Shown here piece after piece: positions 1 through 64,000 of a stretch of DNA of 64,000 nucleotides; within the stretch, counting starts at the first letter, position 1, and each line of letters starts with the position of its first letter. The position numbers and the translations under genes are program-made. The DNA is from Daphnia pulex (lineage: Eukaryota > Arthropoda > Branchiopoda > Diplostraca > Daphniidae), in the NCBI RefSeq assembly GCF_021134715.1, contig NC_060024.1, forward strand, positions 9,920,001 through 9,984,000, in the 5' to 3' direction. The notes below the pieces were generated by a model. It saw nothing but the letters and a program-made list of their open reading frames with translations. It had not been told where the DNA came from and did not search any database.

Positions 1-3000
1 ATCACGAGAGTTTCACAAGTTGTTATTATCAAACTTGGCGTGATATCTTGGATGTTGCCCAGGGTCCTCTGGAGCACAAGGCCTGGGTCGCCGCCACCAC
101 AACACACCAGCGGGTTGCAATCCCCCCCGAAAGAAAAGAGAGGAAAAAAAACTATTTATATCTCCGTGTGTCTGAGAGACAGCGGAAAAGACACGAGAGA
201 GAGAGAAAAATTACACCATCATAAGGCCATTGTCAGAGGGTGGTCAAACACAAATAAAATAAAAAAATGGACGGACCTTTTTTCTTTCTTTCTTTCTCTA
301 CGGTAGCCGCTACTATTTCTTTTTCTTTTTCCTGTTTTTGTTTTTTTTAATAACCCCAAAAAGGCCCCCTCTCTCTATTATGATTAAATGAAATACAACA
401 CACACAAGTTTGCCGGGGAAGAAGAGTAATAAAGAAAGAATATAATAACAAACAACACACAGCTAGAGAAATGTTTAGACAACAACAACCCGAAAAACCC
501 GTGTCTTTCTCTCTTTTCTCCCCCCTCCACATCATCGACACGTTTTCTCCTTTTTTTTATTCTGGGAATAATAAAAAAAGCTTCGGCCTATACGAGAGAC
601 GGACCGACGTCACACACATCGGACCAACACGCGTGCCGCGCGAACCGTATTTAATCGGTCGTAAAAACGTCATTTCTCGTGGCCGCCCAGCACCTTCTCT
701 TCTCTTGTTTGCTTATTTCTGGTTATCGTTATACGTTAACACAAAACACACACACAACCCCGGCCATCATTTTTTGGGGGGGAAACTGCAATTACGACGC
801 TGGCTACAAAATCAAAATCGACAGTCAAGTTTAAATACTTCTTCCAGCCTTTTGTAAATGTCATCAGAGACAATTGAAATTTAAAAGAGACGAGGAGAGA
901 TTTTTTGGGCATTCGAAATTTGTCACGGTTTTCTGGGCGCGATTCAAAAGTTCCCGCCGATTGTTTGTTGCATTTTTGTTTGAAGGGACATGGCCTGAAC
1001 GGTTCCGAATCAGCTGTTGTTCGTGTCTTGGCAACGCTGAACTCTTAGATTCCCGAACCACCGCTTTCTATTCACAAATTGGAAAAGACACCCGTTCATT
1101 TTGAAAAATGTCCCGTTCGTTCAGTTCAGAATCAGTTCAACGACATTTCCTCCCGCGAGAAACAACTTTCTCGAAAGATAAACTTTGATCGCAATCCCCA
1201 TGAACTAAAAAGTTAAAAAATAAAATAAAAAAACTTGTCATTTATGTAGTTTGATCCCATTCGGAAGCTCGACCGAGAAATACACACAAGTTGTTTTTGT
1301 GTGGCGTGAGCGGTTGGCATTCAAAGACCGGAATTTCTTTAACTTTGAAATTTGAGCGAAAACAACAACAACGAGGAGGACAACAAATAAAAAAGGAATA
1401 AAAAAAATCGGCTCTTTTCCGTACAACAAAAGCGTTTCCCTTCCGTCTCGTATATGCCATCACGCAGAGAGAGAGAACTCTCTCTCTCTCCTTTACAACT
1501 AACAATCCAGCAGTGCGCTGGAACACAACACAAAAGAGGAAAAAAGGGGGACCCTCCTTCTCTCTCTTTGCCAACGGACAATGAAGAGAGAGAGAGGGAG
1601 GAATCCACACACACTTCCGGTTATACTATTTCGTACGCATGTAGCATTTAGTCGAAAGGGGACCGTTTTCCAGTTCAAGTGACGGACGGACGGGTGGACA
1701 CGATTTTGATCCGAGCGACAACCCAAGAAGAAAAACAAGTACGGATCACACCGGTAGCAGCACCTTAATTTTTACTCCCTTCAATTCGAACAACAAATCT
1801 TGAAAGGAAGTTCGCATCAGGGTTATCTTGCATTATCTATGATCCGAATTTTTACTTTGCAAAAGGAATTTTTTTTAAATTTAATTTCAATCCGTCCGAA
1901 AACCCCCAAAATGGGCATGAAACTTAAAAAATTTCAGTACGGTAACGTGATCGACCGGATGCGCGCTAAATCACGAATCCGGGACGACGATGACACTTGA
2001 ATTTCTTTTTGATATAATCCAGTCAGACAAAAACCGACGCTATATAACGTTCCACACGTATTCACGAGCAAAAAATATGATAAATATTTGAAGAAGAAGA
2101 AAAACACCAAGTTCTGAAATGACGGCATTCACAACAACACGACCGGGAGAGACTTAAAAGACCTCCTGCGTGGATTATGGCTCTATGTTGTCGGTCGGTG
2201 TGTGTGTGTGTATGCCATCGGCCTCGCTGTGTCGAGGTGGTGGTCTTTCCTGGCCGCAACTTCCCCTCACATCGTCGTAAAAAAAAAAGAAAAAGAAAGA
2301 AATATCAAAGCCAAGTCGACTGAAACATGTTTCTTCTTACGTATCACATTTTCCTTTTTTCCCAAAAAATAAAGAAGAAGAAGACATTGTTCAGGATGGA
2401 TCGTTGGCTCTCTGTCGGGATCATTAGCCAAAAACAACGAAAAGATGGGCACCACAAAAGGTGAAAAGCGGCACTCGAGTCAAATTAACTGAAAAAATTA
2501 ACTTTTTTCGTTTCCCTTTTTTTTTCTTTTTTGGTAAATTTACAATCCAACTCAATCTGCTCCGTTTCAACCGACACTTCATCTCTATAAAAGCGGCTAC
2601 CGCGCAATGTCAGAAGCCTAAAAATAACGTCAATATCGCCCTCTCAGCTCCTTCCTATTGGATCCCTTGTAATCACAAGCCAAGGGGGGAAAAAGAAGCA
2701 GAAGAAGAAAAAGAGACGACACCCCGTCGTTTCATTTCTCACCTTGGGCCGCGGACTGTGATGTGTTTTTCCAGCAACAGCGGCGTCGGCAACGGACCCA
2801 AAACAAAGGCTTCATTTCCTAATAGACCCCCTGCACTCTTTTTCCCTTCGACTTTTTCCTCCGACTACTCCTGATTCTGTGGCAACAGTTGCTGGCGTAG
2901 CTACACTCTCCGTCCGCGGACGTAATCAAAACCCGACAACCTATAACGCAGCGGGGAGGCAATGATTTCAACCCGCACACATACACAACCACCACCACCT

Positions 3001-6000
3001 CTCTCTTGGTACGTCTAGCGAAATATCACCGGAGAGAGAGACAGACGGGAGCTGCCAGGAGCCGCAACTAAAAAGAGCCAGAAGCACAAGTAGCAAGCAG
3101 TTAGTTGTAGTAGTCAAAAGTTTTTGATAAGTATAACCAACTCTCTCTCACTATGCTGCCATCAACTTTTGCTGAGCTCCCGAGTAAGAGAGAGAGAGAC
3201 GTAAGTGTAGTAAGTAGCTGCTGCGGTAATAGGCGGCTGCTGGTGGTGTGTGTGCCCTATAGAGCGCTAATTGCTATACCGCACAAACAGAGGGGGTACG
3301 ACCTAAAAAAAGAACCTTCAATTTCTCGTGCAAACTTCATTCGACGATGATGATGAGAGTTGAGAGCATTTTTCGTTTTTCAAGGAGGAGGAGGAAGAAA
3401 ACTACTTGTACAACTCTGTTAGTTAAGGGTCCCTGGGACATGACGGGCAAAGTTTTCTCCTCTCTCAAGTAGAGGGGAAACTCAAAAAATTTGTGAGTTT
3501 TCTTCTCATTTCTTTCTCGATGGAAGAAGATGGCAGGTGATGGATAAAGAGCGGAGCTTGTTGCTGCTGTGTCTCTTCTACTTCATCATCAGCTGGTCAT
3601 TAGTGGCGGCCGGAGGGAAAGGGAATAAAAAAAAGGAGGAGGGAGGGTTGTGCACGCAGCAGGGGGGTTTGTCGGAATGGGAGGAGGAGCCCCCCGTGTG
3701 GACTGTCTTATATTCCTCCGCTCCATCTACTACGTGTCTGACTGTATCACCTGGCCTCGGCAACACCTGAACTCCCATTTTTTTTTCTTTTTTCCAAAAA
3801 TACGTACGAAAATAAAGAATGGCCAGGAGAGAGAAAAGGGACGGTGGAACGACAAGATCCGTTTTGCGGATGGGCAAGGAAAGGGGAGGAGGAGAAGAAG
3901 ATCCCTTAAAACGGCCGGGTCCTTTTTCCTCTACCCCCTCCTGTGACGACAACTCGCGCGACAACCGGATCCGCTGCATCACGCGGACCCCGGAATAAGG
4001 TGAAATGTCATTCGCTGCGCTGTAGCCTTCCAGTGTCGTTGGGCGGGGCAGAACCAAGCCACTAAGAGGTGCCAACTCATTAACCGCTGACATCAAGGTG
4101 ACATTTTCTCTCTCTCTCTTTGAAAAAAAGAGAAAAAGCAACAAAATCTCAACAACAAAAAACCAAAAGAAATTTTCATTTGCTGGAGCGAAACTGACAA
4201 AATTCACACACACAGACACGGTATCCGGTGACCTCTGCAACAAATTGCGATTGAAATTCAGTTTCTGAGATTTCCACCCCCCACCCATCCTCGAACGATT
4301 TGAGAAATGAAATCGGAAGCCCGGATCAAATGACTCAACATCCGAATGTATCGTCTGCACTTTCGAGTGTTTTCGATCAATGGTCTGTCTGCCGTTCCTC
4401 AACGGAAGCTGCGATGCTTTCAAAAGAAAACAGATTTAGTCTGAGCTATCGGATAACATTTAAGAAAGAATCCCAACCCAGAGGAATATATATATTTAGT
4501 ACAAAGAGTGGGGGGGACAATCTACTTCTTCTTCATTTTCATTCCTTCCATCATCATCATCATCATCGTCTTCACCCTCTTTTTTACTTCAACCTTTCTT
4601 CATCTTCCTCCGGCTACTAGCATTACGCGACGGAATAAAGAGAGAGAGAGAGAGAAATGTATATAAGAAACCTTAGGAGGAGTAGCAGTAAAGCGAAAAA
4701 AGGGGAGCTCGAAATGGGAGGAATTGAGATGGAACTACATAGAGAAATAAGGAGAATAAAGAGACGAAGAGCTTTTGTAGTATTTTCCTTGACGATGGAA
4801 AGAGGGGGGACCCTGTAGAGAGAAGAGAGAAAGAGAAGCAAGAAAATGAGAGAAGTTGAGTGACGTGGAATGCCACGGCCCGGAGGACGGAATTAAATCA
4901 GCCGGAGTGACTGGCAATTCAGAGCGAGAGCGAACGGGTCGTCGGCTAGTGGACTCGAAGCGGCGCGGAACACGGGGAGCCGGACCTGGGTCCCTCTTAC
5001 TTCTTCTTCTTCTTTTTTCTTCTTACTCTCATTCTATCGCTCTCCATCTTCTTATTTTTCTTCTTTTTTTACGGTTAATTCAGTCAAGAAGAAGAAAAAT
5101 AAGAGAATAGTCCAAGGCTCTCCCATCCTCTCCTTCCCCAGGGTTCTCTCTCCGGTCCAGCGCGCCATCGGCCCGCAATCTCTCTACTAGCATAAACGAT
5201 GTTTTCTATTTTAATAATTAGTCATTCTCTTCTCTCTCTCTCTCTTTCTTCTATTTCTTTCTAAACTTCCAGAAAGGAAAAAAGCTTTTTGTTTTCTTTT
5301 AGTTTGCAACTGTGAAGGTGTTGGGAGCTGCTGGGCCGACCGGGAGAGAATGGAACCAGCCAAGAGAAGAAAAGAAAAAGCCAAGTTTAGAGGTAGCAGC
5401 AGTAGCTGCTGTACGTAACGTGTCTGAAAATTTATAATAATAAATGGTGCTACTGTTATACATTCGAGGGCTGGCCACCAGCTGAGATTCTGATCTCTTT
5501 CACTGGAAAAAAAGGGCCAAGAAAGAAACTTTGAATTTATTTTTTAAATTTTAATTTCTCTCTTTCTATTTCGTCCGCATCAGATAGATAGAAGCTGTTG
5601 ATGGTCTTGTTTTCACTTTTTCCCAACCCACATCTAAGTAGTCCCTTTCATTAATAAAACGAATTTGAAGGAATAAAAAGAATTGGGGAGATTTCTCTAG
5701 CGAAAAAGATTCGTTTCACGCTGACTGGCTTATCGTTCTAAACGTCGGGAGGGGAGAAACAACATTTATTCACGCCCGGAGACGGTGTTTAGTTATTCAA
5801 ACGGACGTGGAAAAGTGGGAGAGAGAAGACGCCGGTGATTCACGACCGCTGCCATTTTTATTTGCATTAAACAAACAAGTCTGGGGCTTCTTTATTATTA
5901 TTTTTTTTCCCCTTCTACCTTGGCCGACATCTGCACGAATGTCTTTTCTCGTAGCGTCAAGAAGGAAAAAAATAGAAAAGATGAACGATATCAAGCGTTT

Positions 6001-6500
6001 AACGTAGGCGGGGGGGAGGGGAAACGTCAGGGAGTAAGAAAAACAGTTAAGACGTTTGGCTCACAGCAGAGAGTGTGTTCGTTAGCTGGATTACAGATTT
6101 CGAAGCTGAGTGGAGTGAGTGGTGGTGGTGTTAGCTGTTTGGAGCATCAGCCAACATGTTTGAATAAAGCCCCATGTAGGGATAAACGCTACCCCCGGGA
6201 AGGCAACATTAATTGGGGCTTGACGGTGTACGGTATCAAAAATAAAAAAAATCCTCTTGCTGGCGGATATAATACCCGACAGCTCCAGGTGATGCTAGAA
6301 ATAAGAAGGGGAGGCCACAATGAAGGGGAGAAAAGGAAGGAGAGAGAGAGAGAGAAAAAATGAAACCGCCAAGATACGGCCGTGTCACGATCGTTTTTAT
6401 ATGAGAAGGAAAAGAATAGAGATGGAAGTGAAGGGGGGACATTGCCGACCGTTAAAGAAAGAACCGAGTATCAACACACACGGTTCTTTTCATACACGAT
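1..6500. other. Gene-poor, simple-sequence-rich region
   Basis: I can support no gene here. The DNA is full of CT/GA tracts, A or T runs and short trinucleotide repeats such as the TCA repeat near 4550-4566. Open frames exist on both strands, the longest 281 codons at 3578-4423 minus, but their translations are low complexity and show no family motif or exon-like splice pattern. A canonical TATA box on the plus strand at 2586-2593 suggests a possible transcription start near 2615, without a recognisable product. The region could be promoter or intron sequence of a gene that continues outside the window, possibly a long intron of the MPDU1-like gene at 6907-7411. Confidence 0.5.
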
Positions 6501-6906
6501 TTTTTTTTCTCTCGTAAGCATCCAATAATATTATTTGAATTTGATGGATCGGTCATGCCAACGCCATCTGTGAGTACGACCATGCACGGCTTATCAAGAT
6601 CATTGCTTTTCGAAGTTGTTTTTTTTTTCCGAAAGACAATAAACTAATGAATATGCGATAGTAATAAAATAAATAGCCCAAAAGGCCTAAAAAGATAAGA
6701 TAAAAACACCTGAACATTCAACAACACTTTGAATGTAATCTAAAGCATTGTTAATCCTCTTTTTAATACTGAACCACTATAAACTTAATGGGCTTGACCG
6801 CTTGAGCCAATTATGACCATGTTTTCCCTACGTCCCACTGACTTATTTCTTTATCAATACCCTAACAATTTCAACACATAAGTACTCAAGATGGTAAAGA
6901 ACATAC

Positions 6907-7411
6907 CTGAAAGGAAACTCATTTCTGTAGCTGTAAGCCATATTCGCAGAAATGGCGAAAAGCTCCATGAAAATAGCAGTCAGATTAATGCCCTCTCCGC
7001 TCTTGGCATTGAAAAGCTTCAGAATTTGAGGCACTTTAACTGTAAATTAAAAACTGAATATTAGAATAGATCTATGGCAATACAAAACTATTCATACCAA
7101 GCACAGAACCAGCTATGATTCCGAGTCCGAGTCCCTTGCTGAGGGCTGCCTTCAAACATTCAACTGTGAAAGAAAATTTTATTTTAATCAAGACAGTATA
7201 AACTTTTAAGGAAGACTATTATTTCTCACTATGATACAATACTTTCATGTAGAATATAATATTAGAGACACATGTTAGGTTTCAGACTTGGTTTTCATTG
7301 TAATGATAATAATAATATGTGACTACCGTGGAAAAAGTTGAAGTTTACAAAGAACTCATCGTAACATTGCGGTGTTAAAACTTGCAGGATAACCGGCTTC
7401 AGGTATTCCAT
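6907..7411 (-). CDS. MPDU1: MPDU1-like PQ-loop protein, N-terminal part only
   Basis: Three exons on the minus strand, 7411-7327, 7163-7098 and 7039-6907, join in phase to give about 94 residues. The translation follows the mannose-P-dolichol utilization defect 1 family closely: the N-terminal MEYLKPVILQVLTPQCYDEF, then LSKGLGLGIIAGSVLVKVPQ with the first PQ-loop motif, then NAKSGEGINL and MAYSYRNEFPF. MPDU1 is an endoplasmic reticulum multi-pass membrane protein needed for use of dolichol-linked mannose and glucose in glycosylation. The family is about 250 residues long, so roughly 150 residues including the second PQ loop are missing. The last exon ends at a good donor (CAG/GTATGT) with two bases left over, but no matching continuation is seen down to position 1. 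It is either a gene with a very long third intron or a truncated copy. Confidence 0.8.
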
Positions 7412-8320
7412 TTTATCGGTACTTAAGAAATGAAATATGAAGCAAGATTCAATGTGATGAGTTGGAATCTACCACAATTTCGCCCACAAGCCAAATTATC
7501 GAATGTAAATAGTAGTGACAGTTACAAGGCCCCCTGCCGACAACATCTTGCGTGAAGTGAAAACTCAAACAGCCGCTAGAGGGCTAATAAGAATAACGAA
7601 AACGAACGGGATTGCACGACTTATTTCCCAGTTCCCACCAATAATTCTTTATCTTTATACTTGTAAAATTCTAAATTATTTTTCCGAAATTATCAAATTG
7701 AAATCAATGATCCAGTGCCAATGGACGCAATGAGGCACAATTTGAATCCAAGAAAAACCTGGCATTACCTGGTTAACGAGCCTCCCATAAAAATACCGGC
7801 ACCTGCATTTAAAAAATTCTTATCGCTTTAAATCGCATTGCAGCAGTTTATTTATACATTCAGAACTGTAATTCTTGAAAATCAACTGTCACTTTCGCTC
7901 ACGAACATTTGTAATGACTAAATGAAGATACCCACCCTCACGAACCCTATTTGATTAATAATAAGTCATTGTGTTACATATTAGGCATTTGTTCTAGTGC
8001 GTATGATGGATGTTTTGAAAGGATTTGTCGTTGTACCTAGTTGGCTACACATGCCACGCATAGAAAAGAGAATAGATTGCGAAAATGTGAGATCAAAGTG
8101 GACAGCTGTCAGTAAACGATGACCACGAGCGATAGTACCCATCAATCATCGAATTGATAGACTCTAAAACTCAGACCAAATATACTACCTGTATTGATAA
8201 AACGCAGTAAAATAAAACATACAACCCGATCTATGATGCGTAGTCAACGGAATAATAGCATAACTGGCAGAGGCGACATAAACCATTCGACTCACAAGCA
8301 TCATAAACATCGGAATTAAG
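7412..8320. other. Intergenic region between MPDU1-like and TULIP genes
   Basis: About 0.9 kb between two divergently oriented genes. It presumably holds both promoters. I see no convincing TATA box, no coding exon and no repeat here. Confidence 0.5.
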
Positions 8321-10314
8321 ATGCGCTGCATATTTCTACTTTGTCTTCTTGTGTCAGCTGGCTTCAGCGCCACTTTGAAAGGTAATTATTTGAGACATTT
8401 TTGAAAAATCCTCTGAAGTCCAATAACATACTTAACACATTTTCAGGTGATAAAATCGAACGTAAAATTGTAGCAGAAAAAGCCTTACATCAGGCAAGAA
8501 ACCCAGTTGATGATGTCATCAGAGGTGCTCTTGAGCTTGTTCGTCAATTGATGCTTAATGGCACAGATTCCACTCCAGTTTTGGATCCATTTTTTATCGA
8601 CTATCTCCTGGTTAATTTCGAGTCCCAAGATGCCAAGTATTTTTGATAATTTGCGGTGTCTTGTTTAGACTGTCTGTGATTGAATCTTTGTGTTTAGTTT
8701 ATTATTACAGGTGGACAATACGTGGGTGACCCACATGGCTGAATTCATCATCGAGAATATTTCAACTAACATGGTCCGACTGACGATGGAACTCGCCTTG
8801 AGCTGTAAGAGAATAACAACACAAATCGCTGTAGTGTATTGTGAATTACTCTTGAAATTCTAGTGCCCAATTTCAATATCGATGGTCACTACGCTATGGA
8901 TGGATTGATTATGAACTTGTTTCCGCTTTACGGCTCTGGAAATTACTAGTAAATCTCTAATTTAACTGATAATTTATCCAGTCTAAAAAAAAAACCCTAC
9001 CTTTTTGTTTTAGCGTACACGTCTTCGATGTAAGCCTCGGAGGTGGAGCCGGTCTGAGCATGGGAGTCCCTCCGCAGATTCGCGATTTGCACTTGGATTT
9101 CACCTTTCAAAGCCTAGAAGTCAAATTTGAAAATTTGTTGGGAGGCGGCTCTTTGGAGACGGTCATTGAAACTGCCATCAATGAGCTAGGTAAAAAAAAA
9201 TGAATAAACCCTTGAGGATTAACAAATAATTAGTTCGATTTATTTTGTTCACCTTATCTTTTGTTAAAAAAATATATAGCTAAAGACGTGGTGGATGCTG
9301 TATGGGCCATCATCAACGAGCCTTTCTGTCAGTTGATAGAAGATACGATCAACGAAGCATTGGCAAATATGGGAGGCGAAGGAACCGATTCGCCGGCGTA
9401 AGTTAAAAGGCATTTTTCCAGGACCGCTTTATCCCTTTTGACATTTTGTTCCATTGTTTTATAGGCTAGCTGACAGCAAAGAAGTCGGCAACGCAAACGC
9501 TTACCTTGACGAGGTGTTGGCTGAGCTCCGACAGGTGCTCTACCAGACGCCGGGTGTTGATCCTAAGACGCTACCTGATGCATACACTGAAATCTCTGGA
9601 GGACACGCCGCCATCTACAATGGATGGTTAATAGGCCTAGTATACAACATCTCTCTTGACACCTTAATGAACAGATGTGACTTAAAAACATTCCTTTTCT
9701 GAATGCAGTCCAGCATCCACCGAAGCGCCGATGCTACCCTTGATTACGCCGGACGTTTCATTACATTCAACGGAAGCGCTGGGTACACAAACATGCAGGT
9801 AAAACTGAAATACTCTCCCTATACTTACACATGTTTGTGCAGCTGATCGACTCATACTGGTCTAACTCGGGATGAACTGATAATGACAAAGGTTTTCATG
9901 TAGGCTGGTTATCGTGTGCAAGTCGAAGTTTGGGGAACCGGCCCTGATGCCGAGGCCTTTGCGTTAATCCGTAGCGTGGACTTTTTCTTCTCTTTCAAAA
10001 TCGACGCCATAACTGGAGCTGTAACGGTCAATGACTTCAACATTTACAACATTGGGTTAGTGACGGGAAAGTAGATTTTTCCTAAAGAATTGAATGAATT
10101 GTTTTTTGTGCGCAGACAAATCGACATAGAAATCAACGGATTGGCTCCGTTCGACTGGGCTTTCGAATCGATCGCTGAACTTATTATTAAAACCATTAAA
10201 GACGATCTATCCCAGACCATATCTACCGTCATCCTGGAATTACTCCGTCAAGTGGTTGAGGGTAACCCACCTCCTCCTCCTCCGGCGGCCGAAATTTTAA
10301 AAATCGCTTTTTAA
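8321..10314 (+). CDS. Secreted tandem TULIP-domain protein (takeout/JHBP-like plus group-7-allergen-like)
   Basis: Ten coding exons: 8321-8381, 8447-8610, 8711-8804, 8864-8948, 9014-9189, 9280-9397, 9465-9639, 9709-9798, 9904-10055, 10116-10314. They join in phase to 437 residues. Residues 1-17 are a signal peptide. The first half has takeout/JHBP-type landmarks: TPVLDPFFIDYLLVDNT, then FNIDGHYAMDGLIMNLFPLY followed by GSGNY, then a long amphipathic helix region. The second half restarts with NGWLIGLSSIHRSADA and GYTNMQAGYRVQVEVWGTG, which resembles the group-7 mite allergen/BPI-like fold, and ends in a proline run. TULIP proteins bind lipids or other hydrophobic ligands in tubular cavities. 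The protein is likely extracellular or in haemolymph. Exon 2 was ended at a weak GTTAAT donor because only that choice keeps the frame. The ligand is unknown. A polyadenylation signal lies near 10451. Confidence 0.8.
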
Positions 10315-10655
10315 AAGAGACGTGCGTGATCACATTTCCTGTAAAAGCTGCCAATTCAATATCAATACAAGTAGATTTTAAGAGCAATACATTCGATTGA
10401 TTGCGATTGTCTTGAATATTACACTGTTTTGAGAAATATGCTTTGATTACAATAAAACACTTACTGCATGAAAAGGTCATCTATAAATGCCAATTAATCA
10501 AGAATCCAAGATAAGGATTCTACCGGCTGAACTTTATATAGACAGAATTTGGACACTTGTGCACACAAAGAATGTGAACGGACGCAAAAACAGACCTTGG
10601 ATTTGTAAATTGCGAGTAAAAATCTTTGTCAATAATGTGTTGTTTTTATTTCTAG

Positions 10656-10716
10656 ACCATCGATAACGAAACGGATAGATTCATTTTTAAGCAACAAGCT
10701 CTCAATGAGATTGCTG
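10656..10716 (+). other. Orphan exon-like segment
   Basis: A 61-nt stretch bounded by a T-rich acceptor ending in CTAG and a GTAAGT donor. It reads TIDNETDRFIFKQQALNEIA in one frame without stops. I could not connect it in phase to the TULIP gene upstream or the vWA-like gene downstream. It may be a 5' untranslated exon, a fragment of a lost gene, or chance. The rest of 10315-11067 shows nothing recognisable. Confidence 0.25.
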
Positions 10717-11067
10717 GTAAGTTTACGTCAGGTACTGTTCATTACTCATATGTCCGGGTCGATTGACGGAAATAAGACATGAAATTCTCGTGAAAACTAT
10801 GTCGGTAGGTGGAACTAGCCGGAAACGCTGGGCTAGTTTGATATTGCAGTGAGGTAACGTGCAATGAACAAAAATTGAAGCTTGTTGGTTCAATGGGCAA
10901 CCTACGGTCGGGTGGACATTGTCGACTTTGGTGTTATCTAAGCATACAGGGTTGCGTTTATTCTAATCTCTGGTTTCAAATGGCCCCTCTCGCCACCCTT
11001 CGGTTCGTCCGTTGAACAGCGTGAAAAGATAAGATGACACCGGGCTCTGTAGCAACGGTTTAAAGAC

Positions 11068-11074
11068 TATAAAA
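11068..11074 (+). promoter_or_regulatory. TATA box of the vWA-like gene
   Basis: TATAAAA about 310 bases before the start codon at 11377. Two likely untranslated exons follow, one ending near 11146 at a GTAAGG-type donor and one at about 11241-11287 ending CAG/GTAATA, before the ATG-bearing exon that begins at 11360. The splice pattern of the leader is inferred from sequence only. Confidence 0.5.
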
Positions 11075-11376
11075 AATGTAGATTATGGTGACTTGGCTGC
11101 ATACCCTCCCGCGCAAACGACTAGACTCGTCAGCTGCCGAGAAAGTAAGGCGTTGGTCAGATCCTCTGCAAGTGAAAGCATTTCTTTATAATTAAACGAC
11201 ATTATAAATTAATTAAAATTTCCCCCACATTGTGTGAAGGTATCTAACGGTCGGCGCATCTATCTCAACGGACTGACAGCAGCTCAGGTAATAATTGTCA
11301 ATTTTTTAGTTTAAATTTGCTAAAGAGATTTGACATTAAATTCTCCTATTTTGTTTAGGTCCGTCAATTCCCGAAA

Positions 11377-14300
11377 ATGAAAATTCTACTCGTCATCAGT
11401 AAGTAAATTACAGACTAAAAAAATTAAAAATGTCGATCGAAAAGAGAAATTCTCTGAGTGCTCACAAACTATTCCAAGGGCGGCTTATCTCGTGCTGAAA
11501 GCTACAGAAAAAATAAGATATGAGATGTGGCAATCGCTCGTTCCAAGTGCCGGCCGGCGTCTTAAAAATGAACGACGTGAAAATAACTGAAAATTTGACT
11601 TAAAAAAATCTTTCTTTCTCTTTTCTTTTTACTTACTACCAATCACGAATAGCGATATTTGCGGCAACGGCTTGGGCAGCCGATCCATGGCCAAACCGCA
11701 TTCCCGACAACTTGGCGTTATGTTACGTAAACAAAACCATCAGCGACCAATTCCGCCGGATGCCCGCATCCATAGAGAACTTGGTAGCCCTCATCCGAAA
11801 AGTCGAAGCTCATCCCGACACCGCTCTATGGCCGATTGGAAAGATGGCCAGCACACTAATCCACAGGTACCGTCTCATCCTTTAACGCCAACTTTAAAAC
11901 AGATAGACCTTTTTTCTTAAATCTGAAAATTTAAAAAAATATTTAATACGTAAAGATTTCGTTACGATGGAATCATTGACATTCCTGATGGTGCTGGACC
12001 CGACGTTGTTCCGGTCGTCAACGAACGCGCTGAAAGTGACAAATACCGCCTCCAATGGAAGCTAGTACCTGGAACAGCTTCCGACTTCCCGGAATCCTCA
12101 TTGACCATGGAAGAAAAGGTAAACAAAATTTCAACAAACAAAAAATAAATATTATCCCGTAGATTTTGAGGCACAAAAATGTAGGCGACTCATTTTTATA
12201 AAATAAAATCCAAAAAGAAAAAAGAAAAAAAAAGGAAAAAGAAAAAAAGAAAAGGAGAGATAATGCTTGTTCTAAACTTATCTACTGTCTGTGCTGTGCG
12301 TGTGTAAAGACTATGACAAAGATTTGACCTCACAGCCATGCATTTTCGTGTAGGTGTTTGTTCAGCCCCACCTGTAAAGATAATTATTCTTTTACTAGTC
12401 GATTGCGAAGACCAAGTGCCGTATTACGCTACAAACCTAGAATTATAATCCTTTTTCTATTTCTTTTTTTGTGTGAACGTTGATTAAAGTGTTCACTGCA
12501 CTGGATGCTATCTTACACGGTTAACCACACGGCGAGTGCAGAAAAAACCGCACCACCTGTTTCTCGGTCCTTCGCCAACCCCCAGCAGCCAGCCGCCGAT
12601 TCTGAACCTGACCATTCTCATCACGTGGAAGAAGATGTCGTAGAGAATGAGAATCAACCTGATGAGTAAGTATTGAAATTGTTGACGACGGACACTCTAC
12701 CTAGACTGAGGACGTATTCAATTTATAATAGGGATCTCGTGGAACCGGAGCACGATCACGAAGGTGTTGAACATGAGGAAGAGGTGCCAGTTGATGAGCC
12801 GGTAGATGAGCCGGTAGATGAGCCAGTAGATGAGCCAGTAGATGAGCCAGTAGATGAGCCAGTAGATGAGCCAGTAGATGAGCCAGTAGATGAGCCAGTA
12901 GAGGAGCCAGATGTGGAACTGACAGAAGATGTACCAGAAGATTTACCCGAAGACACGGAAAATATCTTTGGAGAAGATACCGTAGAGACTGGGGGTGAAG
13001 ACTACGGCCCAGTTGATGACAATAGCGAAAGTGAATCAGACGGCTGGAAGCGTAAGCGTCGCCAAACTGAAACCTTGGCCGCTCAGCCAATGGAAGTCGG
13101 TATCGTTCACACCAAGTATGGCACAGTAGCAGCTGGCCCGGTCCTGACTGGTATCGCTGCCGGAAGTGAACCTCAAAGCGCTCCGGTAATCTCCATTCAA
13201 TTGCATCAAACGATTCATTAACATAAAAATCTTCCTTTACTTTTGTTGTAGTTGAAAGAGCTCATCAAAGATCCGCAAATGGAACTTTCGCCAAGCTCAC
13301 TGGAGAGGGTTGTTCAGAGTATTTGGGTGGCTACGCTCGCAGGTATTTTTTCGTTCAATCCATACAAAATCTTTTACTGTTCCACAATCCAAAACGTCGT
13401 CATGTTTAGGTGATATTGCACAAACTTCTCTTCTGAGAACACCCAAGAACCTTCCAAGTTTCGGACCACGAGGACAGTGGAATTGCACACTGTGCCCGCG
13501 TGAGTACAAGCTGGAAACCAGAGAACATTCCATGTTGACCAACGCCGAATTTTATGGTGGTGTTGATGGTGAGAATCAGAAAAATCTTGAACCTAGACAA
13601 AACGAATGTAACATTTGTTAATATTGGCATTAGGTTTGCTGATGGCTCAACGTATGGCTACCTGGGATTCGAGCAGCTATTTGAAACTTTCGGCCGTCCT
13701 GGAAATGTACTATTCTGAGACTGGTATCCATGGTGACTCAAAGTTCCGCGCTTGCAACCGCCTCTACAATTACAGAGACTCAGATATTGTAGATCAGGCC
13801 ATGCTCAAAGAACAGGTGCGCTGAATGCTCTGCAGTTAAAAAAAAAATTCAACTTTAATTTAATTGATCAAATTAATTGTAGTCTCTTAACGCTGCTTTG
13901 GTCCTGTACTCACGCGGCATTGACGGCGCTCCGACTGTTCTTCCCGGAGTTAAACCTGCGGATCAAATCGGCCAATATGTCAACACAACCATGAACGAAA
14001 TTAATTCTTTTTTGGACCAATACCTAAGTAAATAATTTTTGTTGGTTTCACGGATAATTTTCGGGATTTTAAACTTTTTTTTTTTCTTTGCAGGCAACTC
14101 AAACATCGTAGATTTCACCCAGTGCAAAGGACCTTACGCCCTATCGACGGCCGAAGCTACACCAGCCACTTACACTGATCTTACCTTCGTATTCGATCAA
14201 ATCGCGGATGCCAAAAGCCTTTACAGCCAGAAAGATCTCGCTGCGTAAGTCTGAATGTCTTTGAAACAAATAATTACAATCATAATACTAAAACATGTAA

Positions 14301-15692
14301 TTTAAAACGTTATACAGAGCTTTAGCTTTGGCGTTGGATGTCCAACTGGGCGGCAGCCGAATGGAAGCTGTGTCAAGTAAAGACGGAACTCCTTTCCTGG
14401 ATCTCAACGCTACTCGCAATCGAGCCGAATTAGCTTGCAAATTCATCAGCCTCCCTATTGGTATACAAATTTGACATGGATTTAATTTCAATTTCATAAA
14501 TTGTACGCATAACACTCACCAAAATTGCAGGAACCAGTGAACGTCGTGTAGCTGACACTTTGGATCGAACTCGCACTCGTATTTTGGCCGAAAGGTCTTC
14601 AGAAAAGGCCAACAAAATTGGTGGCACCAACACTCGCGCCATCCTATTTTTCGTGACCACCAGCATCTCAAACGAGAAAGACAAAATCAAATCTGTTTTG
14701 TTGAAAATGCTCGGCGAAATGCCAGGTCATTATCTCGAATGTTGGAAAAAAAGTCAGAAAAAAGTTAAAAGTAAAACGACAATTATTTTTAGATGTTCAC
14801 ATCATGTTCGCCACTTTGGGCAATCCCGAAGAACTTCGTCCATTTGTAGCCAATTTCGATCGCGACATTATCCGCATGACCCAGTTCACTAAGTATCACG
14901 AAGCTGCCCCCGAAATCGCCAAGCGCTTAGCTACAGGTATGCAGAAAGATAAAATTTGCCATCAATTGATTTCAAATTTCTTTATGTTTTCATTGTTGAC
15001 ATTCAACAGTCGGTGCTCGTCTGACATATCCCGAGTGCAAAGACATTAGTTCTAGCTCCAACTCCACTGAGGCCAAATATATGTACACAGGACTCCTCAA
15101 CACTTACACCACCCAATACTTCCGTCTGGGCCCAGAAAGTTTTTACAGCAGCAACGAACTGCGCTTGTGGGTCAGTTACCTTTCCTTGTTTAGTTTCAAA
15201 TGAGATAACAAGTACGTACTTAAATGTGTTGACTTGTAACGCGTTCCGCCCCTATTTAACAGTTCAAGAGCACGTACGGCATGGCAAGGTTCTGCGTTTC
15301 GACCACTAAGGAACGTCCAGGAAACGGAGATCTCTGCAAGACCGCATTGAAAGCCGGTGAAACCGTCGAGTTTAAATTCATGCAGCCGTGTGGTAAAATG
15401 GTACCGGATCAGTGTTCAAACATCTACATTTCGGCTGCTCCCACCAACATTAACGACGATTTGCCCTGCGCAGGTACAAATTAAAATTTTTAACTTAAAA
15501 ATGCTTTAGGATTTCTATGATTACGTTATTTGTTTTACCTTTTATTCAGATAAAGACTGCCATACGCCGGATCAAGTCAAATTCACGTTCAGCCACTCCG
15601 GCATGCGTTGCAACAGCGCTGTGGCAGGCGCAGTTCTGTCTCATTTGACTCTAGCTTTAGCTGCATTGATGACTTGGTTCCTCAATCGTTAA
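11377..15692 (+). CDS. Large secreted, GPI-anchor-like protein with acidic repeat and vWA-like domain
   Basis: Sixteen coding exons: 11377-11398, 11653-11866, 11956-12118, 12490-12665, 12732-13185, 13252-13342, 13410-13568, 13634-13815, 13883-14027, 14094-14244, 14318-14460, 14531-14725, 14793-14936, 15010-15170, 15263-15473, 15550-15692. All phases agree, giving 917 residues. In order: a signal peptide (MKILLVITIFAATAWA); a cysteine-poor N-terminal domain; an acidic region at about 190-290 with ten VDEP-type repeats; a polybasic KRKRR at about 296-300 that looks like a furin-type site; a central domain; a Rossmann/vWA-like stretch at about 645-745 (AILFFVTTSIS, VHIMFATLG) that lacks a DxSxS metal site; a cysteine-rich part; and a C-terminal hydrophobic tail ending LNR after small residues, typical of GPI anchoring. 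The architecture (cleavable, vWA-like, anchored) is reminiscent of calcium-channel alpha2-delta proteins, but I cannot assign it. Function unknown. Confidence 0.8.
12790..12909 (+). repeat. 12-bp coding minisatellite, 10 units
   Basis: Ten tandem copies of GTAGATGAGCCA or close variants encode nine VDEP units and one VEEP. The first three units use CCG or GTT variants while the middle ones are identical, a pattern expected of recent expansion by slippage or unequal exchange. It lies inside exon 5 of the vWA-like gene and keeps frame because the unit is four codons. Confidence 0.95.
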
Positions 15693-15946
15693 CAGCGCAG
15701 AAGCCTAAAAATAAGCATTAAAATAACAGAATAGATTGTTTTAACAACCCATGATGATCAATCAATGAAAATAACACAAAATAACATCCCAAGTAGTCCG
15801 AAAAATCTTTCATTAAAAAAAAAAAGGAAAAATACACGTGTGAAAAAAAGACAAATTGACGACACTGCGTGTATTAATGAGTAGCAATTATGAAAAAAAA
15901 GATTGGAATTGTGTTTGTGACTTTATAATCACGAATATCAAGATCT

Positions 15947-18900
15947 TCATTTGCCAATTCGTTGGACGGACCACTCTTGTTGACAGAGAGGACAGCGGTT
16001 ATTTTGCTTGACCTGAATTAAAGGGCGAGAAATCACGTTTAACTCATTTTGCACAATACATTATAAACAATTATGTTACCCATAATTTCATGCAGCAGTT
16101 GTGAAATGAATGGTTGCATTCGCCCCAGATGACTACACACTCCTCCTGTTCCTTGTCGTTTCTATTTTCGGCCTGGCAACGTAGGCATGCATCTGAATTG
16201 AGTACAAATTAAAGAAATTATTTTTATCTTTTCCTCGCTTTGTTGTAAATGGGGTTGGAAAAGTTTTTAAAAAACTAACAGCTTTGAGAATTTAAAATAG
16301 AAAAGGTTATCGGAGCTATCGATGTCGTCACTTTGTTGGGAGAGGTCGTGAGCGGCTCGTTCACTGCACTCTTTCGACCTTCGACTATCCTTTTTCCAAC
16401 GAAGGACTAGGACAACATTTTAGACTTCAATTTCCTGTTATCCAAACAATTCCATAATAGGGAAAAAAGAAATTCAATGTTGACTTTCTCTTTTAAAATT
16501 TAAACTTGTAACATTTTACTCGATTTTTCTGTTAATTTATCATCATCTTCTAGCGTTACTCGATCCGGAAAACACTTAAACATTGGACTTTGAACCAAAG
16601 TTCACGCTGCTTTGTATGGTTACTACTCAATATCATTTCATCACCACTATGTCTTTCATATGAAGCTCGAAAAATATTCTCTTATACCGTTAGGTTACAA
16701 CGACAACTCGCTCGAAGGCGATTGTTCCAAAAAGATGTAGAAAACCAAGAAAAAAAGAATTTTTGTCTTCCTCTTCATTCCTGTTCTTCTTTAGGTTAAT
16801 CGGGTTATGGAATAGGGGGTTTGATCTTGGGTTATTTGGGCGTCATCTTGGCTGGTACTCTGGGGGGAGGGATACCGTATTTCCAACTAAAAAGGGAGAA
16901 ATCCACCACGTCCTTCACCGTACCAGGCAAAGAACTGGTACGGAGCACATCTCCGTGGAAAGACGATAAACATCCCTCCATGTTTTTATGCCTATGACCT
17001 GTATATTTAAGAAAGCCAAAAAGGGGAAAAGGGGCAACAAGAAATATACCAAGGGATAAACACCACCCTATGTAAAATCTTATCTAAAGATGTGGAGGGT
17101 ATCAACCCAAGAGCCAGACAGAGTATACTCAAAAGCAATTGAAAGTCAGTTTGTCAAGTTCAACGTCGTGTTATCGATTATTTACGGCAGGTGGAGCCAG
17201 TTTTCTCTTTTTATAACGTTGAAGTTATTGGCAAATTCAGAGTGGGTTTTTTTATTTTGTTACTAATGAAATCTTGTTGGCTCATTTAGGCCTACAGGGG
17301 GTTCCGATATACTTCGACGCTGGAAAGCCCACAATCTCCCAAAAGACCTATTTATGGTTTTTAACTTTCTTACCTGTATAAGAACCTATCCACCCCCTGA
17401 TATATTAAGGGGAGAAAATCCTGCTCAAACTGCTTTCGACCGGTTCAAACTAGGCCGAGAACGTTATTAACCTTTCAATTTCTCCCTCTCAAAAGACCAT
17501 CACTTAAACTTAAAAATTCACTTTCACTATGTTAAAGTCAATATTGACCTACTCATGGAGTGTGAAAAATTATTTTTGAGTCTGATTTTAAATTGCGATT
17601 TCGACCAGAATAGAAATCAGGAGTAGTGGGGGTCTGGGGGATAGCGATCCTTCTGTGGAAAACTATGACGTAATCCTAATTTAATTTTAAAACCAAAATA
17701 AATCGATTAAAAAAAAAAGGCCGAAGATCCCAGTAGGAATAAAAACCGGAAAAAAGAGGATTCGTCAAAAACATTTTGGGGGTTGGCGATGTGACGTGTG
17801 GTTAGGCTGAGCGTACTTCTCGCGATAGAAGATGAAAAAGAAGGAGGGATGAAACAAACTTGAAGAAACCGAGCGGCGCAGGGTAGGCCGTGCTGAGAAG
17901 TATAAAAAGACATGCGGACCCCACTAGCTCATCACACACATCCACTCGAATCCTGCGTCAACACAGCTCTTCAAGGCGTCCTCTATTTCTCCAGGCATTT
18001 GTAAGTTTAATTTTAGTTAGTGTTTTGAAACTCTGTTTTTTTTTTTTGTTATTTGTAACTTTGTGTTTACTCGAGCGGCGGAATCCAAGTCAAATAACAC
18101 TCCGATTTATGTAAAATGTTTGTGAAGACGTTCGATTGTCTTAAAACAACCAAACCATCTGTGTTAAGATTTTTAAATCTCGAATCCATTCTATTGTCTA
18201 ACAAGTTGCAAGATTGAAATTCCAAGCGCTTTAACAATTAGTTACTAATTCGTTTAAAAGGAGGCGTGATTGTTTAAAATGACTTTTTAATTAATCTCAT
18301 ATTATTAAATGTGTTTTAACTGGAAAAACCCGATTCTCTTGCGATTTTGGAGAAACCCAGTTTCTAATCGCTGACCCTATTTCTTTACTTTTCGACCTTG
18401 CAGAGAGTCCAAGAGCGTACGTGGATTAGGAGGTGAAAGAAAACTCCCCAAAGATGTCTACGGTACTAGGTCAGCAACCTTCAATTTGGTGCGATATCGA
18501 AGCTGTTGCCGAAGATAGACAAAACTGCCAAATGGAATCAGACAGCAGTAAAATTCACGCCATCATGCTGGCCGCCGAAAAGCGTGAAACTAGAAACAGA
18601 GACAGTGGGTGCGACTTGAGTTCCACGGGCACCGATTCACCCTCAAGTTACCGGTGGATTAAAGATGACAATTCCACTGGATCCTATTCCTGTTCCAGCT
18701 GCGAAGCCACTGTCGATCAAACTTCCGTAGTTTACCAACAGCTGGCTGAAACGTTGGCTCAAGCTCGACTCAACAATTCCGATTCAAAAGACCCGTTAGC
18801 TATACCTTCCACTTCAATGGTCGTCAGCGAATCGTTGATTGCTCTGAATCCAATCATGCCAGCTGACTCGAAAGAAGAAGACAATATGGCAATGGAAAAT

Positions 18901-21268
18901 CCCGACGAAAATAAAGACAACGATAGGCTGTCCAATGTCTCACAGATCATTACGTTCCCAGATCCTTCATTTAAAATGGAACCCGCAAGTCGCAAAAGTC
19001 GTGGAAGGCTTTTCCCTCAAGTGTTGGCTTCGCTGGCCCTGGCCATAGCAGCTTTGATCGAGGGGTACTCATCTGGCTATACTTCTCCTGCCCTAGCTTC
19101 TATGACACAACCCAACAGTTCTATTCCCGTAAACGACCAAGAGGTTAGTAACTAGACTAAAATCCCTAATACCAAACAAAAACTAACTGGAAATCATTCA
19201 ATTCTTAGGCGTCATGGATCGGGAGCTTAATGCCGCTTAACGCTCTAATCGGTGGCATTGTCGGTGGAAGTATTGTCGAGCATTTTGGCCGGAAGACGAC
19301 CATCATGGCTACCGGGCCACCATACATTTTGTGTAAGTAACGCAACAGTGTCATTGAATTCAAAATATTAATATTTGCTTTCTTCATCTAGCTTGGTTAC
19401 TCATCACGTTTGCTACAAACCTGCCCATGGTCTACGCCGGACGTTCAATCCAGGGATTTTGCGTGGGCCTTACTACCTTGACGCTGCCCATCTACTTGGG
19501 TGAAACTATTCAACCGGAGGTCAGAGGATCGCTGGGCCTGTTGCCCACCACGATAGGCAACATAGGCATCTTGTTTTGCTACATTCTGGGCTCCTACATC
19601 GACTGGAAAGTATTGGCGGCCATCGGAGCAGCTCTTCCTCTACCCTTTTTAGCTTTCATGTGGTTCATTCCGGAAACACCACGTTGGTACATCTCTAAAG
19701 GCCGTTATACCGAAGCTCGCGAATCTCTACAGTGGCTCCGTGGGGGCAAAACTAACGTTCAAGACGAGTTTCTCGAAATTGAAAACAATTACAAGAATCA
19801 GAGCGTCGGTGGTGGAGCCAGAGAACTTTTGAAAATTGCCTACCTACGGCCCCTACTCATTTCACTCGGACTCATGTTCTTTCAGCAACTTTCTGGCATC
19901 AACGCGGTCATCTTTTACACCGTGTCTATTTTTGAAAAATCTGGCGGAAGTGTAGATAGCAACCTCTCTTCCATCATTATTGGGTTGGCTAACTTTATGG
20001 CTACACTGGGCTCAAATATGGTCATCGACCGAGTAGGCCGTAAAGTTTTACTCAACATATCCGGATTCTTTATGGCAATCAGCCTCGGCGCATTGGGAGT
20101 CTTCTTCATTCTGCAACACCTTGAACATGATCTCGAACACGTCGGTTGGCTTCCACTGACTACATTCATAGTCTACATCGTCGCCTTTTCCATCGGTTAT
20201 GGACCTATCCCTTGGCTTATGGTACGTTATTAAAATGTGATGGCTGTTTGAAAAAAATTCAATCCTAACAAAATTTCTATTTGGCTAATTTAGATGGGAG
20301 AAATTTTCCCAAGCAAGGTTCGTGGTCACGCTGCATCTGTAGCTACAGCTTTCAACTGGGCTTGCAGCTTCGCAGTAACTAAATTCTTCAACGACCTGAT
20401 AGCGACGATCGGCGCCCATGGAGCGTTCTGGTTTTTTGGTTTCTTCTGCTTTATCAGCATCTTTTTCGTTATCTTCTTCGTACCAGAGACCAAGGGACAC
20501 AGTTTGGAGAGTATCGAGAAAAGTATGCTTGAAAAGAAACCGAAAAAAGATATCGAATCTACTAGGCTGTAAAGGCGACCAATTATTTTTCAACGTTGGA
20601 CGTCTTAACAGTGCGGACAATGTTTTTGTACATAAGACTATTCCTTTCTTTAATCAAATGATGTCTTCAATTCCTCAAATCTCTGAATGATCTGTTCTGT
20701 TCTACCTTATTTCTTCCCAGGAAAGTTTAAAGATAGCCTTATAATTAGGAATAGAACAATTAGGATTCGTTATTTATAAATACGACTGTTTCTCCTAATA
20801 CCCAGCAGACTACGAATCTTTTCTAATTGTTTTATCTTCCAAAATATTTATGTACATTACTACATCAGGCAGGGTACAGAACATTGTAAAATGGTAAACT
20901 TCTCATCAACCCCCATAACTACAACCTTGCCGACACCCCACCCCTTTAGTATTTAGTTGAAAATGTGAAAACCAGATAATTTCTGAATATTTTGTGAAAT
21001 GTAAATATACCAGAACCACAAATAAATTTTAAACATTTTCCTTTAAAATAGTTCTTGTCTCTAACCCTTCTTAACAAACATATTGAAATTGGGACTTACC
21101 CATAACTTGAACTCTGCAAATGGCACAAATTTCACACTCAACGTCCCAGCTCCACATAGCAACTGCATTCCACCGTTTCAATGAGAACATCTTTTCAGTT
21201 TTGACTACACAGTCATTACCAACTGTGGTTTTTTCCACTGATTTCTCCATATCAATATCATCTGCCAT
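15947..21268 (-). CDS. RNF7: RBX2/RNF7 (ROC2) RING-H2 subunit of cullin ligases
   Basis: Three coding exons on the minus strand: 21268-21100, 16192-16080 and 16012-15947. They join in phase to 115 residues, the usual length of the family. The translation has [18 protein letters not shown], the strand that inserts into the cullin, then [40 protein letters not shown] and the C-terminal [18 protein letters not shown]. These give the cysteine and histidine zinc ligands of the RING-H2 domain. RBX2 recruits E2 enzymes to cullin-5-type E3 complexes in nucleus and cytoplasm. The sequence matches the RBX2 rather than the RBX1 paralogue ([11 protein letters not shown] and QRIGK end). Odd feature: intron 1 is 4.9 kb and contains a whole sugar-transporter gene on the other strand. 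The promoter is shared head-to-head with shark. Confidence 0.94.
16193..17890. other. Part of RBX2 intron 1 upstream of the nested transporter
   Basis: About 1.7 kb of RBX2 intron that is also the 5' flank of the Tret1-like gene. No coding exon is supported. A TATCGATG motif near 16317 resembles half of the insect DRE element. Otherwise I see only A/T-rich unique sequence. Confidence 0.45.
17901..17907 (+). promoter_or_regulatory. TATA box of the nested transporter gene
   Basis: TATAAAA followed about 25-30 bases later by a plausible start region (CTCATCACACAC). The first untranslated exon then runs to 18000, where a GTAAGT donor occurs. The next exon begins at 18404 after a CAG acceptor, and the ATG is at 18454. 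The nested gene therefore has its own promoter inside the RBX2 intron. Confidence 0.65.
18454..20572 (+). CDS. Tret1: Tret1-like facilitated trehalose/sugar transporter (MFS)
   Basis: Coding exons 18454-19143, 19209-19332, 19392-20221 and 20294-20572 join in phase to 640 residues. The start is the ATG at 18454; an in-frame TAG lies 27 bases upstream. Residues 1 to about 185 are a serine/threonine- and acid-rich cytoplasmic extension, as in long Tret1 isoforms. The 12-helix major facilitator domain follows, with EHFGRKTT after TM2, PETPRW before the central loop, [12 protein letters not shown] in TM7, DRVGRK, GYGPIPW in TM10 and PETKGHS after TM12. These are sugar-porter signatures. Tret1 proteins move trehalose or glucose across the plasma membrane; the substrate here is inferred from similarity. 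The gene lies wholly within RBX2 intron 1 in antisense orientation. An AATAAA at about 21021 falls just before RBX2 exon 1. Confidence 0.93.
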
Positions 21269-21728
21269 TTTCTGCAGTAGAATAAAAAAACCTGTAAAAA
21301 AATAAACAAAAACATTTAACATGATTTTTAACATTGACTGACATATTGAAGTGAAAGCAATAGTTGCATTAAGGTTTGATTGGATATGATTGACAACTAT
21401 ACACAATAGAATGCAGGTACATAATCAAAAGATAAGAATGGGTAAAATAAGCTTACTTTTAGCTATATGAATTATGAACACAGAATTTTGGGCCAGTAAA
21501 AAATTGAAAACCACAGCAAAGGAGCTCTCAGAATTGTATGCTGAGATATTGTTTATGTCGTCTGCTAGCCCGCTCGGCGCTCGCTCAGCTGACTTATAAT
21601 CACAAGTGCATATTCGGTTCAATTTTGGTTCAGCCACTGACAGGAAGGAACTCCCTTTGACTACTCTCTGATAAAAATAACATGAAGAAAAATTTTGACT
21701 TTTAATCTAGCTCTTTTAACCTTTATAA
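21269..21728. promoter_or_regulatory. Bidirectional promoter region, RBX2 / shark
   Basis: 460 bases separate the two start codons of head-to-head genes. No TATA box is clear on either strand, as is common for housekeeping divergent promoters. The span includes 5' untranslated sequence of both genes. Confidence 0.5.
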
Positions 21729-24700
21729 ATGAATTTCAATACCATGTCTCGACGACCTTCAAGAGACGAAACTGACCAAGACCTAAGGTGGTTTCATGGG
21801 AAAATCAACAGGCAAGAGGCTGAAGCTCTACTTACTAATGGTCTGTTTAAAATAATATTTTTTTTTGTAGCCTATCTATTAAAATTGTGATCTTATTTTT
21901 CCATATTTATGCCTGCAGAAGATGACTCTGAAGGACTATTTTTGGTGAGAGAGAGCCCCACAGTTGATGGAGCTTTCATATTAAGTGTTCGTCACCAAGG
22001 AGAGCCCAGGCATTACCAAATAAATCGACATGGGGCTGATGCATTTTTTTCAATTGGTTTGCCATTGAAGCATTTTTTTACATTAATTTACATTCATTAT
22101 AAATTTTTTGTCCCCTTGCAGAAGATGGATACATTGTTCATGGCCTTGATGCTCTCATTACTCTTTGTCAGAAAGAGGGCTCTTCTATTTTTGGACCACT
22201 TAACCGACCTTGCAAAAAAGATTTGCCACCTGTTGATACAAGGTGTCATGGAAGATGTAATCTATTGCATAGAGCTACCAAAGAAGGTGATTGCCAAGCA
22301 TTTTTCATCTGTCTGAGATTCCCTTAGTATCAAGTATCAAGGTCACTACCAATTATTCAACAGGCAACCTAACTGTAGTATCAGAATTACTTCGAGGTGG
22401 CTCCTACAGGAGTATCGACGCTAAGAACGAAATTGGACAGACTGCAATCCATTTAGCTGCCTTTTTGGGGAATAATATGATTCTTAAACTTCTTATCCAA
22501 GGAGGAGGAAATGTCAATGTTAAGGATGATGCAGACCTCACTCCACTACATGTAATTAATAACAGTAGTTAAATCATTTATTAATACCCTTCCCTGTAGC
22601 TTATTTAATGATTAACCTCTCTTGAATTGTTTAGTATGCTTGTATACACAATCATCACGAATGCTTAAAGACTTTGCTGGAGTTCAAAGCTAGCCCTCAA
22701 ATCCGACACCGTTTGACCGGAATGGTTCCCCTTCACGAGGCTGCTAGTCGAGGACATCTCGATTGTGTGAAAATCATGATGGCAATGTCTGTAACACCAT
22801 TGTCACGCACTAAAGAAGATCAAACTCCCGCTGACTTAGCTAGAAAAAATGGTTTCTATCAATGCGCACGACGATTAGGTATGGATCACATTATTTCAAA
22901 GCTGATGGATTTCCTTAAATTGGTCTGTTTTATCACAGAGTCCTACAAACCTCCATTTCCGTTCACCAGAAAAGAGGACTGGTATCATGGACCCATCTCA
23001 CGACAGGAAACTGAGCGTCGTTTGAAAGAAGGCAGCGCCAAATACAATGAAGATAACTTTTTCTTAGTTCGGAGAAGTGCGAGCAAGCCAGGATTTTACG
23101 CTCTTTCCGTGCTCTACACTGGACGCGTCTTTCACTTTGAAATTTGCAAAAGAGGACAGTATTATTACGTCGATTACGGGCCGTACCTTGAATCACTCGA
23201 ACACGTCGTGGGTCACTACATGAATCACGCAGATGGCCTCCCTGCCGAATTACAACGACCCATCAAACCACCTCAGCCAGTGGTCGATGACAATTTCGCT
23301 TTTAAAACAGTAATTTTAAGGCTGCTTTTTTGTAGGACGAAGTATTTGATTATTAAATTTGTAACAGATTTCAAGACAAACACTCAGTCCACCGCCCTTA
23401 CCAAACCGAAACCTTCGTCGTTCACCGTCACCCAACGAGTCTGTCTGTAGTTCGTCAAAAGATGTTCCTAAACGCGTTGGTAAGAAAGAAATGGTTTTAC
23501 ATTGGGGGGGGTTGAATAAGGCACACATTTAAAAACTGTTGGTAAATCTTAATTTGCTGAACAGGAATTGTTACGAAGGAAGAGTTGGAGTTGTACGACA
23601 CACTTGGCGAGGGAGAATTTGGTTTCGTTTATAGGGGATCATTGCGCCAATCGAATGGAAACTCGGTAGTATATTTCTTATTCTAATCAACCGGTTTAAT
23701 ATATCATTTAAGTGTTTTCATCAAGATTCCTGTTGCGATAAAAACTCTGCGTGATGATCAAATTGAATCAAACCGAGAAGAATTTCTCCGCGAAGCACGG
23801 GTTATGATGGAATTACGAAATCCTAATATTGTCCGTCTAATTGCTCTTTGCAAAGGCCCTCCACTAATGATGGTATAATTCTTCCAAGTCAAGCTTTTAC
23901 GATAGGAAATGTAATATTGTTCTTCTTTATTCGATTTTAGGTTCAAGAGTTGGTGGCTTTGGGTTCTTTATTGGACTACTTGCTGGATCATCCCCACACA
24001 ATTAGTCCGCAGTTCGAGTTTCCTCTATGGGCTGGGCAGATCGCTGATGGTAGTTTTGAAAATTGTTATATTGTGATGTCGCATCCTTACTAAACTTGCT
24101 GTTTATTGATACAAAGGAATGCTCTATCTTGAACAAAGAAATTTTGTTCACCGTGATTTAGCAGCCAGAAATATTCTTTTGGCAACACGATATCAGGCGA
24201 AAATTAGCGATTTTGGCTTATCAAGAGTCTTGGGTGCTGGAGAAAGTTTCTATTCAGCATCAAAAGGTGGACGATGGCCGGTGAAATGGTAAGTGTATTT
24301 TACATCCAATCAGAATTTTGCTTTATTATTCACAATTTCAACTTTGGTATTTGGTAGGTATGCCCCAGAATCGATTAATTGTGGTATGTTTTCCCATGCA
24401 AGCGATGTTTGGAGTTACGGCGTCACCCTTTGGGAAACGTACAGCTTTGGCACGCAGCCATATGGAGAAATGTCCGGCGCCGAGGTAATATCTTCTTCCT
24501 ATCTGATTGAGATTGCGACTTAATTTTACATCCTCCCCACATAGGCTACAGAAGTAGTCGCACAGGGTGCACGTCTGCCGCAACCTGCTCGTTGCCCTAA
24601 TGATATCTACTCACTAATGCTTCGTTGCTGGTCGGAAAATCCGGATAATCGTCCAACGTTCGCTAATCTTGTGCAGCATTTTGCCTCTAGCGCCGAATAT

Positions 24701-24799
24701 GACAATGTTAAAAACTTACTTCAGACTGCTTCGACTGAACAAACGCTTGACAATCTCATTGACACATCTAACAGTAATCTTTTGGTTTCAGACGTCTAA
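21729..24799 (+). CDS. shark: Shark: SH2-ankyrin repeat-SH2 non-receptor tyrosine kinase
   Basis: Thirteen exons: 21729-21840, 21919-22056, 22122-22286, 22364-22551, 22635-22878, 22939-23309, 23368-23479, 23565-23665, 23726-23872, 23941-24049, 24117-24288, 24358-24484, 24545-24799. They give 746 residues in phase. Order: N-terminal SH2 ([15 protein letters not shown], then GLFLVRES with the phosphotyrosine-binding arginine); ankyrin repeats at about 130-270; a second SH2 ([22 protein letters not shown]); a proline-rich linker; and a tyrosine kinase domain with GEGEFGFVY, catalytic lysine in [21 protein letters not shown] and the Shark/Syk-type [13 protein letters not shown]. All catalytic residues are present. 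In insects Shark acts with Draper in glial engulfment and in dorsal closure signalling. ATG at 21744 is an alternative start. The length is close to hydra HTK16 and shorter than the fly protein. Confidence 0.95.
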
Positions 24800-25333
24800 A
24801 CAGTAGAGCATTTTTACTGCTGAGCAGCAGATGACTTAATTAAGAAACTGAATGACAAAATGTTCCTTTTATCCACGACTTTATTCTTAAACCGTTACGG
24901 TGCCTTTTTTAAAACTGTTCTCATTTCCTATCACGAGACACGGAATGTCATAATTTGGGTGTGGTGTAAGAACACAGAATGTACAAATGCATAATGCATC
25001 TTCCTTTGCGCAAAAAAATGTGATTAAGAAAACAGATCAACCAAAATTGCTCATGCATGTGTGACTTGGAGGCTATGTGAATTGCGAGTCGAGGCTACAG
25101 TTTTAAGTGAGATTAATTTTTGGTGACCCTTTTATCAGATCTGGAAATACACGAAGATTATGTATGATAAAAAAGTTTTATCCTTTACATATCAATAAAG
25201 AAAAACATCAATAAATCTCGCAGCTTACTTCTAGGAGACAGATGCTCGAAATTGAACCAAAATATTCAGTTTGGATTACCTTAATATGACGCGGCAACCC
25301 AAATATATAAGTTGACAATAATAATGATAGACT
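24800..25333. other. Convergent 3' region, shark / ankyrin-SOCS gene
   Basis: About 530 bases between two converging stop codons. AATAAA signals on the plus strand near 25194 and 25209 could end the shark transcript. The 3' untranslated regions of the two genes may abut or overlap. Confidence 0.5.
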
Positions 25334-27310
25334 TTATCGAACGCATTCCTTTAACAAAATAGTTCTTTTCAAATGTTCGGGTAGTGCAGAATTTGCGATT
25401 TTTTGCGTAACAAATTCGCCAAGTTGACGTCTGATAACTAGTCTGCAAGAATCTAGTAGCGGCTGAGGACTAGATTTATACTGGACTAGCCAATGGTTGG
25501 TACTGTCGGGCTCAACGCGAATTCGGTTGAAATCTAAACCACCACGAACAAGTGCTTTAGCAAAACTAGTGTAACCATTTCGAATGGCTAATGTTAGGAT
25601 GTCAACAGGACATGAATAGAGTGAACTGAGATTGGGATCGGCACCACGTGAAAACAAAGCCGTTGCTAGTTCAGGGTGATGATGTACGACGGCACGTAGC
25701 AAAGGGGTATCACCAGGAGTAAAACTTTCAATGTTTAAACGACCACCATACTTCTGCAAAGTTTCCAGAATCTGATCGAAAATATTCACGTCTTCATCAC
25801 TCATGGATTGGGCAGCTTCATGGATTGGGTGGACGCCGCTTAGTGCGTTGGGATAGTTTGGGTTAGCTCCGTGCTCTAGCAAGAGCTCAACCATCGCTAG
25901 ATGACCCTACGAAATAAAAGAGATTAATTGTGAATTTGAGATTATAAAACAGAAAGTTCAGTTATAGAGTAAATATATAGTGAAAACTTTTGTAGAAGGG
26001 AATACCTGTTTTGCAGCCAAAAGTAGAGGCGTGTTGCCATGATCATCGCGAAGGTTAGGAACGCTTCTGGCGTTCAATAACAATTTAGCCATGGCAGTGT
26101 TTCCCTGTGTTACAGCGCAGTGGAGCAACATGTGAGACTGCGTGGTCACACGAGCCCCTCGGCTAACAAGTAATTCAGCCATGTCGGTATTATTCTGCCA
26201 AACAGCTTCACACAATGCCGTGTATCCATGAATTTCTTCCAAATTAACCTGTTAAATTCATGATATCGTCAATCTCATCTACACAGAGGACGAAACAACA
26301 CAATGATTTTAAAACGACCCGTTTACCTTGGCCCCTTTTAGTAAAAGAACTTCAACAACGTCTTTATGACCACGCTGAGCGGCCACGTACAAAGGACTTC
26401 GATCGGAGTAATCCAGGGTGTCAACTTTAGAGCCGTGATTGATTAAAATCCGAAGAATTTCCAGTTGCCCTCTGCTTGCAGCGGAATGCAAAGGTGTTGA
26501 TTTATCAGTGGCCTTCAATATTAATTTTGAAATTAGCATTTTAGATTTTACTTGTAAAATGAATACGGCCGACCCACCCTTAAGTTAATGTTTGCTGAAT
26601 GCTGAACTAACGCCTGGACGGCTTCTAAATTCCCGCGTGCTGACGCAAGATACAACGGAGTCATTCCTTCAAAGTCCATTGCATTCACAAAAGATCCAGC
26701 TACCAGAAGCACATCAATAATATCAGCATGTCCCTGTTCTGCTGCATAATGCAATGCTGTTCTTCCATAAGAATCTGATACATTCACATCACAAATAATT
26801 GGGTCCATCCCTATTCCCAAAGGTGCTTCCATTAATTTGCATAATGAAGTGCATCTTCCATCAAAGAAATCATCATCTTCAGAAGATGAAGTTCCTGGAT
26901 GCTTCCTAGTAACACTCCCACTTGAGTGATGATGGTGAGGTCTTCTATGTCCACGACACTTGGTTAATGGAAAGTGAGCTTTGTATTGTAGGGAGCTATG
27001 CAAAACCTATTTAATGAAAGTTGTTTACCAAACAAGTCTGAGAGACATTAAATTTGTTTATAAAGTAAACTTACTTGTTTTACAAACAAAAACAGACCTA
27101 GCTGTGCAGCCCGCCCAAGAATTGTCATTCCAGATCTGCACAGCTTGTTGATATCAACACCTTTACATAGATCAAACATAATTATTTAAATCTGTGACAT
27201 TCCAACAATTCCTACACGAACAAATTACTTTTGATCAATTGCAACGATTTTTCATCCATCCATTCACCATTACTAACTGCCAAATAGACCAGCTCTTCGG
27301 CATTCTCCAT
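25334..27310 (-). CDS. Ankyrin repeat protein with C-terminal SOCS-box-like end (ASB type)
   Basis: Minus-strand exons 27310-27229, 27160-27075, 27006-26578, 26512-26327, 26248-26006 and 25906-25334 join in phase to 532 residues. Repeated ankyrin signatures run through most of the protein, for example GRTALHYAAEQGHADIIDVL, GMTPLYLASARGNLEAVQAL, STPLHSAASRGQLEILRIL and GHLAMVELLLEHGANP. A low-complexity insertion with four consecutive histidines and a serine/acid run interrupts the array at about residues 70-110. The C terminus (CRLVIRRQLGEF, then LPEHLKRTILL) fits the SOCS box, which would recruit Elongin B/C and a cullin-5/RBX2 ligase. The substrate is unknown. The first junction is uncertain: the exon-2 acceptor has a poor pyrimidine tract, and translation could instead start at an ATG at about 27174. 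Confidence 0.85.
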
Positions 27311-27881
27311 GATTTCAACTCGGACGTGGAAAAAGGGTAAGCTATGTTTTTATTCGTTGTGCCCCTAAATGTGCAAGTTTTGATTTTTTGATAAGTCAAC
27401 TGACGATTTTCTTCGCCTCTTTGTTTATATTACACTCAACTGTCGTGGTCTGCTAGATAGTGTGTATTGTATCGATGTCGACCAGATATCGATTATCGGA
27501 AAACTAAAATGTGAAAATTTTTTAACTAACATTAATTTTACATTTATTTCAGTAATTGGTTTGTAATTCATAATTTTTTGCAATATGTTTAAGACCCACG
27601 ATCAAGACTTTTAGCTCATTTGGATTTATAAATTGCTAATTGATTGATGACCGTTCACTGTGGGGAAAAAATGAAAGTCATCTGCTAGCCTCGAGCGCAG
27701 CTTAAACGAGATAGTGCTCTGTTACTCGGGTTTCAAAAGTTTTGCGTAATTTTCACATTGATAGTCTCTGTGTTGTTACTTGATAGTTTCATTCTCGTCA
27801 AATCTTCCCCCCCCCATTGAGATCCGTTCTCCACAAAATTCGAATTTGATAATCTTAAGTTAACATTCCTCAAAATTAGAA
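27311..27881. promoter_or_regulatory. Bidirectional promoter region with two DRE-like sites
   Basis: 570 bases between the divergent ankyrin-SOCS and riboflavin kinase start codons. Two motifs, TATCGATG at 27470-27477 and TATCGATT at 27487-27494, differ by one base from the insect DRE/DREF palindrome TATCGATA and are 17 bases apart. No TATA box is obvious. DREF-like use is inference. Confidence 0.5.
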
Positions 27882-28583
27882 ATGCCCACTACCAAAACAC
27901 TTGGTTGCTTACCATTTTTCGCCAAAGGCATTGTTGTCAAAGGATTCGGTAGAGGTTCAAAAGAATTAGGAATTCCAACCGGTATACTTAAGATCATAAG
28001 TGCGTAGAGTTATTCTTAATTTAGGTTCCTTCAATTTTTGTTTATGCAGCAAACTACATGAGTGAAGTAGTTGATACTCTACCAAGTGATATGGAAACTG
28101 GGATATATTACGGCTATGCAAAAGTTGATGGTGGTCCAGTTTACAAGATGGTAATGAGCATTGGCTGGAATCCTTATTACAAGAATGTAAAAAAATCAAT
28201 GGTACATCCCACATTATTTTATGTTTGTAGAAAATTTATGTCATTTTCATTCATTTCTAGGAAACCCACATATTACATAAATTTGAAAGTGATTTTTATG
28301 GCAGTTTGCTCAAGACATGCATAATAAATTACATTAGACCAGAACAATCATATGAGTCTTTAGGTAGACTAAGATATTAAAAAATTATCTGTTTATTGTA
28401 AATTAATTATTTTGTTTTATTTCAGATGCCTTAATAGATGCCATTAAATCTGATATAGCTTATGCTGATACCCAGTTAGATCTGCCTGAATATAGTGACC
28501 TTCAGAAACATTCCTTCTTCAGTGTAGAAAAACCTCAAGATATCAGCAGTGACAATCTAACATTTCCTGGAAGTAGTTTATAA
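27882..28583 (+). CDS. RFK: Riboflavin kinase
   Basis: Four exons, 27882-27981, 28050-28201, 28261-28363 and 28426-28583, give 170 residues in phase, close to the animal enzyme. The family motifs are visible in order: the N-terminal FFAKGIVVKGFGRGSKELGIPTAN containing the nucleotide-binding GRG.LGIPTAN element, then TGIYYGYAKVD, MVMSIGWNPYYKN, THILHKFESDFYG (the catalytic glutamate region is usually E.H) and YIRPEQSYESL. The enzyme phosphorylates riboflavin with ATP to make FMN in the cytosol. The C-terminal tail after the last helix is poorly conserved. The 3' end converges with MRPL9. Confidence 0.95.
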
Positions 28584-28808
28584 TTTGGATTTCTGTAGTT
28601 GATCTTATCAATATTTAGGGTTATAAATGGACTAAATTAATATTTATTTTAAGGGTTGTTTGTAGTTATAAGTATCAATGTTTATAGTTTTGGTAGGCAA
28701 ATCATTGACAGTTATAATATGATCAATAATGTGACAAATTACCTTGAAATCAACCAAAATGTTTGTTACTTATTTTTATATTGATCTACATGACAAACTG
28801 AGTAGCCA

Positions 28809-29979
28809 TCAACTAGCAACAGATTTTTTCAAACAGAACACAGGAAGAGGTAGAGTTGATATAATTTCTCTCTCGTCTTCAAAAATAGGCTCGTAAGGAG
28901 GTTCCAAATAACCGTCAACCTTAGGTAATCTGAGTTCCGGAAAAGTTGACCAATGACGGATCATACATCGAACTGGGGTAGTTTCTAAGTTATTGATCTG
29001 TAAAAGAAATGGATATCATTACTATTGTTTCGTGAAATATACAAGAGCATTTGTTTTACCGTCACTGTAACAAGAAAGTATTTCTTTTCTAACTCTAAAT
29101 TAGGTCCAGATATGGGCTTATCACCCATCTTAATTGCGTGGTCAGGCACCCAAATTCCAGTTCGACGAAAAGCTGCTCTTATGTGCCATTTTTCTATTGT
29201 CCAAGGATTTTCTTGATTAACAAGCACAACTAAAATCTTACTTGCCAAGTCGCGTCGAGTCTACACGTTGTAAAATGAAATATTGTAGCGATTAAAGTAA
29301 CACAACAATGATGTGATTATACCAATTCTGCAAAACGAGAGCTGTGAAGTGTAGTCTGGACTTTATTATCTGAATTTTCAAGATCTTTTTTCAGTTTTTC
29401 CAAATTTTCTGGTGAAGCATAAACTGCAAGACCACATGCTAAGAGTTTAAAGCGGCCAAAATTAGGCCGTACAGTTACAATTTCATTTTTTAGACCAACA
29501 CCTAAATCAATCATTCAATTATTAATTATTGTTGAAGAGAAGCAAACAGAACCCAATTATACCCTCAACAAAGGAAGTCAGGATGAGCTTGAGATCTGGT
29601 TCTTTTTTTAGATTAGTATTTTCAACTTCATCATATACAAAGTTTTTTGTCACTAGAGGTTTTGGGGGTCTATTTTGTTTATCCAGTAACGGTGGATAGC
29701 GTCTTTTCAGTACAAATGTGGTCTGATTGGAACAAAACAAAAAAAAAATACTTGATATTGAGAAAAGAATTTAGTGCCACTTCTACTTCTTTCTGTTTAA
29801 ATAGATAGAAATAAAGAGATAGCAATTTCCTCAAAAGGTATCTAAACCTTCTCTGATTGTATAGTAAACAAAGAAATGTGTTGTTGATTTATAGTTACCC
29901 TTATTTGTTCAACTTTTATAGACAGAGAAGGCTGAAAAGTTTTTGCACCACCAAGTAACTGGAAACCAAGGCGTATCAT
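28809..29979 (-). CDS. MRPL9: Mitochondrial large ribosomal subunit protein bL9m
   Basis: Five minus-strand exons, 29979-29899, 29722-29563, 29501-29323, 29260-29060 and 28997-28809, join in phase to 269 residues, the usual size of MRPL9. The N terminus (MIRLGFQLLGGAKTF) is basic and hydroxylated, consistent with a mitochondrial targeting peptide. The bL9 core is clear: VGLKNEIVTVRPNFGRFKLL, then GLAVYASPENLEKL. A metazoan-specific C-terminal extension follows (WTIEKWHIRAAFRRTGIWVP and a tail with PPYEPIFEDERE). It is a structural protein of the mitochondrial ribosome. The gene is head-to-head with PSMD3 and tail-to-tail with RFK. Confidence 0.93.
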
Positions 29980-30474
29980 GTTTAATTTAATAAGTATTTA
30001 ATACACACACACAAAAAACATGTGATACTCGAATAGAAAAAGGATTTCAATTTGACTTATGAGTTTGCCCTCGCTTCAGCAATCACCGGCTCCCCGCAGA
30101 CCCGCTCCCGTCACAAAAACCGTCTGCTAAATTCTGAATGTTTGCCAAGTAATTTTGATTAAACAAAACGCATGAATAAAAAAATCGTAAATGAAACAGA
30201 AAAAACTTTCAAAATATTAGAAATAAATTTTTGAAAACAAATTTTTCATTCTATATATATTCATTCGTGTGTAACTTTTTACTGTAAAACTGGCAACTTA
30301 CGACTGTCAATTCTGCCTTGTAATGTTGAGTTTTTTTCCGCTGCCGGCCTGAGCGTTGAAATTGGTTCTGTAAACGAGAGTACGAGACCAAAGACATTAA
30401 AAGAAGGCAATAGAAAGCTAAGGTTTTCATAAAACAATATTTGAAAATCCGTTGCTCGAAATCATCTTCTCAAT
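29980..30474. promoter_or_regulatory. Bidirectional promoter region, MRPL9 / PSMD3
   Basis: 495 bases between divergent start codons of two housekeeping genes. No TATA box is evident. The PSMD3 leader probably begins around 30340-30420. Confidence 0.5.
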
Positions 30475-32740
30475 ATGCCACCTGTTGAAACTATGGAAGT
30501 GGACAGCCCCGTTACGGAGGTTGAAGTGGAAATTACGAAGAAAGACGTTAAGGATGTTGATACAGCAACCACAGAAGGTATGGATTGTAAACTTGTCTGG
30601 AGAACAGATTAAAATCTTTTCAAGTTCTTCTGCTTTTAAATTCCTAGATTTTAAAATATATGAAAAACTTAAAAATTACAATTGTATTGTCATCTGTTAA
30701 ATGAGACTAGTTAAATTTAAATTATTTGTTATAAGATTTTCTGGTTTCCAATATTTACGTGCAAGGATAACATGCTGGTGAAAAAAACTTACAGTCTCTT
30801 TAAACTTTATTACAGATATCCGTGAACAACTGAGGCAAGTAGAAAAGTCTGTTATAACAAAGGAGCCTCGATTTGTTTTCCGAGTACTGAGGTCGTTGCC
30901 TAACACTCGTCGTCGACTGAATCCCGCTGTATTACGTCGCATCATTCTTCACAGTTATAGCTATTCGATAAAGGAAAGAGACAACTTGCTTAATCTAGTA
31001 GGAGGGGATGACTCTCTTGATATTGCATCTCCAATCCAAAGAACAAGAGCTCCCAAACAGGGGACGTCTTCTCCTTTACCTGAAGTAAATATATCTCGGT
31101 CAAAATTCGTTTTTAACCTTTGCTGACTGAAGTTTATGTAGGTTGACGTATACATCCATATGTTAGTTCTTCTTCATTGTATCGATAATAAGCGCATTCA
31201 AGAAGGAGTTCTCTGCTCAGACCAATTAATGCAGAAAATAACAGCTCAAAATCGGCGTACTTTGGATTTATTGGCTGCTCGTTGCTACTTCTATCATTCT
31301 AGGACGTACGAGCTTGCTGGAAAGCTGGATTCAATCAGAAGGTAAAAATGAACTAGCTAAAAATACCTTTCAAAATATCTTAAATTATTATTATTATTCT
31401 AGCTTTCTGCATAGCCGGCTACGTACATGTACTCTCCGAAAAGATTTTGAGGGACAGGCAGTGCTGATCAATTGTTTGCTGCGCAACTATCTTTTCTACA
31501 GTCTGTATGATCAAGTAAGTTTTCATTATTTTATTTTTATTTATTTTTCATTAGATTACCTAATAAGTCGTTTTCTAGGCCGACAAGTTGGTCTCAAAAT
31601 CTGTCTTCCCAGAATCTGGAAGTAACAACGAGTGGTCACGTTATCTTTACTATCTTGGAAGAATCAAGGCTATTCAATTGGAATATTCGCAGGTGAGAAC
31701 ACACAATTATTATTATTATTATTTTAATCTCCTAATTGTAACATTGTTTTGTTGATTTTAGGCTCACACTCATCTTTTGCAAGCCATTCGGAAAGCGCCC
31801 CAGCATACAGCAGTTGGTTTCAAACAAACGGTTCAAAAGCTTTTGGTAACAGTCGAGTTGTTGATGGGAGACATTCCTGAACGGCATATTTTCCGTCAGT
31901 CAACAATGAGACACGCCTTGGCTCCATATTTTCAAATGACGCAAGCCGTCAGGTTGGGAGACATACACAGATTCAATCAAGTGTTAGAGAACTACGGAAA
32001 AACTTTCCAGGCAGGGTCTTTCAAGCGAATGTTCCCCCTCCAAATTATATAATTAACTTTCTTATTTATTTAGGCTGATCATACCTATACTCTTATAATC
32101 CGTCTACGCCACAATGTTATCAAGACTGCGATTAGAGCCATCTCTTTGTCGTATTCGCGCATTTCTCTAGCTGACATAGCCCACAAGCTTTTGTTGGACT
32201 CGGCCGAAGATGCTGAATTCATTGTTGCCAAGGCCATTCGTGACGGAGTTATCGAAGCTTGGTTAGACCACGAAGGAAAATTTATGCAGAGTAAGGAGAG
32301 CATTGACGTCTACAGCACCAAGGAGCCTCAGCTGGCTTTCCACCAGCGAATCACCTTCTGCCTTCAGATTCATAATCAAAGCGTCAAAGCTATGCGCTTC
32401 CCTCCCAAGGCATACAACAAAGATTTGGAATCAGCAGAGGTAACCCCAAACTAATTTCGTTCGATTAATTGCAGGAAAAAATGAGTTGATTATAAGAAGC
32501 AATATTGTGAATACAACGGCGTTACTCAATATCGAATTCCTTGGCGTGAAACCAAATGCAACTGTGTAATTTAAAATCTGAAACTGTAGATCTATCAGAC
32601 ATGAATTATCTGCGTTTTATGTATTGGGCTATGGTAAAAAACAGATTAAATTTTTCTTATAGGAACGTCGCGAACGGGAACAACAAGATTTGGAATATGC
32701 GAAGGAAATGGCTGAAGAAGATGACGATGGTTTTCCGTGA
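30475..32740 (+). CDS. PSMD3: 26S proteasome regulatory subunit PSMD3 (Rpn3)
   Basis: Eight exons: 30475-30577, 30816-31084, 31142-31341, 31403-31514, 31579-31692, 31762-32010, 32074-32439, 32663-32740. They give 496 residues in phase, near the usual length. Conserved stretches include [39 protein letters not shown], the PCI-domain sequence [65 protein letters not shown] and the acidic end EEDDDGFP. Rpn3 is a scaffold subunit of the proteasome lid. Intron 6 (32011-32073) begins with GC rather than GT; only this junction restores the conserved [15 protein letters not shown] sequence. AATAAA occurs at 32809-32814. Confidence 0.95.
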
Positions 32741-32808
32741 GTTGTAGGTACTGAAATCAGCGCGTAAATGTGAGCCTCTATGTAATCGTTCAAGTTGCGA
32801 TCCACTTT

Positions 32809-32814
32809 AATAAA
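32809..32814 (+). terminator. Polyadenylation signal of PSMD3
   Basis: AATAAA 69 bases after the PSMD3 stop codon. It lies only 35 bases from the HUS1 stop codon on the other strand, so the two transcripts probably overlap at their 3' ends. Confidence 0.65.
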
Positions 32815-32848
32815 TCATCGAGGGAACTCAGGAAAGTTTTTTTCTTCG

Positions 32849-34107
32849 TTATTGGTCATTAATCCCTGGGAGAAAATACTGCAAACTGTAACTGTCGCTC
32901 AGAAAATTCAAATGCATCAATTTTGATTGCAGCACATCTATAAGATCGAATAGAAATGAGTGTCGGTTTGTGTTTAGTAAAAGATGTAATCATATTGTTT
33001 TATACCACAAACGACTTTTTGTGGATTAAGCTGTTCATGAGCTAGAAAATTTGATAGACGTTTCAATTCGATGGTGACACTAGCTTCATCTTCCTCTATT
33101 AAAACGTTACCGATAATTAAAACTATGTGGAAATGCTACAACCTTAAAGTCTTACTTTGCTTTTCAACGTGTAGATGATCGAAGTGTGAAGTTACGGAAA
33201 CGGCTTCAGTTTCAACAGTTAGAGTAAGTAATCCTTCGGATGTGACGTGAAGAGTGGCCATATTGGCAAGGTTTTTCATGCGTTCAATAATGCTTTTCAT
33301 TAAACGGAGCTGAGGCATATGAACTGAAATCTAGAGATTAATGGGTTTTATTTTAAATATTTATAAAGATATAAGAAAAATATCTAAAAATAATTACATC
33401 TGGATCCACAACTTCTGGCTCAACATAGTCATTCCAAAGCCTTCTAGGTACCAAATTCACAGGGATGTCGTGAACAACTAATCGTGAATGATTAGAACCT
33501 GATGGCTGAAAGTATACATGAGAAATTTTAATGCATATAAGGAGAATAACAAGTCAGTCAAGGAGCCAATCTCAAGAATACCAAGTCAATCTCAAAAGTT
33601 AGACACGGTGAAGAAAGCTTCTTTGTGAGTTTGATTTTTACTGATTTTGCAGTTCCTGATACTTTCAAGGCACTCAATGTTCTTGCAACATTTTCTATTA
33701 ATTAAAATAAGAAAATTTTGAATCTAATAGTTTTAACATTGTTTGTACACTTCACCTGCAACAAATTCAAGGTATATTTCGTTATCAACGGTACTTAAAC
33801 CTTCCATTCCAAATTCTGAAAAAAAGTGACCCTCATCAAGAGTACACCAAATAAGTGGAGAGGTTGAAATAGTCTGGGATTCACGGACAATGAAATACAA
33901 GTCGTTGGTAGTGATCCTTAGAATGCATGATTTCCCAAGTTTCGTCATGCAACCTAAAATGCCTGTAGTTTAAAATGTGAAGATCATTGATGACTTCGAC
34001 TTATGAAATTTTAATCCTAGAACAGCAATGAATAATAGAATTCGGAATTGCGTACCTATGAATTGCTTAATGCAGTTAGGATCAATCATTTTCCCACGAA
34101 ACTTCAT
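32849..34107 (-). CDS. HUS1: HUS1 checkpoint clamp subunit (9-1-1 complex)
   Basis: Seven minus-strand exons, 34107-34056, 33953-33756, 33694-33582, 33505-33398, 33330-33156, 33095-33006 and 32937-32849, join in phase to 274 residues against about 280 in vertebrates. Family landmarks are present throughout: MKFRGKMIDPNCIKQFI at the start, IWCTLDEGHFFSEFGMEG, DNEIYLEFV, HDIPVNLVPRRLWNDYVEP, MKSIIERMKN and the terminal SYSLQYFLPGI. HUS1 forms a PCNA-like ring with RAD9 and RAD1 that is loaded at DNA damage and supports ATR signalling in the nucleus. If the last intron is not removed, reading ends early in CGIKQYDYIFY and loses the final strand, so the seven-exon model is preferred. Head-to-head with the zinc-finger gene. 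Confidence 0.93.
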
Positions 34108-34499
34108 TGTGAAAGTTGAAATGAGATCTTGAAACAGACGAAAAAACTTGAACAATAATGAAGGAGAAAATTTTGAACAGACGAAATTCCCCGGCTTGAT
34201 TTGAGAATTGAGACTGCCAAATTAAGTTTAAAGCATTCTATATTTTTATTATTTTTCACTAACTTAATACAATTAAAAATTTATTTCTATTGAAATATTC
34301 ATAAATTTAATATATAATTTTAAAAAATTCTTTCCTTTTTATTTCAATTTCAATTATTGCATAGGGAAAATTTGGCAACAATGTTTTGCCTTGGCTTGAT
34401 TTTTTCGCATTCCCCATACGTTGTTTGTTTTCCTCGGCAAGAATTTTGCAGTTGTGAGTTTTATTGGATTAATATAAAAATCAAGAATCAAGAATCAAG
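34108..34499. promoter_or_regulatory. Bidirectional promoter region, HUS1 / zinc-finger gene
   Basis: 392 bases between divergent start codons. A/T-rich, no TATA box stands out. Confidence 0.45.
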
Positions 34500-37400
34500 A
34501 TGACGCTTTCCAGTGATCTGGAAGTTGATTGTTGTGAAGAAGAATTGAGTGAAACTCAAGTTAGCTTCTTTACAAATGCTATGATGGAATATGAAAAAGC
34601 CATGTCAGAAGCCAACCAGATTAAAAAAGGTAAACTATACATTAAAACTAAACCGGCAAGTTAGTTCAGTTTTATTTTTGTCAGAAGGTTCATCAGTCAC
34701 AAAAACTGGAAATGTTTGGTTGGTGAAGTCTACATATCAGGTTAAAGTTCGGAACCCTGTTGCACCACCACCTCAGTTACCAACACCAGCGGTTCAGCAG
34801 ACTATGCATAGTCCTCGAAGTGGACCTACTCAATTTTTAATTAGACCCCCAATAATTCCTTCTGTTCCTCCTGTTTCCACACTACCAACAAAAATTTTCA
34901 GGCCTCTGAATCAGTCTATAGCTCTGTTACCTGCTGCAGATGAAACTCCAGCTGTTGATGAAACTCCATTTCCAGCATCACAATTGCTTTCACAATTTAC
35001 TGCTACTACCGCAAAGAAACAGAAAGCTGCACCATGCATACAACCTGGCCAAGTTGGTCAAACTGTTCAAGCTATTCCTCAAACTATTCAAGTAGCTCAG
35101 GCTGCCCAAACTGCAAAAGTAATCCAGCTTTCTCATACTGTAAAACCTCCCCAGACTGTTCAAACACCAAAAGTCACACAAGCTGTTCAAGTTGCCCAAG
35201 CTACTCAAGTTGCTCAAGTTACTCCATCAATCTCAGGTGGAAATAACAAAAGAGCTAGTAGCAATCAACCTGTTCCCACGCAAAAGCCAAATAAGCCATC
35301 AGAAACATCACAAGCTCCTGCAGTTACTATCCCAACAAGTCAGCTAATGACGATCTTGGCGGTTCCTTCAAATGCCACTCCAGCGAAAAATACTGCGAGT
35401 GTGCCACCACCTGAAGACACAAAAATGCTGTCTAAAACGATACCTTCTCTTTGTGTCGTTGTTCGTCCGGCAAATTCAGTTCCCGACATCGTAAATGCCA
35501 AGAAACGAGAGGCACTAGGTTGGTTGAGTATTTTATTTTTTTTTATTTTATTTTTTTTTGTGCATGTTAAAAAAATTATTTCATTCGGTTTGTCTTGCTT
35601 TTTAGATTCGTTCGTAAAGAGCCGTTTAGTTCTCGATCCTCGTCGATTTGCGGAATGGTTAATGCAGGTTGGCCTTTTACGAAGTCAGCAATTCGGCACT
35701 TGTCGAACACATTTTAACGCGACATCAACCCCGGTTCCATTACAACTGCGAATGTACGCAGAAGAGAATAAATTTCCATTCAGGTAAAAATTTAAATAAG
35801 ACGTGAACAGGTTATTGAATTGTGAATTAAATCCATTGAACATTTAGTGGGGGCTATGTTTGGATGACAAAATGTTGCGATCGCAACTTTGTTTCGATAT
35901 TTCGTGAGTCATTATTTGAGGATTCTACCCAGTCCCCAACAGTTTTGCTAAAGCTCATTTATCACTGGGCTTGCCAAACAACCGTTTCGAACGTAGTTCA
36001 GTGGGTGAAAATCGATCATGTCTTTCTCCGCTTGTTCTATGGCATGTTACGGAGTGTTTGCACGGTACGCGTTGCTAGTTATTTATATTTTGTAAATTTT
36101 CATATTTATATTTTATACGAATGTAGGTAGAAGTGCATTCTAGCACTCCATTGTTCGGCTGCAAAAATGGCCGCGTTGAGGTTGGAGTGATTTCATTAGG
36201 TACAACATCGACGGATGGAAAGCGACGTGACGTTAAGGTGGAAGTCCTCGGCGTCTATGATCAAGAAACAAAGAAATTCCGACTGCGGGCCTGTGAACCA
36301 ATCGCTGGGGATACGCGTAGTCGAGCTCGATTTACCAAAATTCTAGAACCCCTTCCAAAGTAAATGAAAATATTGCATCCCCAATTGCTATAATCTAATT
36401 TTTACCATTCCACGTTTTGTTTAGGTGGGTGAATCAGAAAGCCATTATCATGACAGATTTCACTGTTGAACGTGCGGCACTCGAAGAACTAGGATTTCGT
36501 CATGTAGTACAGAAAAATTTAAATACGGTTTCTGTTGATGACCGCCTAAACAATCGTACCATTATGGAGTACCTCCGCAAAACGGTGCCTAAGGTGTTCC
36601 AGAATACCCTATCACTTCTTTCAACTGCTACGATCCAGCAGTTCTTGGATGAACTAGTGTGGCGTGAAATCAACGGGCAATCATCATCTGATGCTTTCCA
36701 TAATATTATTCGCGATATCAGCGCTCAAGCTCGTGCAGAAACCGGAATGCCATTAGTCAAGTGAGACATTCTATCTTAATTTTCGTATATTGTTATTTCT
36801 TTGATCAAAAAGAGGGAAACCATGCAATTTTCTGCTTATATAACTTTTCCTAAAAGCACTATTTTGTGTTGGCCAGGCGTCTACCTATCGTGTCAGTCGA
36901 TCCATTCAAAGACTGGAGCATTACTCAAAACAAACCAAATCAAACCTCTCCAAATGAAGCCACGAGCACGGTAGCTCTTAAGCGCCCAATGGTCTCAACT
37001 ATTAAAGAGAGCGCCTCAACGAGTGGGGCAAGTAATGCAAAGGAAATGCGCACTGTATCGTACTACGCCACTATGTTGGATTTAAGTAAAGGAGTAGCCA
37101 TTCCGGATCCGGAGGATTCAGAAATGACAAGACCTCATCTCCAATGTCAGGTAGTGCTCTTTAATGGTCTTCGCGTTTTAATTTATCCCTTAAAATTCAC
37201 GTTTACTTCGTTTAGCATTCGGAATGCAAAACAGTGACGCATACTAACTTGGAAATGATGGCACACTTGAGGCAACATTTGGTGAAAGACGCAGTGACTG
37301 ATGGAGATGATTGGACGGAGCATTGTAGTTATTGCTTGGATACTTTAGCTACTGCAAGTCAGAAAAAAGCGCACGAAGATAATCATCACTTGTTTCTTTC

Positions 37401-38511
37401 GACATTTAAGGTAAGCATAAGATTATTATTGGTATGATTTCAAATGTTAATCAATGATCTCCCTGGTCTATAGTCTCAAATGTCGAGGGAAGATACTGCT
37501 TCCGTTAAAGATCTGGTGTGTTTAATTTGCCACGAAAAGTTCGCACAATTTCGCCAGTTGGAGCAGCATTTGGAGAAGACGCATGTGTACTGTGAGATGC
37601 CCTATCGCTGCCGTGTCTGTCATTTCCAGACTTCAGCCCACTCGCAACTGATCAACCACTTCTATGAAAATCACAAGAATAGTTTACATTTGTTGTGCCC
37701 TTTGTGCCTCGACACGTTCGATACAAAAGGAGACAATGAAGCAAAGGCATTCGATACAGGGCATATGCAGTACTTGCAGCATCTGAAAAACCATCTACCG
37801 TTGACAAACGGCCATCCTTGCAAGCGTTGTGTTCTGACTTTCCAAGAGTACGATCAGTTACTCTATCACGTTCGTACTGACCACCTCTCGGCCATAACAA
37901 ACATACACGTGCGGCCTTTTAGTTACACGATCATCAAACCAGTTGGTTCCGCAGGCGGCAAGAATCAAGTGGTGGTCTATTCCAACTCATCAAATACTGG
38001 ATTAACGTCAGCTAACCTTGCCTCATCAAGTTCTCCTAATTCGGTTGCTGGTGCCGGAATGAAAGCAAGTCTTAAAACGTACTCTAAAGAAGTTCAGGAG
38101 ATACCGAATACAAGTGTGGCCCGTCGACTTCCGAACGTAACTCTGACAGAGGAGATGCTTCTTGCCGCCAACCTATGCATTGAATGCAAAGAGCCTTTAA
38201 AGAAGAAAAACCATTTCACCGGGTACATGTGCTGTACTTTGTGTCGCTTTTCAACTTGCTGTGGAATCGCTATGAAACTTCACCAGAATCACGTCCATAA
38301 AGGCCAAGTTGGTCCAATCCTTGGTATGTATCTGATTTTTCAAGGTTTACTTCCCCTACTTTGTTTAACCAACCAATTTGTGTGCGCAGGTTCTGTTTAT
38401 GCTTTAAGTGAGACGGTGAAGTGCAAATGTGGATTCTCTAGCAGCAGCGGTCTTGATTTGGAACGTCATATGGTTCAGTGCGGTGAGAAGTCAGTTACTG
38501 TTGCGTCGTAA
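34500..38511 (+). CDS. POGZ/ZNF280-like zinc-finger protein with embedded IS1595/ISXO2-type transposase domain
   Basis: Ten exons: 34500-34629, 34685-35518, 35606-35783, 35848-36064, 36127-36359, 36425-36760, 36877-37150, 37216-37410, 37474-38323, 38390-38511. They give 1122 residues in phase. Order: a short acidic N terminus; a 270-residue Pro/Gln/Thr-rich low-complexity region; a domain at about 325-690 that follows IS1595/ISXO2 (Merlin-like) transposases from end to end (GYVWMTKCCDRNFVSIFRES, LLKLIYHWA, RVEVGV, KAIIMTDF, NNRTIMEYLRKTVPK, FLDELVWREI); then about eight C2H2-type fingers at about 800-1115. The finger block with EMPYRCRVCHFQTSAHSQL and LLCPLCLDTF matches the POGZ/ZNF280 type. 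Of the expected DDE residues, the first Asp is Gly (VEVG), the second is kept (MTDF) and the third is unclear, so the domain is probably not catalytic. Likely a nuclear chromatin or DNA-binding protein; this is inference. Confidence 0.85.
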
Positions 38512-38696
38512 TTCAACCATTATTCATCGGGGATTAATTACAAGGGCTTATAATCAAGATATTGCATAGGACATTTCTGGTATCTCAACTAGAATTTGTA
38601 CTGAATATTTCCTTTTGGCCATGTTCTATTTGTATCCCATTATCAAGAAATACATTTCCTGATTTGTGTTATACATCCATTTGTATTCAGTACATA

Positions 38697-39638
38697 CAGT
38701 GGGTACCTAAAGTATCCGTACGGCTGAGAGGAGCAGTACGGAAAACGCGTTTTTCAAAACGCTCCCATAAATTGAATTCTCGTTGGAATGCAATAAAATT
38801 TTTTTGTAAGGTTAAGATTAGGGTGGGGTTTCATCTGATTTTTTTTGGGAATTTTTCAACAACGCGATATGTGGTTTTTATCGCGTTGCGAAAGTATCCG
38901 TACGGCCGAGAGGCCTAGTAGGGAAATGGGCTTACTTTGGAGGCCTCTTATTCGGTAAATAAGTAACATTAAAGGGTGGGAAAGTTCTTAAAAAAAAGAG
39001 CTGCATTAGCTCTATATGTGATCATAAGATCACATTTTTTAAGTTTCATTTATAGTAATGAAATCAAAAATGAAAACACGAATTATAAGTTTTCCGTTTT
39101 CTTCCCCTCGATTCCCCATCACCAGTGTTGCCATGTCCCAAAATCTCTTTCTTCCCTTGGACGGAAGAGGGAGAAAGAGAAAGGGTAAATATCTTTTTAT
39201 ATGGCAACACTGGTGATGGGGAATCGAGGGGAAGAAAACGGAAAACTTATAATTCGTGTTTTCATTTTTGATTTCATTACTATAAATGAAACTTAAAAAA
39301 TGTGATCTTATGATCACATATAGAGCTAATGCAGCTCTTTTTTTTAAGAACTTTCCCACCCTATAATGTTACTTATTTACCGAATAAGAGGCCTCCAAAG
39401 TAAGCCCATTTCCCTACTAGGCCTCTCGGCCGTACGGATACTTTCGCAACGCGATAAAAACCACATATCGCGTTGTTGAAGAATTCCCAAAAAAAATCAG
39501 ATGAAACCCCACCCTAATCTTAACCTTACAAAAAAAATTTATTGCATTCCAACGAGAATTCAATTTATGGGAGCGTTTTGAAAAACGCGTTTTCCGTACT
39601 GCTCCTCTCAGCCGTACGGATACTTTAGGTACCCACTG
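38697..39638. mobile_element. Palindromic Tc1/mariner-type non-autonomous element (MITE)
   Basis: A 942-bp inverted repeat with exact ends CAGTGGGTACC and GGTACCCACTG, flanked on both sides by TA, the target duplication of Tc1/mariner elements. Arms of 438 bp (38697-39134 and 39201-39638) face each other across a 66-bp loop. I find only about two mismatches between the arms, so the element looks young or maintained by self-pairing. Each arm holds two copies of AAAGTATCCGTACGG, at 38709 and 38891 on the left, about 182 bp apart, like the IR/DR arrangement of some Tc1 elements. There is no transposase; a mirrored short frame in both arms is just the palindrome read twice. It inserted 185 bases after the zinc-finger gene's stop codon. 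Confidence 0.92.
38792..38797 (+). terminator. Possible polyadenylation signal supplied by the element
   Basis: AATAAA inside the left arm of the palindromic element, 281 bases after the stop of the zinc-finger gene. I see no AATAAA or ATTAAA between the stop codon and the element, only a weaker AATACA near 38648. The element may therefore provide the 3' end of that transcript. Confidence 0.35.
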
Positions 39639-39640
39639 TA

Positions 39641-42600
39641 GGTATAACTAATGTCCATGGATATGAGTAATCACTAACTTGGTAGCTACTAACTAGGTCC
39701 TCAAGCGAAGCATGAACATTTTGAATCATGAAATTCAGGTAATTTGTTTAGCATGTGTTAGAAGCTCTTTCGCGCACCGTCAAGGAGCTAACATGGGGAG
39801 AAAAATGCGTGGCAGCCAACTTACAAAAAAATCATACCAACAACAATAATAGATGATCCTTGTCGATCGTGTTGCAGACCCGTCGTGGTCGTCGTCGTGC
39901 CGATGTCTTTTTGGTTCAACTAGGCCGCATCCTCTCAGTCATTACCTAAATAGAAAAAAGAAAAAAATAATGAGTTAACATCACAATACTAATGAAGTTA
40001 TTCAACAACTACACTAACAGTACATATGTAGTAACGACGATCTGGTTTTCTAGGCATCCAGATGATTCGAGCTGAACGGGTTGAATATGTCAACACCACG
40101 TTGATTTCGTTGGGCAGAGACCGTGTCGATGACAGCCAACGGGTAAAACGATACTAAAAGATGATTCACTTTGGTGATCCCTTATTAATTCAGCGGTTGT
40201 CGTTTGCCACCAAGAGCTCCAAGGCTCCACTTCTACCTAAATTGAAAAATCAGTAACGCACACCGTTAACTCAGGGGTAGAAATTATTAAAGAGCCATGA
40301 CTTGTACAGAACCATGATGAGAAAAGACAACAACGTCAATCATATTGGTAATCGCCGTCTAGTGTAAAAATTTGCAATCTTTTGTCTTTTTGAACCGGTC
40401 AGCTTTTGAGAAATTTACCAATGCGAGTGAAAACGAGAAAAAAACAAACAGAAAATCTGTTAAGAAACATTTAGTGAAATTTTCAACCATACCAGTTTTT
40501 GAAATACGGTGAAAAATAACACTTGACAACCTGATGTTGTATTTTGCAGCATCAATGATGACATTATGGGGTAGATATAAAAGTAGGTAGCTAACTAGAT
40601 TTTATGAGTGACCATCGAGATTTCGCAGCTCGTTGATGTGCTTATAAAAAGGGGCCATTACATTTCAGCTCTCCAACTTCCGTAGTCGAATGCGGCAGCT
40701 GTGATGGGATTGAAAGAGCCGGCAAATCCGTCCGTAGAAAGTCACCGATATTGGTTTTTTATTCACTTTTACGTCCGTTTCTTCTTACATAAATATATAG
40801 CTTGTCGTAGACTTGCCGCAATACCATCAGATACTTTATACTTCCTCTCTCTCCGCATACGACAACGACCGGATAAAGACTCGCTAGCTCTTCTTACACG
40901 CGGGAGGATTGCTCCAACTCTTTTCCCTCTGTCTGTGCAAAGATAAAAATAAGACTGAGGGAGGGGGGGGGGCTATTCCCAGCCATTTTGTTCTTTCTTC
41001 CTTGACAACCGCCACTCACATTTCTTGTCTTTATCGTTCATGTGTCACCGATACAATCGCAAGTCTTATAAGCTTATTCCCCTTGATGAGGTCTTTACTC
41101 TTTTTCTTTTATACTGCGCGGGCAAAAGATTCCACGTGGAACCATTAAAAAGGATCCTCCGCCACATGGAGAAAAAGAAATCTAAATCTTTTGGCAGATG
41201 TTGCAGGAGGAGAAATTTGCGGGATTCATCACACTAATAACGACTCCCGCGTGCATAAGAGAAATGCATCGGGAAACACTTGCTGGAAGGAGCTTATCGT
41301 ACTAGTTCAATGCAACTTGGGTCCGTTTTCATAGAGACTTTTTCCTTGTTGCGAAACAGACGGATTTGACCGCACAATAAATGAAAAGAATCCTCTGATG
41401 CTTGTACAGCAGAAAAACCTTGATGCGGGGCTTTGGCTATTCTCGTCCGCCGACGAGACCTGATTGGTTCTCCCTTCGAGACGCGTCGTTTTCCCAGTCT
41501 ATCGATCGACAATATTGGGTGAAATCAAAGGTGGACAGCGCAGGGCATCCATCCAAAAACTCGACGATGGAATAAGATTGACGTCAATAAAATAAAAATA
41601 AAAAAAGAAGAAATTACTTCCGGCTTTCATCAGTAGTGACACACAGCAGAATGACCAAAGTTACGTAACAAGTCCCAGCGCCTTTTTAAAATTAATCCCG
41701 ATAAATAACGAAAGAGCCTTTGAAGTTGTCCCACGCGAAATCAATTGAGGGACTTTTTGACGGATGGTCGTACACAATTCCAGCCAAAGGTACTAAATAC
41801 TCGTCCTGATCCTTTTTTCGGGATTGGATTTGATGACAACGTTCGTCATATCGAATCCGGTGGAAAAGCTTTTTAGCGTGGAGAGTCGATCCCGAATAAG
41901 TACAGCATCCAACATAAGTGCAGCAGGTGGCCTGAAAGCTAAATTGATGCCGACGCGGACGTATAGACGTCGGCGGGAGAGAAAATGGGGCCGCTCTAAG
42001 TCGAGTGCTGCTCTCTCTCCGTCTCCTTGAAGCGATTCTTGAAATAACCCGCCCAGCAGAGGAGCGGTACTGGCAAGGGGGAGATGGGGGGGATCGACGA
42101 GTGAACATGTTTTTCTTTCTTTTATTTTCTCTCCTAGCTGCGCAATCGCAAAAGTGGTCGCCAACTTAGTACAGTAGACACACAGACAATAAGTACAAAG
42201 AGATGATGCTGGTAGTCGGCGAAAATGAAGAGAACGTTTCTCATTTTGATCGAGTTAATTTGATTCGCTACTCTCTCAATAAATCCATGTCGACTCGGTT
42301 GACTCAGTTGACGTACCCGAATGAAATAGTCAAAGTCTCGCAAGTGCTCCGATGCTTCCACATAGTGATCTCTCAGATGTAACGAACCGTCATCGCTGCT
42401 GCCTGGCTACCGTTTCACCCGCAACATCTATCCTCTCCTGATTGCTACCGCCGTGTCTTTCTTCTTCTTCTTCTTCTATTCTTTTCATCCTTTCCTTTAT
42501 TTATCCATGCACTTAAAGAGACTGTTGTAGCCAGCCGCCATGTCTCAAAAAGATCCTCGCAATATCTAACCGTATACACGAGCCAGACACACAGAACGTG

Positions 42601-45600
42601 TATAGTATAGGACATGACTCTCGAGAGGATCTCTATGCTGTCGTTTCATCCGCCCTATACGTTGGCCGGACTCATAAACCAGGAGCAGTCTCATATATAG
42701 GTGAGGTGATCATCAGATCAATACGTGTCTAACAGAGTAACGTCCACACAGTTCCCCACCCCCATTCGGCGGACTCTCTTACATCCAGTCCGTAAAATTC
42801 TCCCCCAAACATTTCTTGGCTCGGAAGGAAAAATAAAATAAAATAAATAAAACTGCCAATTTTACACAATGGAAAATGGGAAACTCACTGCTCTGGCCGG
42901 GTTCCGCATTGTGGGCTATTCCGCTTGGCTATTTTTGAACGACGAAAGCAGGGACGTACTATAGTGGACGCCGTTTGTGTATATACATACACAATGTCTA
43001 CTTATGCAGTCATGTGAGATGTTTTCAGTGGGCGAAATTTTCAACTCGGTTTTGCCGGTTGAGAAAACCAGCAGCTCGGGTCGTCCACACAGCACTGCAA
43101 GCTGGTGCCGTGGTGCGCTATATATTCAACAACGCGTCAATCAACAGGCGTGAGTGACACTCGGGTGGTTGCCTTCAACTCTCACGGGTCGTTGATTTTC
43201 CAGAAATAGCCATCATTTATCTATTGTAATCATTTTTGAATAATGCCAATGTGCATTACAGCTATTGTTTGGCTGCCAACTGGTCTGTGGTTTTACCAAA
43301 ACGTCATTAGTATCTCTCTCTGTGCTCCCGCTCAGGATTTTGAGTGATTTAATCCCGTTGACTGCCAGCAACGCGTACACACACATTCACGCAATCGTCG
43401 GGCTGATTAATGTTGACATTGGCCACAGAACGGGAACAGCGTTGAAAATAGTTTCACAGCACAGCGGAGGGGAAACAAAATAAAAAAGGGGGAAACTCTG
43501 GACGAGAAAGAGAAGCCAGCGATTTTGAAGACGACGACGAGGTATATAAGGTGGTCGAGAGAGAGGCTGCGCTGGAGCAAGGAGAAAACATTGCATGAGG
43601 CTCTATGGAAGGGGGGAGAAAGTGGGAGGGAGAACGGAGCTCCGGGAGAGGAAGATCCCGCTGCCAGGATCCACCACAACGCCAGTTCGCAACGGTCACG
43701 GTGCTAGAGACGACGGTCCCTCTCCGATTTCACCAGAGTTATACACAGAGAGTAACACAGCTGGGCGTATTTTTCTTTTTTGTTTAAAATTTGAAGCCTT
43801 CTATCCTGTACTTTTCAATTTACGACGTTCGGCATTAATCAAAAGGAGCCTGCCGTCTTTTATCGCCGTTAAAGGTAAATATACATATCATTAGGTAGCC
43901 ACAACCGTAATAAACGGAGATGGAATTAATATTACGCCTAGTGCGTAGTAGACGCATCCGGCTGGTGGTGCGCGCTTTGCAAAGCTTGTGAAATATTTAG
44001 AGCTCGGAGCGACAATGTTTGTTAGTATCTCTCTTATTCTTTCGGTATAATTGAGTAGTGAATAGTTAAAGGGCTAATCGGAATGATTGCCGTGATGCAT
44101 CATGTGCGAGGCCAACTATACACGTACAGAGAGAAATTAATCTAAAAGCCGATTCTGCGTCGCATACCTGGCTCGTGATAGATTGTCAAAGAGTTAGGAG
44201 AGCACAGCAGACAGAAAGACGCTCAGAGAAAAAGTTGGGGGGGCCCGAAAAGGAAAAGTATAGTAACTCGCGTCAAAACTTTCGGTACCGTACTGCAGGA
44301 GCAGGAGAAGCCTTTCCCCTATATTCAATGTGTATGACATCGACTCTACATCTCTTGCATCAATCAGGGACCCTGGAGAATTAATTGATCGCTGCTGAAT
44401 CCGGTCAGATTTCCATCCTCCCTATCCATAATTAATTTCCACAGTACTCTCTCCCCCCTCTCGTTCCTCCAGCAACTCTTAAAGGTAATCAACGTAATGT
44501 TATCAGATTTGTCTTGTTTCCTGTTAGATCATGCAGTATATTTACTCTGGTGTATTATCTGCCAAATACGGTGGGAGTATAGTATTAACGAGGTACAAAA
44601 GCAGTCAACAGGCAAAGAAAAGAAATCAAAGAGCACTCGTATTTCAATTGGATCTTTCGAGTAGGCCGCCTTGTTCTAACCCCGCAAAAAAACTATTTTA
44701 TTTTGTTTTGATTATTTTCTCTACCTGGTGGCTTGGCAGCGGTGCATATTGGGCTTGTTTCGTCGGCCTCGTGATCGTTGTCAAGACTCTCGTGTTTCAT
44801 TACATCAAGTAGAAAACCTACGATATCACTACAGGGCTGCTGCTTGGAATAGAGCCCGTGTACGCAGGTACACATTGTATAGCGTGCACCGAGGCCAAGG
44901 AACTAATTGGGATCTTTAGAACGGTGGGCGAAATGTCAACCCATTGGCCTGTATCGCCCCAGTTTCCTCTACAATCCATCTCAGTGCTAATTCAATCATT
45001 CGGGCGGACATGGGCATTTGGAGAAAAGTCAAGCATTCGCCCAGCGACAAAACTATTTTGGCTATCGATCAACGAAGCGCAAATCGCGTCGTCTTTTTCA
45101 CAGGACAAAACGAAATTTCTTCCTTTAGAAAAAAAAAATAGCGGCGGATTCGTTCACATCAAAATTCTATACATCTTGTTTAAACTTTCGCGCTACTTTG
45201 TCATTCGTTCGACGTCGAAATCCCATCGAATCCTACAATCTAATACGGAGAACATCGTCACCTTCCAAGAAATGCGACTGATTTAGACAAAGGAGAATAT
45301 TAGCTATCCCCTTTTGTAGTCTCCTTACCTACTACCTAGGCATACATTTACCATGAGCCCAAGACCCCTAGACTTGCATCTAGGACAAAGTCTGTCGGTA
45401 TTCCCTGTATGCTCTTGAACTTTTGTCAGCCAAAAGTTACAGACTCGGAGACTGGGTGCTGTTTCGCGGCGGGTTGGAATACATTTAGAAAACTAAAGGT
45501 GAATAAAAGTGCGACTTATGCCATACACCGCGCTGGGACTAATATCTAATACACTTCACCGGTCTGATCAAATTTTCCTTTTTTTCCTTTCTTTTGTGTG

Positions 45601-48600
45601 TGTGTCTCCGACCTTCTCTCCTCTTTTGTGCTCCTCAGAACTCAACTCAACTTTGCTATCATCGTAATGCAGCTCATTCTTCTTCTTCTTCGTTTCTCGT
45701 GAATCGGGAGCTCGAGACTGTACCGACAACTATTCAAGCCGACCGAGTTGCCTGAGAGGTTCGCTGGATGGATGGATGGATGGTTGGTTGGACAGGTTGA
45801 CTGACGGACAGGCTCTGGCTAGATGAATTGCGTTCAGCTTTTAGACGCTAAAGAATTGAACGAAAAAATCTCGGCGACATTCTTCTGCCTATACGGCCAA
45901 GATACACGGCACATTTTCGAACGAGGTATATAGATCCCCCCCCCCCCGTCGCCGCCGTTCTCTGGGTGAAATCCGTCACGAGGTTTATGTCCCTCTCTAC
46001 GTAGGGCCTACAGTAACTCATTTGATATGGCGCTCGTATAAAAATGCCCTCATGTTTTATGTAAAGAGGACAGCTAGCGGAGGCAGCGCAAAAGAAAACA
46101 ACATCATACTCAAAATTTGTAGCCCGGCAATATTATTCGATGCGATATAATAAAAACCGGACGCTAGGATATAGTCGACCAACCGCTGTCATTTCAAATT
46201 TCAGTGTTCTTTTTTGATTTTCTTGCCGAACGTATTGATTTGTTCGACGAATGGTCTTAATAATGTGAACCTCTTTTTCCTGCGCGACCTTTTTCATCCT
46301 CTTCACTATAGTACTTTTCCCTGTTTTTATTATTTCTTCTGTGTTTTATTCATTTTCTTTTGAGCAAACACACTGGATGCCCTTTAGAGAGAAGTATATA
46401 GAAATCTACTCTCGTGAGGTTTTCCTTTCTTCTTTTTTTCGTTCCCTTTTTTTCCACTTTGCTTTCCCGACGAGAGTCGACGCGTGACGCGTCTCCGAGT
46501 TCGTCCAACTTGAAATCAGGTATAGCGAACAAGGGGAAACGACGACCGGACGGACCGATTTTTCTCTCCAGTCTATTGGTTTCGAGTTGATTTTCGCCAA
46601 CTGCATTTTCTTCCGTCAACTTCTCCCCGCTGTGCTTCAGTGACAACAAACCCCTCCAGGACTCACGATTCCTTCCAGCAGTCTGACAAGCCCATCCAAA
46701 ACACCGCGTCCAACAACTTTATTTTTCCCTTTTCTCCAAAGGAGAGAAAAGAAAGAATACCAAACACGGGCCATCGATTTCCCGTCTCTTCCCATTTCGC
46801 AACAATAACTGACTGATGGCGCATTCGTTCAGGAGGGGGGGGAGCGACAAGTTGCGCAAATTGCCTGAAATGTAATCAGAACCTGTAACGCTATAGAAAA
46901 GGAGAGAAAAAAGTTGACGCATTTCCATAAGAATAGAATCTCTAACCACCCGGTAAAGTTACTCCCCCACAGCAGCAGCAGCGGGTTGTTTATTTGGGCT
47001 TGGCTAATTGCCCAAACAGACGCCAACACAAACGTAATTCAATCCAACAAGTTCCGACCGAACCGCTTCTATAATCGAAACCGGACAGCAAATCAATCAT
47101 CCGGCCACTGTTTGTGCTCACTAGCTCTCGCTCACAAAATTGATACATACACAGCACGATGGCCAAGAAATAATCCAAGACTCTCTTCAGTCTAATAGTC
47201 TGATCGATTCCACCTTATACATATCTCCGGTACACCTGCTCATCTGCGCACGACGGCAAACAAAAGGCGCAATCTATTACACCATCCAAAGTGGGTATTG
47301 TACACAATGGCGAAATTTGGTTCAACCGTATTGGCTGTACAGCTCTAGAGGGTATATGGTAAACTTGAGATATGATAGGAAAGACACAAGGTGAGGACTC
47401 ATTAGTGGCGCAAAACATGGCAACAAAACCTTTCGACTGTACTACGCCAGACGATGGGCTCTCGCGTCGGGAGCACAAGCTCGGAATCGAGTCTCTAAAT
47501 ATCTAGTCTGAGACATGTTTGCATGTGTAAAATGATCATTATATATAGTACTCTCCCCCACCAACAATATTTAAACGAGAATCAAAGCGCGTGAGCAGAG
47601 GCTGTGAGAATGGCGGGCGATGGCAACTGCCAAGTTATAATGAAGGCTTCACAAGAGAGAGACGTGTGCAGCCCAAAGTTGTGTCTGTCCTGTTAGAAGC
47701 TCATTGATGAAAGGCCACACACACACATATATATATGTATGGAAGTTGCTCCGTCTCGTGTGATTTTTTACATACACAAAAATCAAAAACTTGGTCGCGT
47801 TCACTCACCCGTCGCAACCCATTTCTTTTCGTTGTTTATTATATGCCGCCAGCCGTTCAATTCGGCGTGAAGTTTTTGATTCAGAAAAAAAAGCAACAGA
47901 GCACGCTCACCAACAACTCGTTTGGGTAGTGAACAGAAAATCGCTTCCATGTGTTATTAGACGTAGAAAAGAAAAAGAAAAATAGAAAGCCGCAGTGCAG
48001 GTTGCCGTGCGAAAATAAAAGATTTCGTGTTCGGCGGTCTCCCGGACGCGCGATGGCAAAGAGATGTTTGGTTTAGACGGCCATGCCCTTTTGACAGCAC
48101 ATCCTTCACACAGAAAGCCGGACAACACACACAGCGCGGTGAAGACCTCTTTTTTTTTTAATAATACGCACGCCACTTCCATTTTCTGATTTCTATGGCG
48201 ACGGACAGTTAGTGTATATCGGTCTCGAAAGAAGAAGAAGAAAAAGGAGGAACTTTTGTCGGCTGTGGGATGTTGTCGGTTCCAAGCAATTGCTTTGGTC
48301 GATTACTTTATAGCTCTCCGGCTTTTTTCCCCCACCACACCCCTGGCCGGCAGCATAGAGAGAGATAAAAGAGCGAAGACCAGTTGAGAAAGAAAGTAAC
48401 TGACAACTCTCTCTCTCACCCCACCAATCCACCATCTCATCCCGTTTGAGGCGCACACACACCCAATCCTCTCAATCTCCTTCTTTTTTTGGTCTGCTTT
48501 TCTTTGGCTGGTGAATGGTTCGTGAGCAAATAATACAGAGGAAAAACATACAGGATGACAAGTGCGTCAATATGTGATCAACGTGTCACATCCTCCACCC

Positions 48601-48864
48601 AACTGCGAGATTCAATCGGTTAAAGTTTAAGTTGAGTCTATATATAGTAGGCTATATATCTGTACGTCCTGTAAGGGCCTATTACAAGTAGGAGGCAAAA
48701 GATAAACGAATTGATTCAATCAGTTCGCTATTCTTATCGCGTGTACAGGCGTATCGTAACAAAATCACTATGAAATTTGATTTCATCTTTTGCTGTATGG
48801 CATTCTCTTTTTTTTCGTACGTTGTTATATAAGGAGTAACTCGATTTTATGATTGGAATTATAG
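39641..48864. other. Nine-kilobase gene desert upstream of GluCl-alpha
   Basis: No gene can be supported on either strand. Frames such as those at 41692-42164 (minus) and 43595-43894 (plus) are low complexity and lack splice-linked neighbours. Consensus TATA boxes on the plus strand at 40643-40650 and 46037-46044 could start non-coding transcripts or long leaders of the downstream channel gene. Pyrimidine tracts and short GT, GA and GGAT repeats are scattered through it, similar in texture to 1-6.5 kb. It is probably regulatory and intronic leader sequence of the channel gene, but that is inference. Confidence 0.45.
45766..45783. repeat. GGAT tetranucleotide microsatellite
   Basis: A run of four and a half GGAT units followed by a degenerate GGTT pair, within the gene desert. 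Confidence 0.8.
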
Positions 48865-51800
48865 ATGCCTCCGGGTGCCGGAGAAAAGTCGGCCGTCTGG
48901 CTCTTGGCCCTTTTCGTAATCACACTGCCGATTGTGTAAGTACAACAACATTTTAAAACAATTCCATTTTTTTTTAAATAATTCCCCATATCGATATTGA
49001 CTTTTGGGTTGTCAGCGGTTTTCACTTCAATAGCCCGTAGGCCGTTACGGTATTAAATTACTTTTCTCCCTTCCGCTGCGATATCAATCTGGATATGAAA
49101 ATCTAATATTTTCTTGACAACGCGGAAGTGTTCTTATATTTTATACATCCATTATTAAGGGCATGATTCCGGTTATTTGACTCTCAGGTTGTTAGCGTTA
49201 ACGCACCTGGTAAACTCGCCTTCATTAGCTCACTATGTTTCATGCGCTTACGTGCGAGTGTTTCCAAGTGATGTAACTTTGAAAGATGAAATAATATAAA
49301 AAAATAATAAAAAGCTAAGAAAGAGAGAGACTAGTAGTTTCTATGGAGGTGCTGTTGTCGAAAATGTGACTCGCAATCACTAAGAGATGAATAGGTAAAG
49401 TGTTTTTACTAGCGAAATTTCAAACTCTGAGCGGAATAAAGAATAGAGGCAGTCTCCCCTCTATATGCATAGAGAGTGCTATAGCATTTCATCTCATTAG
49501 TCTGTACTAGAACAAAAAAAAGGAGCTTTAGATAACATTATGCACGGCTGAGCTTAAGAGAGATTGGTCCTCCTCCCGCCCACGAATGAGATCGGCAGGA
49601 TCCCTCCCTGGCTGCTGCTGTGTGTGTACAGGTCTTATAGTACGTTCCTACTTTTGATTAAAACGAATTTTTCTTTTTTTTTTTTCTCCGTCAGTTTGGC
49701 ACAAGTTCCGCAAGCCAAAACGAACGTTCGCGAAAAGGAGAAACAAATCCTGGACAAAATTCTGCAGCCCAACCTTTACGATAGAAGAATCCGTCCATCA
49801 GGAGCCAATGGAACAGGTATGCAAATCATTTCACGCCCGTCTTCCCCCCTTCTCTTCTGTTTTTGATTACAGCCTCCCACATTGTGTATCTCTACTGATT
49901 GATCGGCTGTGAATGATTTCCAGGGAAGAGAATGAACGCGCATGTCTGCCTGTAGCCCTGTACCCCCTTCCCCCTCTCCCTTGTCGGTGCTGTGTACAGG
50001 TCTGAACTCGGGTCCTATGTGCGTGGCCAAAATCAATACTTTGAAGGAAAAAAAAAGAAAAAAGCTCCAAAGATCAACAGGCAGGCAACAGGCCTTTTTC
50101 TCTTTGACGTCCTCCATTTGATTCTGTGCTGGCCCTACACACCGATGATCACGACGCAAGTTGATGCCGTGTTAAACGCTAGAAATTATCTCGGGAATGG
50201 GCCAGCAGACATGCAAATGAGCGCTGGTTTTTGATTGACATGATTCGATCGTCCTTTAGCTATTACACACAACATGGCTTAACTGCTCGTCATTTGTACA
50301 GATGGACCAACGATTGTCGTCATCAATTTGATGTTCCGCAGTTTCCCGACCATTAGCGACAACAAGATGGTACGTACAAGACATCAATCTTGCTCATTAT
50401 TCAAATGGCGGTCTGTTTTATATGCAGCCCGGCATGTTACGGGATATCGTCAAAGTTATTCCCCCCATATCCAAAGCAAACAGGAATACTGTGACACTGT
50501 AATGTAACCTATAGTTTCGCTTGGCATTATTAGCACGTTATTAAGATACATGTCACGAGGCAGTCGGAGACGCGGTTGCCGGGAGATGGGATATGACATG
50601 ACGTAACCAGGCAACACGCAAATACAGCAGCCGTCTCGCAAGATGACGGCAATAATGATAACAACAAACAAACAAAAGGAAAGAACAGATGAAAAAACAA
50701 AACAAAATAAAAATGAGTCTCGCCGCTGAAGTTTCTCTGTAAAACTTTCGATCGATAAAATATACAATAACGGCGGGAGCCGATGGATACGGAGAGAAGA
50801 AAAGCGGAACGGCAAAGGCCGTATAGATATACTTCACAAGAATATATCTATAGGTGTTTGTTTACACGCAACAAAAGGAACACGCGGGGGATTTCATTCA
50901 AAACTTTCTTGGCATATAATATTGGCTATAGTTTTCAAAGGAAAGAACAAAAAAGTGATTTTCTTTCTCTCTAAGATGCTGTGTACATGTCGAGACCGTA
51001 TTTTCACATGCCCTTTTTCTAATCGTTGCAGGAATATTCGACCATCTTGACGTTCCGAGAAGAATGGCTGGACGAGAGACTCAAGTACAACGATTTCAAT
51101 GGTGAGAGAGCAGCTGTTGTTTGTTAAAAACGCCCTACAGACTCATTAAGAGAGAGAACGTGTTTTCTCCTCTAGGCAAAATCAAATATCTGACGCTAAC
51201 GGATCCCTACAAAGTCTGGATGCCCGACCTCTTCTTCTCCAACGAGCGTGAGGGACATTTTCACGATATCATCGTCCCCAACGTTTACGTCCGCATCTTT
51301 CCCAACGGCGCTGTCCTCTACAGTATTCGGTAATATAACGCCGGCAGATTTTTTTTTCAAGTTATTACGAGAAGGTGTTGGGTGTGACGGCAAGTCCCTT
51401 TTGGCTAATTGAATTTTCTGAAAAGTTGCACTTTGCTTGGAGTGTTGAAATTTAAAATATTTCCAGATTGGATTGTTTACCCACACATAAGTTGTGAGGT
51501 ACGAAAACAGGCCTGATAATGTGTAGTCGTTCTACAAACGAGTTATTTAATGAACCCTAATTGAGTCGACAAAATCGGCAAGAGAAAACTTAGTTCCAGT
51601 CAACGGCCTAGCTCAGGAATAATCGTATTCCGTAACGATTTATAATCAACGCCACCAAATAGGAAAAAAAAGGAAGAATGGAGATGTATGTTTCCTACCT
51701 TTATGCCTGGGAAATACGGCCAGGCATCCACAAGTGCTCCGTCCGCTGATAAGTTGAATCTCCCAGGCGGGATAGGGAAAAGGGGGTCCTCGTGAATACA

Positions 51801-54800
51801 CCCACACACACATGGGTGTACACGAGGACAGAAGAGATTTAGAGAAAGGAGAAGAAGAAATCCATAACTTGGCCGACATCGGTAGGTCCTCCAATCAAAC
51901 TGGATGCTGTTTATCTAAATAAAAAATAACAAATGGGTTACGAAAAATATTTACAGAAATAACAAAAAGAAAGGAGCAGTTAGACAGTGGGTTAACCTGA
52001 ATGAAAGTTCAAATGAGACTGTGGGTAAACCCTAATTGTTAATAAACAGGAGAATTTAAGGTTTCCATGCAATATGTTGCATTTATGCAAGTCATGCATC
52101 ATTGAAATATCTAGCAGGTCATAGTCTGAATCAAAGTAACGAAAATCATTACCCTTGCAACGATGCTGGGATTGTTGCTGCTGACAGGTCAATACTGGAA
52201 CAAGCAAAACTTGGATATTAGGTTGTTACGAAGGCTAGCCCAGGTCTCAAATCTGCACAAAGGAGTTAGGTTATACCGGGGTTATACAGTTGCAAACAAA
52301 CTGCCATGCATTGACAGGGGGCTTACATGATGAATAATAGTCAGGAACTTAGGAGTAGGTTTAACTCTTCCAATTAAGCTCCCAGAATCATGCTATTTGT
52401 ATTTTAAGTTTTATTTACCCGCTAAAACAGCATGGAGTTTGTGATAAGAGACGAAATCGCAGTTGGCACGACGACCACATTTTTTTCATTTGATTTGTTT
52501 TACTATTGTTCGTGCAGCCACGGTTGTACGTTTCCAAACTAGTAAATTAATAGTTCTGTTTTCTACTTTTCTTTGCGTTATTAATCTTGAACTTCGTCAA
52601 TCGTCAGTTCATCTCTTTTTCGAAACTGTGATGATTCTGATGAAACCATACGACAGCAGACGACACTAATATTCTAATTAGCATAGATATCGATAGAAAT
52701 GGTTAATAATCGAATCAACTTAAATCCAAACCGCTCAAAAACGATCAAAGCGGTTTTCTCACTCGCGTTCGACATGCGCTGAACGGATCGAGATGATTTT
52801 AGTACGTAATAGTCCGTCTATTTGTTCGTGGAATAACGTACCCTTCGTAAACTTTTATAGAATGAGTTTTAATATTGTATCACTATTTAACGGTTGTCAT
52901 TACTCACGCCAGGCCGCCAGAGTTGTGGGCTGTGTATTTACTAATGCCTGGCAGCTCTATATTTATTTACAGCTCATCAAATAGACATTACACGGAGTAG
53001 GTTGGGCTCCAGTTACATACAAAATTCTCCGTTGCTGAATATTAGAACTTTCGTCAACCGAAATATATGGCGTCACGTAATTATTCGAAAACTGAGCACT
53101 TGCGCAAGCCCACTCGCCTGCAGGAATTTTAGATTTGTTTCTGCGGAGCAATTATCGCAGGGGGGAGCAAGGGCGCTAGTTCAAAGCCAGGCTGAATTGC
53201 AAATGGAGCAAACAGCACTGTGAGACGTTATTCACAGCTGCGCAAACAAATTCAATGGTGGCCGATTGCGTAGAGTAAGACGCAACTCGTCGTTCGGCGA
53301 AATTCTCTTTTATTATTATTACGTAAAAAAACTACGTTCAATGTGGTCTAGATTGACTAATGTGACCCTAACCATCCTAACGGCGCAACCGGATATTTAT
53401 ATGAAAAGCAACCCATGCACACGGATATGGACAAGGCCACAAAGGCGGCCGTTCTTTTAGCTCCCGCCGAGATCCCGCGATGAATTGATAGCAGATGTGC
53501 GGTAAAAAAAGCAAGTCGGCCCCTCCCTCCTCTTTGATTGTCTTTAATAACATGAGCTTGTAGAGCTTACACTTTTCATTTTCCTCGTCTTCTGTTCGAC
53601 TATAAAGCACCGGAGGGATCAAATTCCATATCGCTTGACGATGGAAGCTATATAGGAGGACGGCCCAATTGGTTACACACACACAGAGAGAGAGAGAGAG
53701 GGGTGGGTCGTGATACGCTAGTCACGATCCATTTTATGTATCCCCGCGTTGAGGCTAGATACGTGAGTTGAATTTACGACACTGCGCAGCACTTAATGGC
53801 CACTACATGGGAGGAGAAGAAGAAAAAAAGAAGAGAATGAAAAGGGGGTGGAAAATAGAAATCCAAACCGAAATTGTCACAGCGTCTCCATATCTTGTAT
53901 CATACAAGCCCCGCGTCTATATTCCGACATGTCAAACACGGATAAATTTGTTTTAGGAATATATGTAAGGATGTATATAGACTCTCTCTCGTGTATAGAG
54001 AGATACGATCTCGAGTAGATCCAACAGCTCTATTTGTCATCGGCGAATGTTTCCTTTTCATTCCCCAATCTCCCTACTATACATCTTTTACTTTCATTTT
54101 TTTTTTCTTTTCGTTGCAGTATATCACTGACGCTTTCGTGTCCGATGAACCTCAAGTTGTATCCGCTCGACAGACAAACATGCACTCTCTCCATGATCAG
54201 CTGTGAGTATATAGCGACTACTATATCTATCCTCTTATACACTTGATGCTTTATAGGATACGGCGAAGCAATCGCCGGTTAGACTCTCGAAACTCATAGT
54301 TTGCCTCCATCGAGTCGACGCGACTATTCTTGTACATATTCAAAGAAGAAGAATTGCTTTTGCATATTTAGACAAACGTTTTGTATTGATACGTGGAGAG
54401 CTTTTGTTTTATTTTGTAAACCTTTCTGCTAAGTCTATATTACATAAACACAGCGAGTCTTTAAGTGGTTTGGACTGTGAAACCGCGAATCGATTCAGTC
54501 ACGTAACCGCAGAGCGTGAAATCGATTATTTCAGCACAAAAGAGTTGAAATATAGTATATCATTGAAAAGAAACAAATGTCACAAGGACTTGAATCGATA
54601 TTGCTGTGCACGTGCGATAAGAGAGAACAATCAATTTCAGACATGTTTTAAAACCAAAACTAAATTTCTTATCGCGCAACCGATAGAATAATCAAAATCC
54701 AATTTGAAATCTATCAGACGGATGGACCACCGAAGATTTGGTGTTCCAGTGGAAGCAGGTCGATCCTGTTCAAGTGGCGAGAAACATGCACCTACCACGT

Positions 54801-56846
54801 TTCATCCTCGAAAAGTTCCAGACGGATTTGTGCAACAGCATCACCAACACAGGTAATATATACATCTATATGCACATCTACTAATGAGTTCTTCGAAGAT
54901 GAAGCCCCCACTTTTTTTTGGGAAAGATTTTACTGATTGCACAGTCTCTTTTGTGTTTTAAATCTTATTTACAATTGGAAATTTTATTTTCTCGCACCCT
55001 TTTGAGTCGAGAACGATCAGACATCTGAAACAAGCCCTGCGCAGTAGTAGTAGTATTGGGCCTTCCATGTGTAGTTGATGCTGGTGTCGAACCAATCGTT
55101 GCGAACGCATTGAAAGTCGTCGAGACCCAATTAAGTTTTTCTTTTTTGTACCGCTGTTGCTGCGCTCGGCTTCGAGCTTGTCTCTTATAAGAACCTCCAT
55201 ATTTATAGTTCGGGTTGGCACTCCAACAGGACCCCTGTGTCGTGTATCAATAGTCGTCGGCTGACAGAGTCGATTCCGAGAAAACTTTGAAAGTGGAGAA
55301 AAGGAGGGAAAAATAAAGCGATCAATAAAATACAGATGGGTTTGACGCGCGATGTAGAGAGAGAACGTTGGGCGAGCCAGAAATGGCTTGTGCATGATCG
55401 ACTGTGCCACTCTGGAAGAGACCCCGCCTCAATTCTTCATATTCAAATGATTTTCTATGCAGCTTGCGCCGAGATCAAATAATAATAGATTTGGGTAATC
55501 ATCTGGCTGTTTTTTGGGTTGTGCATGTGGGAAATACATACGTGAAGCATTTTCCCGGAAAAACAAAACTAATATTCCAGCAGAGGTGGAATAATAACGA
55601 CCTATCACGTTTGTCGAGATCGCGTGGGTTTCATATGAATAACTGAAATAGAAGAATCACATTTTTTTATGATTTGATATAACATCTTTGTGTATGCGTA
55701 TAATGTGTGCGTCTATTTTGATGCAGGCGAGTACTCGTGTCTGAAAGTGAACTTGCTGTTCAAACGCGAGTTCTCCTACTACCTGATCCAGATCTACATT
55801 CCCTGCTGCATGTTGGTCATCGTCTCGTGGGTTTCATTCTGGCTGGATTCGAATGCCGTTCCGGCTCGCGTCTCGCTAGGAGTGACCACTCTACTCACGA
55901 TGGCCACCCAAACGACCGGCATCAATAACTCTCTGCCGCCCGTCTCCTACACAAAGGCAATAACGCGCGTGTTTATTACTATACTCCGCCGCACAGGACG
56001 GCAATCGACTCATTTCCGAGTTGTTTTCCGTCCTGCCGGAAGAGAGCAAGAGTGGCTGAATATGATATCTATATGGGAAGAGCTAATCGACACGGGGCGC
56101 GGGTGTATTTTGCTTCGAATTCATTATACACAGGCTATTGACGTGTGGACGGGTGTTTGTTTGACGTTCGTGTTTGGCGCTCTGCTGGAGTTTGCGCTGG
56201 TCAATTACGCCTCGCGTTCGGACGCCCACCGGGAGAAACTGAAAAAGCAAAGGCGCCAGTGGGAAATGGAAAGGGAGCGGGACCAACAAGCCCTGGTGAT
56301 GGAGGCCGCAGCCGCAGCGGCCGTTGTCGAAAGCCGGATGGATGACGGCTCCACTACATTTGCCATGGTAACATTTATATTTTTCCTTTTTCTTATATAC
56401 TCTTACCTTTCGCTCTGATGAAAGAAACAACTAGCAAATAACTCTTTGATTTTCCCACTGTGCTTTACAAATATTAAATTGACGATTGAAGCGGAAACTA
56501 AATTTGAGTCTTGTTGAATGCGCTGACGAATTCAGCACGTCTATTATACCGACTGATTGGTGTTTGTGTTTGATTGCCCCAGAAACCATTACCTCGACTA
56601 CGAAATGACGGCATCTCGCTAGACAAGTCACGTCCCCAGCATTCAACTTACGACTTCCACCTCGGGATCCGGAGCTCCTCCGCCAGTAATAATTCAAACT
56701 GTTGGCGATCGTGGATCTCCAAATTTCCGTCGCGCTCCAAGCGCATTGACGTCATCTCTCGCATCATCTTCCCGGTAATGTTTGCACTTTTCAACTTGAT
56801 CTACTGGTCCACCTACCTCTTCCGTGAAGGAAGTGAAGAAGAGTAA
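48865..56846 (+). CDS. GluClalpha: Glutamate-gated chloride channel alpha subunit
   Basis: Ten coding exons: 48865-48935, 49695-49816, 50302-50369, 51032-51101, 51176-51329, 54120-54202, 54718-54852, 55727-55956, 56134-56367, 56583-56846. They give 476 residues in phase, the usual length. Visible: a signal peptide of about 28 residues; [43 protein letters not shown]; the Cys-loop [15 protein letters not shown]; the second disulfide pair around NSITNTGEYSC; M1 after [15 protein letters not shown]2 [28 protein letters not shown] before M3; a large cytoplasmic loop with an alanine run; and M4 ending [10 protein letters not shown]. It is an invertebrate inhibitory receptor at neuronal and muscle membranes and the family targeted by avermectins. 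Intron 8 (55957-56133) starts with GC. No second copy of the 68-nt exon 3, alternative in flies, was seen. Confidence 0.96.
51330..54119 (+). other. Large intron 5 of GluCl-alpha
   Basis: A 2.8-kb intron, by far the longest in this gene, between the agonist-binding loops and the Cys-loop exon. I see no nested gene or extra exon. It ends with a strong pyrimidine tract before CAG. It holds a CA/GA microsatellite at about 53674-53701. Confidence 0.8.
53674..53701. repeat. Compound CA/GA microsatellite
   Basis: A short CA run passes directly into a GA run within GluCl-alpha intron 5. Confidence 0.85.
55957..56133 (+). other. Stop-free GC-AG intron of GluCl-alpha (177 nt)
   Basis: The conserved sequence YTKAIDVWTG is restored only if splicing removes exactly these bases, using AAG/GCAATA as donor and CAG as acceptor. 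The intron length is a multiple of three and contains no stop in the channel frame, so an unspliced message would encode 59 extra residues just before M3. An alternative GT donor 12 bases further in would insert four residues into this invariant motif and is less likely. Confidence 0.8.
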
Positions 56847-57542
56847 AGCAAAGAAAACAAATAGAAATGGCCGGCCGGACTGTTTAAGAAACTGAAGAGC
56901 TGAACCTTTCTATAGCTCTTTTCCGTATTACGTATTTCATCGTGTCTCTCGCGTTCCAACCCTCCATCGCTCTCCTCTATTTGTTATTTCAACAAGACAT
57001 TTGATTACCAATGTCGCGCTCAACCAAATTTCAGAGCTAAAAATGAAGAAAGGTTGTTCTAAGAAGAAAAACAAATTACAAAAGAAAAGATGGTATGATG
57101 ACACACTGCTCAGATTTTGAATTTGAATTTGTACTGTACACGTTGGCTGTCACTCTTGTATAACTAAAGAAAATCTATTCGATTCAGTAACTATTTTCTC
57201 AATGTGTGATTTGTGACATTTTCCTTTTTGGCGCCAGACGGTTTCCAGCAACAATTGCTGGCCCACGTGCCATTCGTTATCAAACGGAAAACGCCCTTCC
57301 TAGTCATCAAATGTCACCAAATTCAAACTGATCAAATCTGCTGTTGTCTGTTCGACGTTATAATATATCAATCAAATAGCTGTTGTCGTGTAAGCTTTTA
57401 TTCCCTCCGTTCAAAGGTGTTTCCCCCACACTATTTGATGATATTCATGAACAAAAAAAGATAATAAATAAAAATTAATTCAATACACACACATGTATTC
57501 TCGCTGCAATGAGAAACACATCACCACTTTGAAATTTATCAA
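56847..57542. other. GluCl-alpha 3' region and convergent gap
   Basis: Sequence between the GluCl-alpha stop codon and the stop codon of the first Asn-x-Asn gene. AATAAA at 57464-57469 on the plus strand is the likely polyadenylation signal of the channel transcript, giving a 3' untranslated region of about 0.6 kb. Confidence 0.6.
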
Positions 57543-58208
57543 TCAGGAATCGTCGCTCAGCGTTTGGTTGAAGGTTTTCAACGGATCGCTCTCTTGTTCC
57601 GAGCTGTTTGCGACTATAATGGAATCTAATGAAATGATCTGGCCGGATTGATTGACTGGCGGAACGGCAGAAAGCGCAGGAGCCTCGACGGCGTCCAGTT
57701 CGACAACTTCCAATTTGTTCTCATCGGATATTGGCATTAGCCTGACGATGTGTTCGCCTTCTGGAGTAGTAAAAGGAATACCGCCGGAAGCTTCTTCCGG
57801 TGAAAGAGTGTCTTCATTATCAATGTCGTCGTAGAAGTAGTCTTCCTCGAATTCGTCTTGATCAGAAGAAAAAGATGCCGCGAAGTGTTCGTAGAATTGC
57901 GAGCACTGACCGCCAGCGGAGCAAAGAGCTGACAGTGGAGCTTTGATCTCTGAACCGTCAAACTGTTCCACAATTGTCTGATACAACCGACTCAAATCCA
58001 AATTGGTATTTGTGTTGCTGTTGTAGTTGATGTTGTAGTTCTTTCCAACACTGCGGAAGTGAATCGCGTCGATACCGAAAGAGTTTACGATGACTGCTGC
58101 CCAAACTATCAAGTCTTGTACCTTGATTTATTGTTATTTGATTAGAACGAATGAAATTGCGGGCTGTTTAATGCATTTTCAGATTATTCAACTTACCCCA
58201 AATTTCAT
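57543..58208 (-). CDS. Secreted Asn-x-Asn-rich protein, copy A
   Basis: Two exons on the minus strand: a 12-nt first coding exon 58208-58197 encoding MKFG, and 58121-57543. Together they encode 196 residues. The N terminus (MKFGVQDLIVWAAVIVNSFG) is a signal peptide. Soon after it lies an alternating tract, NYNINYNSNTNTN, followed by an amphipathic segment LSRLYQTIVEQF. The rest is acidic, with two cysteines near SAGGQCSQF, and ends NQTLSDDS. I do not recognise the family or know a function. It shares exon structure, size and the Asn tract with two further genes and one broken copy downstream. No clear TATA box is seen for this copy. Splice junctions are inferred from phase and from agreement with the paralogues. 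Confidence 0.75.
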
Positions 58209-59576
58209 GCTGATTATTTGTCTCCAAGGAGGGTATAAGTCGAAGTTCTCCAGCGGATACACACGCGACCCGAAGTTGACTGCCAGATGTTTGGACATTA
58301 ACCGACCATTTTATCCAAAAAGTTATAGTCAAAGGTTCTCTTACACAACTAGTTTCTATTGCAACAGAATATCACTCAGCAACCTTGCAACCGGTTATGA
58401 TTAAATAAGCCAAGACATATTATCAGGCGCTTGCTAAAGTCGTTAATAACGGTTGATATTGTAGTACATAAGTTGGCTTTCCATTAACTAATGAGGAAAA
58501 CGAAGACGACTTGTGTCAACAGAATATCAGTCCGCATGCGGAAACACATTATTAGATATTCAAAACCCCAACTGGGCTATCTCATTATTCTTCCTTTATC
58601 CATTTCTTGAAAATATAAATAATAATGTCATTGGAGTATTATGCGCCGTCGATATCTAGTCATCGTTCCAACTAAACAGAGTATATGATGTAAGATATAC
58701 GGCGAGCGCCCACATAAATCAACATCGGCTTTAGCTTATAAGCAGGTTTCTTTGATATGGATTCTTCTTTGTTAGACAAGAGATGACGAAAGACAGGTGC
58801 GCTGGTTCCCTGGGCTCGCCCATAAGCTCCGAAAGGCTTTCTCGTTGTAATCCAAATATTTCCCGTGCGCTTCCCCGTGTCTGGGTTTTACCTGATGTAA
58901 AAAAATGCGGATGGGAAACGATTGCTTTTCACCATCAATCTCTCTAATGTGGCTCTATATTTAGACAAGTCCTAGTTCTTAGAATAGCGCCTTTTCTACG
59001 GTCCAATATAACTTGATTGCCACTAAATTATTTGCTCGGCAGTTTTTTTATTTAGCCTCATAATAATGCCATGGGAAACCTTCGCTGCCAAGTTAACTTG
59101 GTCGAAATAAAGTACCGTATCGTTAAATATAATATGATTTTTAAGTGCGCCGTTTGTATGGGTCCTACCAAGTCCAAACTCCAAACGTGGGTTGATGAAA
59201 TGAGGGGGAAAAAGATACGACAAGATCTTTGTAGCTACTACCGATATCCGCAACGACGGCGGTACTCAATAACCTTGTAAATAACTCATGGAAATAATAA
59301 TAATAATATCAGGATAATATGGACTTTTCAGAAATTTGTTTTATACTTAGTGTGTGTATTATTCAAGCATTCAAACTTGCCATCTACAGAGCCAACCGAA
59401 AATACCATTCCACCAGAAGAAAGTCATGTAGGGATTAGAGTTGCAAAAAGGTATAGGAACAGAGATGTTAACATTCCTTGGGAGACCTTTTGTCAAATCA
59501 CGGAATGACCGTAAGAAAGTTTCCCATATGTAGATCGGAATAAGTCGGCATCAATATCTTGTGGGTTGCTGCTCGT
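58209..59576. other. Intergenic region between copies A and B
   Basis: 1.4 kb without a supported gene. Short frames near 59023-59280 on both strands show no motif. It holds the 5' flank of copy A and the 3' flank of copy B. Confidence 0.45.
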
Positions 59577-60238
59577 CTAATTGGTTGTTTCGGTCTCGGC
59601 TGCTGGTGCCTGTTTGGCGTCAGCTGCTTTCTTAAAGTCGAATTCGCTGTCGTCCTCCTCAGTGGCTAAATTAGCGTCGTCGTTAATATTTGTGTTGGAG
59701 GCAAGATTGGTATTTTTGTTCACAGTACCGTGGGATCCTGATGAATAAGGAATCTTGTATGGCTTATAAGGTGTCGGCTTGGCCGGGCAATGCTTGCAAG
59801 GCTTGTGGATAGAAACGGTAGGTCTGTACGGGGCGTAACCGTAGTTGGTGGTCGGAGGTTTATTGGTCACGACGGGGTATTTGTCCTCCACATAATCGCC
59901 ACCACCGGGATAGACGGGATAGACAGGATAGGGTTTTGTGGGCTTGTAGACAGGTGGTTTGTAAACCGGAGTTTCAATGATGGGTTCTTCTTCTTCTTCT
60001 TCTTCAGTGTCCAAAAGGCCGGAGAGAAAGTTGTACAAGGCTTCGTAATTGCCGTTGGTGTTGGTGTTTTTGTTGATGTTGGTATTGGATTGTCCTTTTG
60101 ACAGAGGCACCGAATGGACCAGAGTGACACACACTAACAAAGTAATGGCTGCGACCTTTTAAATTATACATACAAATGGAAATCATTTTGAAATCTATTT
60201 ACAAACTTAAGTCGAATTTTATATACCACGGATTTCAT
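59577..60238 (-). CDS. Secreted Asn-x-Asn-rich protein, copy B
   Basis: Two exons: 60238-60227 (12 nt, MKSV) and 60155-59577 (579 nt, the same length as in copy A), giving 196 residues. A signal peptide (MKSVVAAITLLVCVTLVHSV) is followed by an alternating tract, SNTNINKNTNTNGN, then EALYNFLSGLLD and a run of seven glutamates. The centre is rich in Pro, Tyr, Lys and Val (repeats of PVYKP and PVYPVYPGGG), like structural extracellular or cuticle-associated proteins. Two cysteines occur in CKHC. A second Asn tract, VNKNTNLASNTNIN, precedes an acidic end. A TATA box lies at 60326-60319, 88 bases before the start codon. Function unknown; an extracellular structural role is only a suggestion from composition. 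Confidence 0.8.
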
Positions 60239-60318
60239 GTTGTTTCCTATTGTAGACTGCGGTTGCTAGAATGCAAAGGAAGTTGGGACTGGTTTGTTTT
60301 AAATCAATCACTGGCTCC

Positions 60319-60326
60319 TTTTTATA
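60319..60326 (-). promoter_or_regulatory. TATA box of copy B
   Basis: TATAAAAA on the minus strand, 88 bases from TATA start to the start codon, the same distance as in copy C. Confidence 0.7.
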
Positions 60327-61328
60327 CGTTCGCTATGCGTTGGGCTGGGTTATTTGTGTCGACAGTAGTCTAATTTTCAAAATCCTTCGTTAAGTAAAAT
60401 TAGAAAGTTGGCATCATTTTAAATTAACCAGCAACAGAAAAGACTAAAGCATAGTGCATCCTATCTTCTGATTCCTTACCGAGTGTGCAATTAGGCCACG
60501 CATGCGCATAAATAATGAAGCGACAGTTTCGTTGTCAATAACGAGACCTTGAGCGTTGTTAGTATTTTATGAAAAAAGAAAATCAATTAAGGAAGGACAA
60601 AAGCATTATGTATAGAGTGCTTCAAATAATTTTAACTTGTGAAACTGTGATATTAATCCTAATTAGTAATTACGCGTTCACCATAGAAATTTTTCATTAA
60701 TTAAGAAATAATGAAGAATATGATAAGTTGTACTCAGCACTGGTGCTCAACGACGACGTGGTTTTATTGAAGTGCATTTTATTACGTATATGACGATCAT
60801 TTCCTAGCAAATTGTCAACTGTAAAATCATATCGATTGGCATAGAGTTAATTGTTATGCGATAAAAGTAAATTCAGATTTCGTTGTCCAGAATACCACCA
60901 AATTCTTTTATTGTGAATACTTAATGTTTTTCTCCGATTTGAATAACTCCAACGGTGTCTGCCTCAAACACTCTGTCGTCTGATTTTTGAATAATCTGCT
61001 GCGGAGATCAAAGATGCGTAAAGCGTAATGGGGAGCTAACGTTGGAAGTTCTTGTTGGATGAGTTGCTCGAGCGATCAGCAGGGCCGGTAGATCGCCCGA
61101 TATGACTCTGAGTGAATGCCATGGGAAGTCTGACTAATCTGCGACATTCTATTTTAAATGAGAAAGAAGATACATCACTATTTCTATTCTAATTAAGGAT
61201 AATGGATGTAATCTGCAAGGTTAAAATTTAAAAACGATTCTTTTGTTTCTATCAATGAATTCGAGCATTGGAGCAGTTTGACATTCTATTGAAACATTCC
61301 GCTCTTCTCACCCAAAAGTAGGATCAAC
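60327..61328. other. Intergenic region between copy B and the broken copy
   Basis: One kilobase with no supported gene, no clear TATA box in front of the broken copy and no repeat that I can see. Confidence 0.45.
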
Positions 61329-61865
61329 ATGAGGACCTTTGTAAGCACAAATCCAGTTGAAGACAAATTTTGTTTTAAAAAAAAGTTTATATGTTTTATA
61401 TGTTGCCCTTTGCGCCTTGATTGGGTTGTGAGTAGCCAGGGAAAGTCTTTCGGCAACCGGAACGTCAGCAAGAATGTCAACGACAATTCCAGCGGCGATT
61501 TCCTGTCCAGTCATCTCGACTCCATTACGAAACAGCAGGAAAAAAAAAGGCAAAGCTGCGGCTGCGGCTGCGGCTCTCCCAGTTGCTGCAGTCCAGGAGG
61601 AAGATCAACAAGCCACCGATGAAATTCAAGCACCGAACCGGCCAAGGCCGGCGAACGCGATGAATCTTTCTTTGTAGTATCCGCGCCTCAACAAGAGAAA
61701 TCTCTCGACGATTTCTTGACTGTCGTTCCAGTTTCTCAGCTGAAATTCTTCCAAGCCTTGGCTGCCAGAACTCAGAAATTCTTAACCACACCATCAGACT
61801 TCAAAGCCGCTTCCTCAAAATGCAACAAGCAAAATCTGTATCGATCGACGTGTGTTTTTATTTGA
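61329..61865 (+). pseudogene. Probable broken Asn-x-Asn family member, opposite strand
   Basis: ATGAGGACCTTT followed by GTAAGC reproduces the 12-nt first coding exon of the family (MRTF). A possible acceptor at an AAG near 61385 leads to a hydrophobic stretch FICFICC and then to GNRNVSKNVNDNSSGD and LSSHLDSITKQQEKK, which resembles the Asn tract plus amphipathic segment of the other copies. Continuation then needs two opposite frame changes: one at a nine-A run (61540-61548) into a frame reading GKAAAAAAALPVAAVQEED, and one near 61640 back to the first frame, reading KSLDDFLTVVPVSQLKFFQA before a stop at 61863-61865. I interpret this as a decayed paralogue. Sequencing or assembly errors at the A run are the alternative. 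The inferred intron would be unusually short. Confidence 0.5.
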
Positions 61866-62817
61866 ATGATGCATCAGTGAATACAACTGCAATTTAAGAC
61901 ACATACATTTTGTCTCCAATAACTTACCGTACTTGAATTTACCGGAGAAACAAACAGCGGTGATGTAAAAGGTATTGATGTGGCATCAAACATTCTTAAA
62001 ATTTTTTGAGTCATATATGGGAATGCATATATCTTAGTAGTTTACCAACATTGCAGTATCATCAGCAGACATCGTATGTATGAATCCGTATTATATTGAC
62101 ACGACATACCCGTGCAAGAAAAACACGCAAATGCCCTATGAGTCAAGCTCCATAATTCTGGAAATGCGGCAAAATCCGGCCGCGCGCGTGCTATTAACCT
62201 GCTGCGTTAATTTGCGGGAATCGCCTCAAGTTGCTTGTTTAAGACATTATTAACTTTTGAGCGATGATAGGAGATTCGACTGCGGTGAAACAAGGAACTG
62301 CAAAATTATGCAATAAGTGTCGCAGCGATTGAGACCTCTCTGCGTTCTCTGCTGTGCACGTTTGTTACTTATAAGCTCGAGTTGCAAGTCAGGCGACTCG
62401 GCTCTCAATTACATTCCGGGGCTTTTCGGCAATCACTAATGACTAGAAAAAGCTGTACCATTATGCGTGCTTTTGACATACATTTCGTTGCTGCAATAAA
62501 GAAAATAAAAAATTATGAATTCAAAGATCAGCACTGACGTAATACGTGACGTATACAAGTTGAGGCTAAAAGAAAGAAGTCTCTTGTATGCAATTCATTG
62601 ATTTTATTCATTTATCGTTTAAAAAAACATATCCAAAACCGTTACATAACGGAGAACATTATGGGGGCGGGTAGAGGAAATGATTTAAACCTACAACACT
62701 ACAGCCAATCAAATATTTTTAAGACAAAATAATTAAAATGTATTAAGTCGCGGTTCCTGTTATCGAATTTCGTTATTGAAGAACTATTCCGTTTCCACCA
62801 GTAGTTTTGGAAACTAT
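61866..62817. other. Intergenic region between the broken copy and copy C
   Basis: About 0.95 kb without a supported gene. On the minus strand a poly(A) signal for copy C lies near 62601 (AATAAA read on the minus strand). Confidence 0.45.
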
Positions 62818-63466
62818 TCATTCTGCAGCGATGACGGGGGCTGCTTTGGCAGCACGTTTCTTAATGTCCATATCAAGAAACTGCTCGAGAGATGCTAAAA
62901 TAGAGCTCAAGTCATTGTTAGAGTTGGTGTTGCTGTTGGAATTCAAGTTGTAGTTGCTTGTTCTAGAAAGGCGAGTAGGTCTGAAGGGGCGACGCTTTGA
63001 ATTAACATCGGACGTTTTTTCTAAGCCCAAGATCTCTGCGTTGTCCTCTTCGGGAACATCATTGTCCTCGTTTTCTGGGGTCGTCTCTGGCTTCTCCTTA
63101 GCAAGACCTTTAGCCCCTTTAGCCCCCAACATTTTCTCGAAGCAAGAGAAGTCGCCGTAAACACAGTCGTTTTGTTCCTCGTTGCCGGTCAGTTGAGACA
63201 AAAGGGAGCTGATGAGGTTGTAGTTGCTGTTGTCATTCGTGTTGGTGTTGATGTTGACGTTGCTGTTACTTGCCAATGGACGAGGCCTATGCATAAACGG
63301 ATGTTGTGGTCTTCCAGCATTGGCCGAAGCCATCATGCAAACCAGAAAAACAATCACTGCTGATGCCTACAAAACATAAAAAATGGCAAGAAAATTGTAT
63401 TAGAATTTGTGCACTAAAACTAGTTAATTTGATTTTTTGTGTTGTGTAATTTACCGAAATTTTCAT
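62818..63466 (-). CDS. Secreted Asn-x-Asn-rich protein, copy C
   Basis: Two exons: 63466-63455 (12 nt, MKIS) and 63366-62818, giving 186 residues. A signal peptide (MKISASAVIVFLVCMMASANA) is followed by a basic stretch and then NSNVNINTNTNDNSNYN plus LISSLLSQLTG. After one CVYGDFSCF cysteine pair and an acidic linker comes a second unit, SNYNLNSNSNTNSNNDLSSI followed by LASLEQFLD, so the motif is duplicated within this protein. The end is basic then alanine-rich. A TATA box at 63554-63547 lies 88 bases before the start codon. Family and function are unknown to me. The closeness to copies A and B suggests tandem duplication. Confidence 0.8.
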
Positions 63467-64000
63467 CTTATTGCTCAAAAAGAGTAGAAAGTAGCTTAAG
63501 AGATGAAGACGATGAGCCTGCTGAATTATTACTGCCGGTTTCATTGCTTTTATACTCGAACGTCCTTATTCTATCATCAAGGTCTCATGGGAGAAGCTTT
63601 ATTTTGAAATCAAAGCTGCGGTTGTTTCATGTAATTATTTAAATCTGAATAGATTTGCTTCATATGTTCTTTCAATTAATTGGCTGACGTGAGCGGAGAA
63701 GGATTCGACTTCGTTGCTTAATAACCACGTTACATGAGATATCAAAATCTCTTACCGCACTATGGTAGTGTATTGCCGGTATTGCTTAAATCAAAAATAT
63801 TATTCTTTTTTTTTCCAAAGGCCATCGGTCAGATCGGTGACTGAGTACACTCAATAAAATTTGCAATAGCGAGTGAACTCGCTAATGGAAATGGAAGTGA
63901 TAACTTTGAATTTAAATTTTGAAAAATTGAATTTTTATAATTTTTTATTTAATTTCTTTGATCCCTGTTTATTTGCGTAAGCAAATTTTTTATTTTTGAA
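63467..64000. other. Window end, copy C promoter and flank
   Basis: Contains the copy C leader and promoter. Beyond about 63600 I see only A/T-rich sequence with no feature. Confidence 0.45.
63547..63554 (-). promoter_or_regulatory. TATA box of copy C
   Basis: TATAAAAG on the minus strand, 88 bases from the start codon, matching the spacing in copy B. Confidence 0.7.

Follow-up and report, generated by a model that had tools for sequence, protein, structure and literature searches.

A probable Merlin-derived transposase domain in a POGZ/Row-family zinc-finger gene of Daphnia pulex

Gene content of the locus

The window analysed here is a stretch of 64,000 nucleotides of the Daphnia pulex genome. 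It contains, on the + strand at positions 34500-38511, a gene whose ten joined exons give a single open reading frame of 1122 residues plus a stop codon, as had been described in an initial annotation of the sequence, which reported exons intact over 1122 codons. The nine introns are all of the GT-AG type, measure 55 to 116 bases and have a G+C content of 28.8%.

In the gene model, exon 1 (34500-34629) carries the start codon and encodes an acidic N terminus (residues 1-43). Exon 2 (34685-35518) encodes a low-complexity linker rich in Pro, Gln and Thr (residues 44-321), for which the Pfam scan returned no match. According to the gene model and the profile alignment, a Merlin-like domain begins in exon 3 (35606-35783) with the N-terminal start FAEWLMQVGLL. 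Exon 4 (35848-36064) contains GYVWMTKCCDRNFVSIFRESLFEDS, the counterpart of the Cys/SVRTG segment of Merlin, followed by a helical segment starting with LLKLIYHWA. The first part of the catalytic core is encoded by exon 5 (36127-36359), with RVEVGV at the place of the Merlin VEIDE, and the second part by exon 6 (36425-36760), with IIMTD and then the C-terminal FLDELVWRE segment. After a linker, the finger region begins in exon 7 (36877-37150) and C2H2-like fingers continue in exons 8 (37216-37410) and 9 (37474-38323), the latter including a double finger of the zf-POGZ type at 38170-38286. Finally, exon 10 (38390-38511) adds a Cys-containing segment and the stop codon. All these exons are on the + strand. 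The strings LLKLIYHWA, RVEVGV, GKRRDVK, IIMTDF and FLDELVWRE quoted in the initial annotation are present. On the other hand, its 'GYVW..C..C..N' was a misreading of GYVWMTKCCDRNFVSIFRES, in which the two Cys are adjacent, and its 'VEV.....G..KRRDVK' has the right residues with a spacing that is only approximate.

Over residues 1032-1070, the double finger scores 46.9 bits for a cut-off of 27 (E 3.7e-12) with the Pfam model zf-POGZ, described as 'POGZ-like double zinc finger'. In the genome searched (133,188,837 bases in 13 contigs), this model has no further match up to E 1. Because the double finger passes the Pfam cut-off, the domain of exons 3-6 is placed within a POGZ/Row-family gene. The parallel to POGZ proposed initially is thereby refined: the gene itself belongs to the family and is not a distant parallel. 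A loose C2H2 pattern matched six times between residues 733 and 1074, and Pfam zf-C2H2 gave only 13.8 bits on the protein for a cut-off of 25.2. Neither a pogo DDE nor a CENP-B-type domain is among the six Pfam families listed for the full protein. In its run of fingers and its acidic N terminus, the protein also resembles human POGZ. In addition, the protein contains two strings of the PxVxL type, a kind of motif that HP1 can bind; these candidate motifs are PTVLL (residues 411-415) and PNVTL (residues 1019-1023).

The gene is head-to-head with a Hus1 gene on the - strand (33136-34221; PF04005, 9.3e-14 for 33136-33330). The likely Hus1 start codon, near 34107, was placed by position only, in an exon with no Pfam match; it would be about 390 bp from the start of the POGZ-like gene, suggesting a shared promoter. 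Exons of the proteasome subunit PSMD3/Rpn3 (31762-32454, + strand) precede Hus1. Further upstream, a 12-base tandem array (12786-12910, 10.4 copies) lies in a + strand open frame of 183 residues and reads as repeated PVDE. On the other side, a 954-bp snapback element (38691-39644) starts about 180 bp past the stop codon. Its two 444-bp arms are 99% complementary and 66 bp apart. With 40 of 101 candidates scored, 35 near-full-length copies were located genome-wide, counting this one, and 16 of the 35 are 99-100% identical; given such copies, the element has probably been active recently. That it could be part of the POGZ-like gene was rejected, as it has dozens of genome copies.

Remote relationship of exons 3-6 to Merlin/IS1595 transposases

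Residues ~338-633 align collinearly with IS1595/Merlin transposases. The Pfam profile of this family, PF12762, which the initial annotation had named among the means of checking its proposal, stays below its gathering cut-off of 27 bits: it gives 17.6 bits on the full protein, 19.3 on residues 322-643 and 21.1 on residues 454-643, a cut of our own choice. The best E-value on the domain is 3.5e-4, also sub-threshold. As a positive control, a joined Merlin sequence of this genome reaches 78.3 bits. Out of 24736 Pfam models, PF12762 ranks first both for the domain in isolation and for its C-terminal part, and the Pfam scan lists no other transposase family for either. At an E limit of 0.001, exons 3-6 are not among the PF12762 matches listed for the whole genome, and an NCBIfam scan gave no match.

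Because PF12762 remained below its cut-off, a broader profile of 40 rows was built. It combines 35 IS1595-type proteins (32 from prokaryote genomes and three, L024-L026, from viral-contig records) with five Merlin rows from this genome; 39 frames had matched the Merlin profile and 35 were kept once duplicates were removed. For the own-genome rows, 14 loci were read, three of them repeating a place; they cover 11 places and 12 of the genome's 20 PF12762 matches. The rows used are L001, L003, L005/L008, L007 and L014, the other loci being left out. The Merlin copies of this genome (G000, L001-L008, L014-L019) are interrupted by intron-like gaps.

With a first version of the broad alignment, the profile search scored the domain at 17.3 bits, the highest of 2000 shuffles reaching 6.5; with fuller Merlin rows, the 40-row profile gave 21.7 bits and a best shuffle of 5.4 among 2000 (hmmsearch). 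Two hhalign comparisons gave 42.2, with 60 shuffles reaching no more than 24.2 (Prob 74.8%), and, for the 40-row profile, 41.4 versus 23.8 in 60 shuffles (Prob 71.9%), 0/60 being as high in each. In each hmmsearch shuffle test, scores were reported for 1288 to 1694 of the 2000 sequences, the rest being below the reporting limit. The 21.7-bit match is one unbroken alignment covering residues 62-312 of the 322-residue domain. The Merlin/ISXO2 plan that had been read by eye in exons 3-6 thus exceeds chance.

The signal is distributed unevenly between profiles and parts of the domain. Against the broad profile, the C-terminal part scores 36.9 versus 18.5 in 60 shuffles (hhalign), and the N-terminal part taken by itself is not clearly above its shuffles, of which 3 of 60 (hhalign) and 9 of 2000 (hmmsearch) are as high. 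Against four own-genome Merlins, the N-terminal 140 residues match over residues 17-117 with 12.6 bits versus at most 6.8 in 2000 shuffles (hmmsearch; 24.9 versus 22.6 in 60 shuffles with hhalign), and 48 of 60 shuffles are as high as the C-terminal part (hhalign). For the whole domain, the same four Merlins give 11.3 bits versus 9.5 in 2000 shuffles, barely above them (hmmsearch), and 25.0 versus 20.1 in 60 shuffles with a Prob of 3.9% (hhalign). A profile of the five own-genome rows only is too shallow for hhalign (0.1%).

Pairwise alignment is weak. Global z scores are -0.3, -0.9, 2.7, 6.0 and 3.9 against the five own-genome Merlin rows and range from -1.3 to 6.9 against the 35 other proteins, reaching at least 3.5 for only 8 of these 35. 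Since nine of the same 35 proteins score z 10.5 to 29.3 against one Merlin row, this failure reflects the divergence of the domain and not the method. Among solved structures, an E limit of 10 yielded 55 sequences for the protein, the best with E 0.01 and none of them best-aligned in residues 322-643; the Merlin profile retrieved no structure within an E limit of 1. No viral-contig relative was confirmed in searches with the domain or with exon 9.

Structure prediction was made on single exons only. The exon 5 model, of low confidence (pLDDT 47.6), shows three successive strands, with the Gly of RVEVGV in the first; such an arrangement is expected at the start of an RNase-H core. The exon 6 model, also of low confidence (pLDDT 55.2), consists of helices only and has IIMTD as coil, at a position where an RNase-H-like core is expected to have a strand.

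These low-confidence models, the sub-threshold Pfam score and the weak pairwise scores would all fit a host domain of another origin that happens to match the IS1595 profile. Such a fit without common descent is nonetheless improbable: none of the 2000 and none of the 60 shuffles reach the profile scores, a single collinear alignment of 250 residues runs from an N-terminal segment through the core into the C-terminal one, and no other Pfam family fits the domain on its own as well as PF12762. Overall, we judge from these sequence comparisons that the relationship to Merlin/IS1595 is remote but real, and that it extends along nearly the whole transposase.

Catalytic positions, reading frame and copy number

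At the site of the first catalytic Asp, the domain has Gly473 (36184-36186, + strand), as the initial annotation had noticed in RVEVGV; 37 of the 40 aligned transposases have Asp there. The Glu that follows this Asp in 35 of 40 relatives is a Val. The second catalytic Asp is retained as Asp542 (36456-36458, + strand), a position occupied by Asp in 40 of 40. At the third catalytic column, where 31 of 40 have Glu, mafft places a Met, and a possible third catalytic residue, Glu579 (36567-36569, + strand), is adjacent, one column off. Hence, the 40-row alignment does not give a complete D-D-E triad: the catalytic columns read Gly, Asp, then Met with Glu beside it, which makes the enzyme very probably dead, as far as can be read from its residues. 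Endonuclease or strand-transfer activity might in principle persist through the remaining acidic residues, given the second Asp and the Glu adjoining the third position. We regard this as most improbable, with the first Asp replaced by Gly and the next Glu by Val.

Exons 3-6 occupy exactly 35606-36760, with AG/GT borders throughout and in frame with the remaining exons. They total 964 nt, so that a transcript lacking them is out of frame downstream and no in-frame skip exists. The proposal that domain and fingers share one reading frame is therefore upheld by the exon phases. Across the 320 domain codons tested there is no stop codon, versus 19 in each of the other two frames; shuffles of these codons contain 17.6 stops on average, and 0 of 20000 are stop-free. 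Because the domain is too diverged for pairwise alignment with most Merlins, the open frame suggests long constraint.

Used as a genome query at E up to 10, the domain returned four matches, which are the four exons of the gene itself, and no second copy. Elsewhere in the genome, PF12762 matches 20 times, and 12 of these matches contain stops. Convincing terminal repeats are absent: 22 inverted pairs (minimum length 14) were found in 33800-39800, of which six bracket the domain. These six are 14-18 nt long and 83-93% complementary, their arms lie in exons, in T-runs, on the side of Hus1 or in the repeat element downstream, and they look like chance pairs. No introns common to the domain and the Merlin copies, which could be a sign of the donor, were seen by eye.

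Could exons 3-6 form a transcript of their own, or be a transposon remnant that sits in an intron of the finger gene and was wrongly joined to it? The phases fit with all exons joined and the omission of the 964 nt breaks the frame. In addition, these exons have neither a stop, nor convincing terminal repeats, nor a second copy in the genome search. Such an arrangement is thus highly improbable.

Origin of the fusion and comparison with known systems

We consider it probable that the locus carries a single-copy host gene of the POGZ/Row family, predicted to act as an HP1 adaptor, whose middle third is a dead domesticated Merlin (IS1595-related) transposase. A Merlin transposase would have joined the gene long ago, between the low-complexity N-terminal region and the zinc fingers, and its frame would have remained open while the catalytic site was lost. 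The fingers and the transposase-derived segments are predicted to bind DNA and to dimerise, and the C-terminal POGZ-type double finger to recruit HP1. The protein would thereby tether HP1 complexes to chosen promoters or transposon-derived sites. Of the domesticated, dead transposase in a zinc-finger protein described initially, the Merlin relationship, the lost first Asp, the frame shared with the fingers and the lack of a second copy are observed. We infer the loss of cutting activity, together with purifying selection, DNA binding, dimerisation and HP1 recruitment.

Fusions of host genes with transposases are a known route to new chromatin regulators. The DDE domain of POGZ is of the pogo type and is located after the HP1-binding finger. 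Genes of the POGZ/Row family may have captured transposases in two animal lineages, from superfamilies that are not related to each other: of the pogo type in vertebrates and of the Merlin type here. We put this idea forward tentatively and hold it a little short of evenly balanced. Alternatively, the domain could be an old, ordinary part of many invertebrate POGZ/Row proteins, fused before the arthropods or earlier and lost or replaced in vertebrate POGZ. Great age would fit both the very large distance between the domain and its own genome's Merlin rows and the introns that do not coincide, by eye, with the gaps in the Merlin copies. This possibility, which we find rather unlikely, concerns timing and overlaps the domesticated-Merlin reading: the domain would still be Merlin-derived, and what would change is the account of a second, parallel capture. 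The degree of surprise in the fusion depends on this choice between a novelty of crustaceans and an ancient component of Row proteins in invertebrates.

If two such captures took place, the Daphnia gene would, as far as the open-licence literature searched shows, be the first animal host gene described as derived from Merlin, and this HP1-adaptor gene would be a place where transposases have been captured repeatedly. With two captures, why POGZ keeps a transposase domain would become a comparative question, namely what a DDE fold of any origin contributes to an HP1-tethering finger protein. Among the matches listed from the open-licence literature, in the portions available, none describes a Merlin-type domain in POGZ/Row or another C2H2 protein. 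Daphnia pulex is listed with a Merlin family in the available part of PMC2884549.

Merlin domestication is no more than suspected, in protists, according to the accessible text of PMC8101967, whose main text mentions neither Daphnia nor crustacea. As described there, the possible protist domestications resemble the Daphnia case in retaining a transposase frame without terminal repeats; in contrast, the Perkinsus case retains its DDE motif. The fingers described in the same text are C-terminal ZZ-type fingers in copies of one transposon family and the bacterial Zn_Tnp_IS1595 domain. With Merlin/IS1595 transposases themselves (DDE_Tnp_IS1595), the Daphnia domain shares the collinear plan, the second Asp and a C-terminal segment resembling FLDELVWRE. 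Unlike them, it lacks the first Asp, a second copy and convincing terminal repeats, and lies within a multi-exon gene of 1122 residues.

On the host side, the Drosophila Relative of WOC (Row, CG8092) is paired with POGZ in a table (21.1; PMC10948934, available in part) and recruits HP1c, according to the part of PMC9078007 available. Row is thus comparable as an arthropod protein paired with POGZ and an HP1c recruiter, a likeness drawn from these partial descriptions. According to the available part of PMC7673123, vertebrate POGZ uses its HP1-binding finger for repression, and its other domains include a DDE transposase domain and a CENP DNA-binding domain. Like POGZ, the Daphnia protein combines a POGZ-type double finger, a run of C2H2-like fingers and a transposase-derived domain in the same chain. 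However, its domain is IS1595/Merlin-like and precedes the fingers, whereas that of POGZ is pogo-type and follows the HP1-binding finger.
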